Shown: positions 1-64,000 of the stretch, one piece after another
How the letters are laid out: each line of letters begins with the position of its first letter
Position numbering within the stretch: the stretch's first letter is position 1
Assembly: GCF_030403505.1 (NCBI RefSeq)
Contig: NZ_JAUEMJ010000006.1
Coordinates: 255,126 to 319,125, forward strand
Source of the DNA: Glycomyces tritici
Lineage (GTDB): Bacteria > Actinomycetota > Actinomycetes > Mycobacteriales > Micromonosporaceae
DNA: 64,000 nt
Direction: 5' to 3'
The notes under the pieces: generated by a model
What the model saw: the letters and a program-made list of their open reading frames with translations, nothing else
Databases searched by the model: none
Told to the model about the DNA's origin: nothing
Program-made: the position numbers and the translations under genes

Positions 1-847
1 GGCCTTGGCCGTTCTGGGTGATGAGCCACCGGCCCATGTCGGCGGCGCTGGTGATGATCCCGCCCGAACCGGAGTTGTCGAGCATGCCGTCGACGGCCGC
101 GCCGCGGGGCATCCAGAGGCCGAAGAGGTTGTTGTACCCGAGCCCGGGGTCGATCAGTTCGTCCCGGGTGGCGCTGTGCTCCATGCCGAGCGGTGCGAAC
201 ACGCGCTCCGCCATGAACGCCTCGAAGGTCTGCCCGCTCGCGACCTCGACGAGGCGGGCGGCGACGTTGAAGTTCGGGTTCGCGTACTCCCAGTCGGTGC
301 CGGGATCGGTGGCGAGGGCGTCGTCGCCGAGGCGGGCGACGTAGTCCTCCAGGGAGGTGGCGTCCTGGAGTTCGACGACGTCGATCGAGGTGTCGGAGAA
401 CCCGGAAGTCTGGTTCAGGAGGTGCCGGGGGGTGATCGCGTCGACCCGCTCGTCGGCCATGTCGAACCCGGGGAGCTGGTCCGCGACGGGCTCGTCGAGG
501 GCGATCGCGCCCTCCTCGGCGAGGATCATGACGGCCATGGCGGTGAACGACTTCGAGACGGAGGCGACGCGGAACGGGCTGTCCTCGGTGATCTCCTCGC
601 CTTCGGAGTCGTGCCCGTACCCGGCGGCGAGGACGATCTCGTCGTCGCGGGTCACGACGACCGAGAGTCCGGGGACGCCGGAGGTTTCGTGGAGGTCGGT
701 CATGTAGGCGTCGATCGCCTCGGGGGTGAGCTCGGCCGCGGGTGCGGCGGCAGCGGCCGGGGCGGTGAAGCCCAAGGCGGCCAAGGCGATCCCGCCGGCG
801 GCGACGCTCTTGGTGAGGAGGGATCTGGCGGGGTGTCTCGGTTCCAT
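1..847 (-). CDS. Serine hydrolase, beta-lactamase/DD-peptidase family (C-terminus beyond window)
   Basis: The gene runs off the left edge; about 282 residues are visible, starting at the ATG at 847. A Tat/Sec-like N-terminus (Arg-rich, then an Ala/Gly-rich hydrophobic stretch to about residue 35) points to export. The nucleophile motif SVSK (S95, K98) and a later YAN motif (in WEYANPN) are those of class C beta-lactamases and their esterase/DD-peptidase relatives. The third motif (KTG/HxG type) is not in view, so the substrate cannot be inferred. Beta-lactamase activity is only one of several options; secreted esterase or D-amino peptidase are equally possible. It is transcribed alone, away from a shared 79-bp gap with the phosphotransferase. 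Confidence 0.85.
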   Translation of the reverse strand, partial: MEPRHPARSLLTKSVAAGGIALAALGFTAPAAAAAPAAELTPEAIDAYMTDLHETSGVPGLSVVVTRDDEIVLAAGYGHDSEGEEITEDSPFRVASVSKSFTAMAVMILAEEGAIALDEPVADQLPGFDMADERVDAITPRHLLNQTSGFSDTSIDVVELQDATSLEDYVARLGDDALATDPGTDWEYANPNFNVAARLVEVASGQTFEAFMAERVFAPLGMEHSATRDELIDPGLGYNNLFGLWMPRGAAVDGMLDNSGSGGIITSAADMGRWLITQNGQG

Positions 848-926
848 GCTTCGAGGTTATGGATTTTCGGGGCCCCTGCCCGCTGCCGAATGTCCTGAAC
901 CACCCCTGCCGAAAGTCAGGGGTCCG

Positions 927-1874
927 TCAGTGCAGCGCGTCCCGGTTGGCGAGGTATCCGAGCCAGCTGCGGCACTCATCGACGTGCTCGACCCCCAGGT
1001 AGGGGGCGGCCCACATGATGAATCCGGCCGCGTCGCACATCCCGGCGAGGTCGAAGGCGAGCGGGAGGAGCTGCAGTTCGGTCGGGGTGAGGGGCCGGAT
1101 CTTCCGGTAGCCCGCGAGCGCGGCCTCCGCGACGGCGGCCGGGAGCCGCCGGTCCGGCTGCTCCAGGGCCGCGTACTGCAGGGCCCTGGCGAGGTCGAGG
1201 ATCAGGGGCCCGTGGTTGAGCTCGTCGAAGTCGAGCACGGCGGTGACCCGGCCGTCTTCGACCAGGAGGTTCTGGCGGTGGAGGTCGTGGTGGAGCGGGC
1301 CCGCGGGCTGCTCGCCGAGGAGCGCCAGGTCTTCGGCGTGCCGGTCGAGGAAGTCGCGGACCGCTGCGCGCCAGTGGTCCGCGCCCGTGAGGTCGACGTC
1401 GCTGGAGGCCGCGGTCTCGAGGAGGCAGGTCCGGTCGGTGACGGGGATGCGGTCGTCGGTCCAGCCCGCCGCGTCCGTGTGCATCCGGGCGAGCAGGGCC
1501 CCGGACTGCTCGGCCAGGTCCGGTGTCATCGCGGGCGGCACCTCGCCGGAGGCGAAGGGGAACACCGCAATCGGCTTCCCCGCGACCAGCGCGAAGCGTT
1601 CGCCGCTGTCGGCGGTGAACGGTGCGGGCGTGGGGAATCCGCTGCCCGCGAGGTGCGCGACGAGGGCGAGTTCTGCTCTGACCTTCGCGGGTTCGGAGCG
1701 CACGTACTCGCGCACGACCACGTCGCCGCGGTCCGTGGCGACCCGCGCGTTGACGTTGTCCTCGCCGCCCGTCAGCGGCTCTGCCTTACCTCGGGCCTCG
1801 AGGCCGAAGCGGGCGAGGAAGACGGGCAGGTTGAGCCGGAGTTCGCCGTTCGGCGAGGAAGGGTTGCCGCTCAT
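927..1874 (-). CDS. Phosphotransferase enzyme family protein (APH / homoserine kinase II-like)
   Basis: 315 residues with the aminoglycoside phosphotransferase/choline kinase fold. The Brenner motif HHDLHRQN gives the catalytic base D197, and VLDFDE gives the metal-binding D215. The N-lobe starts near residue 30 (PLTGGEDNVN), with VVVREY as the nucleotide-binding beta-strand. The overall length and the gap between motifs resemble the ThrB type II / COG2334 group more than true antibiotic kinases. The substrate is unknown. It could be a small-molecule kinase such as homoserine or a sugar-amine kinase; antibiotic resistance is possible but nothing nearby supports it. The preceding gap of 260 bp shows no gene. 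Confidence 0.8.
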   Translation of the reverse strand: MSGNPSSPNGELRLNLPVFLARFGLEARGKAEPLTGGEDNVNARVATDRGDVVVREYVRSEPAKVRAELALVAHLAGSGFPTPAPFTADSGERFALVAGKPIAVFPFASGEVPPAMTPDLAEQSGALLARMHTDAAGWTDDRIPVTDRTCLLETAASSDVDLTGADHWRAAVRDFLDRHAEDLALLGEQPAGPLHHDLHRQNLLVEDGRVTAVLDFDELNHGPLILDLARALQYAALEQPDRRLPAAVAEAALAGYRKIRPLTPTELQLLPLAFDLAGMCDAAGFIMWAAPYLGVEHVDECRSWLGYLANRDALH

Positions 1875-2136
1875 GCCGTCAGCATTCCCGAGGGGGTGAT
1901 CGCGGGCAAGGGATTTAGTACTCGCGGTGTGACGGCCGGTCGGCGGATCACGGCACGGACGGCACTGCGGAGATGGGGAACCCGGACCCGCAAGACGAAG
2001 GGCCGCAAGGCACCCGGTCGGCTGGGCGACGCGATCCGCGATTGGCGTCAGTTCGCCGGCGGGACCTCACCGTTGGAGTCAGGTCGGTGCCGGTTCCCGT
2101 CTCCGCAAGGCGGAGGGCTACACGGCTCCCGGTCGG

Positions 2137-2718
2137 TCAGGCGCCGCCCGATCCGCTGACCGGGCGCCAGCCCGCAGGCGGATCCTCGCCCACGCGGCCG
2201 TCGACGGCCTCCCGCAGCAGGTCGGCGTGGCCGGTGTGGCGGCCGTACTCCTCCACCATGTCGAACACGACGCGGCGCACGCTCAGATGCCCCATCCCCG
2301 GCCATTCGAGATGCGCGGGCTGATCGAGACCGCCCTCTTCGAGGATCGCCGCGAGCCGCTCGCGCGAGCGCGCCACCGCCTGGTCCCACAGGTCGTAGAG
2401 GAACTCCGGCGAGTCCTCGGCGGCCGACGTGAACACCCAGTTCTCATCGGTGTCGGCGAGCAGGGGCTCGTCCCAGTCCGGGCCCGGCGCGCGACCCCGG
2501 AGCTTCCAGTTGAACGTCACGTCCTCAGCGCGCGCAAGGTGCTTCAGCAGCCCGCCCAGCGTCAGCGCCGACGCGCCGATCCGCGTGTCCAGTCCCGCCG
2601 CGTCCAGGTCGTCGGCCTTCCAGCGGAACGTCGCCCGCAGCCGGTCCAGCGCCCCCAGCAGGTGCGCCTCTTCGGTGCCCGCCAGCGGCGGTTCCCACCA
2701 GCATTCGTCTTCGCTCAT
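2137..2718 (-). CDS. DinB/DUF664 family protein (mycothiol-dependent transferase-like)
   Basis: 193 residues from the ATG at 2718. The sequence fits the DinB/YfiT four-helix metal-binding fold in its DUF664 branch: a conserved N-terminal segment ending TRIGASALTLGGLLKHLARAE supplies the first His, and a C-terminal GRHTGHADLLREAVDGR supplies the usual HxGxAD pair. In actinobacteria this family includes mycothiol- or bacillithiol-dependent S-transferases. The specific substrate is not known. The gene stands alone and diverges from the MFS exporter across 210 bp. Confidence 0.8.
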   Translation of the reverse strand: MSEDECWWEPPLAGTEEAHLLGALDRLRATFRWKADDLDAAGLDTRIGASALTLGGLLKHLARAEDVTFNWKLRGRAPGPDWDEPLLADTDENWVFTSAAEDSPEFLYDLWDQAVARSRERLAAILEEGGLDQPAHLEWPGMGHLSVRRVVFDMVEEYGRHTGHADLLREAVDGRVGEDPPAGWRPVSGSGGA

Positions 2719-2928
2719 CCCGCCACCGTAGACCGCAGGTCCGACATCCGGGCCAAATGCGTTGCGCCCGCCGCGCCCGCCCGCATAGGGTCGCGCACAT
2801 GGTGAATCCGGAATCGGACACGGCAGGGGCTGCCGGTCACCCGCCAGCCCCCTGAAGCAACGACCCCGGGGCCGCTGGCCGCGGTGACGAGACGTCCCAC
2901 AGACCGCTCGACACCACGGAGCCATCCG

Positions 2929-4071
2929 ATGCCGCTTCCCGTATACCTGCTCGCCCTGGCCGTCTTCGCCATGGGCACTTCCGAATTCATGCTCGCCGGC
3001 CTCCTGCCGGACCTCGCCGCCGACCTTGGCGTCACCGTCGCCGACGCCGGGCTCCTCACGACGGCGTTCGCCGCCGGCATGGTCGTCGGCGCGCCGCTCA
3101 CCGCCGCCCTCGCCCGCCGCCGGCCCCCGCGCGCGACCCTCCTCGCGTTCCTCGGCCTGTTCCTGGCCGCCCACGTCGTCGGCGCGGTCACGGACGTGTT
3201 CCCGGTCCTGCTCGCCACCCGCGTCGTCGCGGCGCTCGCGAACGCCGGGTTCCTCGCCGTCGCCCTCACCGCCGCCACGGCGCTCGTCGCACCCGACCGG
3301 AAGGGCCGCGCCCTCGCCGTCCTCCTGGGCGGCACCACCATCGCCACCATCGCGGGCGTCCCCGGCGGGGCGCTCCTCGGCGCGCTCCTCGACTGGCGCG
3401 CGACCTTCTGGGCGGTCGCGCTCCTGTGCCTGCCCGCCGCCCTCGGCCTCCTGCGCGGGCTTCCGGACACCCGCGAGGCGGACGGCCCGCGCCTGCGCAC
3501 CGAGCTCGCCGCACTGCGCCGGCCCCGGCTGCTCCTGGTCATGGGCTTGGGCGCACTCGTGAACGCGGCGACGTTCGGCGCGTTCACGTACATCGCGCCC
3601 GTCGTCACCGGGACCGCCGGACTCGGCGCACTGTGGGTCCCCGTCGTGCTCGTGCTCTTCGGTGCCGGCTCGTTCACCGGCGTCACCGTCGCCGGGCGCT
3701 GGTCCGACCGCCGGCCCGGCCGGGTCGTCGCCGTCGCGGGCCCGGCCCTGCTCCTCGGCTGGTGCGCCCTTGGCCTCTGGGCCGGGCACCCCGCGGTACT
3801 GCTCCCGCTCGCGTTCACCCAGGGCGCGTTGGCGTTCGCGGTCGGCAGCACCCTCATCGCCCGGGTCCTCCACGAAGCGGCGGACGCCCCCACGATGGCC
3901 GGCTCCTACGCCACCGCCGCGCTCAACGTCGGCGCCGCGATCGGGCCCGTCATCGCCGCGTTCGCGCTGGGCACCGGCCCGACCGGGCCGCTATGGGCCG
4001 CAACGGTCCTCGTCGCCGCGGCGCTGCTCGTCGCGGTGCCCGCGCGCAGGGTGTTCGTGCCGCTCAGGTAG
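2929..4071 (+). CDS. MFS efflux transporter, Cmx/CmlR chloramphenicol-exporter type
   Basis: 380 residues with 12 predicted membrane helices. The ATG at 2929 is chosen because ACGGAG sits 8 nt upstream and the protein then begins MPLPVYLLALAVFAMGTSEF, the hallmark start of actinobacterial chloramphenicol exporters (Streptomyces CmlR, Cmx). Further family blocks are LTTAFAAGMVVGAPL, VVAALANAGFLAVAL and APTMAGSYATAALNVGAA. From family knowledge it would use the proton gradient to expel chloramphenicol-like drugs; the substrate here is inferred. Its last 8 bases overlap the 3' end of the convergent TetR gene, which could indicate either shared regulation or simple packing. Confidence 0.85.
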   Translation: MPLPVYLLALAVFAMGTSEFMLAGLLPDLAADLGVTVADAGLLTTAFAAGMVVGAPLTAALARRRPPRATLLAFLGLFLAAHVVGAVTDVFPVLLATRVVAALANAGFLAVALTAATALVAPDRKGRALAVLLGGTTIATIAGVPGGALLGALLDWRATFWAVALLCLPAALGLLRGLPDTREADGPRLRTELAALRRPRLLLVMGLGALVNAATFGAFTYIAPVVTGTAGLGALWVPVVLVLFGAGSFTGVTVAGRWSDRRPGRVVAVAGPALLLGWCALGLWAGHPAVLLPLAFTQGALAFAVGSTLIARVLHEAADAPTMAGSYATAALNVGAAIGPVIAAFALGTGPTGPLWAATVLVAAALLVAVPARRVFVPLR

Positions 4072-4654
4072 CGGTCAGCGTGTCGGCGACCGCGCCGACC
4101 GCGGTCCGCACCAGTTCGGGCAGGGCGTCGCGGTCGCCGATGAGGATGAGCAGCCAGTAGAAGATCGGGCCGAGCAGCAGGGCGTGGACGATCGCGGCGT
4201 CCGGCATCGCCTCCAGTTCGCCGCGCTCGACGGCGCGCGCGAGGACGGTGTCGATCACGAACCGCTCGCGCTCGATGAACGTCCCGGTGAAGCGGGCCCC
4301 GAGCGACTTGTCCCCGTGGATGTCGGCCAAGAGCCCGTGCAGGACATCGGGGGGCGCGGTCGAGAGCTGCCCGGCGATGACCTCGCCGATGGCCTGCAGG
4401 TCGCCGCGCAGGGAGCCCGAGTCGGGCGGCGGCTGCTCCTCCATGTCGTGCACGGTGGCCGCGAAGATCATCTCCTGCTTGGTGGTGAACCGCCGGTAGA
4501 TCGCGGCCTTGCCGATCCCGGCCCGGGACGCGACCGCGTCCACGGTGAGCTTCGCGTACCCGCGTTCGGCCAGGAGCTCCCGCGTCGCGGCGGCGATGGC
4601 GTGATCGATCTGGCCGTCTCGCGGGCGGCCCACGGGTTGCTTCGCTTCCAGCAT
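4064..4654 (-). CDS. TetR/AcrR family transcriptional regulator
   Basis: 196 residues from the ATG at 4654 (an in-frame TTG at 4675 is less likely). The N-terminal HTH is clear: AIAAATRELLAERGYAKLTV, then ASRAGIGKAAIYRRF at residues ~35-55. The C-terminal ligand domain is of the TetR_C_16-like kind and does not reveal the ligand. It diverges from the DUF6463 membrane-protein gene, with a 36-bp inverted repeat between them that covers both promoters, so it probably represses itself and DUF6463. It converges with the MFS exporter at its 3' end. Confidence 0.88.
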   Translation of the reverse strand: MLEAKQPVGRPRDGQIDHAIAAATRELLAERGYAKLTVDAVASRAGIGKAAIYRRFTTKQEMIFAATVHDMEEQPPPDSGSLRGDLQAIGEVIAGQLSTAPPDVLHGLLADIHGDKSLGARFTGTFIERERFVIDTVLARAVERGELEAMPDAAIVHALLLGPIFYWLLILIGDRDALPELVRTAVGAVADTLTAT

Positions 4655-4664
4655 GGACCTAGGA

Positions 4665-4700
4665 TACGGAACCAAGAGTATTGAAACTATCAGTTCCGTA
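4665..4700. promoter_or_regulatory. Probable TetR operator (inverted repeat)
   Basis: Perfect 8-bp arms TACGGAAC (4665-4672) and GTTCCGTA (4693-4700), separated by 20 bp of AT-rich DNA. The repeat lies exactly between the divergent starts of the TetR gene (4654) and the DUF6463 gene (4714), 13 bp before the latter's start and overlapping the promoter zone. This is seen directly; the assignment to the neighbouring TetR is inference. Confidence 0.6.
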
Positions 4701-4713
4701 ATTAGGAGTCGTC

Positions 4714-5118
4714 ATGATCAAATGGGCCGGACGGATCTTCGTCTTCCTCGGCACCGCGCACATGGTCCTCAGCCTCGCGATGACCGCTCCGAAACGCGCC
4801 GCCGCCTGGTTCGGGGCGGAACTGTGGCGCCCCGAAGGGGGCTTCACCGAGATGAACCCGACCATGGGCGCGTACTGGTTCTCCTTCGCCAGTTTCGGCG
4901 GGCCGCTGGTGGTGCTCGGCCTCGCAATCCTCTGGATCGACCGGCGCGGCCTGGTCCCGCCCGCGTACCTCGGCTGGATCCTGCTCGCCTGGACGCTGGT
5001 GAACACGGCGATCCTGCTGCCGTCGCCCTGGATCGTGGGCGTGGTCGGCGCAGTCCTCTACCTCGCAGGCGTCCGCCGCGCGAACCGCCCGGCCGACCCG
5101 CTCGTGGCGAGCCGGTGA
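4714..5118 (+). CDS. DUF6463 family integral membrane protein
   Basis: 134 residues with four predicted membrane helices, starting MIKWAGRIFVFLGTAHMVL. The ATG at 4714 has TAGGAG 6-10 nt upstream. The conserved features (GTAHM in helix 1, the FGGPLVVLG helix, a final LYLAGVRRA) match the DUF6463 family of small actinobacterial membrane proteins, whose function is unknown. It is controlled most likely by the divergent TetR through the inverted repeat just upstream, and its transcript ends at the strong hairpin at 5141. Confidence 0.75.
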   Translation: MIKWAGRIFVFLGTAHMVLSLAMTAPKRAAAWFGAELWRPEGGFTEMNPTMGAYWFSFASFGGPLVVLGLAILWIDRRGLVPPAYLGWILLAWTLVNTAILLPSPWIVGVVGAVLYLAGVRRANRPADPLVASR

Positions 5119-5140
5119 GCCCGACCGCCTTCGCACCGGT

Positions 5141-5178
5141 CGATGCCGCTCCCCAGGCTGACCTGGGGAGCGGCATCG
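5141..5178. terminator. Bidirectional terminator hairpin
   Basis: A perfect 17-bp inverted repeat (arms 5141-5157 and 5162-5178, CGATGCCGCTCCCCAGG and its complement) with a 4-nt loop. It sits between the convergent DUF6463 and VOC genes. There is no long U-tract, as is common in actinobacteria. Confidence 0.85.
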
Positions 5179-5203
5179 ACGCCACCCCGGCCTGGGACAA
5201 GCC

Positions 5204-5569
5204 CTAGTCGACCGGGGCGACCCGGATCAGGTTGCCGTCGGGGTCGGCCACGAGGAAGGTGCGGCCGAAGACGTCGTCATACGGTTCGGTGACCACCTTG
5301 GCGCCCTTGGCCTTCCACTCCTCGTACAGGGCGTCTACCGAGGCCGGGGCGCCCTCGACGGCGACGCACAGCTCACTGGTGCGGTGATCGACCTCGGCGA
5401 GGTCGAACGGGACCCGGCTCCACAGAGCCAACTGGACACCGCCGCCGATGTCGAAGGCGATGAACCCGGGCGTCTCGAAGACCGGCTTCAGATCGAAGAG
5501 GCCGCCGTAGAAGCGTGCTGAGGCCGGGGCGTCAGCGACGTAGACGATGAACTGGTTCGGTGCGGGCAT
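5204..5569 (-). CDS. VOC family protein (glyoxalase/bleomycin-resistance fold)
   Basis: 121 residues from the ATG at 5569 (MPAPNQFIVYVADAPASARFY). It has the paired beta-alpha-beta-beta-beta modules of the vicinal oxygen chelate superfamily: the first around residues 5-60, the second ending in FLVADPDGNLIRVAPVD. The last segment carries the usual DPDGN turn and metal or ligand residues. The family covers dioxygenases, glyoxalases and drug-binding proteins, and no specific ligand can be assigned. It diverges from the WYL regulator across 88 bp, a frequent actinobacterial pairing that suggests the regulator controls it. Confidence 0.85.
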   Translation of the reverse strand: MPAPNQFIVYVADAPASARFYGGLFDLKPVFETPGFIAFDIGGGVQLALWSRVPFDLAEVDHRTSELCVAVEGAPASVDALYEEWKAKGAKVVTEPYDDVFGRTFLVADPDGNLIRVAPVD

Positions 5570-5657
5570 TGGCTGCCGTCCTCTCGAAGCGATTGACCGG
5601 GCCACCCTAGGAGCGGAAGGCGACAGGAACTGTCGGGTTCTCGAGGAGAATCGGGGC

Positions 5658-6596
5658 GTGACCCCAGACAAGTTCTTCTCGCTCGTCCTCGCCCTCCAGA
5701 CCCGTCCCGAGACCACGGTGGCCGCGATCGCCGCCGAGACCGGGTCGTCAGAGCGGACCGTCCAGCGCGACCTCAGATGGCTCCAGGACGCCGGCTTCCC
5801 GGTGGTGCTGCGGCGCGGCCGCTACGGCGGCGTGTTCATGCTCCCCGGCGGGACCCTCGACATGACCCGTCTGACCCCCGGCGAGCGGGATCAACTGGCG
5901 CTCAACGGACTCGACGACGAGCAGCGGCGCCGACTCGGCGTCGCAGAGGAGGGCGGGCGGGCCCGCCGCAAGGTCGCGGCCCGCGCCGGGAACGACCTGC
6001 TCGCCGTCAACGACCTGGTGGTCAGCGACAACCGGCCGTGGTTCGGCCGCGAACCCACCGGGACCTCCCCTGCGGCGCTCATCGGGGACCTGCGCTCGGG
6101 TGCGCGCCTCAAGATCCTCTATGCCCGTGAAGGCGGGGAACCGCGTTGGCGCACCGTCGACCCCTACGGGCTCCTCGCGAAGGGCGGGCGCTGGTACCTG
6201 ATCGCCGACGAGCTCGGGAAGGCGCGGATGTGGAACCTCGCCAGGGTCGAGCGGTGGGACGCGCTGCGGGTGCCGCGGCGGCTGCGCCCCGGCGCGGGCC
6301 TCGCCGCCACCGCACGGGAGCTGACCGAGCGGTGGGACGCGGGCGGCGGGCTCGAAGTGCGCTTCGTGCTCAAGGACCGCCAGCGCGGGCGCGCGGAACG
6401 GATCTTCGGCTCCCGCCTGGCCCTCGGCGAGGCGGCCGAACCGGGATGGACGCACGCCGTGCTGCGCTGCCACGTCGTCGACGAGGTGTGCCAGCTCCTG
6501 TCGTTCGGCGACTCCGCGACGGTCCTCGACCCGCCCGAGGCCCGCGAGAAGGTCAGGGAGCTGGCGGCGGGCATCCTTGCGCACTACGGGGACTGA
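5658..6596 (+). CDS. WYL domain transcriptional regulator (YafY type)
   Basis: 312 residues from a GTG at 5658 preceded by GAGGAGAA. The order is a winged HTH (TVAAIAAETGSSERTVQRDLRWLQDAGFPV, residues ~20-50), a linker, a WYL domain around 135-205 (the core reads RTVDPYGLLAKGGRWYLIA) and a WCX C-terminal domain. WYL proteins sense nucleotides or single-stranded nucleic acids and regulate stress or defence genes; here the likely target is the divergent VOC gene. The N-terminal HTH is intact. Confidence 0.88.
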   Translation: MTPDKFFSLVLALQTRPETTVAAIAAETGSSERTVQRDLRWLQDAGFPVVLRRGRYGGVFMLPGGTLDMTRLTPGERDQLALNGLDDEQRRRLGVAEEGGRARRKVAARAGNDLLAVNDLVVSDNRPWFGREPTGTSPAALIGDLRSGARLKILYAREGGEPRWRTVDPYGLLAKGGRWYLIADELGKARMWNLARVERWDALRVPRRLRPGAGLAATARELTERWDAGGGLEVRFVLKDRQRGRAERIFGSRLALGEAAEPGWTHAVLRCHVVDEVCQLLSFGDSATVLDPPEAREKVRELAAGILAHYGD

Positions 6597-6638
6597 TCGA
6601 AGGGACCGGTCCCGCGCCGCCGCGCCTAACATCGGTCC

Positions 6639-7154
6639 ATGGACGCCTCAACCGCCTCGCGGCTCCTCGCCCCCGCACTGCTCCTCCTGCTCGCGGCCGG
6701 CTGCACCGGCGAGACCGGGACCGTCGATCCCGCTCCGGAGTCCTCCGGCGCAGCGGCCACCGTCGAAGCGACCGAGCCCGAGCCGAGTCCGACCCCCGAG
6801 CCGCCGACCGCCGCCGACGGGACCGACTACGCCGCCTGCGGCGACGGCAGTTGCGAAGTGGCCGTGAGCGAACCGGTCGACATTGGACTCGACGGCTTCA
6901 CGCTGCAGATCACGGCCGTCACCCAGGACGGCGTCGACATCACCGCCGAACGCGGCGGCGGCTCCACCTCCGCGGGGATCTCCGGCGGCTACTGTGTGGC
7001 GTTCCTGACCGAGAACGGCGTCCAGACCGGCTGCTACGGCGGGTTCGTCGGCGACGAGCGCCCGCCGCTCCCCGAGGCCGAGGCGGGCGTGCTCATCGTG
7101 GAGCTGCTCGCCTTCACGGCGGGAACGGCGATCGTCCGCATCACCTCGCTCTGA
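6639..7154 (+). CDS. Hypothetical lipoprotein
   Basis: 171 residues with a lipoprotein signal peptide ending LLAAGC (lipidated C22). A Pro/Glu/Thr-rich linker (about residues 28-62, PEPSPTPEPPTAADG) follows, as in many actinobacterial surface lipoproteins. The folded part begins with YAACGDGSCEVAV and contains four Cys that may form two disulfides. No known domain is recognised. It follows the WYL gene by 42 bp but has its own start context, and the role is unknown. Confidence 0.75.
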   Translation: MDASTASRLLAPALLLLLAAGCTGETGTVDPAPESSGAAATVEATEPEPSPTPEPPTAADGTDYAACGDGSCEVAVSEPVDIGLDGFTLQITAVTQDGVDITAERGGGSTSAGISGGYCVAFLTENGVQTGCYGGFVGDERPPLPEAEAGVLIVELLAFTAGTAIVRITSL

Positions 7155-7214
7155 GCGCCCCGGGCGGTCTGGACCGGCCCGCGCAGGCGGTCTAGCGGGG
7201 TTGCTCAATCACCC

Positions 7215-8273
7215 TTAGAGGCGGTTGGCGAGGCTGACGACCTCGACGTCCATCGACGAGTTCGCCGGGAAGTCGATCACGGACGGGGCCACACCGGCCG
7301 AGACCAGGTGCGATCCGAGGGCGGCGACCATCGCGCCGTTGTCCGTGCACAGCTTCGGGCGCGGGTAGCGCAGCGTGATGCCGGCGTCCTCGGCGCGCTC
7401 CACCGCGAGGGTCCGCAGCCGCGAGTTCGCGGCGACGCCGCCGCCGAGGAGGATCGTGTCGACCCCGTGCTCCTTCGCCGCGAGGATCGCCTTCTGGGTG
7501 AGCACGTCGCAGACCGCCTCCTGGAACGCCGCGGCCACGTCGTTCACCGGGACGTTGTTGCCTTCGGCCCGTTGGGCCTCGATCCAGCGGGCCACGGCGG
7601 TCTTCAAACCGGAGAAGGAGAAGTCGTACCGGTGCTTCTCCATGTCCTTCGCGGCGGTGAGGCCGCGCGGGAAGCGCACGAACGCCCGGTCGCCTTCCTT
7701 GGCGGCCTTGTCGATGTAGGGCCCGCCGGGGAACGGCAGGCCGAGCAGGCGCGCGACCTTGTCGAACGCCTCGCCGGCGGCGTCGTCGATGCTCGCGCCC
7801 AGCTGCGTGACCTTCCCGGCGAGGTCCTCGACCATCATGATCGAGGAGTGGCCGCCCGAGACGAGCAGGCCGATCGCCGGCTCCGGGATCGGGCCGTTCT
7901 CCAGGGTGTCGACCGCGATGTGCGCGCTCAAGTGGTTGACGCCGTAGAGGGGCACGCCCGTGGCGATCGAGTAGGCCTTCGCCGCGCCGACGCCGACCAT
8001 GAGCGCCCCGGCGAGGCCGGGACCCGCGGTGACGGCGATGCCGTCGAGGTCGTTCAGGGTGAGCCCGGCGTCGTCCAGGGCCCGCTGCACGGTGGGCACC
8101 ATCGCCTCCAGGTGCGCGCGGCTGGCGACCTCGGGCACGACCCCGCCGAAGCGGGCGTGCTCGTCGACCGACGACGCCACGGCGTCGGCCAGCAGCTCGT
8201 GGCCGCGCACGATCCCGACACCGGTCTCGTCGCACGAGGTCTCGATGCCCATCACCACAGGGTTGTTCTTCAC
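7215..8273 (-). CDS. tsaD: tRNA N6-adenosine threonylcarbamoyltransferase TsaD
   Basis: 352 residues. TsaD transfers the threonylcarbamoyl group to A37 of ANN-decoding tRNAs, together with TsaB and TsaE, both encoded just upstream. The iron-binding pair NHLSAH (H114, H118), the start [13 protein letters not shown] and the C-terminal block [12 protein letters not shown] are diagnostic. The GTG start at 8273 overlaps the rimI stop (GTGA), which indicates translational coupling; an internal ATG 7 codons later (MGIETSC) is an alternative. It is the last gene of the tsaE-tsaB-rimI-tsaD run. Confidence 0.97.
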
Positions 8274-8713
8274 AGGTCCATCCTCATCACCGCGGCATCC
8301 GTGCCAGTGTGCTGGTAGTAGTTCTTGCGCACCCCTAGCCCCACGAAACCGTACCCGTCGTACAGGCGCTGGGCCGGGACGTTGTCGACGGCGACCTCCA
8401 GGTACACCGCCTTCACGCCGTGCGCCCGGCCCCGGGCGATCAGATCGTCCATGAGCATCCGCGCCACACCCCTGCGGCGCGCCTCGGCGCTGACGGCGAT
8501 GTTGTTGAGCCACAGCTCATCGCCGTTGAGCGCGGTCCCCGCGTAGCCGAGGATGCGCTCACCGTCGAAGACCGCGCGGTAGTCGTTCCCGGCCGAGAGC
8601 TCGGTCCACAGCAGTCCCTCGCTCCAGGCCTCGGGCCCGAAGATCGCGGTCTCCATCTCGGCGACGGCGGGCAGGTGCCACCAGCGCAGCCGGTCGATCC
8701 GCAAGTCGTTCAT
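8270..8713 (-). CDS. rimI: Ribosomal protein bS18 alanine N-acetyltransferase RimI
   Basis: 147 residues from the ATG at 8713 (an in-frame GTG at 8731 would add six residues). GNAT fold: the acetyl-CoA loop reads [10 protein letters not shown], followed by [19 protein letters not shown], typical of RimI. It is predicted to acetylate the N-terminal Ala of bS18. Location between tsaB and tsaD is the standard bacterial arrangement and supports the name over other GNATs. It overlaps tsaD by 4 nt. Confidence 0.9.
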
Positions 8714-8741
8714 CGCATCAAGCTGTACCACGCGACGGCGT

Positions 8742-9398
8742 TCAGGCCGACGGCGCCGGGTTCCCCGCGGCGGGCTGGGCGTCCGGGCGGCGCAGGTACA
8801 GCGGGGTGAGCTGCTCGCTCGGGGCGCCCGCGAGCAGGCGCGGGGCGGCGAGTTCGACGAGTTTCACCAGGTCAGGGTAGATCGCGGTGGCCTCGGCGTC
8901 CATCGGGAGCTCGTCGGCGTACTTGCTCGCGCCCTCGCCGATCGCGTAGTCGGCGCGGGTGTCGGGGAGCTCGCTCGGCTTGCACACCTGCGGCTCGCCC
9001 TCGCGCACGCCGTCCTCGTAGACGGCCCAGTAGATCTCCTTGCGGCGCGCGTCCGTGGCCGCGAGCGCGCGGCCCCTCGTGTTCGCGCCGATGCCGTCGA
9101 GCGAGCAGACGCCGTAGACGGGGATGCCCGCGCCGTCGGCGAACGCGGCGGCGGTGACCATGCCCACGCGAAGGCCGGTGAACGGCCCGGGGCCGACGCC
9201 GGAGACGACCGCGTCGACGTCCTTGACGGTGCGCCCGGCTTCGGCCAGGCAGCCTTCGATGAACGGGGCGAGCTTCTCCACGTGGCCGCGCGCGTCGATC
9301 TCGCGGCGGAACGAGGTCAGGAACAGCTCGTCGTCGTCGAGGTCGACGAGTGCGGCCTGCACTGCGGCAGTGGACGTGTCGAGTGCGAGGACCCTCAT
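8742..9398 (-). CDS. tsaB: tRNA threonylcarbamoyladenosine biosynthesis protein TsaB
   Basis: 218 residues. TsaB is the ASKHA-fold partner that dimerises with TsaD. The N-terminus MRVLALDTSTAAVQAAL and the motif GPGPFTGLRVGM are characteristic. The ATG at 9398 overlaps the tsaE stop as ATGA, so the two are translationally coupled. The C-terminal quarter is divergent, as usual for TsaB. Confidence 0.95.
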   Translation of the reverse strand: MRVLALDTSTAAVQAALVDLDDDELFLTSFRREIDARGHVEKLAPFIEGCLAEAGRTVKDVDAVVSGVGPGPFTGLRVGMVTAAAFADGAGIPVYGVCSLDGIGANTRGRALAATDARRKEIYWAVYEDGVREGEPQVCKPSELPDTRADYAIGEGASKYADELPMDAEATAIYPDLVKLVELAAPRLLAGAPSEQLTPLYLRRPDAQPAAGNPAPSA

Positions 9399-9904
9399 GC
9401 GGCAGCGCCCACGGGAGCCGCTGCACCGATCGACGGCTCGTCGGAGTCGCCGAGACCCGACGCCAGGCGCTCGGCCCAGTCGCCGCCGCGGCCGTGCAGG
9501 ACGACCTCGCGGACCTCGTCGGCCCGGCGTTCGATCGCGATCTCCAGGTGCGACTCGGCGAGGCGCTCGGCCAGGCCCGCGCCCCATTCCACGACCGTGA
9601 CGGCCGCTTCCACATCAGTGTCGAGGTCGAGGTCGTCGAGCTCGTCGAGGGTCTCCAGGCGGTACGCGTCGACGTGCACCAGCGGCACGCCCGCGGTGCC
9701 CGCGCGGTGCGAGCGGGCGATCACGAAGGTGGGGCTGGTGATCCGCCCTTCGACGCCGAGGCCGGCGCCGATGCCCTGCGTGAGGGCCGTCTTCCCGGCC
9801 CCCAGCGGGCCGGTGAGGATCACGAGGTCGCCCGCGCGAAGGACCGCGGCCAGGCGCAGCCCGAACTCGTGGGTGTCGTCGGCCGTCTGGAGCTGGAGCC
9901 TCAC
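9395..9904 (-). CDS. tsaE: tRNA threonylcarbamoyladenosine biosynthesis ATPase TsaE
   Basis: 169 residues, slightly longer than the usual ~150 because of an Ala-rich C-terminal tail. The P-loop GPLGAGKT is at residues 32-39 and the following TSPTFVI and HVDAYRL blocks are TsaE signatures. The GTG at 9904 is supported by a strong GGAGG ribosome site. It is the first gene of the tsaE-tsaB-rimI-tsaD operon; the hydrolase upstream is on the same strand 74 bp away. Confidence 0.95.
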   Translation of the reverse strand: MRLQLQTADDTHEFGLRLAAVLRAGDLVILTGPLGAGKTALTQGIGAGLGVEGRITSPTFVIARSHRAGTAGVPLVHVDAYRLETLDELDDLDLDTDVEAAVTVVEWGAGLAERLAESHLEIAIERRADEVREVVLHGRGGDWAERLASGLGDSDEPSIGAAAPVGAAA

Positions 9905-9978
9905 GTTTCACTCCTCCAAGTGCGTGTCGATGGGCCGCGTCGTGTCGGCGCGGCGCGGGTCTTACTGCTCGGGTCGCG

Positions 9979-11181
9979 TCACGGTTCGAGACGGTGCCCG
10001 TGGTGGCGGGAGAACGGCGACCACCTGCGGTGCCGCCCCGGGTCGCGCTCGAACGGCGTCGCCTCCGGTGCGGCGGACACGGCGGAACCCCTGCCGATCT
10101 CAGCCACGACTTTGTCGATCATCTCCAACAAGAGTTGTGAGATCTCACCAGGATACTCCAGCTGCGGTGAGTGAGCCGCCTCGGCTATGAGCGCGAATCG
10201 CGACCCCTCGAGCGCCGCCGCCAGCCTTCGCGAATGCTCCGGCGGCGTCAGCAGGTCCTCGTCACCGACCACGACCAGCGCCGGAAGCCCCTTGAAGAGC
10301 GGCAGCGTCGCCGTCTCGTCGTGGTCGAGGATAGCGCGCGCGTAGCCGACGATGCTCTGCATGGAGGTCCGCCGGTTCATCCGCTCGACCAGCGTGACCA
10401 GGGACGCGGGCGGGTCGATGTGCCCGAACGCGGCCTTGCGGGTGAGCAGCCACCCCAGGTCGCCCGCGAGGAGCCGCGACCGGTCGATCAGGTCCGGCGT
10501 CCAGCCCGCGACCTGCTGGAGCATCGGCAGCACCGTGCGCCGCAGCCGCCGCAGTGCGCGCATCGGCTTCGTCTCCACGGTGTCGAGGCCCGCGGCGCTG
10601 CTGGAGAGGAACGCGACCCCCTTCACGCGCTCGCGGAAGTCGGCCTCGTGGAGGCGCGCGTACACCTGGATCGTCATGCCGCCCATGGAATGCCCGACCA
10701 GCACCAGCGGCCCGCGCGGGGCCACGGCCGTCAGCACGTCGTGCATGACCTCCGCCAGGTCCTCGATGCCGTACTCCGTACGGGGCAGCGGGCCGGACCG
10801 GCCGTGCCCGGGCTGGTCGTACAGCACCGCCCGCAGCGACACGTCGCCCCGGTTCGCCTCGGCGATCGCCTTGCGCTGGAAGTAGAAGGTGGCCATGTCC
10901 TGCATGTAGCCGTGCACGAAGACCACTGTGAGGTCGGCGTCCTCAGGGCCCGCGGTCTCCACGTGGATCGGCACGCCGGCGCGCGACTCCACCGTGAACA
11001 CCGAGCGCTGCGGCGGGAGCTCGAACGGCTCGTGCGCGTACGGGTCGACCGACGACGCCCGCGTGCGCCGCGCCAGGTACCGGGGGATGCCCCACGCCAA
11101 GGCGGCGCCGAACGCCACACCGCCGGTCACGCCGCCGGCGACCGCCAGACCGCGGCGTCGGCGGGACTGCTTCTCACTCAT
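9979..11181 (-). CDS. Alpha/beta hydrolase with N-terminal membrane anchor
   Basis: 400 residues from the ATG at 11181. A basic stretch and a single hydrophobic segment (about 11-35) would anchor it in the membrane. The hydrolase domain carries the oxyanion region VFVHGYMQD, the nucleophile elbow GHSMGG (S165), an acid after VVVGDEDLLTP, and the His in AEAAHSPQLEYP. A gene of this kind lies between alr and tsaE in many actinobacteria, but its substrate is not established. Esterase or lipase activity is the likely general role. Confidence 0.88.
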   Translation of the reverse strand: MSEKQSRRRRGLAVAGGVTGGVAFGAALAWGIPRYLARRTRASSVDPYAHEPFELPPQRSVFTVESRAGVPIHVETAGPEDADLTVVFVHGYMQDMATFYFQRKAIAEANRGDVSLRAVLYDQPGHGRSGPLPRTEYGIEDLAEVMHDVLTAVAPRGPLVLVGHSMGGMTIQVYARLHEADFRERVKGVAFLSSSAAGLDTVETKPMRALRRLRRTVLPMLQQVAGWTPDLIDRSRLLAGDLGWLLTRKAAFGHIDPPASLVTLVERMNRRTSMQSIVGYARAILDHDETATLPLFKGLPALVVVGDEDLLTPPEHSRRLAAALEGSRFALIAEAAHSPQLEYPGEISQLLLEMIDKVVAEIGRGSAVSAAPEATPFERDPGRHRRWSPFSRHHGHRLEP

Positions 11182-11277
11182 GCGGCCTCGCAATGCCTTC
11201 GAACACCAAGCCTTCCGAACACAAGTCCCCCGTCACCGGTCGAACCGCCGCACTGCAGCAGACGCGGCGTTCCGTAC

Positions 11278-12417
11278 TCAGGCGTCCCCGAGCGGCGCCA
11301 GGCCGCGGTTCCACAACCGCGGCACCCGCGAACCGATCCCCGTCAGCACGTCGTTGGGGATCGTCCCCGCCCACGCCGACCAGTCGTCCGCGTCGAGGTG
11401 CTGCGCGCCCGCGCCGATGAGCACCACCGGCTCGCCGGGTTTCACCGCGTCGTCACCGCAGTCGACCATGAACTGGTCCATGCAGATCCGACCCAGCACC
11501 CGGCGGCGCTTGCCCGCCAGGTACACCTCGGCTTTCCCCGAAGCGGCCCGCGGTACACCGTCGGCGTACCCGAGCGGCACGAGCGCCACGTTCGTGTCCC
11601 GCTCCAAGTGCACCGTGTGCCCGTAGGAGATGCCCGAACCGGCGGGGAGCCGCTTGACGGACATCACCACCGACCGCACCTCGATCACCGGCCGCAGGTC
11701 GACCGCGAACTGCGGCACCGGGTTGTACCCGTACAGGGCGATGCCGGGGCGCACCATGTCATAGCGGGTCTGCGGGTCGGCGATGAGCGCCGCCGAGTTC
11801 GCCAGGTGCCGCACCTCCGGCTCCAGGCCCGAGGCGGCGACCGCTTCGAGGAACCGCTCGAACGCCGCCTTCTGCTGGGCGTTCGCCGGGTGCCCGATCT
11901 CGTCGGCGCACGCCAGGTGGCTCCACGCGCCCACGACGACCAGTGATCCGGCGGCCTGGTGCTTCGCGGCGGCCTCGGCGACGAACGCCCACTCGTGCTC
12001 GGCCACACCGCCGCGCGACATGCCCGTGTCGCCCTTGAGATGGATGCGGGCCGGTACCCCGGCCCGGTCGGCCGCCTCGGCGACCGCGTCGAGCTGCGCC
12101 AGCGACGACACCCCGAGCTCGATCCCCGCGCCGACGACTTCAGTGAGACCGGGCTGGTCGGGGGCGAAGAAGAACGCCATCACGGTCGTATCCGCGAGGT
12201 CGGGCAGGCGCTTGAGCTGCCATGCCTCCCTGAGGGTCACGACCCCGAGGCTGGCGGCCCCGGCCTCGATCGCGACCCGTCCGGCCGGGACCATGCCGTG
12301 CCCGTACCCGTCGGCCTTCACCATCGCCATCATCGGCACCCCGGCCACGGCCGCCAGCGCCTCGACGTTGTGCGCCAGGCGCCGCCAGTCGGCGCTGGCC
12401 TTCGCCAGGCCGGACAT
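11278..12417 (-). CDS. alr: Alanine racemase
   Basis: 379 residues. Interconverts L- and D-alanine for peptidoglycan. PLP is bound by K34 in MAMVKADGYGHG; the second catalytic Tyr lies in SGISYGHTVHL, and CMDQFMVD is the substrate-side signature. The ATG at 12417 gives a normal-length N-terminus; a GTG at 12465 (395 residues) is possible, and neither start has a good ribosome site. It heads the same-strand block with the hydrolase and the tsa genes. Confidence 0.93.
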   Translation of the reverse strand: MSGLAKASADWRRLAHNVEALAAVAGVPMMAMVKADGYGHGMVPAGRVAIEAGAASLGVVTLREAWQLKRLPDLADTTVMAFFFAPDQPGLTEVVGAGIELGVSSLAQLDAVAEAADRAGVPARIHLKGDTGMSRGGVAEHEWAFVAEAAAKHQAAGSLVVVGAWSHLACADEIGHPANAQQKAAFERFLEAVAASGLEPEVRHLANSAALIADPQTRYDMVRPGIALYGYNPVPQFAVDLRPVIEVRSVVMSVKRLPAGSGISYGHTVHLERDTNVALVPLGYADGVPRAASGKAEVYLAGKRRRVLGRICMDQFMVDCGDDAVKPGEPVVLIGAGAQHLDADDWSAWAGTIPNDVLTGIGSRVPRLWNRGLAPLGDA

Positions 12418-12574
12418 GGTGCCGAATTCGGGCTCGGTCAGGACACGGAAGTTGTCGATCGCCACATATGCAAGGGTACGTGCCCGATTCCGGGGAGCCG
12501 GACAGCAGCGCTCCGACCCCGGACCGTGCACCCTGTTTCCTATAGGATGCTCGATCCGGGGCGGTGCTCTCGTC

Positions 12575-14818
12575 TTACGCGAGCTGCTCGCGCACCGTGC
12601 GGGCCGCGGCGACGAGGCCTTCCAGCGACGGCCGGACCTCCTCGTAGCGGCGGGTCTTCAGGCCGCAGTCCGGGTTCGCCCACACCCGCTCCGGGCCGAG
12701 CGCGGCCACGGCGAGGCGCAGCGCCTCGGCCATGTCGTCGGCGGCCGGGACGCGAGGCGAGTGGATGTCCCACACGCCCGGGCCGACCGCGCTGCGGTAG
12801 TTCGCGCGGTCGAGGTCGGCGAGGACCTCCATCTTCGAGCGCGAGGCCTCGATCGAGGTCACGTCCGCGTCCAGGGCGGCGATCGCGTCGATGACCTCGC
12901 CGAACTCCGAGTAGCAGAGGTGCGTGTGGATCGCGGTCTCCGGGCGCACGCCGGCGGTGGCGAGGCGGAACGAGCGGGTCGCCCAGTCCCGGTACGCCGC
13001 ACGGGAAGCCGCGCGCACGGGCAGGAGCTCGCGCAGCGCGGGCTCGTCGACCTGGATGATCGCCGTCCCGGCCGCTTCGAGGTCGGTGACCTCGTCGCGC
13101 AGTGCGAGCGCGACCTGGTCGGCCGTCTCGGACAGCGGCTGGTCGTCGCGCACGAACGACCAGGCCAGGATCGTCACGGGCCCGGTGAGCATGCCCTTGA
13201 CGGGCTTCTCGGTGAGCGACTGCGCGTACGAGGTCCACTCGACGGTCATGGGGGCCGTCCGCGTGACGTCCCCGTAGAGCACCGGCGGGCGGACGCAGCG
13301 CGAGCCGTAGGACTGGACCCAGCCCGCGGCGGTGGTCGCGAAGCCCGTGAGCTGCTCCGCGAAGTACTGCACCATGTCGTTGCGTTCCGGCTCGCCGTGC
13401 ACGAGCACGTCCAGTCCGAGCTTCTCCTGCTCGGCGATGACGGCGGCGACCTCGGCCTTCATGCGGGCCTTGTAGTCGGCGTCGATCATCAGCCCGCGGC
13501 GGTGCGCGGCGCGGGCGTTGCGCAGCTCGGCGGTCTGCGGGAACGAGCCGATGGTCGTGGTCGGCAGCACCGGGAGCGGCACGCGTTCGGCTTGGGCCGC
13601 TTGGCGTTCGGCGTACGGGATGCGCCGGTCGGCGTCGGCGCCGAGGGCGGCGAGCCGCGAGCGCACCGAGTCATCGCGCCATGCATCCGGAGCTTGGGGC
13701 CGCGCGGCGCGCGCACCGTCCGGGTCCGCGAGCGTGGTGATCTCGCGGAGCTTCTGGCGGGCGAAGGCCAGGCGCTCGATCAGCGCGGCGGGCAGCTCGT
13801 GCTCGGCGTCCAGGTCGACGGGGACGTGCAGCAGCGAGGAGGACGAGGAGACCCCGACGCGGTCGCTGATGCCTTGCAGCCGTGCAATGTCGGCGCCCGC
13901 ATTGGCAAGATCGGTGCGCCAGATGTTGCGGCCGTCGACCACGCCCGCGAGCAAATATGTTTCACGTGAAACATCCAGTGCCTCAAGTGCTTCCAGGTCA
14001 CTGCGGCCCCGGACGAGGTCCAGCGCGATGCCTGCGACGCCCGCCTCCAGCAGCACCGGCAGCGCCTCACCGAACGGGCCGTAGCCGCCCGCGACGACGA
14101 TCTCGGTGTCGGCGGTGAGCCGCCGGTAGGTCGCGGCGACGGCCGCGAGCTCGGCCTCGGACCGGTCGGCGCAGAGCGCGGGCTCATCGACCTGAACGAG
14201 CGCGGCCCCTGCCTCCCTGAGCGCGGCAAGCAGCTCGACATAGACCGGAACGAGGTCGTCGAGCCGGTCGAACGGCGTGAACTCGGCAGGAGCGTCCTCG
14301 CTCGCCTTGGCGAGCAGCAGGAACGAGACCGGGCCGAGCAGCACGGGCCGGGCGTCGAGGCCGCGTTCCTTCGCTTCAAGGAACTCGGCGACGGCCTTGG
14401 CGGGCTTGGCGTCGAACTCGGTGTCGGGCCCGATCTCAGGCACCAGGTAGTGGTAGTTCGTGTCGAACCACTTGGTCATCTCGAGCGGCACGGCCGCCTC
14501 GTCACCCCGCGCGGCCGCGAAGTAGGAGGCCAGTTCGGTCTCGCGGCGATGCCGAGGAGCGAGCGCATCAACAGCCACGATCGTGTCGAGCACGTGGTCG
14601 TAGAGCGAGAACGTCCCGGACGGGACCGTGTCGAGCACCGAGAGGTCGTCGAGCATTCCGGAGCGGACGGACGCGGCGGCGGCTTCGAGCCCGGCGGCGT
14701 CGAGCCGCCCGGACCAGTGGGCCTCGAGCGCGCGCTTGAGCTCGCGGTTCGGGCCGATGCGCGGGTAGCCGAGTGCGGTGGCCTGCGGTTTCGCGGGCAC
14801 GCTGGTAGGTGTGTTCAT
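12575..14818 (-). CDS. metE: Cobalamin-independent methionine synthase MetE
   Basis: 747 residues, full length. It transfers a methyl group from 5-methyltetrahydropteroyl-triglutamate to homocysteine. The zinc ligands are intact: H633 and C635 (HTHLC), E657 (SIEASR) and C718 (NPDCG), each eight positions below the E. coli numbering. Both barrels are present (N-terminal TALGYPRIGPNRELKRALE). The ATG at 14818 follows GAGGGAA. A cobalamin riboswitch fills the leader, consistent with shut-off when B12 is available and MetH can act. A perfect parS site lies within codons of the N-terminal barrel. Confidence 0.97.
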   Translation of the reverse strand: MNTPTSVPAKPQATALGYPRIGPNRELKRALEAHWSGRLDAAGLEAAAASVRSGMLDDLSVLDTVPSGTFSLYDHVLDTIVAVDALAPRHRRETELASYFAAARGDEAAVPLEMTKWFDTNYHYLVPEIGPDTEFDAKPAKAVAEFLEAKERGLDARPVLLGPVSFLLLAKASEDAPAEFTPFDRLDDLVPVYVELLAALREAGAALVQVDEPALCADRSEAELAAVAATYRRLTADTEIVVAGGYGPFGEALPVLLEAGVAGIALDLVRGRSDLEALEALDVSRETYLLAGVVDGRNIWRTDLANAGADIARLQGISDRVGVSSSSSLLHVPVDLDAEHELPAALIERLAFARQKLREITTLADPDGARAARPQAPDAWRDDSVRSRLAALGADADRRIPYAERQAAQAERVPLPVLPTTTIGSFPQTAELRNARAAHRRGLMIDADYKARMKAEVAAVIAEQEKLGLDVLVHGEPERNDMVQYFAEQLTGFATTAAGWVQSYGSRCVRPPVLYGDVTRTAPMTVEWTSYAQSLTEKPVKGMLTGPVTILAWSFVRDDQPLSETADQVALALRDEVTDLEAAGTAIIQVDEPALRELLPVRAASRAAYRDWATRSFRLATAGVRPETAIHTHLCYSEFGEVIDAIAALDADVTSIEASRSKMEVLADLDRANYRSAVGPGVWDIHSPRVPAADDMAEALRLAVAALGPERVWANPDCGLKTRRYEEVRPSLEGLVAAARTVREQLA
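13958..13973. other. parS centromere site (ParB binding)
   Basis: The 16-bp sequence TGTTTCACGTGAAACA is a perfect palindrome and matches the bacterial parS consensus at every position. It lies inside metE, where it encodes VSRET. ParB proteins load at such sites, which cluster around the replication origin. No parA/parB genes are in the window. Confidence 0.85.
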
Positions 14819-14849
14819 GTGTCAGTTCCCTCGAACTTGCGACAACGGG

Positions 14850-14871
14850 ACCGCGCGCGGTCGCGCGCGGT
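14850..14871 (-). promoter_or_regulatory. GC-rich palindrome between riboswitch and metE
   Basis: A near-continuous palindrome (ACCGCGCGCG with its complement, 2 bp apart) lies just downstream of the riboswitch core on the minus strand and about 35 nt before the metE start. It could belong to the expression platform, either as a terminator-like stem or as a partner of the last aptamer helix. That role is inference. Confidence 0.4.
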
Positions 14872-15058
14872 ACGCGGGCAGGTATTCGGACTCGAGGGCG
14901 CTTGTTCTCCTAGTCCCCACCGCTTCCCAGGTTCCGGGCCCAGTGCTCATGGCGGGTTTCGTTCCCTCTCACCGCTGCGGGGCAGTCCTGGATTCGCACC
15001 AGATTCCCTCTTAGCCGGGGCGGCGTGCACCGCTCCGGAACCAGCGTCGGAACCGATG
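14866..15058 (-). promoter_or_regulatory. Cobalamin (B12) riboswitch of metE
   Basis: Read on the minus strand the leader contains the conserved cobalamin aptamer blocks in order: GGTTCCGGAGCGGTGC, GGGAATCTGGTGCGAATCC, GACTGCCCCGCAGCGGTGA, GGGAACGAAACCCGCC, GCACTGG, GGAAGCGGTGGG and the 3' segment GAGTCCGAATACCTGCC. The spacing to metE (about 50 nt) is normal. B12 binding is expected to reduce metE expression; whether this acts on transcription or translation is not visible. The exact 5' limit is approximate. Confidence 0.95.
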
Positions 15059-15137
15059 GTACGGCCGCGCAGGGGCTTGCGCCCCGAACGAGGCCGCACT
15101 GTGGGACGAGCGCGGCTCGGTCCCTCCGGCGAATGGG

Positions 15138-15151
15138 TAGGCTCGGGCCCC
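15138..15151 (+). promoter_or_regulatory. Leaderless-type promoter -10 element for the SDR gene
   Basis: TAGGCT at 15138-15143 matches the actinobacterial -10 consensus and ends 8 nt before the SDR ATG, so transcription would begin at or next to the start codon. There is no Shine-Dalgarno sequence, consistent with a leaderless mRNA. Confidence 0.5.
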
Positions 15152-15892
15152 ATGAGCACCAGACCAGTAGCCGTAGTCACGGGAGCGAGCAGCGGTATCG
15201 GGGCCGCCTCCGCGAAAGCCCTCGCCAAGGCCGGGTTCGACGTCGTCCTGGGAGCCCGCCGTGCCGACCGGCTCGCCGAGGTCGCGGCGGAGTGCGGGGG
15301 CCGGGCGATCGCGCTCGACGTCACGGACGAAACCTCAGTGCAAGCCTTCGCCGAGCAGGTCGAACGCTGCGACCTGCTGGTGAACAACGCGGGCGGGGCC
15401 CTCGGCCTCGAATCGATCGCCACGGCCGACCTCGACCTGTGGCAGAAGATGTACGACGTGAACGTCCTCGGCACCATCCGGGTCACCAAGGCGCTCTTGC
15501 CGAAGCTCGTCGAATCCGGCAACGGCCAGGTCGTCGTGATCGGCTCGATCGCGGCCCACCAGCCCTACCCCGGCGGTGGCGGCTACAACGCGGCGAAGCA
15601 CGCGGAAGCGGCCGTCACGCGCGTCCTGCGCCTGGAACTCCTCGGCCAACCGGTCCGCGTCTGCGAGATCGACCCGGGCATGGTCGAGACCGAGTTCAGC
15701 CTGGTGCGCTTCGAAGGCGACAAGGAGCGCGCCGATGCGGTCTACGCAGGCATGACCCCCCTGACCGCCGACGACATCGCCGAGACGATCACCTGGGTCG
15801 CAACGCGACCCGCGCACGTCAACGTCGACCAGATCACGATCATGCCCCGAGACCAGACCGGAGCCCAGCAGGTTCACCGCCGCCAGCAGTAA
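15152..15892 (+). CDS. SDR family NAD(P)-dependent oxidoreductase (YdfG-like)
   Basis: 246 residues with the classical short-chain dehydrogenase layout: the Rossmann motif TGASSGIG, the NNAGG block, catalytic Ser in VIGSIAAHQ and YNAAK with Tyr/Lys four apart. The ending (IDPGMVETEFS, then HVNVDQITIMPRDQTG) resembles YdfG, the 3-hydroxy acid/serine dehydrogenase group. The substrate is not proven. It is transcribed divergently from metE, from a promoter that appears to give a leaderless transcript. Confidence 0.9.
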   Translation: MSTRPVAVVTGASSGIGAASAKALAKAGFDVVLGARRADRLAEVAAECGGRAIALDVTDETSVQAFAEQVERCDLLVNNAGGALGLESIATADLDLWQKMYDVNVLGTIRVTKALLPKLVESGNGQVVVIGSIAAHQPYPGGGGYNAAKHAEAAVTRVLRLELLGQPVRVCEIDPGMVETEFSLVRFEGDKERADAVYAGMTPLTADDIAETITWVATRPAHVNVDQITIMPRDQTGAQQVHRRQQ

Positions 15893-15907
15893 GCAGCGCA
15901 AGCACAC

Positions 15908-15932
15908 CGGCCCGGCGGTAACTGCCGGGCCG
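15908..15932. terminator. Terminator hairpin between convergent genes
   Basis: An 11-bp stem with one wobble pair (CGGCCCGGCGG against CTGCCGGGCCG) and a TAA loop lies between the 3' ends of the SDR gene and the lipoprotein gene, so it can serve both strands. Confidence 0.75.
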
Positions 15933-15954
15933 ATGTCGTTCTTGCGGAACGAGG

Positions 15955-16719
15955 TCAGAGTAGGCCCTCGTAACTGGTCGGGCCTGTCTCGCGCGGATCG
16001 GGTTCACGCGCCCAGGGAACCATCCTCGCTGGAGTGGACGACGACTCCCCTGAAGGAGTCGCGAACGGGTCGACGGCCTCGCTTGCGATCTCCTCGCCGG
16101 GGTAGACCGTGTCGATGTTGGAGCAGAACTTGCTTGCATGGTCGTTCTCGCGGGTTACGCCGCCGAGCGGGGTCGGACAGTCAGGGTTGTAATCGCCGCC
16201 TTCGACGGTCTTGATGCATCCGGATTGCACATGGAGGACCACGTAGCCTGCCACTTCGTACCAGAGGTTGATGCCGTCCGGCTGGAGTGCCTCCAGTGCG
16301 TAGAACGGCGGGTCGTCACCCTGTTGGACATCACGATGGATGTCGTATCCCGCTGCCGCCCACTTGTCACGGAGTGCAGTCCGATACTCCTCTCGAACAA
16401 GATCCTGGTTCGATACTTCGGCGCTGAACCGGTAGGAGAGTTCGAGGTTGATGTACTCCTCGTTGACCGTGCCGGTGTGGCTGCATTCGAGCTGAAGCAT
16501 GGTGCGCTCGAAAAATCCGGGGAACTCGGGAAGATCGGTGATGGCCTCGGCGGCGGCTGCTTCGAGGCGCTCCCAGGCGGTCGACTGGTCGAACTCGCGT
16601 TCGGGGGGAGGTTCTTCCTCACTGGAGGTGTGCATGCAGGCTCCTGTCAGAGTGAGCGCCGCCAAGGCGGTCAAGAGTCGGGCGGCGATACGCCGCGCTA
16701 GAGGGCGTTCGTGCCTCAT
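15955..16719 (-). CDS. Hypothetical lipoprotein of the WXG/DUF1023 operon
   Basis: 254 residues with an Arg-rich N-terminus and lipobox LTGAC (C28). Three further Cys (LQLECSH, QSGCIK, YNPDCPT) probably form disulfides outside the membrane. No known domain is recognised. Its ATG overlaps the stop of the DUF1023 hydrolase gene (ATGA), so it is the third gene of a coupled operon and may act with that exported-type protein at the cell surface. GC is a little lower than its neighbours. Confidence 0.75.
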   Translation of the reverse strand: MRHERPLARRIAARLLTALAALTLTGACMHTSSEEEPPPEREFDQSTAWERLEAAAAEAITDLPEFPGFFERTMLQLECSHTGTVNEEYINLELSYRFSAEVSNQDLVREEYRTALRDKWAAAGYDIHRDVQQGDDPPFYALEALQPDGINLWYEVAGYVVLHVQSGCIKTVEGGDYNPDCPTPLGGVTRENDHASKFCSNIDTVYPGEEIASEAVDPFATPSGESSSTPARMVPWAREPDPRETGPTSYEGLL

Positions 16720-18545
16720 GACGGTTCGTACCCTTCCATGAGAGTGACTCGGTCGGCCTGGTTAGTGATGATGAAGGCCATATTCTCTCGAGCTTCGTTC
16801 CCGTCGGCCCAGTAGTTTTTGTGGATGTCGGTTCCGTCGTCAGTCAGCTCGCCGTTCTTGTCGGTGGGGTCGCTGGCGAACTCGACTGCTCCGTAGTCGT
16901 CGTTGACTGGGTTGGTGCCGCCGTGCCAGGCTTGCGAGCCGTCGCCTTCGTTGTCATACGTGGGTGCGCCGAAAACAGTGGACCATCCTTCCGGCAGGGC
17001 ATCTTGAATGGTGGTCACCGTGTCGGTCGTATCGCGGATGGCGTCATTCTCAGCGGTGGTGACGTAGACGTTCTCGGCGCCGATGCCGAGGTCAGCGGCG
17101 TGCTCGGTATCCATACCAGGTGATGCCACGGCGACGATCTTGTCAACCGCGACGCCGTACTCGGAGGCGGTGTGTCCGACGACGGTGGTGCCGTAGGAGT
17201 GACTCACCAGCGTGGTGTGCGAGTCTCCCTGGTGGGTCGTTTCGAGTGCGTGTGTGAACTGGGAGAGGGTTGGGCCCGCGTCCTCCGCCCAGTGCATGTT
17301 CTCGGCTCCGGTGCTCCAAGCTCCGTCCTCCTCGGAGGGTTTGACATCGTCGGGAGCGTCGTAGTCGAGCCAGGCGATCACGGCGGTCTCAGCGCTGGAG
17401 TCCTTACTCTTGGCGTCCTCGGCCATGGTCTCGGCCCGATCGAGCGAACCACTGAAGTTGGAGAGGTCGGAGCCCGTGCCGGGCACGTAGACGGCGGTGT
17501 TGTCGGCGGAGTCAGGGTTTCCGACCGAGACGATCGCCTTGCCGTCTTTCGCTGAGTCGTATCCGATCAGGTAGTAATCCTGCCCGGTGGTCGCCTGTCC
17601 GGTGATGGCGTCCTGCAAGCCGGTCAGGGAGTCGCGTCGGTCGCGCTGGTCTTCAAGGGCGGCGAGTTCTTCCTGGAGTGCCTGGTATTCCTTGTACTCC
17701 TCGGTCTCCTCCATCCACAATCCGCCTGTGGCCATTTCGAACTGCTTCGGGTCGCCCATGGCGTCGAGTTGCGCCTGGAGATCGGCGATGTCGGCGTCGA
17801 GAGTGGGGCTGTACCGGTTGAGCTCGGACTCCAGCAGTTCACGGTTGGCGTAGTCGCGGGTGTCGGTGGGGACGCCGTCGAGTCCGCCGAGGAGTTCAGG
17901 GTGGTTCTCGAGCATGGCGATCTGCTCTGCGCCGCTCAGGGAATTCCACCACTCGTTGACTTCCTCGGGCGAGGCATCTCCGTCGATGAGGTCCTGGAGA
18001 CCTCCGACCTCGTTGGCGGCGAGTTGGTCCAGCGCGGCTTCCTCAGCGGCGCTGAGTGTTTCGCCATATAGTCCGATTGCGGCCTTCAACGCGTCGTCGG
18101 CCTCGGTCGCCTTGTCGAGCCAGCTCTGAATCTCGCCCTCAATCTGATCAATGGTGCCGGCCAGAGCACCTCCTTCCCAGGTGATCGTGCCGTCAGCCTT
18201 AACACTGACATTCAGCGCCGGGTCGATGCTCGCGACGAAATTCGCGAGCTGAGCCTTCGCATCCTGAAGCGCGACCACCGCATCATCGATGGCTGCCGCG
18301 ATTCTTCGAGCTTGGCCTGCGCGCTCGTCGAGGTCCTGCACGAATTCCTTGATGCGTTCGCGACCGGCCTCTGCGGCGTCGCCGCTCCAATTGTCGTCCT
18401 TCAAGTCGCCGGTGCGGAAGTCGTCGAGCTCGGCGAGACGTTCTTCAAGGTGCTTCGAGAACTGCAGCCAGGTTTCACCGTGGGTTTTGAGTGGATCGAA
18501 GTCGGCGCTGGTGAGGCCTTGATAGGTGATCGGCATCGTCGTCAC
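16716..18545 (-). CDS. WXG100-like / DUF1023 alpha/beta hydrolase fusion
   Basis: 609 residues. Residues 1-110 are helical with a central NWSG (W53-S-G55), like a WXG100 (ESX-substrate) hairpin. A long Glu/Ala-rich coiled region (about 130-310) follows, and then a DUF1023 alpha/beta hydrolase from about 320 with the nucleophile elbow SHSYGT (S450) and a possible catalytic His in DGTDIHKNYW. The GTG at 18545 overlaps the upstream stop (GTGA); an ATG three codons on is an alternative. The layout suggests a protein exported by a type VII-like route with esterase or lipase activity. That role is inferred; DUF1023 has no settled function. Confidence 0.85.
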   Translation of the reverse strand: MTTMPITYQGLTSADFDPLKTHGETWLQFSKHLEERLAELDDFRTGDLKDDNWSGDAAEAGRERIKEFVQDLDERAGQARRIAAAIDDAVVALQDAKAQLANFVASIDPALNVSVKADGTITWEGGALAGTIDQIEGEIQSWLDKATEADDALKAAIGLYGETLSAAEEAALDQLAANEVGGLQDLIDGDASPEEVNEWWNSLSGAEQIAMLENHPELLGGLDGVPTDTRDYANRELLESELNRYSPTLDADIADLQAQLDAMGDPKQFEMATGGLWMEETEEYKEYQALQEELAALEDQRDRRDSLTGLQDAITGQATTGQDYYLIGYDSAKDGKAIVSVGNPDSADNTAVYVPGTGSDLSNFSGSLDRAETMAEDAKSKDSSAETAVIAWLDYDAPDDVKPSEEDGAWSTGAENMHWAEDAGPTLSQFTHALETTHQGDSHTTLVSHSYGTTVVGHTASEYGVAVDKIVAVASPGMDTEHAADLGIGAENVYVTTAENDAIRDTTDTVTTIQDALPEGWSTVFGAPTYDNEGDGSQAWHGGTNPVNDDYGAVEFASDPTDKNGELTDDGTDIHKNYWADGNEARENMAFIITNQADRVTLMEGYEPS

Positions 18546-18952
18546 ACCGCCACGTCAAGGCCGTTGGGCGAGGGGACGGCGTCGGCAGAGTCTGGCGCAG
18601 GTAGGGCCGGAGCCGGGATGTCGGCGTTGCGGGGGAACTGGTCGGCGTACTGGTCGAACTCCGACGAGACGTAATCGTCGATCTCTTCGGTGGATCGAAC
18701 TGCCACGACCAGGTATCCGGCGAACTCCTCGATCCGGAAGCGGTGGGTCGGTATGAGTTCGTCCCCCCACTTGCCGACCGCTTCGAGGACTTCGGCCACG
18801 CCGGTGAACTGGGCGGTATCGACCGAGCCTGAAAGGTCGTCGGAATCATTCACGACCAGGCTCATGTTGCCGTAGAGCTCTTCGGAGAGCGTGAAGATTC
18901 CTGTTGCGACTTTGTCGATCGCCTCGGGATCGAGGTTGAATCCGTTGCCCAT
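18542..18952 (-). CDS. Small WXG100-superfamily-like protein
   Basis: 136 residues from the ATG at 18952, with GGAG 10 nt upstream. Mostly helical: two amphipathic helices (about 10-35 and 55-100) flank a turn around AQFTGV, the position of the WXG motif in ESX substrates, followed by a Pro-rich tail. It is the first gene of the operon with the WXG/DUF1023 hydrolase and could be its helical partner or chaperone. The family match is weak; the size, helicity and neighbour make it plausible. Confidence 0.6.
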   Translation of the reverse strand: MGNGFNLDPEAIDKVATGIFTLSEELYGNMSLVVNDSDDLSGSVDTAQFTGVAEVLEAVGKWGDELIPTHRFRIEEFAGYLVVAVRSTEEIDDYVSSEFDQYADQFPRNADIPAPALPAPDSADAVPSPNGLDVAV

Positions 18953-19358
18953 CAGCAGGACTCCGAGAGCAGGTCGTGGACCATTGCCAGGTTGGGGGTG
19001 CATTGTGGCACGGGTGGGACCTCCGGTGGGGATTGCCGGGTTTGTTCTACGGCCGCGACCCAGAGTAGTGGACTGTCGCCTGTCTTGGGGTACACCGAAA
19101 GACAGCTGGTGAGGGTGAGGTGGGCGGGGGCTTCTAGACGCTTTTGCACACGAAGGTGTGTTGCGCTTGCAGATGCGCGAAAAGCTGTGTCAGCCTGAAC
19201 CCACGTGCGAATCCCCGATCATCCTGCGGGCCTGCGGCAGTGGCAGCAACCAGCGCTGGACCCTCCGATAGAGCGAACGATGGGAACGACAAGGGCGGCA
19301 CCGCGATGCGGTGCCGCCCATTCCCGTGTCCGGCGGGTGGAGCGCCGGTCGGCTAGCG
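18953..19358. other. Intergenic region
   Basis: About 400 bp between the start of the WXG operon and the 3' end of the subtilase gene. It contains the subtilase terminator at 19293-19319. I see no gene, RNA or clear promoter motif in the remainder; the first 100 bp must hold the promoter of the WXG operon. Confidence 0.5.
19293..19319 (-). terminator. Terminator hairpin of the subtilase gene
   Basis: Perfect 12-bp stem (GGGCGGCACCGC and its complement) with a GAT loop, 40 bp beyond the stop codon. Confidence 0.85.
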
Positions 19359-21890
19359 CTACTCGGTCAAGGTGAAGGCGGGCGAGGTCCACTGCTCCCA
19401 GTGGGCCGGGTTCGCCTCGTCGCCCAGGGCTTTGAGGACCTTGACATGGAGGGTCCATTGGCCGGGTTCCAAGGCATTGGGGCGGGACTCCGTGAGGTCC
19501 TCGAGGTGGATGCCGATGGCGTCGTCCGGGCCCGGGGAGCGTGGGAGGAACTGCTCGGGCTCCCATTCGACGACTTCGCCGGTGGCGGTGTTGACGGCGC
19601 TGATCTCCATGGAGGAGACCTGGTGGCCCAGGTAGACGAGGGCGGCGAGGTCGGGGCCTTCGGCGAGGCTGAAGGTTTCGGTCTCTTCCAGGTCGCGGTA
19701 CTCGAACTGGTGGGTCTCCGGGTCCTGGCCGACGATCGCCGCGAGACGGGGGAACTCCGGGTGATCGAGGACGGGAATGGCGAGGTAGTCGCCCTGGTAT
19801 CCCGAGTAGGCGGCGGTCAGTGATTCGCCGGAGTCCGGGCGGGCGGTGATGCGGCCTCCGAAGACGGAGCCCGCAGGCAGGTCCGCGCTGGGCTCGACCG
19901 TGACCTGGACCGTGGCCGTCTGGCCCGGATAGAGGTCGAGGGTCTTCGGCTCGAACGTCACGTTCGGCTCGGCCGCAACGAAGCCCGGCGCCCGGGTGTC
20001 GCCGGTGGTGGCGATCGTGGAGCGGTGGGTGAGTTCGTAGGTGCGGGTCTTGGTGTCGCGCGAGGTGAGCTGGAGCTCGAAGGTGCGCGGGCCCGTGCCG
20101 TCGCCGGTGTTGACGCCGGTCGGGTAGAGGTCGGCCTCGGCGTCGAGGGCGTCGATCACGTCGATGACCCCGGTCCCCTGCCGATGGGCCGCTTCGAGTT
20201 CGCCCAGGTCGGGGTTGTCGCCCCATGCGACCGGCTTGGCGGAGTTGGCGAGGCGGGTGCGCACGTCGCGCGGCTTCAGACTCGAGTCGTCGTCGAGCAG
20301 CAGCGCGGCGGCGCCCGCGACGTGCGGGGAGGACATCGAAGTGCCCGAAAGCGCCGCGTAGGAGCCGTCTTCCACGGGGATCGTGGACCAGATGCCGCCG
20401 CCGGGGGCGGTCAGGTCGGGCTTGAACGAGAGGTCCGGGGCCGGACCGTAAGCGGTGAAGGAGGAGGCGAAGCCGCCGCGCGGGAGCTCGACCAGGACCG
20501 TCTCGCCGGAGAACTCCAGGACCGGGGCCTTGCCGATCGTCGCCAGGTCGTGCAGGTCGGTGCCATCGGTGTCCGTCACGGCAAGGGCCGGAACGGGACC
20601 GTCCGCGATGCCGCCGCCGCCGAAGGGGCCCGAGCGGTCGTTGTAGATGACGACGCTCGTGGCGCCCTCGGCGACCGCTCGCTGGTACTTCTCATTGAAC
20701 GTGCAGGTGCCGCGCACGATGAGCGCGGCCTTGCCGGCGACGTCCCCTTCGGACGCGTCGTCGGCGCAGGCGCGGCCCAGCCACACGAGCGGGTCCGTGG
20801 GCGCTTCCGGTTCGGGCGTGTCGTCGATCTGGCGGTAGCCGATGCTGCGGTCCAGGGCCGGCACGAACGCGGCGTCCATGCGCTGCTTCGGGTTGTCCGT
20901 GGAGGCCACCGCGATCACATCGGTGCCGAGGCTCGGCGCCGAACCCGAGTAGATGCCCGCCTCGCCGTCGTTGCCCATCGAGGCGACGACCGTGACGCCC
21001 TCTTCGACGAGCTTGTCCGCGGCCTCCGCGGTCGGGTAGCCGGGCCACTCGAAGGACTGGCCGAGCGAGAGGTTCACGACGTCCATGCCGTCGTCCAGCG
21101 CCGCCTCGAGCGCCTGCATGATGACCTCGGAGCTGGTGGAGCCGTCGCAGCCGAACACCCGGTAGGCCCCGAGCTCGACGTCGGGGGCGACACCGGTGAC
21201 CTTGCCGTTCGCGCCCACGATGCCCGCCACGTGCGTGCCGTGGCCGCCGCAGTCGGCCGGGTCCGCGTCGGGCGCGGGCTCGGCGTTCTCGGGGTCGTCC
21301 GAGTCGAAGTCGTCGCCCACGAAGTCGGTGCCGTACGCGACCCGGCAGTCGTCGCCGAAGCAGCCGCCGAGGTCGGGGTGGGTGTAGTCGATGCCGGTGT
21401 CGATGATGCCGACCTTGACGCCCTCGCCGGTGATGCCGCGGTCGTGCGCGTCCGCCGCGCGGGTCGTCTGGATCGCCTGGGCCAGTTCGGGTTGCGCCTC
21501 AGGGGGCGCGGCCTCGTCGCCGACGCGCGCGGGGCCCATCAGGAGGACGTCCGACCAGACCTGCTCGACCAGGTCGAGGCGTTCGAGCCGCCGGGCGGTG
21601 GCCGGGTCGGTCTCGACCGAGACGCCGTTCCAGACGCGCGCGAAGTCGTGCCGGAGCGTGTAGTCCAGGTCGCGGGCGGCCGCGTCGAGGGCCGACGCGC
21701 CCGCGCCGGGAGCGAGCTCCACCAGCCAGACTCGGGGCGCGCCTTCCTCCGGGGCCGCTTGGGCGGCAAGGGAGGAGGAGGCCAGCATCGGCAGCGCGAG
21801 CGCCGCGGCGACGACGGCGGTCGTCCGGATGCGGGACGCGGCCGTTCGGCCTGCGAGGCGGTGGAGAGCAATGCGGCGCGAGCCCGGCAT
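19359..21890 (-). CDS. Secreted S8 family serine peptidase (subtilase) with PA domain
   Basis: 843 residues from the ATG at 21890 (AAGGGACC upstream). A signal peptide ends near ASSSLAAQAA (about residue 45). The prodomain (inhibitor I9-like) covers about 50-120. The catalytic triad is D164 (IIDTGID), H217 (GGHGTHVAG) and S518 (SGTSMSSPHVAG). A protease-associated domain is inserted at about 370-455 (VRGTCTFNEKYQRA). The C-terminal ~270 residues contain Fn3-like beta domains. It is an extracellular protease of broad specificity. It stands alone and is closed by a hairpin terminator. Confidence 0.93.
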   Translation of the reverse strand: MPGSRRIALHRLAGRTAASRIRTTAVVAAALALPMLASSSLAAQAAPEEGAPRVWLVELAPGAGASALDAAARDLDYTLRHDFARVWNGVSVETDPATARRLERLDLVEQVWSDVLLMGPARVGDEAAPPEAQPELAQAIQTTRAADAHDRGITGEGVKVGIIDTGIDYTHPDLGGCFGDDCRVAYGTDFVGDDFDSDDPENAEPAPDADPADCGGHGTHVAGIVGANGKVTGVAPDVELGAYRVFGCDGSTSSEVIMQALEAALDDGMDVVNLSLGQSFEWPGYPTAEAADKLVEEGVTVVASMGNDGEAGIYSGSAPSLGTDVIAVASTDNPKQRMDAAFVPALDRSIGYRQIDDTPEPEAPTDPLVWLGRACADDASEGDVAGKAALIVRGTCTFNEKYQRAVAEGATSVVIYNDRSGPFGGGGIADGPVPALAVTDTDGTDLHDLATIGKAPVLEFSGETVLVELPRGGFASSFTAYGPAPDLSFKPDLTAPGGGIWSTIPVEDGSYAALSGTSMSSPHVAGAAALLLDDDSSLKPRDVRTRLANSAKPVAWGDNPDLGELEAAHRQGTGVIDVIDALDAEADLYPTGVNTGDGTGPRTFELQLTSRDTKTRTYELTHRSTIATTGDTRAPGFVAAEPNVTFEPKTLDLYPGQTATVQVTVEPSADLPAGSVFGGRITARPDSGESLTAAYSGYQGDYLAIPVLDHPEFPRLAAIVGQDPETHQFEYRDLEETETFSLAEGPDLAALVYLGHQVSSMEISAVNTATGEVVEWEPEQFLPRSPGPDDAIGIHLEDLTESRPNALEPGQWTLHVKVLKALGDEANPAHWEQWTSPAFTLTE

Positions 21891-22019
21891 CAGGGGTCCC
21901 TTTCGAGTCGTGCCGGCCGGGGGCACTGAAGCGCCCCCGGCCGGCAGCTATGGCAGGACCTCGATCGTGGGGCATGGCGGCGCCCGAACCGCGCATTTGC
22001 CGCAGCCGCGTGTCGGAAC

Positions 22020-22382
22020 TCAGCCGGTGACGAGGTGTGCGAGCGCGAGCCCGAGGAGGCCCGCGGCGAGGCCGCCCGCGAGGTTCGCGGCGACGTTCCA
22101 CAGCGCGTGGCGCCAGCGGCCGGACTCGACGAGCAGCAGCGTCTCGTAGGAGAGTGTCGAGTACGTGGTGAGCGCCCCGCAGAAGCCGGTGACGAGCAGC
22201 GCCGTCCAGTCCGCGTTCGTCACGGCGACGGCGAGGAACACGGCGAGGCCGGACCCGGCGACGTTGACGACCAGCGTGCCCCAGGGCAGGTAGCGGCCCG
22301 CGTAGTGGGCGATGACGAGGTCGGTGAGGAAGCGGGCGGGCGCGCCGATCGCGGCCCCGGCGGCGATGAGGAGGAGTGTCAT
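22020..22382 (-). CDS. crcB: Fluoride channel subunit FluC/CrcB (second of pair)
   Basis: 120 residues with four predicted helices. The GxxxARF start (GAAIGAPARFLTDL), the PWGTLVVNVAGS block and the GFCGALTTYSTLS motif are FluC signatures; the last supplies the Phe-box/Ser polar track region. Its ATG overlaps the preceding crcB stop (ATGA). Two neighbouring unequal FluC genes are usual in Gram-positives and make antiparallel heterodimers that expel fluoride. Confidence 0.93.
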   Translation of the reverse strand: MTLLLIAAGAAIGAPARFLTDLVIAHYAGRYLPWGTLVVNVAGSGLAVFLAVAVTNADWTALLVTGFCGALTTYSTLSYETLLLVESGRWRHALWNVAANLAGGLAAGLLGLALAHLVTG

Positions 22383-22936
22383 GCGCGGCGCCGGACGAGT
22401 CTGCGGGTGGCGTACATGCCGATCGCGGCGGCCAGAAGCGCTGCGGCCATCGTCGCGAACGCGTAGACGACCGCGAGCGCGGTCGCTCCGGCGCTCGCGG
22501 TGCGGCCGATGTCGAGGATGTAGGTGGAGAAGGTGGTGAAGCCGCCGAGGATGCCGATCCCGACGAAGGGACGGAGGCGGCCGAGGCCGGGCGCGACCTC
22601 GGTGACCGTGATCATGAGGACCCCGATGAGCAGGCCGCCCACGGTGTTCGCGGTGAACGTGGCCACCGGGAACGCGCCGGGAGCAGCGGGGAAGGCCACG
22701 GTCAGCCCGTACCGGGCGAGCGCGCCGATCGCGCCGCCCGCGGCGACCGCGGCCAGGGCCGGTGCGGAGGCGGCGCGCAGCGCGCCGCGCAGGGAGGGGC
22801 GGTGGTGCGGAGACTGGCCGTTCAGGGACGGGCGGCGCCCGGGTCGGCGGTCCCGCGGTGGACGCTGCGGTCCGCGGTCCCGCGGCGGGCGGCGCTGGGG
22901 CTCGCGGTCCCTCGGCGGGCGGCTGGTGTCGGGCAC
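22379..22936 (-). CDS. crcB: Fluoride channel subunit FluC/CrcB with Arg/Pro-rich N-terminal tail
   Basis: 185 residues. The channel domain (from about residue 58: AAGGAIGALARYGL, TFTANTVGG, GILGGFTTFSTYILD) is complete. It is preceded by an unusual ~50-residue tail made of degenerate PPRDRxPQR units, very basic and probably disordered on the cytoplasmic side. The GTG at 22936 lies 6 nt after a TAGATT -10 element, which suggests a leaderless mRNA and supports the long form. No fluoride riboswitch is visible upstream. Confidence 0.85.
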   Translation of the reverse strand: MPDTSRPPRDREPQRRPPRDRGPQRPPRDRRPGRRPSLNGQSPHHRPSLRGALRAASAPALAAVAAGGAIGALARYGLTVAFPAAPGAFPVATFTANTVGGLLIGVLMITVTEVAPGLGRLRPFVGIGILGGFTTFSTYILDIGRTASAGATALAVVYAFATMAAALLAAAIGMYATRRLVRRRA

Positions 22937-22942
22937 GCCACG

Positions 22943-22948
22943 AATCTA
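22943..22948 (-). promoter_or_regulatory. -10 element of the crcB pair
   Basis: TAGATT on the minus strand, 6 nt before the GTG start of the first crcB gene. A 6-bp inverted repeat (CCGCGG/CCGCGG around GAATAT) lies immediately upstream at about 22953-22970. Confidence 0.5.
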
Positions 22949-23000
22949 GTCGCCGCGGATATTCCCGCGGACCGGGCCGTATGCGGTCTCTCACTGACCC

Positions 23001-23030
23001 TTGCGCCCGATATGCGAGTGCCGCTAGCCT
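23001..23030 (+). promoter_or_regulatory. Promoter of leader peptide and symporter
   Basis: TTGCGC (23001-23006), an 18-bp spacer and TAGCCT (23025-23030) form a good actinobacterial sigma-70-type promoter. It sits 8 nt before the ATG of the leader peptide, so transcription starts at or very near that codon. Confidence 0.65.
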
Positions 23031-23038
23031 TGTGAGCG

Positions 23039-23122
23039 ATGCGCTACACGATCACGAACCAGCACCTGACCCGGAGACGTCACCTCGACTTCTGCCGCGT
23101 GTCCACCGTGCTCTGTCGTTAG
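23039..23122 (+). CDS. Cysteine-containing regulatory leader peptide (27 aa)
   Basis: A 27-codon reading frame starting MRYTITNQHL and ending RRRHLDFCRVSTVLCR. The C-terminal half matches the actinobacterial leader-peptide family with the pattern RRHxDLCRVxxxxCR found before sulfur and cysteine genes; two Cys codons are TGC (position 19) and TGT (position 26). The promoter places its ATG at or near the transcript 5' end. Known mycobacterial relatives work by ribosome stalling when cysteinyl-tRNA is low, which exposes the downstream ribosome site. Five nt after its stop begins the strand that can pair with the symporter ribosome site. Confidence 0.85.
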   Translation: MRYTITNQHLTRRRHLDFCRVSTVLCR

Positions 23123-23126
23123 CACC

Positions 23127-23254
23127 GAACCTCTTCACCGGCGGGCTCGCCGAAGACTCCCCCTTTTCTCACGCTGGCCTCGAGCCACCCCAGCGTTCCC
23201 CAGAAGACCGCAGCCGGGCCGTGCCCTGCTGTCTGCCCAGAATCCAAGAGGTTC
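23127..23254 (+). promoter_or_regulatory. Putative translation attenuator hiding the symporter ribosome site
   Basis: GAACCTCTT at 23127-23135 is perfectly complementary to AAGAGGTTC at 23246-23254, and the second arm contains the ribosome binding site AAGAGG of the symporter (ATG at 23258). A ribosome stalled at the last Cys codon of the leader would cover the first arm and release the second. The pairing is seen; the regulation is inferred from the known cysteine-attenuation systems. Confidence 0.6.
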
Positions 23255-23257
23255 ACC

Positions 23258-24616
23258 ATGTCCGCAACCGCGGCACCAAACGACTCCAAGCAGCGCAAGC
23301 GCTTCAAGATCCCGTTCGCCTGGCAGCTCCTGATCGGCCTCGCGCTCGGCCTCGTCCTCGGCTACGTCGCCCGCCAATGGTCGGTCGCCTGGCTCGGCAC
23401 CACCCTCGAGACGATCGGGACGCTGTTCGTGCAGCTCCTGTTCCTCATCGTCCCGTTCCTGGTGTTCACCGCGATCGTCGCGTCGATCGCCAACCTGCGC
23501 AACCTCGCGAACGCGGGCCGCCTGGTCGCCAAGACCCTCGGCTGGTTCGCGCTCACCTCGGCCATCGCCGTCGCGATCGGCCTTGCCATCGGCCTGACCA
23601 CCAACCCGGGCGAGGGCGTGACCCTCACCAGCTCCGCCGCGGCGCCGGAGACCACCGGCTCCTGGACGGACTTCCTGACCGGGATCATCCCCACCAACGT
23701 GGTCGACGCGTTCGTCAACGTGAACGTGCTGCAGATCGTGTTCCTCGCGATCATCGTCGGCGCGGCCGCCGCGAAGCTCGGCGACAAGGCCGAGCCGTTC
23801 CTGAAGTTCAACGAGTCGGCGCTGGCGCTGATCCAGAAGGCCCTGTGGTGGGTGATCCGCTTGGCGCCCATCGGCACCGCTGCCCTCATCGGCAACTCGG
23901 TGTTCGCGTACGGCTGGGACCTGCTGGAGCCGCTCGCGGTGTTCAGCATCGACATCTACTTGGGCGCGCTCATCGTGATGCTCGTGGTCTACCCGGTGCT
24001 GCTGCGGCTGGTCGCGAAGGTGTCGCCGGTGCAGTTCTTCCGCAAGGCGTGGCCGGCGATCCAGTTCGCGTTCGTCTCGCGCTCCTCGGTGGGCACGCTG
24101 CCGCTGGCGCAGCGGATCGTGACCGAGCGGCTCGGCGTCGCCCGCGACTACGCGTCGTTCGCGTCGCCGTTCGGGGCGACCACGAAGATGGACGGCTGCG
24201 CCGCGATCTACCCGGCGATCGCCGCGATCTTCGTGGCGCAGGTGTACGACGTGCCGCTGGGCATCCAGGACTACCTGCTCATCGCGTTCGTCTCGGTGAT
24301 CGGTTCGGCGGCGACGGCGGGCCTGACCGGCGCGACCGTGATGCTGACCCTCACGCTCTCGACGCTGGGCCTGCCGCTCGAAGGCGTGGGCCTGCTGCTG
24401 GCGATCGACCCGATCATGGACATGATCCGCACGGCCACGAACGTGACCGGGCAGATGGTGGTGCCGGTGATCGTGGCGAAGTCGGAGAAGATCCTCGACC
24501 GCGAGGTGTACGACGCGGCTCCGGTGCCGCTGGACGCCGAGTCGGCCTTCGGTGGCGACGCCGAGGAGCCGGAGGAGGCGCCCCGCAGGGGCGAGCCTGC
24601 GCTGCAACCCGCTTAA
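23258..24616 (+). CDS. Dicarboxylate/amino acid:cation symporter (DAACS); possibly a cystine importer
   Basis: 452 residues of the GltP/DctA/TcyP superfamily. Hairpin-1 serine motif SRSSVGTLPLA and the TM7 block FGATTKMDGCAAIYPAIAAIFVAQ are clear; the HP2 and TM8 region follows (GSAATAGLTGATVML, DPIMDMIRTATNVTGQ). These transport aspartate, glutamate, C4-dicarboxylates, serine or cystine with Na+ or H+. The substrate cannot be read from the motifs alone, but the Cys-type leader peptide upstream makes cystine or cysteine the best guess. The C-terminal tail is acidic. A UUCG-loop terminator follows. Confidence 0.9.
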   Translation: MSATAAPNDSKQRKRFKIPFAWQLLIGLALGLVLGYVARQWSVAWLGTTLETIGTLFVQLLFLIVPFLVFTAIVASIANLRNLANAGRLVAKTLGWFALTSAIAVAIGLAIGLTTNPGEGVTLTSSAAAPETTGSWTDFLTGIIPTNVVDAFVNVNVLQIVFLAIIVGAAAAKLGDKAEPFLKFNESALALIQKALWWVIRLAPIGTAALIGNSVFAYGWDLLEPLAVFSIDIYLGALIVMLVVYPVLLRLVAKVSPVQFFRKAWPAIQFAFVSRSSVGTLPLAQRIVTERLGVARDYASFASPFGATTKMDGCAAIYPAIAAIFVAQVYDVPLGIQDYLLIAFVSVIGSAATAGLTGATVMLTLTLSTLGLPLEGVGLLLAIDPIMDMIRTATNVTGQMVVPVIVAKSEKILDREVYDAAPVPLDAESAFGGDAEEPEEAPRRGEPALQPA

Positions 24617-24639
24617 GCTTTGTCCTCTCCTGAAATGGC

Positions 24640-24673
24640 GGGGGCCGGTCCTTCGGGGCCGGTCCCCGTTTTC
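24640..24673 (+). terminator. Intrinsic terminator with TTCG tetraloop
   Basis: 12-bp stem (GGGGGCCGGTCC against GGGCCGGTCCCC, two G-U pairs on the RNA), loop TTCG, then GTTTTC. It ends the symporter transcript and touches the stop codon of the convergent TetR gene. Confidence 0.9.
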
Positions 24674-25362
24674 TATGCGCCCGTTTCGATGTGGCGCTCG
24701 AGGCCGTCGAGGACGCGTTCGAGGCCGAACGAGAAGTAGTCCTCCATCGCGATGCCGGACGCGGTGCCGGGCGCGGCGATGTGCGCGAGGTTGGGGAAGC
24801 GGGCGCGCATTGCGGGGTCGGCGAGGAACTGGAAGTACTCGGTGCTGCCGTCGGTGCCGCTGATCTCGGGGCGGACCGCGCCGAGGATGAAGCAGTCGAC
24901 GGTGAGCACGGCGACGAGACCCAGTCCGGCGGGCATGCCGACGGCGGTGAGGCGGCCGATCACCGCATCGACCAGGGTCGCCTCGCCCGGGCCCATGGTC
25001 CGCTCGGCGGTGGCGACGCTCAGGGCCCAGGGGTGGGTGATGAAGAGTTTCCGCACGCCGTGCCCCCAGCCGCGCAGGATCTCGCGCCAGTGGTCGGCTT
25101 CGGGGAGCGGGTGGGGCCCGGCCATGAGGGAGTCGTACATCAGCAGGACGAGTTCGTCCTTGCCGGGAACGTGCCGGTAGAGGGACATGACGCCGCTGCC
25201 GAGCCGCTCGGCGAGGTGCTTCATCGAGACCTTCTGCAGCCCTTCGGCGTCGGCGATGGCGACGGCTTCGGCGACGATGCGCTCGCGGCTGAGGCCCGCG
25301 GGCCGTCCCCGGCCGGCGCGGGCCGACCCGCCCCAGAGCAGTTCGTAGTCGCCTGTGCCCAC
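24673..25362 (-). CDS. TetR family regulator with TetR_C_1-type ligand domain
   Basis: 229 residues from a GTG at 25362. A short basic linker precedes the HTH (RERIVAEAVAIADAEGLQKVSM, then RLGSGVMSLYRHVPGKDEL at residues ~48-66). The C-terminal domain is like that of the tetracycline repressor (TetR_C_1), common in actinobacterial drug-responsive regulators. A 38-bp palindrome lies between it and the divergent DUF2306 gene and is the obvious operator for both. Confidence 0.9.
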   Translation of the reverse strand: MGTGDYELLWGGSARAGRGRPAGLSRERIVAEAVAIADAEGLQKVSMKHLAERLGSGVMSLYRHVPGKDELVLLMYDSLMAGPHPLPEADHWREILRGWGHGVRKLFITHPWALSVATAERTMGPGEATLVDAVIGRLTAVGMPAGLGLVAVLTVDCFILGAVRPEISGTDGSTEYFQFLADPAMRARFPNLAHIAAPGTASGIAMEDYFSFGLERVLDGLERHIETGA

Positions 25363-25437
25363 TGGTGCGCCCCTTCCACTTTCGCCTCGTGCACCGCAGC
25401 CTACGTCGCGGCCGGATGTGGCGGCACTCGTCGGTCT

Positions 25438-25475
25438 TGCGTATGAGGTACGCTAATTAGCGTATCTCATACGCA
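25438..25475. promoter_or_regulatory. 38-bp palindromic TetR operator
   Basis: The arms read TGCGTATGAGGTACGCTAA and its complement, with one mismatch in 19 positions and no spacer, centred on AATT. The palindrome lies 31 bp before the DUF2306 ATG and 75 bp before the TetR start. Such length and symmetry would hold two TetR dimers. Confidence 0.8.
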
Positions 25476-25505
25476 TCGAACGGAACGCGTGATCGGAGTC
25501 CCCCC

Positions 25506-26279
25506 ATGGCCGAGCCGACCCTCCTCGCCGAAACACCCGAGGCCCCGGGAGCACCGCCCCCCAAGGCGCGACCGAAGTGGTACCGCCGCCCCTGGATCGT
25601 CCCGCTGTTCCTCATCGTGGGCCTGTTCGTGGCGGCGCGGCTGCCGAGCTACCTGACCTTCGACACCGGGGACTCGCTGGTCGAGCTCCAGCCGGACTTC
25701 CCCGAGGTCCACTACCTGATGCTCAGCGGGCACATCCTGTTCGGCTCGATCGCGATCATCACCTGCTCGATGCAGGTCTGGCCGTGGCTGCGCCAGCACC
25801 ACCCGAAGGTGCACCGGATCTCCGGGCGCCTCTACGTCTTCGCCGGGGTCGTGCCCTCCGGCGTGTTCGCGATCATCGTCTCCGTCATGTCCGTGATCGG
25901 CCCGGCCGGGAAGATCGGGAACCTCATCGGCGCGTCGCTGTGGTTCGGCTTCACCTTCGCCGGGTTCGTCGCGGCCCGGCGCCGGCGCTTCCAGGAGCAC
26001 CGCCGCTGGATGATCCGCAGCTTCGCGCTCTGCACCTCCATCGTGCTCAACCGGGTGTGGATGGTCCTGTTCATCGTGGCGCTCATGCCGTTCCTGGACG
26101 GGTACTACGGCGGCGACATGGACGCGCTCATCCGGGACGGGGCCATCGCCTCGATCTGGACGAGCTGGATCGTCAACCTCATGATCGCCCAGTGGTGGCT
26201 CGACCGAAAGCCGAAGCGCCCCCGGAAACCGGGCGCCGGGCGCACTGCGCCTGCCACCAAAGTCGCAGTCGGCGCCTGA
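25506..26279 (+). CDS. DUF2306 family membrane protein
   Basis: 257 residues with about six predicted membrane helices after a Pro-rich cytoplasmic N-terminus. The conserved His-rich loop (HYLMLSGHILFGS, then WLRQHHPKVHRISGRLYV) is the DUF2306 signature, and QEHRRWMIRSFAL follows. The His residues could bind haem or metal, but the function of the family is unknown. It is probably repressed by the divergent TetR and thus induced by a small molecule. A GC-rich hairpin closes the transcript. Confidence 0.85.
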   Translation: MAEPTLLAETPEAPGAPPPKARPKWYRRPWIVPLFLIVGLFVAARLPSYLTFDTGDSLVELQPDFPEVHYLMLSGHILFGSIAIITCSMQVWPWLRQHHPKVHRISGRLYVFAGVVPSGVFAIIVSVMSVIGPAGKIGNLIGASLWFGFTFAGFVAARRRRFQEHRRWMIRSFALCTSIVLNRVWMVLFIVALMPFLDGYYGGDMDALIRDGAIASIWTSWIVNLMIAQWWLDRKPKRPRKPGAGRTAPATKVAVGA

Positions 26280-26292
26280 GCCTGCGACTTTC

Positions 26293-26328
26293 GGGGCGGC
26301 CGGACCTGCACCCCCGGTCGCCCCGTTT
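26293..26328 (+). terminator. Terminator of the DUF2306 gene
   Basis: 11-bp stem with one wobble pair (GGGGCGGCCGG against CCGGTCGCCCC), 10-nt loop, followed by GTTTC. Confidence 0.75.
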
Positions 26329-26390
26329 CACCCTGAAAGTCCATGCCGGGGAAGGATTCTTTCGGGCCCGCGGCGCGCGAACCTGAGTAC

Positions 26391-27542
26391 ATGCACACCT
26401 CCACCGCGGCGGCCCCGGCCGTCGACACCGCACCGACCGCCAAGCGGCTGCCGCTGCTCGACGTGCTCCGCGGCGTCGCCATCGTCGGCACGCTCGGCAC
26501 CAACGTCTGGCTGTTCGCCTCCGCGCACGGCGAGGCCGGGCCGCTCCTGGGCTTCGGCATCACCAGCGGCGGTCTCCTCGGCGGGGCGCTCCAGTTCCTC
26601 GCCAACGGCAAGTTCCTGTCCATGCTCACGGTCCTCTTCGGGGTGGGGCTGGCCATCCAGTACCGCTCCGCGGAGAAGAAGGGCCGCCGCTGGCCCGGCC
26701 GCTACCACTGGCGGGCCCTGTTCCTCTTCGCCGAAGGCACCGTCCACTTCATCCTCCTGTTCGCGTGGGACGTCCTCATGGGCTACGCGGTCACCGCGAT
26801 CGTCGTCGCCTGGATGCTCAAGCGCTCCCAGCGGGCGCAGAACGCCGTGATGTGGAGCGCGCTCGGCCTGCACCTGGCCCTCACCGGCCTGCTCACCGCC
26901 GCAGTCACCGCCGGCAGCGGCTTCGAACCCCAGCCCGACGCCGAAGTGCAGGCGCTCTACGCCTCCGGCTCGTGGCTCGAGCAGGTCCAGTTCCGCCTCG
27001 ACAACGCCATCGCCTTCCGCATCGAACCGGTCATCACCTTCCCGCTGCTGGTGTTCCTGTTCATGCTGGGCGTCAAGCTCTTCCGCGCCGGCGCGTTCGG
27101 CGGGGACGCGACCGGCGGCCGCATCCGCCGCCGCCTCCTGGTGTGGGGCCTGGGGATCGGCGTGCCGCTGAACCTCGCCGTCATGGCCGGGCCGACCGAG
27201 CTGTTCTACCTCGAGCGGTACGTGGCCGCGCCCGTGGTCATGCTCGGCTACATCGGGCTCGTCGGCCTCATCGTCGAGAAGGCCCGGCGCGGCGTCGTCA
27301 TGGGCGCCTTCGAGAGCCTGGGCCGCACCGCGCTGAGCGGCTACATCCTGCAGAACCTGCTGGCCTCGGTGATCTGCTACGGCTGGGGCCTGGGCCTGGC
27401 CGCGCGGTTCGACTCGAACCCGTGGTTCGTGCTCGCGCTCTGGGCCTCCATCAGCGCGCTGCTGCTCATCGGATCGAGCCTGTGGCTGCGCCGCTTCAGC
27501 ACCGGCCCCGCCGAGATGCTCCAGAAAGCCGTACTCCGCTAG
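26391..27542 (+). CDS. DUF418 family membrane protein (acyltransferase-like)
   Basis: 383 residues with about ten membrane helices. The N-terminal RLPLLDVLRGVAIVGTLGTNV is the DUF1624/HGSNAT-like start and the C-terminus carries the DUF418 block (LGRTALSGYILQNLLASVI). It is a distant relative of the two DUF418 proteins at 57-60 kb but lacks their Ser/Gly-rich insert. The family may move acyl groups across the membrane; no substrate is known. The ATG at 26391 is chosen because upstream in-frame codons overlap the terminator of the DUF2306 gene. Confidence 0.85.
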   Translation: MHTSTAAAPAVDTAPTAKRLPLLDVLRGVAIVGTLGTNVWLFASAHGEAGPLLGFGITSGGLLGGALQFLANGKFLSMLTVLFGVGLAIQYRSAEKKGRRWPGRYHWRALFLFAEGTVHFILLFAWDVLMGYAVTAIVVAWMLKRSQRAQNAVMWSALGLHLALTGLLTAAVTAGSGFEPQPDAEVQALYASGSWLEQVQFRLDNAIAFRIEPVITFPLLVFLFMLGVKLFRAGAFGGDATGGRIRRRLLVWGLGIGVPLNLAVMAGPTELFYLERYVAAPVVMLGYIGLVGLIVEKARRGVVMGAFESLGRTALSGYILQNLLASVICYGWGLGLAARFDSNPWFVLALWASISALLLIGSSLWLRRFSTGPAEMLQKAVLR

Positions 27543-27553
27543 GAGACAGGAAC

Positions 27554-27589
27554 AGGTGGGGGCCGGTCGCACGCGACCGGCCCCCACCT
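27554..27589. terminator. Bidirectional terminator hairpin
   Basis: Perfect 17-bp arms (AGGTGGGGGCCGGTCGC and its complement) 2 bp apart, between the convergent DUF418 and tctA genes. Confidence 0.88.
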
Positions 27590-27599
27590 CCCCCTCCGA

Positions 27600-29108
27600 C
27601 TAGGCCGCGACGGCCTCGCGGCCCTTCATTGCCCGGCGGCGGGCCAGCGACACCAGCGGCCACAGGGCGATCACGGCCACCACCGCGTACACCGTCCACG
27701 CCACCGGGCCGCCGATCAGGCCCGAGAGGTCGCCGCCCGAGAGCTGCAGCGACATGCGCGCCTGCCGTTCGGCCATCGGGCCGAGGATCACGCCGACGAT
27801 CATCGGCAGCATCGGAATCCCGAAGCGCCGCATCGCGAGCCCCGCCAGACCGAGCGCGAGCAGGATGTACAGCTCGAACGCCTGGCCGCTCGTGGCGTAC
27901 GCGCCCATCGACGCGAAGAACAGGATGCCCGCGAACAGGTACGGCTTGGGGATGCGCAGCAGCTTCACCCACATCGGGATGAGCGGCATGTTGAGCACCA
28001 GCAGCATCGCGTTGCCCACGAAGAGCCCGGCGATGAGCGTCCACACCAGCGCCGACTCCTTCTCGAACAGGAGTGGCCCCGGCTGGATGCCGTAGGTCTG
28101 GAACGCCGCCAGCATGACCGCCGCCGTCGCGTTGCACGGCAGGCCGAGCGCGAGCATCGGCACGAGTGTTCCTGCGGCAGAGGCGTTGTTGGCGGCCTCC
28201 GGGCCCGCGACGCCCTCGATCGCGCCGTTCCCGAACTCGTCCTTGTGCTTGGAGAGCCTGCGTTCAGTTACATAGGACAGGAACGTGGGCACCTCGGCGC
28301 CGCCGGCGGGGACCGCGCCGAACGGGAAGCCCAGCGCCGAGCCGCGCAGCCACGGGCCCCACGAGCGCCGCCAGTCGCTGCGGCCCATCCAGACCCGGCC
28401 GACCGGCACGATCTCGTCCTTGCCGTTGCGGCGGCGCGCGGCCGTCCACAGTGCTTCACCGACCGCGAAGGCGCCGACGGCGACCACGACGATGTCGATG
28501 CCGTTCGCCAGCTCCGGGACGCCGTACGTCAGCCGCTGCTGGCCGGTCACCGCGTCGATCCCGATGGTGCCGATGACGAGGCCGAACAGGAGCGACGCGA
28601 AGCCGCGGATGCGTGAGGACCCCAGCACGGAGGCCGTGGCGATGAGCGCGAGCATCATGATCGCGAAGTACTCGGGCGCGCCGAGGCCGATCGCGAACTG
28701 CACGGTGATCGGCGTGACGAACACGAGCGCGACCGTGGCGATCGTGCCGGCCACGAACGAGCCGATGGCCGCCGTCGCCAGGGCCTGGCCGCCGCGCCCG
28801 TTCCGGGCCATCTTGTAGCCCTCGAGCACGGTGACCACCGAGGACGACTGGCCGGGCGTGTTCAGCAGGATCGCGGTGGTCGAGCCGCCGTACATGCCGC
28901 CGTAGAAGATCCCGCCGAACATGATGAACGCCTGGGTCGGCTCCATGCCGTACGTGATCGGCAGCAGCAGCGCGATAGCCATGGCCGTGCCGAGGCCCGG
29001 CAGCATCCCCACGGCCGTGCCGATGGTGACGCCGATGAGCGCGATGAGCAGGTTCCCCGGCGTCAGGATCGCGCCGAAGCCGTCGATGAGGGCGTTGAGG
29101 TTCTCCAT
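27600..29108 (-). CDS. tctA: Tripartite tricarboxylate transporter, large permease TctA
   Basis: 502 residues, the usual size, with about eleven helices. Family blocks include [25 protein letters not shown] near the N-terminus, [23 protein letters not shown] and [17 protein letters not shown]. With TctB and TctC upstream it forms a periplasmic-binding-protein-dependent secondary transporter for citrate or related carboxylates. Order tctC-tctB-tctA on the minus strand, divergent from a CitA/CitB-type two-component system that probably controls it. Confidence 0.95.
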
Positions 29109-29117
29109 GCCCGCCCC

Positions 29118-29642
29118 CTACAGAATGCCCTGGAGCACGCCGGCCGGCAGGCCGAGGCCCAGGCCGATCGCGAACCCGTAGAACGTGGCCAGGCCGAGCG
29201 CGACGGCCGCGGCCAGCGTCAGGAAGTACCGGCGCGAGCCGAGCACGATCGCGCAGCCCCAGAACAGGAGCGACCCGGAGATCACCCAGCCGAGCCAGTC
29301 GATGAGCAGCGCGTTCGCGATGAACACGGCGCAGAGCAGGCCGATGGTCTTCCAGTCGTACCGCTCGCCCGCGTTCGCGCCCTCGTCCTCGCCGTGCCCG
29401 CCGCGCAGGGCGTCGAGCGCGTAGCAGACCGCGACGGCGACCAGCAGCACGCCGAGGATGATCGGCACCGGCTTCGGGCCGATCGGGTCGTTCGAGGCGG
29501 AGAACCCGCCCAGGCGCGAAGCGTCGACGACCACGAGCACGCCGAGGACGGCGAGGAACCCGCACACCCACAGCTGCGCGAGGTCGCGCTTCGGCGCGGA
29601 CGCCTCGGCCTCCTCGACCGCGGTTTCGCTGTCGACGGTCAT
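29118..29642 (-). CDS. tctB: Tripartite tricarboxylate transporter, small permease TctB
   Basis: 174 residues with four predicted helices after a ~25-residue acidic N-terminus; the DxxGFSASNDPIGPKPVPIILG region fits TctB. The ATG overlaps the tctC stop (ATGA). It precedes tctA by 9 bp. Sequence is weakly conserved, as in all TctB proteins, so position is the main evidence. Confidence 0.9.
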   Translation of the reverse strand: MTVDSETAVEEAEASAPKRDLAQLWVCGFLAVLGVLVVVDASRLGGFSASNDPIGPKPVPIILGVLLVAVAVCYALDALRGGHGEDEGANAGERYDWKTIGLLCAVFIANALLIDWLGWVISGSLLFWGCAIVLGSRRYFLTLAAAVALGLATFYGFAIGLGLGLPAGVLQGIL

Positions 29643-30637
29643 GCCAGGCCCAGTTCCTGGAGCGTCGCCGCCACCGTCGCGTCCTGCTCGGTGAGGAAGG
29701 CGCCGAAGTCGTCGCCGGTGACGAACGCGTCGATCCAGCCCTGCTTGTCGAGCTCCTCCTGCCAGGCCGCCGACTCGTGCACCGCGGTGAGCGCGTCGAT
29801 CCAGGACTGCCTGTCGGCGTCGCTGATGCCGGGCGGGGCCACCCAGCCGCGCCAGTTCGTGAACTCCAGGTCGATGCCGGACTCGACGAACGTCGGCGCG
29901 TCCGGGACGACGTCGACCCGCTCGGCGCCGGAGACCGCGAGGACCCGCAGCTGCCCGGCCTCGATCTGGTCGATGAACTCGCCCACGCCGCTCGCGCCGA
30001 AGCTGATCTTCTCGCCCAGCAGCGCCGGCAGGAGCTCCCCGCCGCCGTCGTACGAGACGTAGTTGACCTGCGCCGGGTCGATGCCCACGGCCTTCGCGAG
30101 CTGCATCGGCAGCAGGTGGTCGGGGCCGCCGGGGGAGGAGCCGCCGCCCGCGGTGACGCCCTTGAGGTCGGCCGACCAGGCCGCCACCAGGTCGTCGATG
30201 GTCTGGAACGGGGAGTTGACGGGCACGACGATGGCGCCGGACTCCTCGACGATCTTCGCGATCGGCGTCGTCCCGGTCAGCTTCGCCTCGGAGTTCTGGG
30301 TGTACGAGGCGCCCACGACGCCCAGGCCCATCTGCATGGCGAGCTCGCCGTTGCCCTCCTCGCCCACGACCCGCTGGAGGCCCACCGTGCCGCCCGCGCC
30401 CTCGAGGTTGAACACCTCGACGGCCTTGGCGATCTTCTCGTCCTCCATGATCCTGGCGATCGAGCGGGCGGTCGTGTCGTAGCCGCCGCCGGGGCTGTTG
30501 GGCACCATGATCCGCAGACCGGTGAGGGGTCCGCCTTCGCCGCCGCCGTCGTCGGCGGTCATGCCGCAGGCCGAAGCCGTGGCAGCGAGGGGGACGGCCG
30601 CCGCGGCGCTGAGGAAGGCCCTCCGGTGAAATTTCAT
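29639..30637 (-). CDS. tctC: Tripartite tricarboxylate transporter substrate-binding lipoprotein TctC
   Basis: 332 residues from the ATG at 30637. A signal peptide ends ATASAC (lipid-modified C24). The mature part is of the BUG/TctC family: IMVPNSPGGGYDTTARSIARIM, VFNLEGAGGTVGLQRV and SYDGGGELLPALLGEKISFGASG are its binding-cleft segments. It captures a carboxylate outside the membrane for TctAB. It heads the operon and faces the sensor kinase gene across 73 bp. Confidence 0.93.
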   Translation of the reverse strand: MKFHRRAFLSAAAAVPLAATASACGMTADDGGGEGGPLTGLRIMVPNSPGGGYDTTARSIARIMEDEKIAKAVEVFNLEGAGGTVGLQRVVGEEGNGELAMQMGLGVVGASYTQNSEAKLTGTTPIAKIVEESGAIVVPVNSPFQTIDDLVAAWSADLKGVTAGGGSSPGGPDHLLPMQLAKAVGIDPAQVNYVSYDGGGELLPALLGEKISFGASGVGEFIDQIEAGQLRVLAVSGAERVDVVPDAPTFVESGIDLEFTNWRGWVAPPGISDADRQSWIDALTAVHESAAWQEELDKQGWIDAFVTGDDFGAFLTEQDATVAATLQELGLA

Positions 30638-30710
30638 CGTCGTTGCTCTTTCATTTCGAGGGTGCTGTGAGAGACGATGGTCACCCCGACGCGGCCCCGG
30701 CGTCAGCCTT

Positions 30711-32396
30711 GTGTCCGTAACGATCATTGAGTTCATTGTGTTCAGGAAGCGCCCTACGCTCGCCGGTCAGCTGCTCGCCTCCCAGCTGACGGTGATCCTC
30801 CTCGTGCTCGCCGCCGTCGCGGGCGTCTCGCTCGCGCAGTCGCAGGCGGTGTTCGCGATCGAGCAGGGCCGCCGGGTCACGCAGCTCGCCGAGAGCCTCG
30901 CCGCCTCCGACCTGGTGCGCGGCCGACTCCCCGCGCCGGCGCCCGCGCAGACCCTCGCGCCGGAGATCCAGTCGAGCCAGGAGCGGTGGCTGGTGTCCTC
31001 CGTGACGATCGCCGACGCTGAAGGAGAAGTCGTCGCCTCCACGAACCCGCTGCTCATCGGCACCGTCCTGCCGCTGGGGCCGGGCGTGCTCGACGGGCGC
31101 GGCTGGCGGGGCGAGATCGAGATCGGCGGCCGCACCGAGCTCGTCGGCCAGGCCCCCGTGCTCGGCTACGCCGACGGTGACGGCGACGACGGCGACCCGA
31201 TCGTGCAGCTCGGCGTCGCCGTCGTCGGCCAGGAGGTGCCCTCCCCGGCCGCGCTGCTCGCCGGGGACAGCCCCGACCTGCTGCTCTACCTGGGGATCGC
31301 CTCGGCATTGGGCATCGCCGGGTCGTGGCTCCTGGCCCGGCGCATCAAGCGCCAGACGTTCGGCATGGAGCCGCGCGAGATCGCAGGGCTCGCCGAGCAC
31401 CGCGAAGCGATGCTCTACGGCATCGCCGAAGGGGTCGTGGCCCTCGACCCGCAGCACCGGATCACCCTCGTCAACGACGTGGCCCGCCGCCTCCTCGACC
31501 TGCCCGAGAGCGCCGTCGGCGCGCTCGTGGACGAACTCGGGCTGACCGCGCGCCTGCGGGACGTGCTCACCGGCGCCGCCGCGGGCGCCGACCAGGTCGT
31601 CCTCCAGGGCAACCGCGTGCTCGTCGTCAACCGGATGCCCGTCGCCAAGGACGGCCGGTCCCTCGGCTCGGTCGCCACCCTGCGCGACCGCACCGAGCTC
31701 GCCCAGCTCGAACGCGACCTCGGCTCGTTCCGGTCCACCGCCGAGGCCCTGCGCGCCCAGGCCCACGAGTTCGACAACAAGCTCCACACCATCTCCGGGC
31801 TCATCCAGATCGGCGAGCAGGACGAGGTCGTGGCCTACATCGACGCCCTCAACCGGCACCGCCAGTCCCTCGAACTGCACATCGCCGAACCCATCCGCGA
31901 CAAGGCGATCGCCGCGCTCCTCATGGCGAAGTCCGCGCAGGCGGCCGAGCGGCGGGTGCGGCTCGACATCGTCGCCGAGAGCGCGCTCGCGCCGCTCGAC
32001 CCCGAGGACTCCGCCGACGTCGGCACCGTCCTGGGCAACCTCGTCGACAACGCCGTCGAGGCCGCCGCCGGGCACGCCCGCGACGCGCCGCTGCCGCGCC
32101 GCAGCGACACGGACGCGTGGGTGGCTGTCGCCGTCAGCGAGCACGAAGGGGCCGTGCGCATCACGGTGCACGACTCCGGCCCCGGCGTCCCCCCCGAGAC
32201 CGCCGGGGAGGTCTTCGAGCACGGCTACACGACCAAAGCCGCAGCTGGGGAGCACGGCATCGGACTTGCGCTCACGAAGCTCGTGTGCGAGCATCACGGC
32301 GGTTCGGTGGCTCTGGAGCACACCGAGCAGGGCGCCCGCTTCACCGCGGTCCTGCCGCTCCTCCACGAACCCGCTCCGACCCCGTCCGCCCGGTGA
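30711..32396 (+). CDS. Sensor histidine kinase of the CitA/DcuS family
   Basis: 561 residues if started at the GTG at 30711; a GTG at 30738 (552 residues, beginning at FRKRPTLAGQ) is also plausible. Order: TM1 (about 20-43), extracytoplasmic sensor domain (45-185), TM2 (about 188-208), PAS (220-310), SPOB_a dimerisation box with HEFDNKLHTISGLIQIGE as the phosphoacceptor, HATPase with N-box NLVDNAVEAA and G-boxes. CitA/DcuS kinases sense external carboxylates. Adjacent tctCBA is the likely target. Confidence 0.92.
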   Translation: MSVTIIEFIVFRKRPTLAGQLLASQLTVILLVLAAVAGVSLAQSQAVFAIEQGRRVTQLAESLAASDLVRGRLPAPAPAQTLAPEIQSSQERWLVSSVTIADAEGEVVASTNPLLIGTVLPLGPGVLDGRGWRGEIEIGGRTELVGQAPVLGYADGDGDDGDPIVQLGVAVVGQEVPSPAALLAGDSPDLLLYLGIASALGIAGSWLLARRIKRQTFGMEPREIAGLAEHREAMLYGIAEGVVALDPQHRITLVNDVARRLLDLPESAVGALVDELGLTARLRDVLTGAAAGADQVVLQGNRVLVVNRMPVAKDGRSLGSVATLRDRTELAQLERDLGSFRSTAEALRAQAHEFDNKLHTISGLIQIGEQDEVVAYIDALNRHRQSLELHIAEPIRDKAIAALLMAKSAQAAERRVRLDIVAESALAPLDPEDSADVGTVLGNLVDNAVEAAAGHARDAPLPRRSDTDAWVAVAVSEHEGAVRITVHDSGPGVPPETAGEVFEHGYTTKAAAGEHGIGLALTKLVCEHHGGSVALEHTEQGARFTAVLPLLHEPAPTPSAR

Positions 32397-32406
32397 AGGG
32401 ACCGCC

Positions 32407-33096
32407 ATGATCGACGTGCTGGTCGTCGACGACGACTTCCGGCTGGTCAACATCCATCGCGGCTTCGTCGAGCGCACCCCCGGCTTCCGCGGCGTCGCCA
32501 GCGCCCGCACGGGCGAGGAGGCCCTCGCGGCGATCGGTGAGCACCGGCCCGACCTGGTGCTCCTGGACCTGTACCTGCCCGACGTGTTCGGGCTCGACCT
32601 GCTGCGGCGCATGCGCGCCGAGGGCCACGAGTGCGACGTCATGGTGATCTCGGCGGCCCGCGAGGCGGAGGCGGTGCGCGCGGCCGTGCGCCTGGGCGTC
32701 GTCTCCTACCTGCTCAAGCCCTTCAGCTACGACGACTTCGCCGAGCGCCTGGAGCAGTACGCGAACCGGCGGGCGGGGCTGGCCGCCGCGGCGGTGCACG
32801 ACCAGGCCGATGTCGACCGGGCGTTCGACCGGCCCGCGACGGGACCGATCGCGGTGCTGCCCAAGGGGTTCAGCAGTGAGACCGCGAAGCTCGTGGAAGG
32901 GGCGCTGCGCGAGGCGGCGAATTCGCTCTCGGCGGCCGAGTGCGCCGAGCGGATCGGGGTGTCGCGGGTGAGCGCCCGCCGCTACCTCGAGCAGCTGGCC
33001 GAGACCGGCCGGGCCGAGGTCGCGCTGAAGTACGCGGGGCGGGGCCGCCCGGAGCGCCGGTACCGCTGGCGCCGCGCGGACGGCCCGCAGGCCTAG
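32407..33096 (+). CDS. Response regulator of the CitB/DcuR family
   Basis: 229 residues from the ATG at 32407, 10 bp after the kinase stop, with GAAGGGA upstream. Receiver domain with acidic pocket VVDDD and phosphoacceptor D54 (LLDLYLPD), Lys in LLKPFSYDD. The C-terminal HTH (SAAECAERIGVSRVSARRYLEQL) is of the CitB type. It is expected to activate tctCBA when its kinase detects the substrate. Its stop codon abuts the stop of the convergent lipoprotein gene with no gap. Confidence 0.93.
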   Translation: MIDVLVVDDDFRLVNIHRGFVERTPGFRGVASARTGEEALAAIGEHRPDLVLLDLYLPDVFGLDLLRRMRAEGHECDVMVISAAREAEAVRAAVRLGVVSYLLKPFSYDDFAERLEQYANRRAGLAAAAVHDQADVDRAFDRPATGPIAVLPKGFSSETAKLVEGALREAANSLSAAECAERIGVSRVSARRYLEQLAETGRAEVALKYAGRGRPERRYRWRRADGPQA

Positions 33097-33639
33097 CTAG
33101 TTGTCGGTGGTGTTGGCGTCCCCGTTGGGGGCCACCAGGTACCAGATGTTCTGCACGCCTTGGCCTTCGGTTTCGCCCGGTTCGTCGTCCTCGGTGTAGT
33201 AGTAGAGCGGCCAGCCGTTGTAGGTGACCTGCACGGTGCCGTCGGTGCGTTCGACGGTGCCGATGAGCGAGGCGTCCACCGCACCGCCCGCGGCCACGTC
33301 GGGGGTGTCGGTGAGCAGCGGCGGCCAGGCGGTCGCGCACGTGTCGTAGCAGCTCGGCGTGTTGGGCGTGTCCTCAGTGAACAGGTAGAGCGCGAAGCCG
33401 TCGTTGTCGACGAGGAACTCGCCGTGGTCGTCGTCCGTGGCCGTGGCGAGCGAGGCCGCTCCCGCGGCGGTGGGCGCCTCCGAGGGCGAGGCCGACTCGG
33501 AGGCGTCGGCCGTGGTCGGGTCGGTGCCGTAGGGCGAGCTCGAGCCGCCGTCCGAGTCGCCGCACGCGGCGGCCCCGAGCAGGGCGAACGCGGCCGCCGC
33601 GACGGCGCATGCACGCTGGTGTCGTATCCATCTGGTCAT
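33097..33639 (-). CDS. COG4315-type lipoprotein with two secreted repeats
   Basis: 180 residues. Lipobox LGAAAC (C26), then a Ser/Ala/Glu-rich linker and two copies of the 'secreted repeat of unknown function': one with DGFALYLFTEDT followed by CYDTCATAWPPL, and one with NGWPLYYYTEDDEPGE. The CxxxC pair and aromatic-rich strands are typical. Function of the family is unknown; some members are linked to copper or haem stress. No operon partner. Confidence 0.88.
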   Translation of the reverse strand: MTRWIRHQRACAVAAAAFALLGAAACGDSDGGSSSPYGTDPTTADASESASPSEAPTAAGAASLATATDDDHGEFLVDNDGFALYLFTEDTPNTPSCYDTCATAWPPLLTDTPDVAAGGAVDASLIGTVERTDGTVQVTYNGWPLYYYTEDDEPGETEGQGVQNIWYLVAPNGDANTTDN

Positions 33640-33758
33640 GCGTGGAGCCTAGGCAGCGCGGTGCCCGGCCCGCTGGATTTCGGCCGCGCTGCTCACAGCG
33701 GATCCGCCCCCGGCAGATTCGGTTGCGGCCCAGGCGCGGGCGCACGCATCGTGGAGTC

Positions 33759-34388
33759 ATGAGTGAAAACGGGAAACCGCCGCTGTTCGACGAACGGGCC
33801 AGGCGCGAGCTGTACCAGCAGCGCGTGCTCGTCCTCGACGGCGCGCTGGACGACGACAACGGGACCCTGCTGGCCACGCAGATGCTCTCCCTCGCCATCG
33901 AGAACGCCAACGCCGACATCGCATTGTGGATCCACTCCCCGGGCGGGTCGGTGCCCTCGATGCTCGCGATCCGCGACGTCATGCGGCTCATCCCCTGTGA
34001 TGTGTCCACATTGGCGCTGGGGTTGGCGTGCAGCGCGGGGCAGTTCCTGCTCTCCTCGGGCACGAAGGGCAAGCGCCGGGCCCTGCCGCACGCGCGCGTC
34101 CTGATGCACCAGGGCTCGGCCGGGATCGCCGGCGCCGCCGTCGACATCGAACTGCAGGCCAACGACCTGCGCCACACCCGCGACACCGTGCTCGGCCTCA
34201 TCGCCGAGGACACGGGCCAGAGCGTCGAGCGGATCTTCGAGGACTCGCTCCACGACCGCTGGTACACCGCGCCCGAAGCGCTCGACTACGGCTTCATCGA
34301 CGCGATCGTGACCGAGTTCGACCAGATCGCCCCGCACACGCGCCGCGGCATCGGCCTCGGCATCAACCGCGAAGGAGCCTCCGCATGA
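33759..34388 (+). CDS. ATP-dependent Clp protease proteolytic subunit (active ClpP paralogue)
   Basis: 209 residues from the ATG at 33759. ClpP fold with oxyanion strand HSPGGS, nucleophile S92 (GLACSAGQ), H117 (VLMHQ) and D166 (LHDRWYT) all present. It lacks a long propeptide. It is coupled (ATGA) to a second clpP-like gene and faces an XRE regulator, an arrangement like the Streptomyces clpP3-clpP4/popR locus. It would form a mixed tetradecamer with the second subunit and work with a Clp ATPase encoded elsewhere. The main clpP1P2-clpX operon is not in the window. Confidence 0.92.
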   Translation: MSENGKPPLFDERARRELYQQRVLVLDGALDDDNGTLLATQMLSLAIENANADIALWIHSPGGSVPSMLAIRDVMRLIPCDVSTLALGLACSAGQFLLSSGTKGKRRALPHARVLMHQGSAGIAGAAVDIELQANDLRHTRDTVLGLIAEDTGQSVERIFEDSLHDRWYTAPEALDYGFIDAIVTEFDQIAPHTRRGIGLGINREGASA

Positions 34389-34972
34389 GCACGTACTCGA
34401 TCCCCAATGTGATCACGAAGAACGACCGCGGCGAGCGGATCATGGACGTCTACTCGTACCTGCTCTCCGAGCGGATCATCTACCTGGGCACGGGCATCGA
34501 CGCGGGGGTGGCGAACGCGCTCGTCGCGCAGCTCCTCCACCTCGACGCGGAGAACTCCGAGCGCACCATCAACCTGTTCATCAACTGCGAGGGCGGCGAC
34601 CCGAGCGCGATGCTCGGCATCTACGACACGATGCGGTACATCAAGGCGAAGGTCGCGACCACGTGCGTGGGCCAGGCGGTGGCGGTCGGCGCGGTGCTGC
34701 TCGCGGCCGGGGCCGAGGGGATGCGGGCCGCGCTGCCGCACGCGCGCGTCGTGCTCCACCAGCCCGCGGCCCAGGGGCGCGGGACGATCCCCGACCTCAT
34801 CCTGGCCGCGGACGAGATCGTGCGGGTGCGGGCGGACATCGAGGCGATCCTCTCGCGCCACACCGGGCAGAGCGCCGAGACGCTGCGCGCGGACACCGAC
34901 CGGGACCGGGTCTTCACGGCCGGGGCCGCGAAGGACTACGGCCTGATCGACCACGTGATGGAGGAGCGCTAG
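34385..34972 (+). CDS. ClpP-like subunit lacking the catalytic serine
   Basis: 195 residues. ClpP family throughout (SERIIYLGTGID, GIYDTMRYIKAKV, LLAAGAEGMRAALPHARVVLHQP), with H125 and D174 retained. The nucleophile serine is replaced by A100: the segment reads GQAVAVGA where active ClpPs have GQAASMGA. The oxyanion strand is also changed, from SPGGS to CEGGD (68-72). It is therefore probably inactive, like plant/cyanobacterial ClpR, and would act as a structural ring subunit with the upstream active paralogue, to which it is translationally coupled. Confidence 0.9.
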   Translation: MSTYSIPNVITKNDRGERIMDVYSYLLSERIIYLGTGIDAGVANALVAQLLHLDAENSERTINLFINCEGGDPSAMLGIYDTMRYIKAKVATTCVGQAVAVGAVLLAAGAEGMRAALPHARVVLHQPAAQGRGTIPDLILAADEIVRVRADIEAILSRHTGQSAETLRADTDRDRVFTAGAAKDYGLIDHVMEER

Positions 34973-35316
34973 GCGGCCAGCGCGTACGCGGAGTTCTGCA
35001 CGTAGGCGGCGACGGACGCGGAGAACTGGAACGCCTGCAGGCGTTCGGCGACGGCCACCGTGAGGTCGGTGAGCGTGAGTTCGAGGGCCCCGGCGACGGC
35101 GGCGATCATCTCGCTCGAGGGGTCCTTCATGCCGCGTTCGATCTCGGAGAGGTACTGGGGGGAGATGCCGGCGCGGCCGGCAGTGTCGATGAGCTTCTCG
35201 CCGCGGTCGTGGCGCAGGTCGCGGAGGCACTCGCCGAGGGCGTCGCGCCACAGCGGCTCGCCGTCCGGGGCGGCGGGGGGCTGGTTCGCGTGTTCCGGTG
35301 CAGCAGTGTCGGCCAT
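34969..35316 (-). CDS. XRE family regulator, PopR/ClgR-like
   Basis: 115 residues. The HTH is LIDTAGRAGISPQYLSEIERGMKDPSSEM (about 40-70), close to the ClgR/PopR group that activates clp genes (those share YLSExERGxKxxSSE). The protein ends AYALAA, an ssrA-like C-terminal degron. In Streptomyces, PopR activates clpP3P4 and is removed by ClpP1P2 through its terminal alanines. By analogy this protein would activate the convergent clpP pair, or other clp genes, and be a Clp substrate itself. It overlaps the clpP-like gene by 4 bp at the 3' ends. Confidence 0.85.
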   Translation of the reverse strand: MADTAAPEHANQPPAAPDGEPLWRDALGECLRDLRHDRGEKLIDTAGRAGISPQYLSEIERGMKDPSSEMIAAVAGALELTLTDLTVAVAERLQAFQFSASVAAYVQNSAYALAA

Positions 35317-35388
35317 GCCTCATCGTAAGTCCGCGGGGGCCGCCGGACCAGGACGTTTCGCCCTGAGCAGAACGGAGATGCTTAGCCC

Positions 35389-35417
35389 TTGCGCTCAGTG
35401 TTCCTCCGCGTCATACT
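35389..35417 (+). promoter_or_regulatory. Leaderless-type promoter for the arsR gene
   Basis: TTGCGC (35389-35394), 17-bp spacer and CATACT (35412-35417), 7 nt before the ATG at 35425. Transcription would start at the start codon; no Shine-Dalgarno sequence is present. Confidence 0.6.
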
Positions 35418-35424
35418 TAGCCTC

Positions 35425-35760
35425 ATGGCACAGTATTCGGAGGAGCTCGACGGACTCTTCGTCGCCCTCGCCGACCCCACCAGGCGCGAGGTCGTGCGGC
35501 GCCTCGGCCGCGGCCCCCAGAGCGTCGGCGACCTCGCCCGCGCCTTCCCGATCACCCTTCCGTCGTTCATGAAGCACGTGCGCACCCTCGAGGCCAACGG
35601 CCTCATCCGCACCACCAAGTCCGGCCGGGTGCGCACCTGCGCGCTCCGGCGCGAGCGGCTCGACCTCGTCGACGGCTGGCTCGCCGAGCAGCGTCGGATC
35701 TGGGAAGACCGCACCGACAGGCTCGAACGCCTCGTCGCCGAACCGGAGGAGCAGCAATGA
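35425..35760 (+). CDS. ArsR family transcriptional regulator
   Basis: 111 residues. Winged HTH: LFVALADPTRREVVRRL, then VGDLARAFPITLPSFMKHVRTLEANGLI and a wing TTKSGRVRTCAL. No metal-binding Cys/His cluster in the recognition helices. Its stop overlaps the start of the SRPBCC gene (ATGA). ArsR-SRPBCC(AHSA1) pairs are very common in actinobacteria; the regulator is thought to control its partner and itself. Confidence 0.92.
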   Translation: MAQYSEELDGLFVALADPTRREVVRRLGRGPQSVGDLARAFPITLPSFMKHVRTLEANGLIRTTKSGRVRTCALRRERLDLVDGWLAEQRRIWEDRTDRLERLVAEPEEQQ

Positions 35761-36242
35761 TTCCCGAGCTCGACCCCGCACTCGACCTGGGCCTCGAACG
35801 CGTCATCCGCGCGCCGCGCGACCGGGTCTGGCGCGCCTGGACCGACCCGGACCGCTTCGCGCAGTGGTGGATCCCGGCGCCGCTCCACTGCCGCGTCGAC
35901 CGCCTCGAGGCCCGGCCCGGCGGCGCGCTCGTCACCCGCATGAGCGAGGACGGGGCGACCTTCACGCCCCACGTCGACGGCTGCTTCCTCGTGGTCGAGG
36001 ACCGGCTGCGGCTCGTCTTCACCAACGGGCTCGACAGCGACTGGCGCCCTGCGAACCCCCAACCGGTCGCGATGACCGCCGAGGTCACCTTCGCCGACCA
36101 CCCGGAAGGCACCGACTACCGCATCCGCGTCCGCCACGGCGACAAGGCCGCGCGCGACCTGCACGAGCAGCTCGGCTTCGCCGAGGGCTGGGGCGCCGTG
36201 ACCTCGCAACTCGCGGCCCTCGCGGAGGCCGAGCCGCGTTAG
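35757..36242 (+). CDS. SRPBCC family protein (AHSA1/START-like)
   Basis: 161 residues of the helix-grip fold: LGLERVIRAPRDRVWRAWTDPDRFAQWW at the start, a beta-sheet core, and FAEGWGAVTSQLAALAE as the C-terminal helix. Such proteins bind hydrophobic ligands in a cavity. Coupled to the ArsR gene. Its TAG stop is formed at the edge of the inverted-repeat element that follows. Confidence 0.88.
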   Translation: MIPELDPALDLGLERVIRAPRDRVWRAWTDPDRFAQWWIPAPLHCRVDRLEARPGGALVTRMSEDGATFTPHVDGCFLVVEDRLRLVFTNGLDSDWRPANPQPVAMTAEVTFADHPEGTDYRIRVRHGDKAARDLHEQLGFAEGWGAVTSQLAALAEAEPR

Positions 36243-36406
36243 GGGGTGTCTGCCCGCTCGCTGCATTGTCGGGGCCTTCGCATACAACACCGGTATGGGA
36301 AGGCCCCTTCGCAGCCTCGGCGAAGCTTGCGAGCAGTCGATTGGCATTGCGACCGAACGAATGGACTCGGATACCGACTCGCCGGGATTCCTCGTACACC
36401 CCCTAA
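36239..36406. mobile_element. MITE-like element (168 bp, perfect terminal inverted repeats)
   Basis: Perfect 11-bp ends TTAGGGGGTGT (36239-36249) and ACACCCCCTAA (36396-36406). If the flanking TA is taken as a target duplication, a 162-bp insert (36242-36403) sits in a TTAA-like site, as for IS630/Tc1 or IS5-type elements. An internal hairpin is present (GGGGCCTT at 36271 with AAGGCCCC at 36300). No reading frame is inside. It lies exactly between the stop codons of convergent genes and supplies the G of both TAG stops. No full IS is in the window. Confidence 0.65.
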
Positions 36407-36726
36407 TGCGCGGCGCCCAGTTCGATGAGGAGCACGCCCGCGGCGATGAGCGCGATGCCCGCGCCCATGCGCTTGGTGAGCCGGTCCTTGAAGAACACGC
36501 GGGCGCCCACCGCGGTGAGGGCGACGCCGCACGCGGCCCAGATGCCGTACGCGATGCCGATCCCCATGCCGTGGGCCAGTGCGAGCGTGAGCAGTCCGAA
36601 CGCGGCGAGGTAGCCGACGACGACCGCGGGGATCCACCGCTTGCGCCGCATGCCTTCGGAGGCGCGCAGTGACAAGGTCGCGATGACCTCGGCGATGATC
36701 GCTCCGGCGAGCAGCAGCCAGGTCAT
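36403..36726 (-). CDS. Small multidrug resistance (SMR) family subunit
   Basis: 107 residues, four helices. The essential membrane Glu is in LLLAGAIIAEVIATLSLRAS, and AYGIWAACGVALTAV is the SMR signature of helix 3. Overlaps the upstream SMR gene (ATGA). Paired unequal SMR genes act as heterodimeric antiporters of quaternary ammonium or other cationic compounds (EbrAB/YkkCD style). Its stop lies at the edge of the MITE-like element. Confidence 0.92.
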   Translation of the reverse strand: MTWLLLAGAIIAEVIATLSLRASEGMRRKRWIPAVVVGYLAAFGLLTLALAHGMGIGIAYGIWAACGVALTAVGARVFFKDRLTKRMGAGIALIAAGVLLIELGAAH

Positions 36727-37079
36727 CGCGCCACCTCCGCCACTGCCGGCTCGGCCTGGTCACTGTGGCTGCCGGTCTCGACCATGACCACACCGGCGAT
36801 CACGAAGGCGATGCCGATGCCGATGAGCAGCGTGAACGGCTCGTCGAAGAGCAGCGTGCCGAACACCGCGGTCAGGGCGACGCCCGAGGCGGCCCAGATG
36901 CCGTAGACCACGCCGATCGGCGCGCCCATGCGCAGCAGCGCGGCGAGCGCGACGAACGCGCCGATATAGCCGGCCACGGCGAGCGCCGACCACCAAGGGG
37001 TGTCGATCGCGGCCCGCAATGACAGCGCCGCCCCCACCTCGGCGGCGATCGCGAGCGCCAGCAATGTCCATTTCCTCAT
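36723..37079 (-). CDS. Small multidrug resistance (SMR) family subunit
   Basis: 118 residues, four helices plus a polar C-terminal tail. Conserved Glu in LALAIAAEVGAALSLRAA; VYGIWAASGVALTAVFGTLLFDEP in helix 3. First gene of the two-gene SMR operon, divergent from a TetR regulator with an operator between them. Substrate is probably a lipophilic cation, inferred from the family. Confidence 0.92.
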   Translation of the reverse strand: MRKWTLLALAIAAEVGAALSLRAAIDTPWWSALAVAGYIGAFVALAALLRMGAPIGVVYGIWAASGVALTAVFGTLLFDEPFTLLIGIGIAFVIAGVVMVETGSHSDQAEPAVAEVAR

Positions 37080-37136
37080 TCGGCCTCCTCAGTCCCGAGC
37101 CGCCTGCGCGGCCCCGGGGACGACGCTACACGACAG

Positions 37137-37166
37137 TTGGTCATGCGACCAAGTCTGGCGACCAAG
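37137..37166. promoter_or_regulatory. TetR operator between SMR operon and tetR
   Basis: Inverted repeat TTGGTC (37137-37142) ATGC GACCAA (37147-37152), with a third half-site GACCAA at 37161-37166 in direct repeat (GCGACCAAGTC twice, 14 bp apart). It lies 58 bp before the SMR start and 31 bp before the TetR start. Confidence 0.7.
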
Positions 37167-37196
37167 TCATTCGCTCAACACTGCTAGCATGGGCGC

Positions 37197-37808
37197 ATGA
37201 GCACTGAACCCGGCACCGCGCGCCGCAGCCTCAACGAGCGGCGGCAGCAGCTCCTGGACGCGGCGGTCGAGGTCATGAGCGAACGCGGGGTCGCCGCCAC
37301 CACCACCAGGGCGATCACCGAGGCCGCCGGGGTGCCGCAGGGCATGTTCCACTACTGCTTCGACTCCAAGAGCGCACTCCTGCGCGACCTGCTCGAACGC
37401 GAATGCGAGACCGCACTCGCGGCGGCATGGCAGCTCGACCCCGGCACCGACACCTTCACCGGGGGCCTGGCGAAGGCGGTACAGACCCAGCTCGCCCGGG
37501 TGCGGACCGCACCCGGCCCCTACCTCGTGCTCGCCGAGCTCACCGTGGCCGCCCGCACCGACCCCGAACTGCTCGAACTCAGCCGGTGGGAACGACGCCA
37601 GTACGTCGACCTCGTCAAGGGCCAGTTGCAGCGCTGGAAGCTCGACCTCCCCGAGGCCGAACTGGAGTCGCTGGCGGTCGTGATCATCGCCGGGATCGAA
37701 GGGCTCACCGACGCCTGGCTCACGACCCGCGACGACGAGGCCGGCGTCGCCGCGGCCGAACTCTTCGCGAGCGGCATCGGCGCGCTCGTCGAGGCCCGTC
37801 TCACATAA
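37197..37808 (+). CDS. TetR family regulator of the SMR pair
   Basis: 203 residues. HTH at residues ~12-55 (QQLLDAAVEVMSERGVAATT, then AGVPQGMFHYCFDSKSALL). Divergent from the SMR genes with a clear operator between, so most likely a drug-responsive repressor of that operon. C-terminal TetR_C_6-like domain is weakly conserved. Confidence 0.9.
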   Translation: MSTEPGTARRSLNERRQQLLDAAVEVMSERGVAATTTRAITEAAGVPQGMFHYCFDSKSALLRDLLERECETALAAAWQLDPGTDTFTGGLAKAVQTQLARVRTAPGPYLVLAELTVAARTDPELLELSRWERRQYVDLVKGQLQRWKLDLPEAELESLAVVIIAGIEGLTDAWLTTRDDEAGVAAAELFASGIGALVEARLT

Positions 37809-37828
37809 ACCGTTGGGCGGCAACGGCT

Positions 37829-38575
37829 CTAGGAGTCGACGGGTCCGGTTGCGCGCGCGATGCGGGCGGCGATGCCGTCCAGAACCAGCTCGAGCCCGGC
37901 GTCGAAGTGCGCCCGCGGCTCCTCGGCGCAGCCCGACTCGTAGAGGTACCGCTCGTACACGGGGAACCGGCCGGTCGCGAGCATCCACTGCAGCTGCGGG
38001 CCCAGCGCCTCGCGGACCTCTTCGCGGCTGCTCGCCCGGCTGACCTGCTGCAGATCGGCCAGGGCGACCTCGTCGCCGACCGTGCCGTGCACGAAGGCCG
38101 CGACCGTGCGGGTCGCCGTCATCATCGCCTCGGTGCCGAGGCCGAGCCCGTCGAGGGAGGCCAGCGCCCGGTCGATCGCCGCGAGCCGGTTGGGGGTGGG
38201 GGTCATCGTCACGTGCGGCGGGAGCTCGGCGAGCCAGCGGTGGCGGTGCATCATGTCGCGGGTCTGCACGGCGTACTCGCGCAGGACCTCCCGCCAGGGG
38301 CCGGAGGGGACGTCGAGTTCGGCGTAGACCTCGTTGACCATGAGCGCGAACAGGTCGTCCTTGCCGTCGACGAACCGGTAGGCGGCCATCGGCGCGGCGT
38401 CGAGCTCGGCCGCGAGCGTGCGCATGGTGACGGCGCACAGGCCCTTCTCGTCGGCGATCGCGACCGCCTTGGCGGCGATGCGGGCGCCGCTGAGGCGCTG
38501 CCGGGGCGTGCGGGCGGGGCGCTCGAGCCGCTCCCAGAGCGTGACCGGCCCGTCCTCGGTCGCCTTCTCCGCCAT
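37829..38575 (-). CDS. TetR family regulator with TetR_C_1 domain
   Basis: 248 residues. HTH: GARIAAKAVAIADEKGLCAVTM, then ELDAAPMAAYRFVDGKDDL at about 55-75. Tetracycline-repressor-like C-terminal domain. Divergent from the OYE-family gene, with a 33-bp inverted repeat in between at the OYE promoter. Expected to repress the oxidoreductase until an electrophile or drug-like ligand appears; inference from layout. Confidence 0.9.
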   Translation of the reverse strand: MAEKATEDGPVTLWERLERPARTPRQRLSGARIAAKAVAIADEKGLCAVTMRTLAAELDAAPMAAYRFVDGKDDLFALMVNEVYAELDVPSGPWREVLREYAVQTRDMMHRHRWLAELPPHVTMTPTPNRLAAIDRALASLDGLGLGTEAMMTATRTVAAFVHGTVGDEVALADLQQVSRASSREEVREALGPQLQWMLATGRFPVYERYLYESGCAEEPRAHFDAGLELVLDGIAARIARATGPVDS

Positions 38576-38631
38576 GCGCTCGCCTCCTCGTTCCGACTCA
38601 CACCGTAGCAGTGGTGGACGGCGTATCTTCA

Positions 38632-38664
38632 GTGTACGTTGTATTCCAGGGATACAACGTACAC
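38632..38664. promoter_or_regulatory. 33-bp inverted-repeat operator
   Basis: Perfect 13-bp arms GTGTACGTTGTAT (38632-38644) and ATACAACGTACAC (38652-38664) with a 7-bp centre TCCAGGG. It is followed directly by AAGGAG and the OYE start (38678), so binding would block transcription. Confidence 0.85.
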
Positions 38665-38677
38665 AAGGAGATCACCC

Positions 38678-39802
38678 GTGAACGACAGCCGCACCGCCAC
38701 CGCGGAACGAGCCGCGCAACTGCTCGCCCGCCCCTACGCCATCAACGGCCTCGAACTGCGCAACCGCGTCGTCATGGCACCGATGACCAGGGAGTTCTCG
38801 CCCGGAGGCGTGCCGACCGCCGACGTCGCGGCGTACTACGCCCGCCGGGCCGCGGGCGGCGTCGGCCTCATCGTCACCGAGGGCACCTACGTCGGTCACG
38901 AGTCGACCTGGGCGAGCGACAACGTCCCGCGCTTCCACGGTGAGGAGCAGCTCGCGGGCTGGCAGCGGGTCGCCGAGGCCGTCCACGACGCGGGCGGCAC
39001 GATCGTTCCGCAGCTGTGGCACGTCGGCGCCACGCGCGACCCCGGCACCGGCCCGGTGCCGGACGCCGACGTGCTCAGCCCCTCGGGCCTGGGCGTCGAC
39101 GGATCGCCGAAGGGCCGGGCGATGACCCAGGACGACATCGACGCGGTGGTCGCGGCCTTCGCCGAGAGCGCCGCCGCCGCCGAGCGGCTCGGCTTCGACG
39201 GCGTCGAGATCCACGGCGCCCACGGCTACCTCATCGACGAGTTCCTGTGGGAGGGCACCAACCGCCGCACCGACGCCTACGGCGGCGACCTGGCCTCGCG
39301 CACCCGCTTCGCCGCCGAGGTCGTCGCGGCCGTCCGCGCCGCGGTCTCGCCGCAGTTCCCGGTGAACTTCCGGTTCTCCCAGTGGAAGGGCGGCGCCTAC
39401 GACGCCCGCCTCGCCCAGACCCCCGGCGAGCTCGAACAGCTCCTCGCGCCGCTGGCCGAAGCCGGCGTGGACGCCTTCCACGCCTCCACCCGCCGCTACT
39501 GGCTGCCCGAGTTCGACGGCAGCGACCTCAACCTGGCCGGCTGGACCAAGCAGCTCACCGGCAGGCCCGTCATCTCCGTCGGCTCGGTCGGCCTCGACAA
39601 GGAGTTCATGGGCCCTGAGGGCATGGCTTTCCAGCCCGGCACCACCGGCATCGAGAAGCTCCTGGACCGCATGGAGAACGACGAGTTCGACATGATCGCC
39701 GTCGGCCGCAGCCTCATCGCCGACCCCGACTGGCCCGCCCGTATCGCCAAGGGCGAGCAGACCAACCCGTTCAGCGCCCAGCTCCTGGGCGCGCTCGACT
39801 AG
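38678..39802 (+). CDS. NADH:flavin oxidoreductase, Old Yellow Enzyme family
   Basis: 374 residues from a GTG at 38678 with AAGGAG 8 nt upstream. FMN barrel: LRNRVVMAPMTREFSPGG, QLWHVGA, EIHGAHGYLIDEFLWEGTNRRTD (substrate-binding His and proton donor Tyr) and FDMIAVGRSLIADPDWP for the phosphate. Reduces activated alkenes, nitro compounds or quinones. Under control of the divergent TetR. A hairpin terminator separates it from the next gene. Confidence 0.94.
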   Translation: MNDSRTATAERAAQLLARPYAINGLELRNRVVMAPMTREFSPGGVPTADVAAYYARRAAGGVGLIVTEGTYVGHESTWASDNVPRFHGEEQLAGWQRVAEAVHDAGGTIVPQLWHVGATRDPGTGPVPDADVLSPSGLGVDGSPKGRAMTQDDIDAVVAAFAESAAAAERLGFDGVEIHGAHGYLIDEFLWEGTNRRTDAYGGDLASRTRFAAEVVAAVRAAVSPQFPVNFRFSQWKGGAYDARLAQTPGELEQLLAPLAEAGVDAFHASTRRYWLPEFDGSDLNLAGWTKQLTGRPVISVGSVGLDKEFMGPEGMAFQPGTTGIEKLLDRMENDEFDMIAVGRSLIADPDWPARIAKGEQTNPFSAQLLGALD

Positions 39803-39811
39803 ACCGGGGGA

Positions 39812-39844
39812 GTTCGGCGCCCGCGATGAATCCGGGCGCCGAAC
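39812..39844 (+). terminator. Terminator of the OYE gene
   Basis: Perfect 12-bp arms (GTTCGGCGCCCG and complement), 9-nt loop, 9 bp after the stop codon. Confidence 0.82.
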
Positions 39845-39891
39845 CTCGTCTCCACGGGAAGAGCCTCCACACGATCCGGAAGCAGGCACCC

Positions 39892-40458
39892 ATGGCACCA
39901 GTACAGGCGAACATCTCGATGTCGATCGACGGCTTCGTCACCGGGCCCGACATCAACGCCCACCCGGGGCTCGGCAGGGGCGGCGAGGTCCTGCACGACT
40001 GGATCTGGGCCGACGACTCCGCCAAGGCCATGGCCTGGAACCTCTTCGACCCGGCGGGCGCGGTCGTGACCAGTCGGAAGGTCTACGAGGACACGGGCGG
40101 CTGGGGCGAGACCGGCTTCTACGGGATGCCGGTCTTCGTCGTGACCCACCGCGCCGAAGCCCCTGTCGCGAAGGGGGACACCACGTTCACGTTCGTCACC
40201 GAAGGGGTCGAAGCGGCCGTCGCGCAGGCGAAGGCCGCGGCCGGGGCGCGGAAGGTGCACGTGATGGGCGGCGCGAGCATCATCCAGCAGGGACTGAACG
40301 CGGGCGTGATCGACGAGCTGCACCTGCACGTGGCCCCGGTGATCCTCGGCGACGGCACCCCGCTCTTCGCCCATCTGGGCGGCCCGATCGCCTTGGAGCG
40401 CATCGAGACCGTCGACTCCGAACGGGCCGTCCACCTGCGGTACAAAGTGCTGAGGTGA
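39892..40458 (+). CDS. Dihydrofolate reductase family protein (RibD C-terminal domain-like)
   Basis: 188 residues from the ATG at 39892. RibD_C/DHFR-like fold: ANISMSIDGFVTGPD, AVVTSRKVYED, HVMGGASIIQQGLNAGVIDELHLHVAPVILGDGTPLF. Members reduce pteridine- or pyrimidine-like substrates with NADPH, but this branch is uncharacterised. It follows the OYE gene behind a terminator and converges with a TetR gene. Confidence 0.9.
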   Translation: MAPVQANISMSIDGFVTGPDINAHPGLGRGGEVLHDWIWADDSAKAMAWNLFDPAGAVVTSRKVYEDTGGWGETGFYGMPVFVVTHRAEAPVAKGDTTFTFVTEGVEAAVAQAKAAAGARKVHVMGGASIIQQGLNAGVIDELHLHVAPVILGDGTPLFAHLGGPIALERIETVDSERAVHLRYKVLR

Positions 40459-40468
40459 CCGTCGACCC

Positions 40469-41068
40469 TCAATCGGATTCGGCGGCGCCTTCGTCTGCGC
40501 CGCTCATGAGGGTGAGGGCGTTTCGGAGCCCTTCCTCAAGGACCTCGTCGGCGAGCTTCCGGTCGGCCAGCGCGCGGGAGAGCTGCAGCGTTCCGATCAT
40601 CCCGGCGTAGATGCTGAGCACCCTCGCGCGGGCCGACCGCGGGTCGTGCGGCGCCAGGCGGGCGGCGAAGTCCTCGATGAAGGCCACCAGGCCCTCGGTG
40701 TAGGCCTCCTTGGTGGCGTCGGTGCAGCGGCCGATCTCGTCCAGCAGGGCGGCGGACGGGCAGCCGAGCCCGGGATTGTCGCGGTGCCCCACCGAGAGGT
40801 ACTCGCGGACGAGGTGCTCGACGCCGGCGCGGCCGGGCGGCAGCTCGCCGAGGCTCTCGCGCTGCGCCTGCAGTTCGTGGGACACGGCCGTGGCGACCAG
40901 GTCGTCCTTCGACTCGAAATGGGCGTAGAACGCGCCGTTGGTCAGGCCCGCGTCGGTCATCAGGGTGGCGACACCCGATCCGTCGATGCCGTCGGTCTTG
41001 AGTCGGCGTCCGGCGGCCTCGATGATCCGCTGCCGCGTCGCCTGCTTGTGCTCCTTGCCGTACCGCAT
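40469..41068 (-). CDS. TetR family regulator of the SDR locus
   Basis: 199 residues. HTH: QRIIEAAGRRLKTDGIDGSGV, then DAGLTNGAFYAHFESKDDL at ~40-60. The C-terminal part with GCPSAALLDEIGR is of the AcrR/TetR_C_36-like kind. Divergent from the SDR pseudogene; the same operator-like sequence occurs upstream of the pseudogene and of the intact SDR gene at 42859, so it probably represses all three. Confidence 0.9.
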   Translation of the reverse strand: MRYGKEHKQATRQRIIEAAGRRLKTDGIDGSGVATLMTDAGLTNGAFYAHFESKDDLVATAVSHELQAQRESLGELPPGRAGVEHLVREYLSVGHRDNPGLGCPSAALLDEIGRCTDATKEAYTEGLVAFIEDFAARLAPHDPRSARARVLSIYAGMIGTLQLSRALADRKLADEVLEEGLRNALTLMSGADEGAAESD

Positions 41069-41119
41069 CGCATCCCCTTCACCGTGCCCGCTGACGGTTG
41101 CCGTCGTACCCCTTAGAGA

Positions 41120-41204
41120 GTACGACCATAATTTAAATTTCGGGAAATCCTTGCCCGGTAGTCGCCGAAGTCATATGGTAGTACGAACGTAATATAAATT
41201 TCGG
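41120..41204. promoter_or_regulatory. Two operator-like direct repeats
   Basis: 24-bp repeats at 41120-41143 and 41181-41204 share 21 positions; each starts GTACGAMCRTAAT and ends TAAATTTCGG. The core TACGAACGTA (41182-41191) is palindromic; TACGACCATA (41121-41130) is its variant. The region is strikingly AT-rich. A third copy in reverse lies at 42947-42956. Confidence 0.65.
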
Positions 41205-41210
41205 AGGTTC

Positions 41211-41977
41211 ATGATGACGGCGAATCAGCAGGTCGCGCTCGTGACAGGCGCGTCCTCAGGTATCGGCAAGGCGACGGCGGTCGCATTCGCCGACGCGCCG
41301 GCGTCGAGTACCTCGACCTCGACGTAACCGCCGACGAATCGGTCGCCGTCGCGGTCAAGCAGGTCATCGACCGATTCGGGCGCGTCGACGTCCTGGTCAA
41401 CAACGCCGGCGTCGGCACCTCCGGCGCCGCTGAAGAGTTCTCCGCCGCCCAGTCGCAGGACGTCTTCGACATCAATGTCTTCGGGGTCATGCGCATGACC
41501 AACGCGGTCCTGCCGCAGATGCGCGCGCAGCGGAGCGGACGGATCATCAACGTCTCCTCGCTCAGCGGCTTCGTGCCCAGCCCTTTCATGTCCCTGTACG
41601 TCGCCACCAAGCACGCGGTCGAGGGCTACTCGCAATCGCTCGACCATGAGGTCCGCGAGTACGGCGTCCGGGTCCTGCTCGTCGAGCCCGGCCCGATCAA
41701 CACCCCGTTCGGGGACCACAGCGTGCAGGCCGACACCCCGCTCCCGCTCTACACGGCGGGCCGGGCCAACTACGAGGAAGTGCTGGCGAAGAACGCCAAG
41801 AGCGGCGACGACCCCGCCGTCGTCGCTGAGGTGATCGTCGCGGCGGCCGCCGACCGCAACCCGAAGCTGCGGCGCACCGCCGGCTCGACGGCCGCGCGCA
41901 TCAGCGCCGTGCACCGCGTCGCCCCCGCCCGGGCCTTCGACCGCGTCATCCGCCGCTTCAACCGGATGCCGAACTGA
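41211..41977 (+). pseudogene. SDR family oxidoreductase, broken by an internal deletion
   Basis: Good ribosome site GGAGG and start ATGATGACGGCG, then VALVTGASSGIGKATAVAFADA as in an intact SDR. After codon 29 the frame is lost and ends at TAA 41325. The second frame resumes at GVEYLDLDVTADES (41300) and continues to a normal end through NNAGVG, the catalytic Ser in NVSSLSGF, YVATKHAVEGY and a C-terminus at 41977. Compared with the intact paralogue at 42044-42859, about 17 residues (roughly 50 bp, not a multiple of three) are missing. A deletion of this size is not a sequencing slip, so I call it a pseudogene. Confidence 0.85.
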
Positions 41978-41997
41978 CGCTCCGCGCAGACGCAGAC

Positions 41998-42023
41998 AGC
42001 CACTGGGACCACTCCCGGTGGCT
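41998..42023. terminator. Hairpin between convergent SDR copies
   Basis: 11-bp stem with one wobble (AGCCACTGGGA against TCCCGGTGGCT), CCAC loop, between the 3' ends of the SDR pseudogene and the intact SDR gene. Confidence 0.7.
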
Positions 42024-42043
42024 GCGTACTGTTGCGGCGGAAA

Positions 42044-42859
42044 CTAGGCGGGCAGGCCGTTGAACTTGCGGATGCCCTGGTCGAACGCGCTGGCTGGGGC
42101 GAAGCGGCGCAGCCTGCTCATGCGCCGGGCCATGGGGCCGGCGGTGTAGCGCAGCTTCGGCTTGGCGTCCGTGGCCGCGGCGACGATCGCGGCCGCCACG
42201 ATCGACGGGTCGTCGCCGTTCGAGAGCCCCGCAGCGAGCAGCTCGTCGTGGGCCGTTCGCTGGTCGACGTAGACCGGCAGCGAAGTCGCCGGCTTGAGGG
42301 TGTTCGCCTCGAACGCGGTGCTGGTGAGCGCGGGCTCGATGAGCAGCGCGCGGATGCCGAACTGGCGGATCTCGTGGTCCAGGGACTCGGTGTAGCCCTC
42401 GACGGCGTGCTTCGACGCGGCATAGATCGCCTGGTAGGGCGCGGGCGCGAAGCCGAGCGCGGACGAGACGTTGATGATGCGGCCGCTGCCTCTGGCCCGC
42501 ATGTGCGGCAGCACGGCCTTGGTCATGCGCATGACGCCGAAGACGTTGATGTCGAACACGGCCTGGTCCTCGGCGATCGAGCGTTCCTCCGCGGCGCCCG
42601 TGGTGCCGACGCCGGCGTTGTTGACCAGGACGTCGATCCTGCCGAAGTGCTCGACGACCTGCTCGACCGCTGCGGTCACCGAGTCGTCGTCGGCCACGTC
42701 GAGGGCGAGGAGCGTGAACCCGTCGCGTTCGGTGAGGCCGGAGGCCTTCCGGCTGGTGCCGGCGACCCGGAATCCCGCGCGGGTGAGCGCCAGTGCGGCG
42801 TCCCTGCCGATGCCTGAGGAAGCGCCCGTCACGAGCGCCACTGGCTTGTTCGTTGTCAT
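42044..42859 (-). CDS. SDR family NAD(P)-dependent oxidoreductase
   Basis: 271 residues. TGASSGIG, NNAGVG, catalytic Ser in NVSSALGF and YAASK are intact. C-terminal extension with the RRFAPASAFDQGIRKFNGLPA block typical of the 'oxidoreductase' SDR group often paired with TetR in actinobacteria. Paralogue of the broken gene at 41211-41977, facing it tail to tail. Substrate unknown. Probably regulated by the TetR at 41068 via the shared operator. Confidence 0.93.
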   Translation of the reverse strand: MTTNKPVALVTGASSGIGRDAALALTRAGFRVAGTSRKASGLTERDGFTLLALDVADDDSVTAAVEQVVEHFGRIDVLVNNAGVGTTGAAEERSIAEDQAVFDINVFGVMRMTKAVLPHMRARGSGRIINVSSALGFAPAPYQAIYAASKHAVEGYTESLDHEIRQFGIRALLIEPALTSTAFEANTLKPATSLPVYVDQRTAHDELLAAGLSNGDDPSIVAAAIVAAATDAKPKLRYTAGPMARRMSRLRRFAPASAFDQGIRKFNGLPA

Positions 42860-42884
42860 GTTCCCGCTCCTTGGTCTATTGGAT

Positions 42885-42956
42885 TACGATCGTCCTACCA
42901 TAAGTCGCGTGCGACGCCTGGGGCAATGATTCGGCGAAGATAAAATTATGGTCGTA
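42885..42956. promoter_or_regulatory. Operator-like sites upstream of the intact SDR gene
   Basis: TATGGTCGTA at 42947-42956 is the reverse of TACGACCATA near the TetR gene, followed on that strand by the same AT-rich run. A palindromic TACGATCGTC lies at 42885-42894, 25 bp before the SDR start. Confidence 0.55.
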
Positions 42957-42982
42957 CTCTCATGGGTTGCGGGGAATGCCAG

Positions 42983-43010
42983 CCGGGCCCGGGAGCACTC
43001 CCGGGCCCGG
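42983..43010. terminator. Strong GC hairpin
   Basis: Perfect 12-bp arms CCGGGCCCGGGA and complement with a GCAC loop. No intact gene ends here; it may be a relic terminator or lie in the remains of the sigma-factor gene. Confidence 0.45.
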
Positions 43011-43191
43011 ATGCCGCGCCGGTGGCGCCGCGACGCGGAGCGGCCAGTCGAGCAGGTGCAGGTGAAACGGCGGGCCCGGGCTCCTCGTCCGCGTCGACGG
43101 CGGGATCACGGTGCGGGTCGAGCACGGCCTCGTCACCGGCTCCTGCCACGTCCGCAACCCCGAGAAGCTGTCCCATATGGAGTCCACGTGA
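43011..43191 (+). pseudogene. Remnant of an ECF41/SigJ-type sigma factor C-terminus
   Basis: Reading frame fragments give RRWRRDAERPVEQVQV, a one-base shift at about 43065, then NGGPGLLVRVDGG and RNPEKLSHMEST before TGA at 43189. The pattern VNGxPGLLVRVDG ... RNPEKL is the end of the SnoaL-like domain fused to ECF41 sigma factors. The sigma-2/sigma-4 part and the promoter are absent, so this is a decayed tail. Confidence 0.6.
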
Positions 43192-43224
43192 GCCGCCGAT
43201 CGGGGAAGGCGGTTGGTCCGCGGA

Positions 43225-44223
43225 TCAGCGCTCGCGGGGCGGCGCGACCGACTCGCGCCATACGACCGTCTGCAGGTCGACCTCCGGTGCGGGGGCGTCG
43301 TCGCCGCGGATCGCGGCGATGAGGCGGCGCATCGAGTAGGCGCCGAGCCGCTGCCGGTCCTGGAACACGGTGGTGAGCGAGGGGATGAAGTGGATGCTCA
43401 GGGGCATGTCGTCCCAGCCCGTCACGCTCACGTCTCCGGGCACGGACCATCCGCGCTGGAGTGAGGCCCGGAGGGCCCCGGCCGCGAGGACGTCGTTCGC
43501 GGCGATGATCGCGAGCGGGGGGACGTCGTCCGGCAGCGCGCGGACGCACTCCCCGGCGTGGACGCCGCTCCAGTTGCCGCCCACGACGCCGACGGACTCG
43601 AGCCCGAGCCGGTCGACCGTCGCGAGGTAGGCGTCGCGGCGCGCGACGGCCGCGGGGTAGTCGACGGGACCCGCGATGTGCAGGAACCGCCGGTGCCCGA
43701 GGCTTGCGAGCTGCTCCATCATCTCCACGACCGGGCGCGCGTCGCTGAACGCGCCCGTGGCGTGCAGTTCCTCGTCGAACTCGGTGAGCGCGAGGAACGC
43801 CGGGGCCGACTCCCCGGAGGAGAGCCGCGGCGTCGGCAGCGGGGAGAACGAGAGGACGCCCTCGTACTCGAACGAGTTGATGAGCGCGTCCACCTCCTGC
43901 GCGTGCTCGTCGGCCTCGCGCGCGAGGTTGACGACTTCGACCGTGTAGCCGGCCTCCCGCGCGGTCGCCACGGCGCCTTCGAGGAGGGCGCCGAGCGGGT
44001 TCAGCCCCGGCACGGGGATGACGATCGCGAGCCGCCCGGTCCGCTGCGTGCGCATGGTGCGCGCGGCGAGGTTGGGGCGGTAGTTGAGCTCTCCGGCCGC
44101 GCGCAGCACCTTCTCCCGGGTGGCGGTCGAGATGCCGTTGCGCCCGGTGAACACGAACGAGACGGTCGACTGCGAGACCCCCGCGAGCCGTGCGACGTCG
44201 TGGCTGGTCGGCCGTTTCCCCAT
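43225..44223 (-). CDS. LacI family transcriptional regulator
   Basis: 332 residues. HTH: TSHDVARLAGVSQSTVSFVFTGRNGIS at residues 6-32, hinge helix NLAARTMRTQRT, then the periplasmic-binding-protein-like sensor domain (core motifs IIAANDVLAAGAL and VSVTGWDDMPLS). Divergent from the sugar-oxidoreductase/ABC/GH30 unit; a palindrome between them is the evident operator. The ligand is likely a product of xylan breakdown; inferred. Confidence 0.94.
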   Translation of the reverse strand: MGKRPTSHDVARLAGVSQSTVSFVFTGRNGISTATREKVLRAAGELNYRPNLAARTMRTQRTGRLAIVIPVPGLNPLGALLEGAVATAREAGYTVEVVNLAREADEHAQEVDALINSFEYEGVLSFSPLPTPRLSSGESAPAFLALTEFDEELHATGAFSDARPVVEMMEQLASLGHRRFLHIAGPVDYPAAVARRDAYLATVDRLGLESVGVVGGNWSGVHAGECVRALPDDVPPLAIIAANDVLAAGALRASLQRGWSVPGDVSVTGWDDMPLSIHFIPSLTTVFQDRQRLGAYSMRRLIAAIRGDDAPAPEVDLQTVVWRESVAPPRER

Positions 44224-44293
44224 GTCTGCGTCCTCCCCCTCGAGAATCCCGCGCGGAAGCCTTGACCTGGCGGGTGTGGCGTGCTCATACTAC

Positions 44294-44320
44294 CTACTAC
44301 GTCTTAGTAATACGTAGTAG
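44294..44320. promoter_or_regulatory. LacI operator (27-bp inverted repeat)
   Basis: Perfect 9-bp arms CTACTACGT (44294-44302) and ACGTAGTAG (44312-44320) around CTTAGTAAT, AT-rich, 15 bp before the first gene of the catabolic unit and 70 bp before the LacI start. Confidence 0.75.
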
Positions 44321-44335
44321 AACTTGCGAGGAAGC

Positions 44336-45469
44336 ATGCTCAGAGTCGGAGTCATCGGGACCGGCGGGATCGCCGGCGCGCATATCGGCGGGTACCTCGC
44401 GTTCCCCCAGGAGTGCGAGATCGTCGCGCTCGCCGATGTGGTGCCGGGCAAGGCCGCCGAGAAGGCCGCGTCGTCCGGGCTGCCGAACGCGGTCGGGTAC
44501 GACGACCCCCTGCGGATGATCGCGGAGGCCCGCCTCGACCTGGTGAGCATCGCGACCCCGCCGTCCACCCACGCCGCGCTCTCGGTCGCCGCACTCGACG
44601 CGGGCGTGAACGTACTGGTCGAGAAGCCGATGGCGCCCTCCCTCGAGGAATGCGACGCGATGCTCGCGGCCCAGGAGCGCTCGGGCAAGCTGCTCTCGGT
44701 GGTGGCGCAGAACCGCTTCCGCGACGACCTCGCCACCCTCAAGACCGTGCTCGACTCCGGGCTCCTCGGCTCCGTCTCGCACGTGCGGGTCGACTCGGCC
44801 TGGTGGCGCGGCCTGCCGTACTACGACCTGTGGTGGCGCGGCACCTGGGAGAAGGAGGGCGGCGGCTGCACCCTCAACCACGCGATCCACCACATCGACC
44901 TCCTGCTGTGGCTGCTCGGGAGCCCCACCGAGATCACGGCGATGCTCGCGAACGCGCAGCACGACAACAGCGAGGTCGAGGACCTCTCGGTCGCGGTGCT
45001 CCGGTTCGAGCGGGGCCTGGCCCAGCTCACCAGCTCGGTGGTGCACCACGGCGAGGAGCAGGCGATCGTCGTCCAGGGCGAGCGGGCCCGGGTCTCCCAG
45101 CCGTGGAAGGTCATCGCCGAGCGCTCCGGCGACGGCGGGTTCCCCGCGCCGGGCGGCGACCCCGAACTGGTCGCGGCCATCGAAGCGGTCGTCGCGGCAC
45201 GCGAGCCGCTGCGCCACCACGGGCACGAAGGCCAGATCGGCGACCTCCTCGGCGCGATCCGCGACGGGCGCGCACCCATCGCGGACGGCAAGGACGGACG
45301 CGCGGCCATCGAGGTCGTCACCGCGATCTACAAGGCCGGCATCGAGCGGGAGTTCGTCGCCCTGCCGCTGCAGGCCGACGACCCCTACTACCGGGCCGGC
45401 CGGCTCGTGGAGCACGCCCCGCACTTCTACGAGAAGCAGCGCTCGCTCGCCGAGGCGGCGAGCTCATGA
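44336..45469 (+). CDS. Gfo/Idh/MocA family oxidoreductase
   Basis: 377 residues from the ATG at 44336 (GAGGA upstream). Rossmann motif GVIGTGGIAGAH and the EKPMAPS motif; the second domain has HAIHHIDLLLWLLG, the usual helix with catalytic His/Asp. It oxidises, epimerises or dehydrates a sugar or cyclitol with NAD(P). First gene of the unit; overlaps the cupin gene (ATGA). Confidence 0.92.
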   Translation: MLRVGVIGTGGIAGAHIGGYLAFPQECEIVALADVVPGKAAEKAASSGLPNAVGYDDPLRMIAEARLDLVSIATPPSTHAALSVAALDAGVNVLVEKPMAPSLEECDAMLAAQERSGKLLSVVAQNRFRDDLATLKTVLDSGLLGSVSHVRVDSAWWRGLPYYDLWWRGTWEKEGGGCTLNHAIHHIDLLLWLLGSPTEITAMLANAQHDNSEVEDLSVAVLRFERGLAQLTSSVVHHGEEQAIVVQGERARVSQPWKVIAERSGDGGFPAPGGDPELVAAIEAVVAAREPLRHHGHEGQIGDLLGAIRDGRAPIADGKDGRAAIEVVTAIYKAGIEREFVALPLQADDPYYRAGRLVEHAPHFYEKQRSLAEAASS

Positions 45470-46197
45470 GCGCCTCCTCCTTCCCCGGCGGGACCTCGCT
45501 CTCGAACCTCGACGTCTACGACGGCGCCGCCCCCGACGGCGTCTGCGGCGGCAGCCCCCACATGCACCTCGTCTCGACCGAGGCGTACGTCGTCACCGGA
45601 GGCCGCGGCGCGCTCCAGACGATCGACGGCGAGGGCTTCCGCGAGACCGCGCTCGAAGCGGGATCGGTCGTCTGGTTCACGCCCGGCACGATCCACCGCG
45701 CCGTGAACCGCGGCGGGCTCAACGTCGTCGTGCTCATGAGCAACGCGGGCCTGCCCGAAGCCGGCGACGCGGTCATGACCTTCCCCGCCGCCACCGTCGC
45801 CGATCCGGCCGCGTACGCGGCGGCCGCCTCGCTCGGCGACTCCTACGGCCGGGCCGAGCGCGCGGCGCAGCGCCGCGACCTCGCCGTGGCCGGATTCGAG
45901 ACCCTGCGCGACGCGCTCCTCGCCGGGGACCGCGGACCGCTCGAGGAGTTCCACGCGGCGGCGGGCGCGCTCGTCCGCGACCGCGCCGCCGCCTGGGGCC
46001 GGCTCGTCCGCGAACGCCCCCTCGCGCAGGCCGAACACTCGCTCGCCCTGACCGAGGCGGTCGCCCGCGGCGACATCGCCCACCTCGGCGAGGCCCGCGT
46101 GCAGCAGGCGGTCCCCTCCGCAGGCGAACGCGGATTCGGCATGTGCGGCCGCCTGCGCACCTACGACGTCACCGATGACAAGGAGAACCTGCAGTGA
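45466..46197 (+). CDS. Cupin domain protein
   Basis: 243 residues. Cupin motif 1 with H32, H34 and E39 (PHMHLVSTEAY) and motif 2 with H77 (PGTIHRAVN) give a full metal site. The C-terminal ~110 residues are helical and unassigned. Sits between two Gfo/Idh genes with overlaps at both ends, so it is translated with them; it may be a sugar isomerase or lyase of the same pathway. Exact reaction unknown. Confidence 0.85.
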   Translation: MSASSFPGGTSLSNLDVYDGAAPDGVCGGSPHMHLVSTEAYVVTGGRGALQTIDGEGFRETALEAGSVVWFTPGTIHRAVNRGGLNVVVLMSNAGLPEAGDAVMTFPAATVADPAAYAAAASLGDSYGRAERAAQRRDLAVAGFETLRDALLAGDRGPLEEFHAAAGALVRDRAAAWGRLVRERPLAQAEHSLALTEAVARGDIAHLGEARVQQAVPSAGERGFGMCGRLRTYDVTDDKENLQ

Positions 46198-47255
46198 GCC
46201 ACCCCTACGTCTTCGACCCCCTCCCGCAGCCCGTCGTCGAACCCGGCGAGTTCGCGTTCGCGGCGGTCGGCCTCGACCACGCCCACATCTACGGCATGAC
46301 CGACGGCCTCACCGGCGCCGGCGCGACCGTCACCTGGGTGTACGACGACGACCCCGGCCGGGCCGCCGCGTTCGCCGAGCGGTACCCGACCGCGCGCATC
46401 GCCTCCTCGGAGCAGGAGGTGCTCGACGACCCCGACGTGCGCCTCGTCGCGTCGGCCGCGATCCCCTCCGAGCGGGCCCCGATCGGCCTGCGCGCCATCG
46501 AAGCCGGCAAGGACGCGTTCGTCGACAAAGCGCCGATGACCACGCTCGCGCAGCTCGAAGCCGTCCGCGAGGCGACCGCCCGCACCGGCCGCAAATACGC
46601 GGTCTACTACGGCGAGCGGATCCACGCCGAGGCCGCGATCCTCGCCGGCCAGCTCATCGAGCGCGACGCGATCGGCAAGGTCCTCCAGGTCGTGTGCTTC
46701 GGCCCGCACCGCATCGGCGGGGGCCGCCCGGACTGGTTCTACGACCCCGCGCAGTACGGCGGCATCCTCTGCGACATCGGCAGCCACAACTTCGAGCAGA
46801 TGCTCTACTACACGGGCGCGGCGGACGGGCGCGTCTCGACCTCGACCGTGGCGAACTACGCCCACCCGGACACCCCCGGCCTGCAGGACTTCGGCGACGC
46901 CCACGTCGTGCTCGACAACGGCACCACCGGGTACGTGCGCGTCGACTGGTTCACCCCCGAAGGCCTGGGCGTCTTCGGCGACGGCCGCACGCTCCTGCTC
47001 GGCACGGACGGCTACATCGAGCTGCGCAAGTACATCGACATCGGCACCGACAACGGCGGCGGGCAGGTCCTCCTGGTCAACCAGAAGGGGCAGTACCGGT
47101 TCAACGCGAACGGCCTGACCGGCTTCCCGTACTTCGGCCGGCTCATCCGCGACTGCATCGACCGCACCGAGACCGCCATGACCCAGGCGCACGCGCTGAA
47201 GGCCGCCGAGCTCAGCCTCCAGGCGCAGGTCGGCGCCACCGTCCTCGCCCCGTAA
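46194..47255 (+). CDS. Gfo/Idh/MocA family oxidoreductase (second)
   Basis: 353 residues from a GTG at 46194 overlapping the cupin stop (GTGA). N-terminus contains AAVGLDHAHIYGM in place of the usual GxGxxG order, and the EKP motif is replaced by DKAPMTT. GGILCDIGSHNFEQMLYYTG is the conserved helix of the substrate domain. Its divergent cofactor motifs suggest a different reaction from the first copy. Confidence 0.9.
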   Translation: MSHPYVFDPLPQPVVEPGEFAFAAVGLDHAHIYGMTDGLTGAGATVTWVYDDDPGRAAAFAERYPTARIASSEQEVLDDPDVRLVASAAIPSERAPIGLRAIEAGKDAFVDKAPMTTLAQLEAVREATARTGRKYAVYYGERIHAEAAILAGQLIERDAIGKVLQVVCFGPHRIGGGRPDWFYDPAQYGGILCDIGSHNFEQMLYYTGAADGRVSTSTVANYAHPDTPGLQDFGDAHVVLDNGTTGYVRVDWFTPEGLGVFGDGRTLLLGTDGYIELRKYIDIGTDNGGGQVLLVNQKGQYRFNANGLTGFPYFGRLIRDCIDRTETAMTQAHALKAAELSLQAQVGATVLAP

Positions 47256-47293
47256 CCGGTGAGCTCCGAGACCACGACGATGTGGAGTTCCGT

Positions 47294-48304
47294 ATGACGC
47301 AATCCGTTGACGCGCACCCGCGGCCCGGGAGCGGGACGCGGGCGGTCCCGGCCATGCGGGCCGGGCGGCGCCTGTTCCACCAGTCCCCGAGACCGCGCGC
47401 GAAGCAGACGTGGCGCCGCGCCATCGCCCGCGACTGGCGGCTGTACACGTTCCTGGTGGTCCCGCTCGTGTTCCTGCTGGTGTTCAAGTACATCCCGATG
47501 CTCGGGAACGTCATCGCCTTCCGGCGGTTCCGCCCCGGCGGCTCGATCTTCGGCGACGAGTGGGTCGGCTTCTACTACTTCGAAGCCTTCGTCACGAACC
47601 AGCAGTTCTGGACGGTCTTCGGGAACACCGTGGCCCTCGGCGGCCTCACGCTCCTGGTCACCTTCCCGCTCCCGATCATCCTCGCGCTCATGCTCAACGA
47701 GCTGCGCTCGCGCCGGTTCAAGCGGCTCGTGCAGACCATCTCGTACCTGCCGCACTTCATGTCGATCGTGATCGTCGCGGGGCTCGTGCTGCAGCTGACG
47801 GCGCTCAACGGCACGGTCAACCAGGTCGTCGAGGCCATGGGCGCCGATCCCGTGCCGTTCATGCAGCGGCCGGAGTGGTTCCGCACGATCTACGTGTCGT
47901 CGGAGGTCTGGCAGACCGTCGGCTGGGGCACCATCCTGTACCTCGCCGCGCTCACCACGATCGACGACCAGCTCTACGAGGCGGCGCGGGTCGACGGCGC
48001 CAACCGCTGGAGGCAGACCTGGCACATCACGCTGCCGGGCATCCGCCCGACGATGATGGTGCTCCTCATCTTGAACATCGGCTCCTTCATGGCCGTGGGC
48101 TTCGAGAAGGTGCTGCTGCTGCAGAACCCGCTCGTCTACTCGACGGGCGACGTCATCGCGACCTACCTCTACCGCGTCGGCATCCAGTCCGCCCAGTTCT
48201 CGTACGGCACGGCGATCGGCCTCTTCGAGGCCGTCATCGGCCTGGTGCTGGTGCTGTTCGCGAACGGCCTCTCCCGTCGAATGGTTGGAACCTCGCTATG
48301 GTGA
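47294..48304 (+). CDS. Carbohydrate ABC transporter permease, LplB type
   Basis: 336 residues, six helices after an Arg-rich N-terminus. COG4209 features: FKYIPMLGNVIAFRRFRPGG near the start and the EAA loop YEAARVDGANRWRQTWHITLPGI. Pairs with the next permease and the LipO-type binding protein. No ATPase gene is present, so a shared ATPase (MsiK-like) elsewhere is expected. Confidence 0.93.
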   Translation: MTQSVDAHPRPGSGTRAVPAMRAGRRLFHQSPRPRAKQTWRRAIARDWRLYTFLVVPLVFLLVFKYIPMLGNVIAFRRFRPGGSIFGDEWVGFYYFEAFVTNQQFWTVFGNTVALGGLTLLVTFPLPIILALMLNELRSRRFKRLVQTISYLPHFMSIVIVAGLVLQLTALNGTVNQVVEAMGADPVPFMQRPEWFRTIYVSSEVWQTVGWGTILYLAALTTIDDQLYEAARVDGANRWRQTWHITLPGIRPTMMVLLILNIGSFMAVGFEKVLLLQNPLVYSTGDVIATYLYRVGIQSAQFSYGTAIGLFEAVIGLVLVLFANGLSRRMVGTSLW

Positions 48305-49230
48305 CCGAAACCCTGCCCCCGAAGCCCGACATTGCGCACGTCCGCAAGGAGACGGGGGTGATCCGGGAGTCGCTCGGCTACCGCGTCTTCCGCGTCGCCA
48401 ACGCGATCGTGCTCGTGCTGGTGTGCGTGGTGACCCTGTACCCGTTCGCGAACCTCGTCGCGAAGGCGTTCTCGTCGGAGGGCTACATCGCGGCCGGCGA
48501 GGTGAACCTCATCCCCCGCGGGTTCAACCTCGAGACGTTCCGGGTCGTCCTCAGCGACGACCTCTTCTGGACGAACTACGCCAACACGTTGCTCTACACG
48601 GTCGTCGGCACCGTGATCGCCATGGCGATCACCTCGACCTACGCCTACGCGCTCAGCAAGCCGCACTTGAAGGGCCGCGGTTTCTTCGTCGGCATCGCCG
48701 TGTTCACGATGTTCTTCGGCGGCGGCCTCATCCCGAACTACATCCTCGTCGCCAACACCCTCGGCTGGCGCAACAGCATGTGGGCGGTCGTCGTGCCGGG
48801 CGCGCTGAGCGTCTTCAACCTGCTGGTAATGAAGGCGTTCTTCGAGAACTTCCCGGCCGAGCTCGAAGAGGCCGCGGCGATCGACGGGCTCACGACCTAC
48901 GGCGTCTTCTTCCGCATCGTCCTGCCGCTGTCCAAGGCGGTCATCGCGACCATGACCCTGTTCTACGCGGTCGGCCTCTGGAACTCGTGGTTCGCCGCGT
49001 TCCTCTACATGGACGACAAGTCGCTCTTCCCTGTAACCGTTTACCTGCGCAATCTCATCGCCGCGGCCACAGGGACGCAGGAGATCGGCGACGGCGGCGA
49101 GGCCGTCCAGGTCGCCTCCAACATCCAAGCGGTGACGATGCTGCTCACCGTCCTGCCGATCATCTGCCTCTATCCGTTCGTCCAGCGCTATTTCGTCTCG
49201 GGCGTGATGCTCGGGTCGGTCAAGGGCTGA
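48298..49230 (+). CDS. Carbohydrate ABC transporter permease, LplC/YtcP type
   Basis: 310 residues, six helices. EAA loop LEEAAAIDGLTTYGVFFRIVLPL; FGGGLIPNYILVANTLGWRNS is typical of COG0395/LplC. The ATG overlaps the end of the LplB gene. Forms the heterodimeric channel with LplB. Confidence 0.93.
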   Translation: MVTETLPPKPDIAHVRKETGVIRESLGYRVFRVANAIVLVLVCVVTLYPFANLVAKAFSSEGYIAAGEVNLIPRGFNLETFRVVLSDDLFWTNYANTLLYTVVGTVIAMAITSTYAYALSKPHLKGRGFFVGIAVFTMFFGGGLIPNYILVANTLGWRNSMWAVVVPGALSVFNLLVMKAFFENFPAELEEAAAIDGLTTYGVFFRIVLPLSKAVIATMTLFYAVGLWNSWFAAFLYMDDKSLFPVTVYLRNLIAAATGTQEIGDGGEAVQVASNIQAVTMLLTVLPIICLYPFVQRYFVSGVMLGSVKG

Positions 49231-49293
49231 CGAGACCCCTCACAACTGCATTCCATCCGCGTCGAAACAACGACGTTCCGAACAGGAGAAACC

Positions 49294-50961
49294 ATGTCCA
49301 TCACCCGCAGAGCCCTCGTGGGGCTCGCCGGCATCGCCGCGTGCGAAGTCGCTCTGGCCGGATGCTCCGGCGACCCGGACGACGGGCCGACCGGCGACGC
49401 GAAGGCCACCATCGACAAGGCGCAGTCCGTCGGCGCCATGGAGGACTACGGCGTCGGCTCCACCTTCAAGGCGACCGAGCCGGTCGAGTTCTCCCTCATG
49501 TACCGCGACCACACGAACTACCCGGTGCAGGACGACTGGTCGGTCTTCCGGCACCTCCAGGAGGACCACAACGTCACCTTCAAGCGCACCGACATCCCGA
49601 TGGCCGACTTCGACCAGAAGAAGTCCCTGCTCATCGGCAGCGGCGAGGCCACCGACATCGTCTCGGTCACCTACGGCGGCACCGAGACCCAGTTCATCAC
49701 GGGCGGCACCATCCTCCCCGTCTCCAGCTACTTCCACTACATGCCGCACTTCCAGCAGAAGATCGCGGACTGGGGCCTCCAGGCGGACCTCGACAACAAG
49801 CGCCAGGCCGACGGCAGGATCTACCACCTCCCCGGCCTGCGGGAGGCGCCCGACGTGCAGTACTCGGTGGTGATCCGCGAGGACCTGTGGGAGAAGGCCG
49901 GCCTCACCGAGGACCCCGCCACCTGGGACGAGTTCCGGGAGCAGCTCCAGCAGGTGCAGGCGGCGAACCCCGAGATCGACTACGCCATGTCGGACCGCTG
50001 GACCGACGCCACGACCCTCGGCTCGCTGCTCAGCGTGATCGCCCCGAACTACGGCTCGGTGGCCGGGTGGGGCTACTCGAACACCTTCTACGACGAGGGC
50101 GCCGGGAAGTACGTGTTCAACGGGACCACCGACGAGTACAAAGCGGTCGTTTCCTACGCCGCCGGGCTCATCGCGGACGGCACCCTCGACCCCGAGATCA
50201 CCCAGAGCGACGACCAGGCGACCCAGAAGTTCATCTCGGGCAAGTCGGCGGCGATCTCCGGCAACACCCAGTCGCTGGTGGAGTACCGCACCAAGTTCGC
50301 CGACGCCGACAAGGGCGACGTCCCGATCCGCCTGATCTCGCTCCCCAGCGGCCCCAACGGCTCGAACCTGCCCGCCGGCCGCTTCACCTCGGGCCTCCTG
50401 ATCAGCACCAAGGCGTCCGAGCAGCCCTACTTCAAGGCGCTCCTGCAGTTCGTCGACTGGCTGTACTACTCCGACGAGGGCCTGGAGTTCGCCCAGTGGG
50501 GCGTCGAGGGCGAGACGTTCACGCGCGGGGCCGACGGCACCCGCGTCCTGAACGAGGACATCTCGTGGAGCTCGATCAACGCCGGAGCACCGCAGCTCTT
50601 GAACGCCGACTTCGGCTACAGCAACGGCGTCTTCCTCCTCGCGAACGGCTCCTCGAAGGACCTCGTCTTCTCGATGATGACGGACGAGATCGCGGACTGG
50701 ACCGAGCAGCAGCTCGCCGCCAACGAGCAGCTGGAGGTCGCGCCCGCGCCCCAGCTGGACGAGATCGAGCTCGAGCAGACCTCGCTCCTCCAGACCCAGC
50801 TGACCGACGCCGTCCAGGCGGCGACGGCCGCGTTCATCACGGGCCAGCGATCGGTCGACGACGACTGGGACGCGTACGTCACCGAGACCGAAGGCCTCGG
50901 GGCCGGGCAGCTCATCGACACCGTCAACGTCGCGCTCGAGCGCGCGAAGAGCGGATCCTGA
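49294..50961 (+). CDS. Extracellular solute-binding lipoprotein, LipO type
   Basis: 555 residues, the size of the LipO/YtcQ group (family 1 solute-binding proteins). Twin-Arg-like start MSITRRALVG, lipobox LAGC (C24). Periplasmic-binding fold with ATDIVSVTYGGTETQFI and the WLYYSDEGLEFAQWGVEG segment characteristic of LipO proteins. Delivers oligosaccharides to LplBC. The following gene encodes a secreted xylanase, so xylo-oligosaccharides are the likely cargo. Confidence 0.93.
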   Translation: MSITRRALVGLAGIAACEVALAGCSGDPDDGPTGDAKATIDKAQSVGAMEDYGVGSTFKATEPVEFSLMYRDHTNYPVQDDWSVFRHLQEDHNVTFKRTDIPMADFDQKKSLLIGSGEATDIVSVTYGGTETQFITGGTILPVSSYFHYMPHFQQKIADWGLQADLDNKRQADGRIYHLPGLREAPDVQYSVVIREDLWEKAGLTEDPATWDEFREQLQQVQAANPEIDYAMSDRWTDATTLGSLLSVIAPNYGSVAGWGYSNTFYDEGAGKYVFNGTTDEYKAVVSYAAGLIADGTLDPEITQSDDQATQKFISGKSAAISGNTQSLVEYRTKFADADKGDVPIRLISLPSGPNGSNLPAGRFTSGLLISTKASEQPYFKALLQFVDWLYYSDEGLEFAQWGVEGETFTRGADGTRVLNEDISWSSINAGAPQLLNADFGYSNGVFLLANGSSKDLVFSMMTDEIADWTEQQLAANEQLEVAPAPQLDEIELEQTSLLQTQLTDAVQAATAAFITGQRSVDDDWDAYVTETEGLGAGQLIDTVNVALERAKSGS

Positions 50962-51068
50962 ACCCGCGGTGGGCCGGTCGCTCTCTCACCGTCGGCCCAC
51001 CGTCTCCGAGCACCCGCTCCTTCGCGGTCCCCGCGCACACCTCTCCCCCTTAGGAAAGTGAGAAACCC

Positions 51069-52757
51069 ATGGCGAAGCCGCCATCCGACACCCCCCTCAA
51101 GCGCCGCGCGGTCCTCGCCGGCGGCGCCGCAGCCGTACCGCTCTCGCTCGGGCTCGCCGGAGCGCCCGCACAGGCGGGCCCCGTCACCCGGCCGCAGTCC
51201 GTCCTCGTCGAGCCGCGGCGGTGCCGCCAGGTCATCCGCGGGTTCGGCGGCATGACGCATGCGAGCTGGATCGGCGAGCTCACCCCGTCGCAGTGCGACA
51301 CCGTCTTCGACAACGGCACCGACGACCTCGGCTTCACGATCCTGCGCATCCCCGTGCCCGAGGACCGCGCGAACTGGTCCGTCGACCTCGCCACCGCGCA
51401 GGCGGCGGCCGCCAAGGGCGCGCTCGTCTTCGCCTCGCCGTGGAACCCGCCGGAGGCCCTCGCCGAGATGTTCGAGCGGGTCGACGAGGCCCCGAGCGGC
51501 AGCCAGTACGAGGCCGAGACCGCCGCGCTCGTGAACGCGCACATCGCGACGGACACCCCCGGCTACCAAGGCTCGGGGTACGCGCACTTCGACGGCGCCT
51601 CGGACGCGAGCGTCGAGTTCACCACCGTCTACATCGGATCATTGGGCACCAAGAACCTGGCGTTCCGGTACTCGGCCCCCGCCGACGTGCGCGTCGACGT
51701 CCACGTCGGCGGCGCCCTCGCCGCCGCGGGCGTGCTCTTCCCGCGCACCGAGGCGGGCGAATGGAAGTGGAAGTCGATCCAGGCCGCGATGACCCCCGGC
51801 CAGTGGCCCGTGAAGGTCATCGCCACCGGCGAGGGCGGTCCGGACCTCGACTACCTCATGGCCGCCCCGTACACCCCGCCCGCCGAGGCCCGCCGCCTGC
51901 GCCACGACGCCTACGGCGCCTACGCGGACCACCTGAACGACTTCGTGCACCACATGAGCGACAACGGCGTCGACCTGTACGGCATCTCGGTCCAGAACGA
52001 GCCCGACTACGCGCACGACTGGACCTGGTGGACCACCGAGGAGATGAACCGCTTCCTCCGCGACTTCGCCGGGCGGATCGACTGCCGCGTCATCGCCCCG
52101 GAGTCCTTCCAGTACGTGAAGTCGGTCTCCGACCCGATCCTCGAGGACGACGCGGCGCTCGCGAACGTGGACATCCTCGGCGCGCACCTCTACGGCACGG
52201 CGGTCGAGGACTTCCCGTACCCGCTCTTCGAGGAGGAGGGCGAGGGCAAGGAGCTGTGGATGACGGAGGTGTACCACCCCAACAGCTCGAGCTCGGCGAA
52301 CCTGTGGCCCGAGGCGCTCAAGGTCGCCGAGCACGTCCACCATGCGATGGTCGACGCCGGGTTCCAGGCGTACGTCTGGTGGTACCTCCGCCGCTTCTAC
52401 GGGCCCCTCCTCGAGGACGGCACGATCAGCAAACGCGGCCGGATGCTGGCGCACTACGCGAAGTTCGTGCGCCCCGGCCACGTGCGCGTCGAGGCCCACA
52501 AGGAGCCGCAGCCCGGCGTCCTCACCTCGGCGTACACCGGCGACGACGGGGCGGTCACCGTGGTGGCCGTGAACACGACTGCCGCTGAGGCGAGCCAGGC
52601 GTTCACCGTGAAGGGCCGCCGGGTCCGCCGGGTGCGGCCGTGGCTCACCGACGCGACCCGCGACATGGAGGAGCAGCCCCGCATCTCGGGCCGAGGGGAC
52701 ACCTTCACCGCGTCGCTCCCGCCCGAGAGCGTGACGACCTTCGTCGTGTCAGCGTGA
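51069..52757 (+). CDS. Secreted GH30 (subfamily 8-like) glucuronoxylanase with inserted CBM6/35-type module
   Basis: 562 residues. Tat-type signal (LKRRAVLAGGAAA, cleavage near AQA). The GH30 barrel has acid/base E311 (SVQNEPDY) and nucleophile E400 (LWMTEVYHP). The segment YVWWYLRRFYGPLLEDGTISKRG matches the glucuronic-acid-binding arginine region of XynC-type glucuronoxylanases. A beta-rich ~118-residue block (147-264; YEAETAAL ... GYQGSGYAHF ... GPDLDYL) resembles CBM6/35 and interrupts the barrel between SPWNPPEAL and the YGAYADHLNDFVHHM helix. Ends with the GH30 beta-sandwich. Confidence 0.9.
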   Translation: MAKPPSDTPLKRRAVLAGGAAAVPLSLGLAGAPAQAGPVTRPQSVLVEPRRCRQVIRGFGGMTHASWIGELTPSQCDTVFDNGTDDLGFTILRIPVPEDRANWSVDLATAQAAAAKGALVFASPWNPPEALAEMFERVDEAPSGSQYEAETAALVNAHIATDTPGYQGSGYAHFDGASDASVEFTTVYIGSLGTKNLAFRYSAPADVRVDVHVGGALAAAGVLFPRTEAGEWKWKSIQAAMTPGQWPVKVIATGEGGPDLDYLMAAPYTPPAEARRLRHDAYGAYADHLNDFVHHMSDNGVDLYGISVQNEPDYAHDWTWWTTEEMNRFLRDFAGRIDCRVIAPESFQYVKSVSDPILEDDAALANVDILGAHLYGTAVEDFPYPLFEEEGEGKELWMTEVYHPNSSSSANLWPEALKVAEHVHHAMVDAGFQAYVWWYLRRFYGPLLEDGTISKRGRMLAHYAKFVRPGHVRVEAHKEPQPGVLTSAYTGDDGAVTVVAVNTTAAEASQAFTVKGRRVRRVRPWLTDATRDMEEQPRISGRGDTFTASLPPESVTTFVVSA

Positions 52758-52761
52758 GGAA

Positions 52762-52792
52762 CGGCGCCCCGCGCCAACGGCGCGGGGCGCCG
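52762..52792 (+). terminator. Terminator of the xylan catabolic unit
   Basis: Perfect 14-bp arms CGGCGCCCCGCGCC and complement, AAC loop, directly after the GH30 stop codon. Confidence 0.88.
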
Positions 52793-52926
52793 CTCACCGA
52801 TGCCATTGCGCCGCAGCTCATTGCGCGCCGCTTCTAGGGAAGTTCAGAACCCGACCGGCCGCTGTCGGTCCGTTGGCCGGTTCACTGCGGTGTCGCGTGG
52901 GTCGGTTCGGGGCGTGCGGCTGCCGC

Positions 52927-53480
52927 GGTGCTGGCTGATGGTGGTGGTCGGAACGAACAGCGACGGAACGACGGAGATCGGATGGCGTGTGATGTCGCTG
53001 TCGGGCCTGGTTTTGTTGGGGGTCAAGGCGCTCGGCAACAGAATCGGGGGGATCTGTCAAGTGCGTGTTGCCGCTGCAGGGTCTGGTTGCCAGTGGCGGT
53101 CAAGGCGAACGGCGATCGGCGACGGAGTGGCGGGGGCCTGGGCGTGATGCGGGTGTCGGGTCTGGTTGTTGGTGGCGGTTAAAGCGAGCAGCGACGGCGC
53201 GGCGGGGGTCTGGTCGGGGCCCGATGCCGCTGTCGGGTCTGGTTGCCGGTGGCGGTCAAAGCGAGCAGCGACGGCGCGGCGGAGGTCTGGTCGGGGCCCG
53301 ATGCCGTTGCCGGGTCTGGTTGTTGGTGGCGGTCAAAGCGAGCAGCGAACGGCGAACGGCGACGGAGTGGCGGGGCCTGGGCGTGATGCTGTCGCCGGGT
53401 CTGGTTGCCGGTGGCGGTCAAAGCGAGCAGCGATGGTGAGCGCGGTGGCGGGGTCGGGTGTGGTGCCGTTGTTGCGGTCG
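52927..53480. repeat. Seven-copy tandem repeat, 76-85 bp period
   Basis: Unit starts at about 52927, 53003, 53079, 53158, 53235, 53312 and 53397. The conserved core (37 bp) begins GGGTCTGGTTGYYGGTGG and ends AAAGCGAGCAGCGA. The intervening ~40 bp fall into two types: one shared by the copies at 53158 and 53235, another by those at 53079 and 53312. The first two copies are degenerate. The period is not a multiple of three. Confidence 0.85.
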
Positions 53481-53732
53481 TGGTGGGGTCCTCGTCGAGG
53501 GCCTGGACCGTTGTGGCGGTTGCTGTTGCGGCTGGAGCGGCGCGGCGGAGGGGGCGGTGGCGGTGATCGCGGGTGGCGTTGTCGTCGCGGGGCATCGCGA
53601 TGGCCGCCTGGTGCTGTGGCGAGGGGTGGCGATGACCGGTGGGGTGTGGCTGGTGGTCTTGGAGGCCGGTTCGCTGTCGTAGTCGCGGTGGGGGTCGCTG
53701 TGCTGGTTCATGGGCAGGATCGTGTTCGTCAT
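53418..53732 (-). CDS. Possible small protein with consensus ribosome site (104 aa)
   Basis: The start MTNTILPMNQHSDPHRDY has an ideal ribosome site, AGGAGGTGA, 7 nt before the ATG at 53732, the best in this region. The protein soon becomes low-complexity (Pro/Thr/Arg/Gln) and its stop codon falls inside the last copy of the tandem repeat. Either a real short gene with a decayed or unusual C-terminus, or a chance frame behind a relic start. No family recognised. Confidence 0.3.
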   Translation of the reverse strand: MTNTILPMNQHSDPHRDYDSEPASKTTSHTPPVIATPRHSTRRPSRCPATTTPPAITATAPSAAPLQPQQQPPQRSRPSTRTPPRPQQRHHTRPRHRAHHRCSL

Positions 53733-53786
53733 GTCGTGTCACCTCCTCTCGTGCTGCTGCTGTGGTCGATCGGTGTCGGTCGCGTC

Positions 53787-53813
53787 GCTTCGCGTCGCTT
53801 CGCTTCGCTTCGA
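53787..53813. repeat. CGCTT/CGCGT microsatellite
   Basis: Short direct units GTCGCTTCGC repeated imperfectly, ending CGCTTCGCTTCGCTTCG. Confidence 0.7.
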
Positions 53814-53897
53814 CACGAGGGCCTTGACCTGGTCGCGCCGTTGCCACCGGGGAGGCTGCTGCTGCTTTCCTCGACTGTGGGAATGGTCGGGCCGTCC

Positions 53898-53935
53898 TGC
53901 CCTGGTAGAGCCCTGGTGGAGCCCTGGTGGGCGGC
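53898..53935. repeat. Three 12-bp units GAGCCCTGGTGG
   Basis: GAGCCCTGGTGG occurs three times in tandem with small changes (the first reads GCCCTGGTA). Confidence 0.7.
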
Positions 53936-54039
53936 GGGTGGTGGTGTCGCCTCCTGGTGTGTGCCTCTTGCCCGGGACCTTGGTCCTGGCGGCCGGGCGT
54001 TGCCCGCGCGCTATCGCGCCCGGACAGGATCCGGCTCGC

Positions 54040-54114
54040 CCGCGCACGGTGGCGCGTTCGGGCGGTGGTGGTGCTCGTCCGCGCACTAGGGCGCGTTCGG
54101 GCGAGGGTGGTGCT
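54040..54114. repeat. Two 39-bp direct repeats
   Basis: Both units begin CCGCGCAC, contain GGCGCGTTCGGGCG and end GGTGGTGCT, with starts at 54040 and 54079. A weaker relic precedes them. Confidence 0.65.
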
Positions 54115-54663
54115 TTGGTGGTGCTGGTCGCCATGGACGTGGTGCCGGTACTGTGCCGGGTCCGAGTCCTCATTGCTCGGCCTGGAGTGCCGGTCACGCT
54201 GGCGGGTCTGGCTGGGGTTGAAGACGCCTCCGTGTGAGGTGTTTCCTTCTGGTGAGGGTGATCCGGACCAGGATCGTCCACCCAGTCACGGCCCTTCGGG
54301 GGCGCGGACAGCTGCGGGCGATGGCACGGGGATGAGATCGGTCGCCTCCAGTAGCGGAGGGCCACCCCTGGCTTGCGGGGTCGTCGCCTCGAAACAAGTC
54401 GGTTTGTCGGTTCGGCCAGAGGCTTGGCTTAGTCTGCTTACACCAGCGACACCTGTACAAATTTCCTGTCCCTGTACGTACCTCAAGTATCCCTCGAACA
54501 GCCCCCGACCGTCATCACCCACAGGCGTACAAGATCTTCATGTTCCGCCTTGGAACCGCAGCGCCGCAACGGGAAGCGGTCCCCCGCTCCCCGCGCTCGG
54601 GAGTGTCGCCGCCCGCCCGCGAATCCCACCCGAGTCCCGCCACGCGACCCCACCCCGCCCCTA

Positions 54664-54838
54664 CCTTTTCGTCGCTGCCGGCTCGAACCCCAACCCAACC
54701 GGACCCGAGCCCGCCACCCCACCCCGACCTCGCTCCCACCTTTTCGTCGCTGCCGGCTCGAACCCCGACTCAACCGGACCCGAGCCCGCCACCCCACCCC
54801 GACCCCGCTCCCACCTTTTCGTCGCCGACCGTCTGAAC
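54664..54838. repeat. 75-bp tandem repeat, 2.3 copies
   Basis: CCTTTTCGTCG recurs at 54664, 54739 and 54814, exactly 75 bp apart; the first two full units are nearly identical (GCCGGCTCGAACCCC, CCGGACCCGAGCCCGCCACC). The C-rich strand is plus. 75 bp is a multiple of three, but neither strand gives a recognisable protein. Confidence 0.8.
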
Positions 54839-54919
54839 CCTCACCAACCATGACCAGCCCGTGAATACCGCGGGCTGCCGTGCATCGGCCAGGGGTGTTG
54901 ACCGTCGGCGAGGGGCGTC

Positions 54920-55390
54920 CTAGGACCGGCCCTTGGCCTCGGCCAGTCGCGCCAGCCGCCGCAGGGTCTCCCGGTTGCGCGGCCCGAGCAGCTTGGCCTG
55001 GACCGGGTCGGGGAGTGCCGCGACCGGCCCCTTGACGACGAGTTCGGTCATCCTGATCTTGGCGCCCTCGCCGTCCGCGGCGATGTCGAAGCGCACGCGG
55101 GCCTTCCCGAACGGCCACATGCGGGCCTCCAGTACGAGCAGACGCGGCGGGTCGGCGGCGGCGACGATCGTAGAGTCCTTGATGACCAGCGGCCAAGGCC
55201 CGATGCTGTGCCGGATGCGGGAGCCCTTCGCGGGCCATTGCTCGTCGGCGTGGCGGATGTTGGAGGCCCCCACCACCCAGGACGCGTAGTTCCACCCGTC
55301 CGCGAGCACCGCGTAGACGGCCTCCGGCGGGGCCGAGACGCGGGCGGTCACACCCCGCCGCATCGCGTCGACATCCGTCTTCCGCCCCAT
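54920..55390 (-). CDS. SRPBCC family protein (polyketide cyclase/START-like)
   Basis: 156 residues. Helix-grip fold: VTARVSAPPEAVYAVLADGWNYASWVVGAS at the start, a sheet through RIRHSIGPWPLVIKDSTIV, and a C-terminal helix LGPRNRETLRRLARLAEAK. Often found beside CrtI-like oxidoreductases of this kind, as here (97 bp downstream of that gene on the same strand). Ligand unknown. Confidence 0.88.
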   Translation of the reverse strand: MGRKTDVDAMRRGVTARVSAPPEAVYAVLADGWNYASWVVGASNIRHADEQWPAKGSRIRHSIGPWPLVIKDSTIVAAADPPRLLVLEARMWPFGKARVRFDIAADGEGAKIRMTELVVKGPVAALPDPVQAKLLGPRNRETLRRLARLAEAKGRS

Positions 55391-55487
55391 GGTGCACCGC
55401 CTTCATCCGGCGCGGAGGTCGCGGCCGCGCGCTTCAGCAGGTACCCGCCGCAGCAGGCCGTGAAACACCGGTCACGGGCGCGACCGG

Positions 55488-57086
55488 TCAATCCTCGCGG
55501 TAGAGCAGGCGGTGCGCGCCCGCGACGGCGGCGCGGTAGCCCCCGCCCGCCAGGCCGTTGCGGGCCAGCGCCGCGCGGGCGGCGTTCGCGCCCGCCGCGC
55601 CGTGGACCGCCCCGCCGGGATGGGCGGAGGCACTGGCGAGGAAGAGCCGGTCCAGAACCGTGTCGGCCCGGGCGAGACCGGGCACGGGCCGGAAGAAGAG
55701 CTGCTGGTGAACGGCCGCGGCGCCGCCGTTGATGGCGCCTTCGACGAGGTTGCGGTCGAGACCTTCCAGCTCCCGCGGCCCGCTGACCAGGCGCGCGGTG
55801 ACCCGGTCGCCGAATCCGGGCGCATGCTGTTCGACGGCCGCTTCGATGCGGTCGACGGCCCGGCGCACGCGGTCGGCGCTCCAGTCGCCCCCGCGGGGCA
55901 GCCGGGTGTACGCCCACAGGGTCTCGGTCCCGGCCGGGGAGCGCGTCGGGTCGGTGGTCGTCATCTGGCCCATGAGCAGGAACGGCTCGCGCGGATCGCG
56001 GCCCGAGGCGAGGTCGGCGCTCATCGAGGAGAGCCCGCCGAGGTCCGCGCCGAGGTGGACGGTGCCGGCGCGCGAGGCCGCCTCGGCGGTCCACGGCACG
56101 GGCCCGTCCAGCGCCCAGTCGACCTTGACCGTCGCGGGGTCCCATTCGAACGCCTTGAGGTCGGCCGAGAGCCGCGCCGGGAGGTGCTCGCCGCCCACGA
56201 GGTCGAGGTACAGGTGCGGGGCGGTGACATCGGCGAGCACGGCCCGCCGGGCCCGGATGAGGCCGCCTTCGCCGTCACGGACGCCGACGGCGACACCCCT
56301 GGCGTGCAGGATCTTCGCGGCCGGCCGATTGCAGTCGATGCGGCCGCCGAGCGAGGCGAGCCGGGCGACCAGGGCCGCCGTGAGGCTGCCCGCGCCGCCT
56401 TCGGGCACCGGGAAGCCGACGTCCTGGCCGACCATTGAGAGCAGCCACCCGAACAGGCCGCTGCCGGCCTGGTCCGGGCCGAGGCCGCTGTGCATGGCGT
56501 TGCCTGCGACGAGGAGCCGGGCCCCTTCGCCGCTGAAGCGCTCCTCTCCGAACCTGCGGGCGGGCAGCATCAGGTCGCGGGCGAAGCGGAGCGCGCCGCC
56601 GGCGCCGAGCTCCCGCAACAGGCGGGAGCCCGCGCGGACGGGCGGGAACGGGCGCAGCATCGCGTCGATCAAGGGCTCGCGGACCCGGCGCCAGCGATCG
56701 AACTCGGCCCGCCACGCGTCCCCGTCACCGGGGGCGAACGCGTCGAGCGAACGGGCCGTGCGGTCGAGGTCCTGCGAGAGGACGGCCGCGCGGCCGTCCC
56801 GCATCACGTGGGCGAGCACGTCCGGGGCGCGCCGCCAGCGCAGCCCGTGCCGTTCGAGGTCGAGTCCGCGCATGACGGGGGAGACCCCGGCGAGCGGGTA
56901 GAACGCGCTGCACCGGTCCGCGCGGAACCCGGGGGCGATCTCGGTGGTGCGCACGGCGCCGCCCGGGTCGGGGGCGGCCTCCAGGACGAGCACCTCCCAG
57001 CCCGCCTCCGCGAGCAGGTTCGCGGCGACCAGCCCGTTCGGCCCCGCCCCGACGACCACCGCGTCGAACGTCTCGGCTTCAGTCAT
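55488..57086 (-). CDS. Phytoene desaturase-like FAD-dependent oxidoreductase
   Basis: 532 residues from the ATG at 57086 with an AGGAGGTG site upstream. FAD-binding start DAVVVGAGPNGLVAANLLAEAG, E in VLEAAPDPGG, and the carotenoid-oxygenase-like end PGGAVHGAAGANAARAALA. It belongs to COG1233 (CrtI/retinol-saturase-like) of actinobacteria; no other carotenoid genes are near, so a different lipid or isoprenoid substrate is likely. Probably co-transcribed with the SRPBCC gene. Confidence 0.9.
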   Translation of the reverse strand: MTEAETFDAVVVGAGPNGLVAANLLAEAGWEVLVLEAAPDPGGAVRTTEIAPGFRADRCSAFYPLAGVSPVMRGLDLERHGLRWRRAPDVLAHVMRDGRAAVLSQDLDRTARSLDAFAPGDGDAWRAEFDRWRRVREPLIDAMLRPFPPVRAGSRLLRELGAGGALRFARDLMLPARRFGEERFSGEGARLLVAGNAMHSGLGPDQAGSGLFGWLLSMVGQDVGFPVPEGGAGSLTAALVARLASLGGRIDCNRPAAKILHARGVAVGVRDGEGGLIRARRAVLADVTAPHLYLDLVGGEHLPARLSADLKAFEWDPATVKVDWALDGPVPWTAEAASRAGTVHLGADLGGLSSMSADLASGRDPREPFLLMGQMTTTDPTRSPAGTETLWAYTRLPRGGDWSADRVRRAVDRIEAAVEQHAPGFGDRVTARLVSGPRELEGLDRNLVEGAINGGAAAVHQQLFFRPVPGLARADTVLDRLFLASASAHPGGAVHGAAGANAARAALARNGLAGGGYRAAVAGAHRLLYRED

Positions 57087-57205
57087 GCCGCGGCACCTCC
57101 TGTCGGCGCACCGGGTACCCGGGCGGACCTCGATGATGTACCGCGGGTGCGCCCGTGTGCCGGTTTTTCGGGCGCGTCGCCGTGCACAGGCGGGGAAGCG
57201 GCAAC

Positions 57206-57234
57206 GGGCGCCGAACCGCACAGGTTCGGCGCCC
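57206..57234 (-). terminator. Terminator of the DUF418 gene
   Basis: Perfect 12-bp arms GGGCGCCGAACC and complement, 5-nt loop, 38 bp beyond the stop codon of the DUF418 gene at 57272. Confidence 0.78.
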
Positions 57235-57271
57235 GCCTCGGTTTCGGACGGTGGTCGTGCGACCTCCTACG

Positions 57272-58570
57272 TCACTTGAGGTGCTTCACCGGCCTGGTGG
57301 CGAGGTTGAGCAGGTACTCGAGCGGCCCGCGTTTGAAGAAGCGGGACCATATGGCGGCGAACACGATCGCTCCGAGGATGAGCGTGAGCACCGGGACCCA
57401 GGAACCGCGGACACCGCCGCCGGGCAGGGAGAGCCAGGACATGACGGCGAAGTGGCCGACGTAGGCCGTCAGGGACATCGTGCCCACCGCGACGATCGGC
57501 GTCATCAGGCGGCGCAGGCGCGGCAGGCGGTCCATCAGGAAGGTCGCGCCCACGATCACCAGGATCGCGATGCCGACGCTGCCGACGATGTCGAACGTGG
57601 TGCCGCTGTGCGGGCCGGCGACGAACAGCTCGCGAACCGACGGCTGGTACTCGAACGACCCGCTGTCCATCGGCGGCTTCGAGGAGCCAGACCAGGACCC
57701 CGAGCCCGAACCCGACCACGAGCCTGAGGACGACCCGTCCTCGGCCATGCTCCGCAGCGCGCCCTTGCCGGCCAGCAGCAGCGAGAGGCCGTACGCCACC
57801 GCCGTGAGCCCGGCGCCGAGGGCGGCGAGGCGGCGCTGGTTGGCGGGGGCGGAGAGGTCGACACGTCCCAGGGCCATGCCGGCCACCACGAACGCGATCC
57901 AGGGGACCGTCGGGTAGAAGCCGGTGAACAGCAGGTCGATCACGCCGACGCCGCTGAGCTTCTCCAGCGGGTCGTACGCGTCGACGGCCTGCTGGAATGA
58001 GTCGCTCAGCAGCGGGCGCATGAGGAACGCCAGCTGCGGCCCGGCCACCGCGAGCGCCGCAGCGGTGATCGCCAGCGTCTTCGCGCTCAGCTTGAGGAAC
58101 ATCATGGCGACGAGGAAGTAGACCCCGTAGAAGCCGATGATGATGACGTCGCCGTAGAGCTTCGCCAGCAGGGTGCCGAAGGCGAGCAGGACGACGGCGC
58201 GGATCGCGATGCGCGCCTTCGCTTTTCGTCCGGCGAGGCCGGTCTTGGGCTCCTTGCGCCCGGCGATGAGCATCAGCGAGAAACCCGCGAGGGTGGCGAA
58301 CAGGACCGACGAGTGGCCGTCGGCCATGTAGCGGACCCAGCTGCCCACCCCGCTCGTGGTCGAGAGCATCGGCCCGACGTGCACGATGTACATGCCGAAC
58401 ACGGCCAGCGCGCGGGCCAGGTCCACCCCGACCAGGCGTCCCATCGACGCGTCGCCCTTCGAAGGGGGAGCGGTCAGGGCGGGATCATCGGGTTCGCCCG
58501 GAGTTCGAAGCGAGGGCGGTGCGTGCTCCTGCGGGGCCGCTTTCTCTTGCGGCGGTTGCGAATGTGTCAT
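57272..58570 (-). CDS. DUF418/HGSNAT-like membrane protein with Ser/Gly-rich insert (paralogue A)
   Basis: 432 residues, about ten helices after a long Pro-rich cytoplasmic N-terminus. LVGVDLARALAVFGMYIVHVGPM is the DUF1624/HGSNAT start; SRFFKRGPLEYLL near the C-terminus is the DUF418 mark. Between helices 7 and 8 there is an extracytoplasmic insert of Ser/Gly/Trp repeats (GSWSGSGSGSWSGSS). Paralogue of the gene at 59335-60630. May transfer acyl groups to cell-surface sugars; unproven. Confidence 0.88.
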   Translation of the reverse strand: MTHSQPPQEKAAPQEHAPPSLRTPGEPDDPALTAPPSKGDASMGRLVGVDLARALAVFGMYIVHVGPMLSTTSGVGSWVRYMADGHSSVLFATLAGFSLMLIAGRKEPKTGLAGRKAKARIAIRAVVLLAFGTLLAKLYGDVIIIGFYGVYFLVAMMFLKLSAKTLAITAAALAVAGPQLAFLMRPLLSDSFQQAVDAYDPLEKLSGVGVIDLLFTGFYPTVPWIAFVVAGMALGRVDLSAPANQRRLAALGAGLTAVAYGLSLLLAGKGALRSMAEDGSSSGSWSGSGSGSWSGSSKPPMDSGSFEYQPSVRELFVAGPHSGTTFDIVGSVGIAILVIVGATFLMDRLPRLRRLMTPIVAVGTMSLTAYVGHFAVMSWLSLPGGGVRGSWVPVLTLILGAIVFAAIWSRFFKRGPLEYLLNLATRPVKHLK

Positions 58571-58629
58571 GTCTCCACTCTGTGGCGAAGGGACGGCGCG
58601 AACCACCCGGCAGGTCGCGGTTTCAGACT

Positions 58630-58664
58630 CGCCGATCGGCGGGAACCGGGGCCCCGATCGGCGG
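58630..58664. promoter_or_regulatory. Two palindromic sites upstream of DUF418 paralogue A
   Basis: CGCCGATCGGCG (58630-58641) and CCCCGATCGGCG (58653-58664), 23 bp apart. A related CCGCCGACCGGCGG lies upstream of paralogue B at 60755, which suggests a shared regulator; the NarL-type response regulator at 60858 is the best candidate. Confidence 0.5.
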
Positions 58665-58696
58665 GGGCGGCCGCACGGGCCCGGCCGACCACCGTC

Positions 58697-59248
58697 TCAG
58701 GGCCGCATGGCCTTCTCGAACCTGAAGAACCCCTCCGGGCCCTCGCCGTGGTCGTCGTCCGCTTCCCCGCCGTGCGGGTCGTGGGGGTCGGGATGGTGCG
58801 CATTGAAGAACTCGACGATGCGGAACCCGCACTTGTTGACGTAGAAGTGGATGTTGCGCTGCTCGAACGAGGGCGTCCCGGTCTCCCACACCTCGGTCTG
58901 CGGGTACGCCGCTTCGATCGCCTTCCACGCCGCGAGGCCGATGCCGCGGCCGTGGTGCTCGGGGGCGATGTAGAAGAAATCCAGCGAGTTGCGGTGCGTC
59001 CGGTCGTCGATCCTCACCACCGCGCCGCCGATCCTCGCCCCCTCGAGCAGCACGTGGTGCACGGCGGCTCCGGGCGCGCGGCATGAGGCCCGGACGTCCT
59101 CATCGGGAGGGATCGGGACCTCCTCGCCGCCGATGCCGTACGCGGCGGCCGCTTCGGTGAACGCCCGCTGCAGCTCCTTCCGGAAGGCCGGGAGGTCGGT
59201 GTCGTCCGCACGCGCGAGCGTGACGGCGTGAGCGGTTGCCTCGGTCAT
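58697..59248 (-). CDS. GNAT family N-acetyltransferase
   Basis: 183 residues. Acetyl-CoA site FFYIAPEHHGRGIGLAAWKAIE, then the helix-strand AYPQTEVWETGTPSFEQRNIHFYVNKCGFRIVEFF characteristic of GNATs. The C-terminus is His/Asp-rich (HHPDPHDPHGG). Lies between the two DUF418 paralogues on the same strand. Substrate unknown. Confidence 0.9.
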   Translation of the reverse strand: MTEATAHAVTLARADDTDLPAFRKELQRAFTEAAAAYGIGGEEVPIPPDEDVRASCRAPGAAVHHVLLEGARIGGAVVRIDDRTHRNSLDFFYIAPEHHGRGIGLAAWKAIEAAYPQTEVWETGTPSFEQRNIHFYVNKCGFRIVEFFNAHHPDPHDPHGGEADDDHGEGPEGFFRFEKAMRP

Positions 59249-59280
59249 GTCGGTACTCCCTGCGAAATGGTGGGGGGCCA

Positions 59281-59308
59281 CCGGGCCGGGGCGGTGGCCC
59301 CGGCCCGG
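59281..59308 (-). terminator. Terminator of the DUF418 paralogue B gene
   Basis: Perfect 12-bp arms CCGGGCCGGGGC and complement with a GGTG loop, between paralogue B and the GNAT gene. Confidence 0.75.
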
Positions 59309-59334
59309 CGGCCCTCCTTGCGTGCCGTGTCCGG

Positions 59335-60630
59335 TCAGCGGATCAGCTTGGCGGGGCTGGTCGCCCAGTGCATGAGGTATTCGAGCGGTCCGCGCTTGAA
59401 GAACCGGGACCACACGAAGGCGAACGCGACGCCCGCCAGGCAGAACCAGCCCCACACCGCCAGTGCCGCGGTGACCGCGCCGCCGTCGCTGTTCGACGGG
59501 ACGTGGTTGAGTGCCCACAGGTGGGCGACGTACAAGGTCAGGGACATCGCGCCGGCCGCCGTGATCGGCGTCAGGAGCTTGCGGGCCAGCGCCGAGCGGT
59601 CCAGCAGCGCGACCGATCCGACGATGACCAGCATCGCTATGCCGATGTTGCCCAGCAGCTCGAACGCGGTGCCCGAGTGCGGCGAGGCCGAGAGCAGGAA
59701 CTGCAGCATGTCCGGGGACCACGGATCGAACCCGCTCATCGAGTCCGACCACGTGCCGGACGAGCCCGTCGAAGACGACGCCGAGCCCGAACCGGAGGAG
59801 CCGGGACCGCCGCTCATGGAGCCGCCGCCCATGCCGCCTCCGGCGAACAGGACCTGCTGCAGCACCCAGGAGAGCCCGTAGCCGACCAGCGCCAGTCCGG
59901 CGCCGACCGAGGCCATGCCGATGCGCACCGCCTTGGCGGCGAGGTCGAGCTTGGCGATCGCCATGCCCGCGAAGAGGTAGGCCATCCAGGGGACGGCCGG
60001 GTAGAGGCCGGTGAACAGCAGTCGGCCGAGGCCGTCGGCGCCCATGCGGGTGACCGGGTCGTGCGCGTTGAGCGCGGTCACGAAGGCCGGCTGCGCCATG
60101 GAGATCCAGTAGAAGACCACGGAGCCGACGAGTGCGAACGCGGCCGAGAGGACCGCCAGCGTCTTGACCCCGCACCGCACGAACGGCAGCGCGAGGAGGA
60201 AGAACAGGCCGTAGAACGCCAGAATGACGATGTCGGTGTGCAACCAGAGGGCCAGCGCCGTGCCGAGGGCGATCAGCAGGACCGCCCGGATGGCGATCTT
60301 CACGATCCGCTGCCGGCGTTCGAGCGCGGGCCGCGGTCGGCGGCCGCCCGCGAGCAGGACCAGCGACAGGCCGGCCAGGATCGCGAACAGGGCCGACGAA
60401 CGGCCGTGCGGGATCTGCATGACCGTGTCGACCACGGGATTCGTGAACTCCTGCATCGGTCCCACATGCGCGTAGAACATGCCGAAGATCGCCAGCGCGC
60501 GGGCCAGGTCGAGCCCGAGCACACGGCCGAGTGCGCCGCTTCGCTGCGGTTTCGGTTCAGGCGGGGTCTCGCGGTCGGTGCGGACCAGCCGCAGCGTCCG
60601 CTCGCTCTGCACGGTGTCGGTGTCAGTCAT
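59335..60630 (-). CDS. DUF418/HGSNAT-like membrane protein with Ser/Gly-rich insert (paralogue B)
   Basis: 431 residues. Same plan as paralogue A: VLGLDLARALAIFGMFYAHVGPM at the N-terminus, SRFFKRGPLEYLMHWATSP at the C-terminus, and an extracytoplasmic insert rich in Gly/Ser/Met (GGGMGGGSMSGGPGSS, SGSASSSTGSSGTWS) at about residue 285. Divergent from the two-component system, with a palindromic site in the 227-bp gap. Confidence 0.88.
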   Translation of the reverse strand: MTDTDTVQSERTLRLVRTDRETPPEPKPQRSGALGRVLGLDLARALAIFGMFYAHVGPMQEFTNPVVDTVMQIPHGRSSALFAILAGLSLVLLAGGRRPRPALERRQRIVKIAIRAVLLIALGTALALWLHTDIVILAFYGLFFLLALPFVRCGVKTLAVLSAAFALVGSVVFYWISMAQPAFVTALNAHDPVTRMGADGLGRLLFTGLYPAVPWMAYLFAGMAIAKLDLAAKAVRIGMASVGAGLALVGYGLSWVLQQVLFAGGGMGGGSMSGGPGSSGSGSASSSTGSSGTWSDSMSGFDPWSPDMLQFLLSASPHSGTAFELLGNIGIAMLVIVGSVALLDRSALARKLLTPITAAGAMSLTLYVAHLWALNHVPSNSDGGAVTAALAVWGWFCLAGVAFAFVWSRFFKRGPLEYLMHWATSPAKLIR

Positions 60631-60754
60631 GGACTCAGCTTGCGGCCGTGCGGGCGCGCTTCCCATCCGGCGAAGGGCCGCCGCGCCGCCGCAGACGGCG
60701 GGAACCGCTCCCTCCTGACGGGGCCTCCTCGCCCGCCGACAGACCGGAGGACCC

Positions 60755-60768
60755 CCGCCGACCGGCGG
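60755..60768. promoter_or_regulatory. Palindromic site between DUF418 paralogue B and the two-component genes
   Basis: CCGCCGACCGGCGG, near-perfect palindrome, similar to the pair at 58630-58664. It is followed by AAATCG. Confidence 0.45.
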
Positions 60769-60857
60769 AAATCGCCGCGGAACGGCCGCGATGGAAGCGC
60801 GGCGAGGTCCGGCCGTGCTACGAATCGATCCGTGGAACCGACAAGCGAGGAGCTGCC

Positions 60858-61517
60858 GTGATCCGGGTACTGATCGTCGACGACGAGGCGCTGATCCGCA
60901 GCGGCATCGAGCTCATCCTCAGCGCCGCACCGGACATCGAGGTCGTCGGCGCCGTCACCGGCGCCCGTGCGGTGGGCGAGGCCGAACGCCTGCACCCCGA
61001 CATCGTGCTGCTCGACATCCGCATGCCTGATGTGGACGGTCTGACCGTGCTCGACCGCATGCTCGCGAAGCCTTCGCCGCCCGTGGTCGCCATGCTCACC
61101 ACCTTCGACAACGACGAGTACGTGGCCGCCGCCCTCCACCGGGGCGCGGCGGGGTTCCTGCTCAAGGACACCGCCCCCGATCACCTGGCCCTGCAGGTGC
61201 GCACCCTCGCCGCCCGCGGCGTGGTGCTCTCCCCCAAGGTCACCTCCACCGTCGTCGACGGCTACCTCGCGGCGGCCCGCAGCCGGCCCGCCGACACCGG
61301 CCTCGTCGACAGCTTGACCGACCGGGAGCGGGCCGTCCTCGTGCACCTCGCCGACGGACTGTCCAATGCGGACATCGCTGCCCGCCTCTACCTCGGCGTC
61401 GGCACCGTCAAAGACCACGTCTCGGCGATCCTCGCCAAACTCCAGGTCGCCAACCGGGTCCAGGCCGCGCTCCTGGCCGAACGCGCGGGCCTGCTCGACG
61501 AAGGCGGGCAGCGGTGA
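60858..61517 (+). CDS. Response regulator, NarL/LuxR type
   Basis: 219 residues from a GTG at 60858 with GCGAGGAG upstream. Receiver: VDDE pocket, phosphoacceptor D53 (LLDIRMPD), FLLKDT lysine. LuxR HTH: LTDRERAVLVHLADGLSNADIAARLYLGVGTVKDHVSAIL. Coupled to the kinase gene by GTGA overlap. Probable targets are the DUF418 genes, from their shared palindromes and position. Confidence 0.93.
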   Translation: MIRVLIVDDEALIRSGIELILSAAPDIEVVGAVTGARAVGEAERLHPDIVLLDIRMPDVDGLTVLDRMLAKPSPPVVAMLTTFDNDEYVAAALHRGAAGFLLKDTAPDHLALQVRTLAARGVVLSPKVTSTVVDGYLAAARSRPADTGLVDSLTDRERAVLVHLADGLSNADIAARLYLGVGTVKDHVSAILAKLQVANRVQAALLAERAGLLDEGGQR

Positions 61518-62653
61518 CCTCGGCCCCGGCCCGCCTGACGGCCTGGTGGCACTCGGGCTCACGCTGGCCCGCCGTCCTCCTCGACGCCGCCCTCATCGCC
61601 GTGGCCGGAGCCGACCTGTGGTTCAACCGCATTCCCGGGAACTGGTGGGACGACGCCGTCCTCGCTGCCGGGGTGCTCGCGCTGGCGGTGCGCCGCCGGT
61701 TCCCGCTGGCGGTCTTCATCGCCACACTGCCGATGCCGCTGCTCATGGGCCAGTCGGCCGCGTCGCTGATCGCGCTGTTCACGGTCGCATGCTCGACGCG
61801 GAACCGGTGGCTGCTGAGCGCATGCGCCCTGGTGTACGCGGGACTGACGATCGCCCCGTGGTGGGGCGGCGGCGACATCCTGGCCGAATCGGCGTGGCCG
61901 GTGTGGGGCGTGTACTCGCTGGCTCCCGCGGGCGCGGCGGTGTTCCTGGGGCAGCTGCTGCAGACCAAGCAGGAGCTGTCACGGCGCCTGGAGGAGATCG
62001 ACGAGGTCCGCGAGCACGAGCAGGCGCTGGCGACGCAGAAGGTGCTGTCGCAGGAGCGCGCCCACCTGGCCCGGGAGATGCACGACGTCGTGTCGCACCA
62101 GGTGAGCCTGATCGCGGTGCGGGCCGGAGCACTGCAGGTCAGCACCGAGGACGCGACCGTGAAGGACGCCGCCGACACGATCCGGACGCTGGCGGCGCGC
62201 ACGCTGGATGAGTTGCGGTACATGGTGAGCGTGCTGCGCGCCGGCGGGGGCGCGGGCAACGGCCTCGCCCCGCAGCCCACGCTCGACCAGCTGGGCGAAC
62301 TGGTCGGCAATACCGGCATGGGGGCGGAGCTGGAGCAGGGGCCGCTGCCGGAGCTCACCCCGCCGGTGCAGCGGGCGATCTACCGGACCGTGCAGGAAGC
62401 GCTGACGAACGCCCGCAAGCACGCCCCCGGCGCCGCGGTCCGCGTCCAGCTCACCCAGGACGACGGCGACGTACTGGCCGAGGTGGTCAACACGGCGCCG
62501 AAACGGCCGGTGGTGCCGCTGCCGAGCGCGAAGCACGGGTTGATCGGCCTCAAGCAGCGCGCGGAACTGCTGGGAGGCGCCTTCGAGGCGGGGCCGACGA
62601 ACGCAGGAGGCTGGAGGGTCGCGCTGCGCGTGCCCCTGAAGTCGATGAGCTGA
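61514..62653 (+). CDS. Sensor histidine kinase, NarL-partner (HisKA_3) type
   Basis: 379 residues. Four to five membrane helices in the first 150 residues with almost no extracytoplasmic domain, then a coiled linker. Phosphoacceptor H190 in LAREMHDVVSHQVSLIAVRAG (HisKA_3), and HATPase boxes TVQEALTNARKHAPG and HGLIGLKQRAELLGG. The membrane-buried sensor suggests detection of an envelope or lipid-soluble signal. Confidence 0.93.
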   Translation: MTSAPARLTAWWHSGSRWPAVLLDAALIAVAGADLWFNRIPGNWWDDAVLAAGVLALAVRRRFPLAVFIATLPMPLLMGQSAASLIALFTVACSTRNRWLLSACALVYAGLTIAPWWGGGDILAESAWPVWGVYSLAPAGAAVFLGQLLQTKQELSRRLEEIDEVREHEQALATQKVLSQERAHLAREMHDVVSHQVSLIAVRAGALQVSTEDATVKDAADTIRTLAARTLDELRYMVSVLRAGGGAGNGLAPQPTLDQLGELVGNTGMGAELEQGPLPELTPPVQRAIYRTVQEALTNARKHAPGAAVRVQLTQDDGDVLAEVVNTAPKRPVVPLPSAKHGLIGLKQRAELLGGAFEAGPTNAGGWRVALRVPLKSMS

Positions 62654-62768
62654 GCATCCGGGGTCTCGGCGCTCGCAAATCCCCAGCCGCACGACCGTGA
62701 ATGAGGACGGAAACCGACCTGGTTCACGCTGATCATGGGGGTGTCAGACACCGTTGAAAGGACCCGTC

Positions 62769-63329
62769 ATGACCGCATCGCCTCCCGTCCCGGCCGGCTC
62801 GAACACCGTGAACCCGTTCATCCTGGCCGACGGCGCCGCCGCCTTGATCGACTTCCTCACCGAAGTCTTCGAGGCCGAAGACGTCCCCGAAGCCCGCACG
62901 CTCGACACCGACGGCCTCATCCTGCACGCCGAGCTGCGCATCGGCGATTCACTGCTCACCGTCGCCGACCGCAAACCGCACTGGCCGTTCACGCCTGCGC
63001 TCGTCCGCGTCTACGTCGACGACGTGGACGCGGTGCTCGCGCGCGCAGAGAAACTCGGCGGGAGGACCCTCACGCGTCCGACCGACTTCTTCGGTGACAC
63101 CCTCGCGCGGTTCCAGGACCCGGCGGCGAACCTCTGGTGGGTGTGTCGGCACGACCCGGACGCCGTCCAGGACTGGTCGCAGACTCCGGAATCGGACGAG
63201 GCGGCGGGAGCGTGGCAGGCTGACGGGGCCGAGGACTGGACCAGCTTCACCACGCCCGAGCTCGAGTACCTCCACTCCAGCCTGGACGAGGCCCTGACCG
63301 GACTCACCGACCCCAGGAAGGCCGGCTAG
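62769..63329 (+). CDS. VOC family protein
   Basis: 186 residues from the ATG at 62769 with GAAAGGA upstream. PhnB-like VOC fold: VNPFILADGAAALIDFLTEVFEAE at the start, then VRVYVDDVDAVLARAEKLGG and LARFQDPAANLWWVCRH. A helical C-terminal extension (about 135-186) is unusual for small VOC proteins. Convergent with a WYL regulator. Confidence 0.87.
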   Translation: MTASPPVPAGSNTVNPFILADGAAALIDFLTEVFEAEDVPEARTLDTDGLILHAELRIGDSLLTVADRKPHWPFTPALVRVYVDDVDAVLARAEKLGGRTLTRPTDFFGDTLARFQDPAANLWWVCRHDPDAVQDWSQTPESDEAAGAWQADGAEDWTSFTTPELEYLHSSLDEALTGLTDPRKAG

Positions 63330-63366
63330 CGCCCGTCGCCGGCGCTGGACCGGCGGCCTCGCGAGG

Positions 63367-64000
63367 TCACCGGTCCAGCGCCGTGAGCATGTGCTGCAGC
63401 ATCTCCCGCATCTCCTCCCGGTCGGCGTCGGCGAGTTCCACCCGATACGGGGTCCCCGCCGGCAGCCACGACAGGCCGTAGGCGATGTCGCGCACGCTCG
63501 CACCGCCCACCGGCCAGCGCGTCCGCTCCGAGCCATCGGCCTCCGCGCCTTGCGCCCACTCGCCGAGGGCGGCCTTGAACGCCCCGATCGGCATGTCGAG
63601 GACCGCGGTCGCGTCCGGTGTGCGGGGCACCCAGGTCCGCGCGACGGTGACCAGCGCCTCCACTCGCTCGGGTGCCAGAGCGCGCGGTGCGAACGCGACG
63701 CGCAGCGGCTCGACGTCCCGCACGCGGTCGACGCGGAAGGTCCGCCAGTCGGCGCGGCCGAGGTCCCAGCACACGAGGTACCAGTCCCCGCCGACCGGGA
63801 CGAGCGAGTGGGGCTCGACGCGGCGCTCCTGCCGCTCGCCTCCGGCGGGCGTGTAGCCGAGCCGCACCCGCTCGCGATCGCGGCATGCCAGCGCCAGATC
63901 GGTGAGCACTTCCGATGAGACCCCGCTACTCCCGGGCGCGTGCTGGAGCGCCGGGGCCAGGGCGCTCACTCTGCGGCGCAGCCGCACCGGGAGCACCTGC
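63367..64000 (-). CDS. WYL domain transcriptional regulator (N-terminus beyond window)
   Basis: The last ~210 residues are visible and the frame stays open to the right edge, so the HTH is outside. WYL core: RRVEPHSLVPVGGDWYLVCWDLGRADWRTFRVDRV, then a WCX C-terminal domain. Shape and length fit YafY-type regulators. Its likely partner is the convergent VOC gene. Confidence 0.85.
   Translation of the reverse strand, partial: QVLPVRLRRRVSALAPALQHAPGSSGVSSEVLTDLALACRDRERVRLGYTPAGGERQERRVEPHSLVPVGGDWYLVCWDLGRADWRTFRVDRVRDVEPLRVAFAPRALAPERVEALVTVARTWVPRTPDATAVLDMPIGAFKAALGEWAQGAEADGSERTRWPVGGASVRDIAYGLSWLPAGTPYRVELADADREEMREMLQHMLTALDR

Follow-up and report, generated by a model that had tools for sequence, protein, structure and literature searches.

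A conserved cysteine leader peptide with an obligate UGU codon precedes a probable cystine-type symporter in Glycomyces and other actinobacteria

Introduction

The original account of mycobacterial polycysteine leaderless ORFs that regulate by cysteine is said to be that of Canestrari in 2020. Related mycobacterial Cys leaders work through a mechanism that sequesters the ribosome site. A small ORF has been shown before cysA2/Msmeg_5788 (PMC4633059, excerpt); by its name, this is presumably Ms5788A. Excerpts of two further papers describe mycobacterial polycysteine leaders as regulating in response to cysteine (PMC9031893, PMC9094748), the first stating that translation of the downstream gene is regulated by attenuation and nothing beyond this. 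For Cys leaders, Seliverstov and others suggested an involvement of Rho, which they called a weak prediction (PMC1262725, excerpt).

In the excerpt of a S. lividans reannotation, 8 leader peptides are tabulated, none of them assigned to cysteine or to a symporter (PMC8079986), and the excerpts of PMC13236596 and PMC7790235 hold only references on Cys leaders. As far as excerpts of the open-licence literature go, we recognised no description of a coupling between such a leader and a symporter or of the UGU rule reported below, and the letters of the leader motif and the family names led to no paper in that literature.

The leader described here belongs, to judge by its sequence, to a known actinobacterial kind of Cys leader peptide, and is tied to a probable cystine importer. 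It lies in a 64,000-nucleotide stretch of Glycomyces tritici DNA, the whole of which is called the window; an earlier sequence-only reading of the window had proposed that stalling at the Cys codons of the leader frees a masked ribosome site of the symporter.

Results

The window leader and its promoter

The leader ORF before the symporter (Table 1) is genuine. It encodes MRYTITNQHLTRRRHLDFCRVSTVLCR and, as described earlier, is 27 codons long, Cys being encoded at codons 19 and 26; the two Cys are seven codons apart, the second is encoded by UGU, and the TAG stop (23120-23122) is separated by 135 nt from the start of the PF00375 symporter at 23258. A promoter had also been said to set the transcript start at the leader ATG. 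The hexamers are present, with TTGCG and TANCNT equally placed, within a nucleotide, in 8/8 Glycomyces sequences (by eye), and a start at or within a few nucleotides of the ATG is plausible because the ATG at 23039 sits 8 nt past the -10-like hexamer; a generic sigma-70 scan, however, did not call this promoter. Of the NCBIfam models, NF042934 (putative leader peptide, cis_reg_atten) gave the window leader 19.2 bits, below its cut-off of 27, and leader_Ms5788A gave 26.5 bits, short of its cut-off of 45.

Table 1. Features of the leader and symporter region, in window positions.
Feature	Position	Strand	Basis or remark
Leader promoter, TTGCGC (23001-23006) and TAGCCT (23025-23030)	23001..23030	+	Conserved position in Glycomyces
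Leader peptide ORF, 27 codons and TAG, near-leaderless	23039..23122	+	Sequence, leader-profile scores, relatives
Motif codons L-x-x-R-[RL]-H-[VLI]-D-x-C-R (window: LTRRRHLDFCR)	23066..23098	+	Amino acids constant, third bases drift
Cys26 codon TGT, nine codons after Asp, invariant UGU	23114..23116	+	Leader comparison
C-rich, G-poor spacer, candidate Rho-loading stretch	23123..23245	+	45% C, 24% G
Candidate anti-ribosome-site arm GAACCTCTT	23127..23135	+	9-nt complement of the site region
Hairpin P1, CGGCG..CGCCG	23139..23152	+	Four counted pairs in 8/8 Glycomyces, invariant, no covariation
Hairpin P2, CGCTGG..CCAGCG	23172..23195	+	Covariation in Glycomyces
Symporter ribosome site AAGAGG within the second arm AAGAGGTTC	23246..23254	+	Sequence
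DAACS/SDF symporter with TcyP-like substrate-site loop, probable cystine-type importer	23258..24616	+	PF00375, 355.9 bits; motifs

Elsewhere in the window, two adjoining CrcB-family genes (22020-22936, minus strand), which we take to be of the fluoride channel type, diverge from the leader promoter, and a tripartite tricarboxylate transporter set of the TctA, TctB and TctC families lies at 27600-30736 on the minus strand. A cobalamin riboswitch (14860-15060, minus strand; 97.5 bits) immediately precedes a cobalamin-independent methionine synthase gene (12575-14818, minus strand), which is an ordinary arrangement.

Leader conservation before the symporter

Relatives of the symporter were the best 80 of at least 588 confirmed, each with up to 2 kb of flanking sequence. 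The closest are Glycomyces (L001 is 93% identical in its best segment, P0001 95%), and by record titles the genera with leader-bearing symporters include Glycomyces, Streptomyces, Microbispora, Micromonospora and Nocardia. A strict leader pattern of the type R.H.D[LFY]C, by which the Asp, the first Cys and in part the Arg and His are required, identified a leader before the symporter in 62 of these 80 best relatives in addition to the window. Looser matching found a leader of the same motif in 68 of the 80, so that conservation of the leader in related genomes is supported; the six additional leaders (L010, L030, L057, L060, L062, L071) all have TGT nine codons after the Asp (by reading). Five Kitasatospora-type loci (L016, L019, L025, L049, L072) carry a diverged Cys-bearing variant, mostly AVDxPxxCRxxxC, in which the final Cys codon is TGT. 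No leader was found in the seven others: L020, L021 and L028, which resemble the Kitasatospora variant by eye; L022; L077, with only 151 nt of upstream sequence; and L046 and L063. The last two seem, by eye, to retain the Streptomyces promoter straight before the symporter with the leader absent, suggesting that some species can do without it.

A search of nine of these genomes with PF00375 gave 17 loci: nine belong to the clade of this symporter, seven are DctA-like paralogues, and L130, a fragment, was set aside. The pattern identified a leader in 7/9 of the clade symporters and in 0/7 of the DctA-like paralogues. The two pattern-negative symporters (L119, L120) come from the same genomes as L049 and L060, which themselves have variants.

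In Streptomyces loci including L012, L017, L036 and L070, a repeated CAAAG..CTTTGA..CTCAAAG lies some 80-120 nt ahead of the first Cys of the leader and directly precedes a promoter-like GTGTTAACGT, which gives it the look of an operator. By eye, the repeat is also found in the leaderless L046 and L063.

The same leader class before sulfur genes

Matches to NF042934 at E up to 1 were found in 12/12 genomes, at least 6 of which exceeded the cut-off, and in a phylum-wide set at least 11 of 149 genomes matched at E up to 0.01, at least 6 of them above the cut-off; both searches scored part of the candidates, which makes the counts lower bounds. Control genomes matched in 6/14 cases at E up to 1, never above the cut-off, and had no match at E up to 0.01; weak matches alone thus mean little, since six controls match at the looser threshold. 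Among four symporter leaders of relatives that were scored, that of Microbispora (L013) exceeds the cut-off with 31.3 bits, and L012 (25.7), L036 (23.7) and L043 (15.5) fall below it.

Of 56 predicted next genes (28 + 28), 30 were scanned; which gene counted as next was decided mechanically and may be wrong in some cases. Sulfite reductase (5), rhodanese (4) and PALP genes with the cysteine synthase fold (4) were the most frequent, followed by sulfatase, NMT1-type binding protein, luciferase-like monooxygenase, cysteine dioxygenase and SDF genes (2 each). NMT1-type and luciferase-like proteins often take part in sulfonate use. The remaining seven were POR, SBP_bac_3, SBP_bac_5, Peptidase_M14, an acyl-CoA dehydrogenase, a response-regulator domain and, for L101, nothing; some of these next genes, such as POR and Peptidase_M14, have no evident sulfur role. 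The leader type had been called known before actinobacterial sulfur genes, and the sulfite reductase, rhodanese and PALP genes agree with this. Of the two SDF genes, one is a known symporter locus (L099) and the other is new: it follows L145, a leader that the NF042934 search turned up independently in a different genome.

Two leaders of the family, L106 and L142, read VHMDLxRYAGCVC, retain the UGU and precede cysteine dioxygenase genes; L143 and L147 probably do likewise.

An invariant UGU codon and a conserved peptide

Alignment of the leaders revealed a single codon that hardly varies. The Cys nine codons after the motif Asp (Asp+9, codon 26 in the window) is encoded by TGT in 63/63 symporter leaders (62 relatives and the window) and in 47/49 further leaders found by the NF042934 model, one of which is L145 with its SDF gene; TGC is found only in L088 and L138, whose peptides agree. 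The 49 were counted after dropping the symporter loci already counted (L086, L099, L102, L109), leaders in which the motif Cys is absent (L139, L140) or the Asp is replaced (L144), and weak matches (L092, L104). None of the search patterns requires Cys at Asp+9, and all leaders were chosen at the protein level, by pattern or profile, where codons are invisible. The background favours TGC strongly: 81 symporter ORFs have a TGC:TGT ratio of 142:2, other downstream ORFs one of 91:6, and 35 coding-like ORFs of the window one of 68:5. At the other Cys positions of leaders found by NF042934, TGC occurs 57 times and TGT 17 times; among the symporter leaders, 59/63 use TGC for the first Cys, and 24/33 use TGT for a Cys at offset +2 from it. 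From these counts, TGT is enriched across the leaders but fixed solely at Asp+9.

On a quick tree of 81 symporters, onto which the 63 leaders were mapped, the minimum number of changes was 12 for the Asp codon, 11 for His, 9 for Arg-4, 5 each for Leu-7 and Arg+3 (numbered from the Asp), 3 for the first Cys codon and 0 for the Asp+9 codon. Zero against three changes at the two Cys codons is weak evidence when taken alone; the strength of the rule comes from TGT being a rare codon and from the 49 further leaders.

The peptide is conserved alongside the codon. The 63 and 49 leaders align without gaps as L-x-x-R-x-[HA]-x-D-x-x-R-x5-C, with constant spacing, and the window fits this alignment. Leu-7 is present in 63/63 symporter and 46/49 further leaders, Arg-4 in 63/63 and 49/49, and Arg+3 in 63/63 and 48/49; the pattern behind the 63 fixes the Asp and the first Cys and leaves Leu-7, Arg+3 and Cys+9 free. 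The amino acids of the motif are constant while the third codon bases vary, and the nucleotides adjoining the UGU also vary, which makes an RNA motif at this codon unlikely. The distance from UGU to the stop is one codon in the window and 0-5 codons in the symporter leaders. Both Cys codons had been proposed as stall sites, but they are not equal: codon 26 is the universal UGU, whereas just 21/49 of the NF042934-found leaders have Cys where codon 19 stands, and 15/49 have a single Cys after the Asp.

We read these sequences as a sign of selection for the peptide within the motif and for the codon itself at Asp+9. The UGU rule and the peptide conservation together point to stalling at an obligate UGU that would be assisted by the nascent peptide. 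The obligate codon and the constant peptide spacing are, as comparative regularities, newly noticed here, and hold across 112 leaders except for the two with TGC.

The symporter as a probable cystine-type importer

The substrate site of the symporter carries SRSS (HP1) and MDGCAAIYPA (TM7); the counterparts in E. coli TcyP are SRSS and QNGCAGLYPA. The two proteins have in common a (D/N)GCA..YPA motif and, within it, a one-residue loop insertion (GCA) that is absent in SstT, GltP and DctA; this TcyP-like insertion in the substrate-site loop makes a cystine-type importer plausible. The TM8 Arg is kept, as it is in GltP and TcyP, so that the cargo could also be an acidic sulfur compound, for instance sulfocysteine. 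Overall identity is 32% to TcyP versus 29% to DctA and GltP. In a tree of 30 SDF proteins, the leader-type symporters form one group (100/99) and the symporter is not joined with TcyP; the other split has 86/73, with very long branches. Among solved structures, an aspartate transporter matches best. Names among the best 120 of 7088 database relatives are generic (e.g. dicarboxylate/amino acid:cation symporter, sodium:proton antiporter, proton/glutamate symporter), and cystine occurs in none of the named ones.

The TcyP-like loop and the Cys leader together support the earlier suggestion that the carrier is a cystine importer: it is probably one of the cystine type. Cystine or cysteine had been named as cargo, and because E. 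coli TcyP transports cystine, not cysteine (PMC7373191, excerpt), cystine is the better guess.

RNA structure and the C-rich spacer

As the sequence-only reading had it, GAACCTCTT is perfectly complementary to AAGAGGTTC, which includes the ribosome site of the symporter; the arm does follow the leader stop, at a gap of 4 nt and not of 5. A 9-nt complement to the 13-nt site region is rare in dinucleotide shuffles of the spacer (p=0.004, 2000 shuffles), and the minimum-energy fold includes the arm pairing (z -1.85; 8/200 shuffles fold as well), whereas by gapped duplex energies the window pairing is ordinary (p=0.144). The longest exact complement is 8 nt in L001 (p=0.015) and an unremarkable 4-6 nt in the six Glycomyces L002-L007, so that the full arm is seen in the window only and six of seven Glycomyces relatives are without it; across loci, 5/61 reach p<0.05. 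Conservation of the arm pairing is thus not borne out. In the Glycomyces alignment, the arm helix is paired in 58.3% of cells versus 25.0-51.7% when slid, which exceeds column shuffles and may reflect some pairing tendency. Hairpin P2 is paired in 85.9% of cells (slid controls at most 43.7%) with 5/9 pairs doubly changed, from which some of the RNA structure appears real.

The effect of a stalled ribosome was modelled with an assumed footprint that reaches from 13 nt upstream of the first P-site base to 15 nt downstream of it. With codon 26 in the A site, the footprint ends one nucleotide short of the arm, which one or two nucleotides more would reach; with codon 19 it ends far short. The modelled cost of opening the site in the window is 8.88 kcal/mol with no ribosome, 8.65 with a stall at codon 26 and 8.60 with a stall at codon 19, and falls, to 3.97, solely when a ribosome occupies the leader stop codon. 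The claim that stalling at the Cys codons frees the site therefore fails in this model. Over 60 of the 63 loci (L018, L054 and L058 omitted), a UGU stall lowered the cost of opening the site by over 0.5 kcal/mol in 17 and made the site more closed in 14, and for a stall at the first Cys the corresponding counts were 15 and 17; with no consistent effect, unmasking of the ribosome site was rejected as a general mechanism. Duplexes between leader and spacer and between spacer and ribosome site reached p<0.05 in 7 and 10 of 61 loci, respectively (L018 and L054 omitted).

A 1:2/2:3 switch seen by eye in Streptomyces is not claimed because only 1/25 pairs changed on both sides of the consensus fold, which was made from 34 of 35 grouped loci (L058 omitted; 14 other leader loci were ungrouped). 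A terminator scan gave no intrinsic terminator in 22900-23300 of the window, and Rfam gave no match at gathering score at the leader, its four matches being far below.

C exceeds G in 62/62 spacers of symporter leaders (one locus with a spacer of <30 nt was left out) and in 50/50 of the other leaders, as against 45/79 control upstream regions, a control picked by heuristic that is largely promoter DNA and mostly not transcribed. For that reason Rho loading is kept as a hypothesis; the C-rich RNA after the UGU is possibly Rho-loading.

Discussion

On balance, we consider it probable that a ribosome-mediated, cysteine-responsive attenuator controls a cystine-type DAACS importer. As we infer its course, RNA polymerase would start at or just before the leader ATG and ribosomes would translate the 27-codon peptide. 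With plentiful Cys-tRNA, ribosomes would move on past the codon-26 UGU and be released at the stop, the C-rich spacer would lie bare, and the importer would be shut off, most likely via Rho-dependent termination; local structure over the ribosome site could be an extra layer in this species. With scarce Cys-tRNA, a ribosome would stay at the invariant UGU, its halt probably strengthened by the conserved peptide motif in the exit tunnel, and this parked ribosome would shield the start of the spacer, so that the importer is expressed. Points against this reading include the two TGC leaders, the score of the window leader below both curated cut-offs, the leaderless L046 and L063, the next genes of no evident sulfur role and, for the carrier, the tree, the small difference in overall identity and the solved aspartate transporter. 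A further one is the cysteine dioxygenase genes, which a low-cysteine ON switch leaves unexplained; that such genes carry these leaders suggests that the sign of the output may differ by gene. A broader proposal, which we regard as possible and put somewhat short of an even chance, is that the actinobacterial HxDxxR cysteine leaders act as arrest peptides in which conserved tunnel residues act with an obligate UGU nine codons past the Asp, wobble decoding by tRNA-Cys serving as the sensor in place of a Cys run, and that one leader class would control a sulfur regulon including an unrecognised cystine importer.

The nearest competitor is a plain starvation attenuator, in which charging of tRNA-Cys alone matters, the peptide is irrelevant and UGU slows first because it is read by wobble. 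The rarity of UGU in genes together with its enrichment at other leader Cys codons (57:17 TGC:TGT) would suit such a device, as would the polycysteine variants L131 and L132, but it gives no role to Leu-7, Arg-4 and Arg+3, which vary hardly more than the Cys although their codons differ between leaders, to the constant spacing from Asp to Cys, or to the 15/49 leaders with a single Cys after the Asp; we think it rather unlikely. Translational attenuation, with the arm GAACCTCTT masking the ribosome site until a stall at a Cys codon frees it, is to our minds improbable. The perfect 9-nt complement in the window, the 8 nt in L001, the pairing held in the minimum-energy fold and the site sequestration of related mycobacterial leaders all speak for it; against it stand the absence of the arm in six of seven Glycomyces, the modelled Cys stalls that leave the window site closed, where only a ribosome at the stop codon opens it, and stall effects that go both ways over 60 loci. 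Least likely by far is that conservation reflects an RNA or protein-binding site and not a translated leader: P2 covaries in Glycomyces, yet third bases vary across the motif while the amino acids hold, the bases beside the UGU vary, and no Rfam match comes near gathering score at the leader.

Returning to the attenuator with peptide-assisted stalling, it gives a large, generically named family of actinobacterial symporters a testable substrate and regulator, and turns a loosely described set of Cys leaders into a precise hypothesis of a fixed peptide motif with one obligate synonymous codon. If it is true, a single UGU to UGC change, silent in the protein, should alter regulation, which makes this swap a clean test of codon-specific, nascent-chain-assisted attenuation, and databases would be naming a cystine importer merely as a dicarboxylate symporter.

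Comparison with known systems

TnaC has a tunnel motif at a fixed distance from a halt codon near the stop, with a C-rich Rho site downstream, and halts at high tryptophan. The window leader is alike in layout (motif, distance, C-rich downstream stretch); the signal differs from the high tryptophan of TnaC, and no homology is claimed. Leaders of the Ms5788A type and other mycobacterial polycysteine leaderless ORFs are alike in being near-leaderless short Cys ORFs before a sulfur gene, whereas the window leader has no run of Cys codons, its two Cys stand apart with the second an obligate UGU, and its gene is a symporter. The Cys leaders of Mycobacterium, Propionibacterium and Bifidobacterium likewise are without terminators, and Rho sites were suggested for them (PMC1262725, excerpt); they differ in having Cys runs near the stop, and the word symporter is absent from that text. 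The uORFC-8-2 before cysS of Rhodobacterales is a further attenuator made of an uORF with Cys codons, but with UGC dominant, an intrinsic terminator, and another phylum and gene (PMC8632094, excerpt). Further counterparts are NF042934, which has the same 19-residue motif as the window leader and whose cut-off the Microbispora leader exceeds while the window leader scores under it, and, for the carrier, E. coli TcyP, annotated as a cystine/sulfocysteine symporter, which the tree does not join with the window symporter and which has the SRSS and GCA-loop signatures in common with the window symporter.
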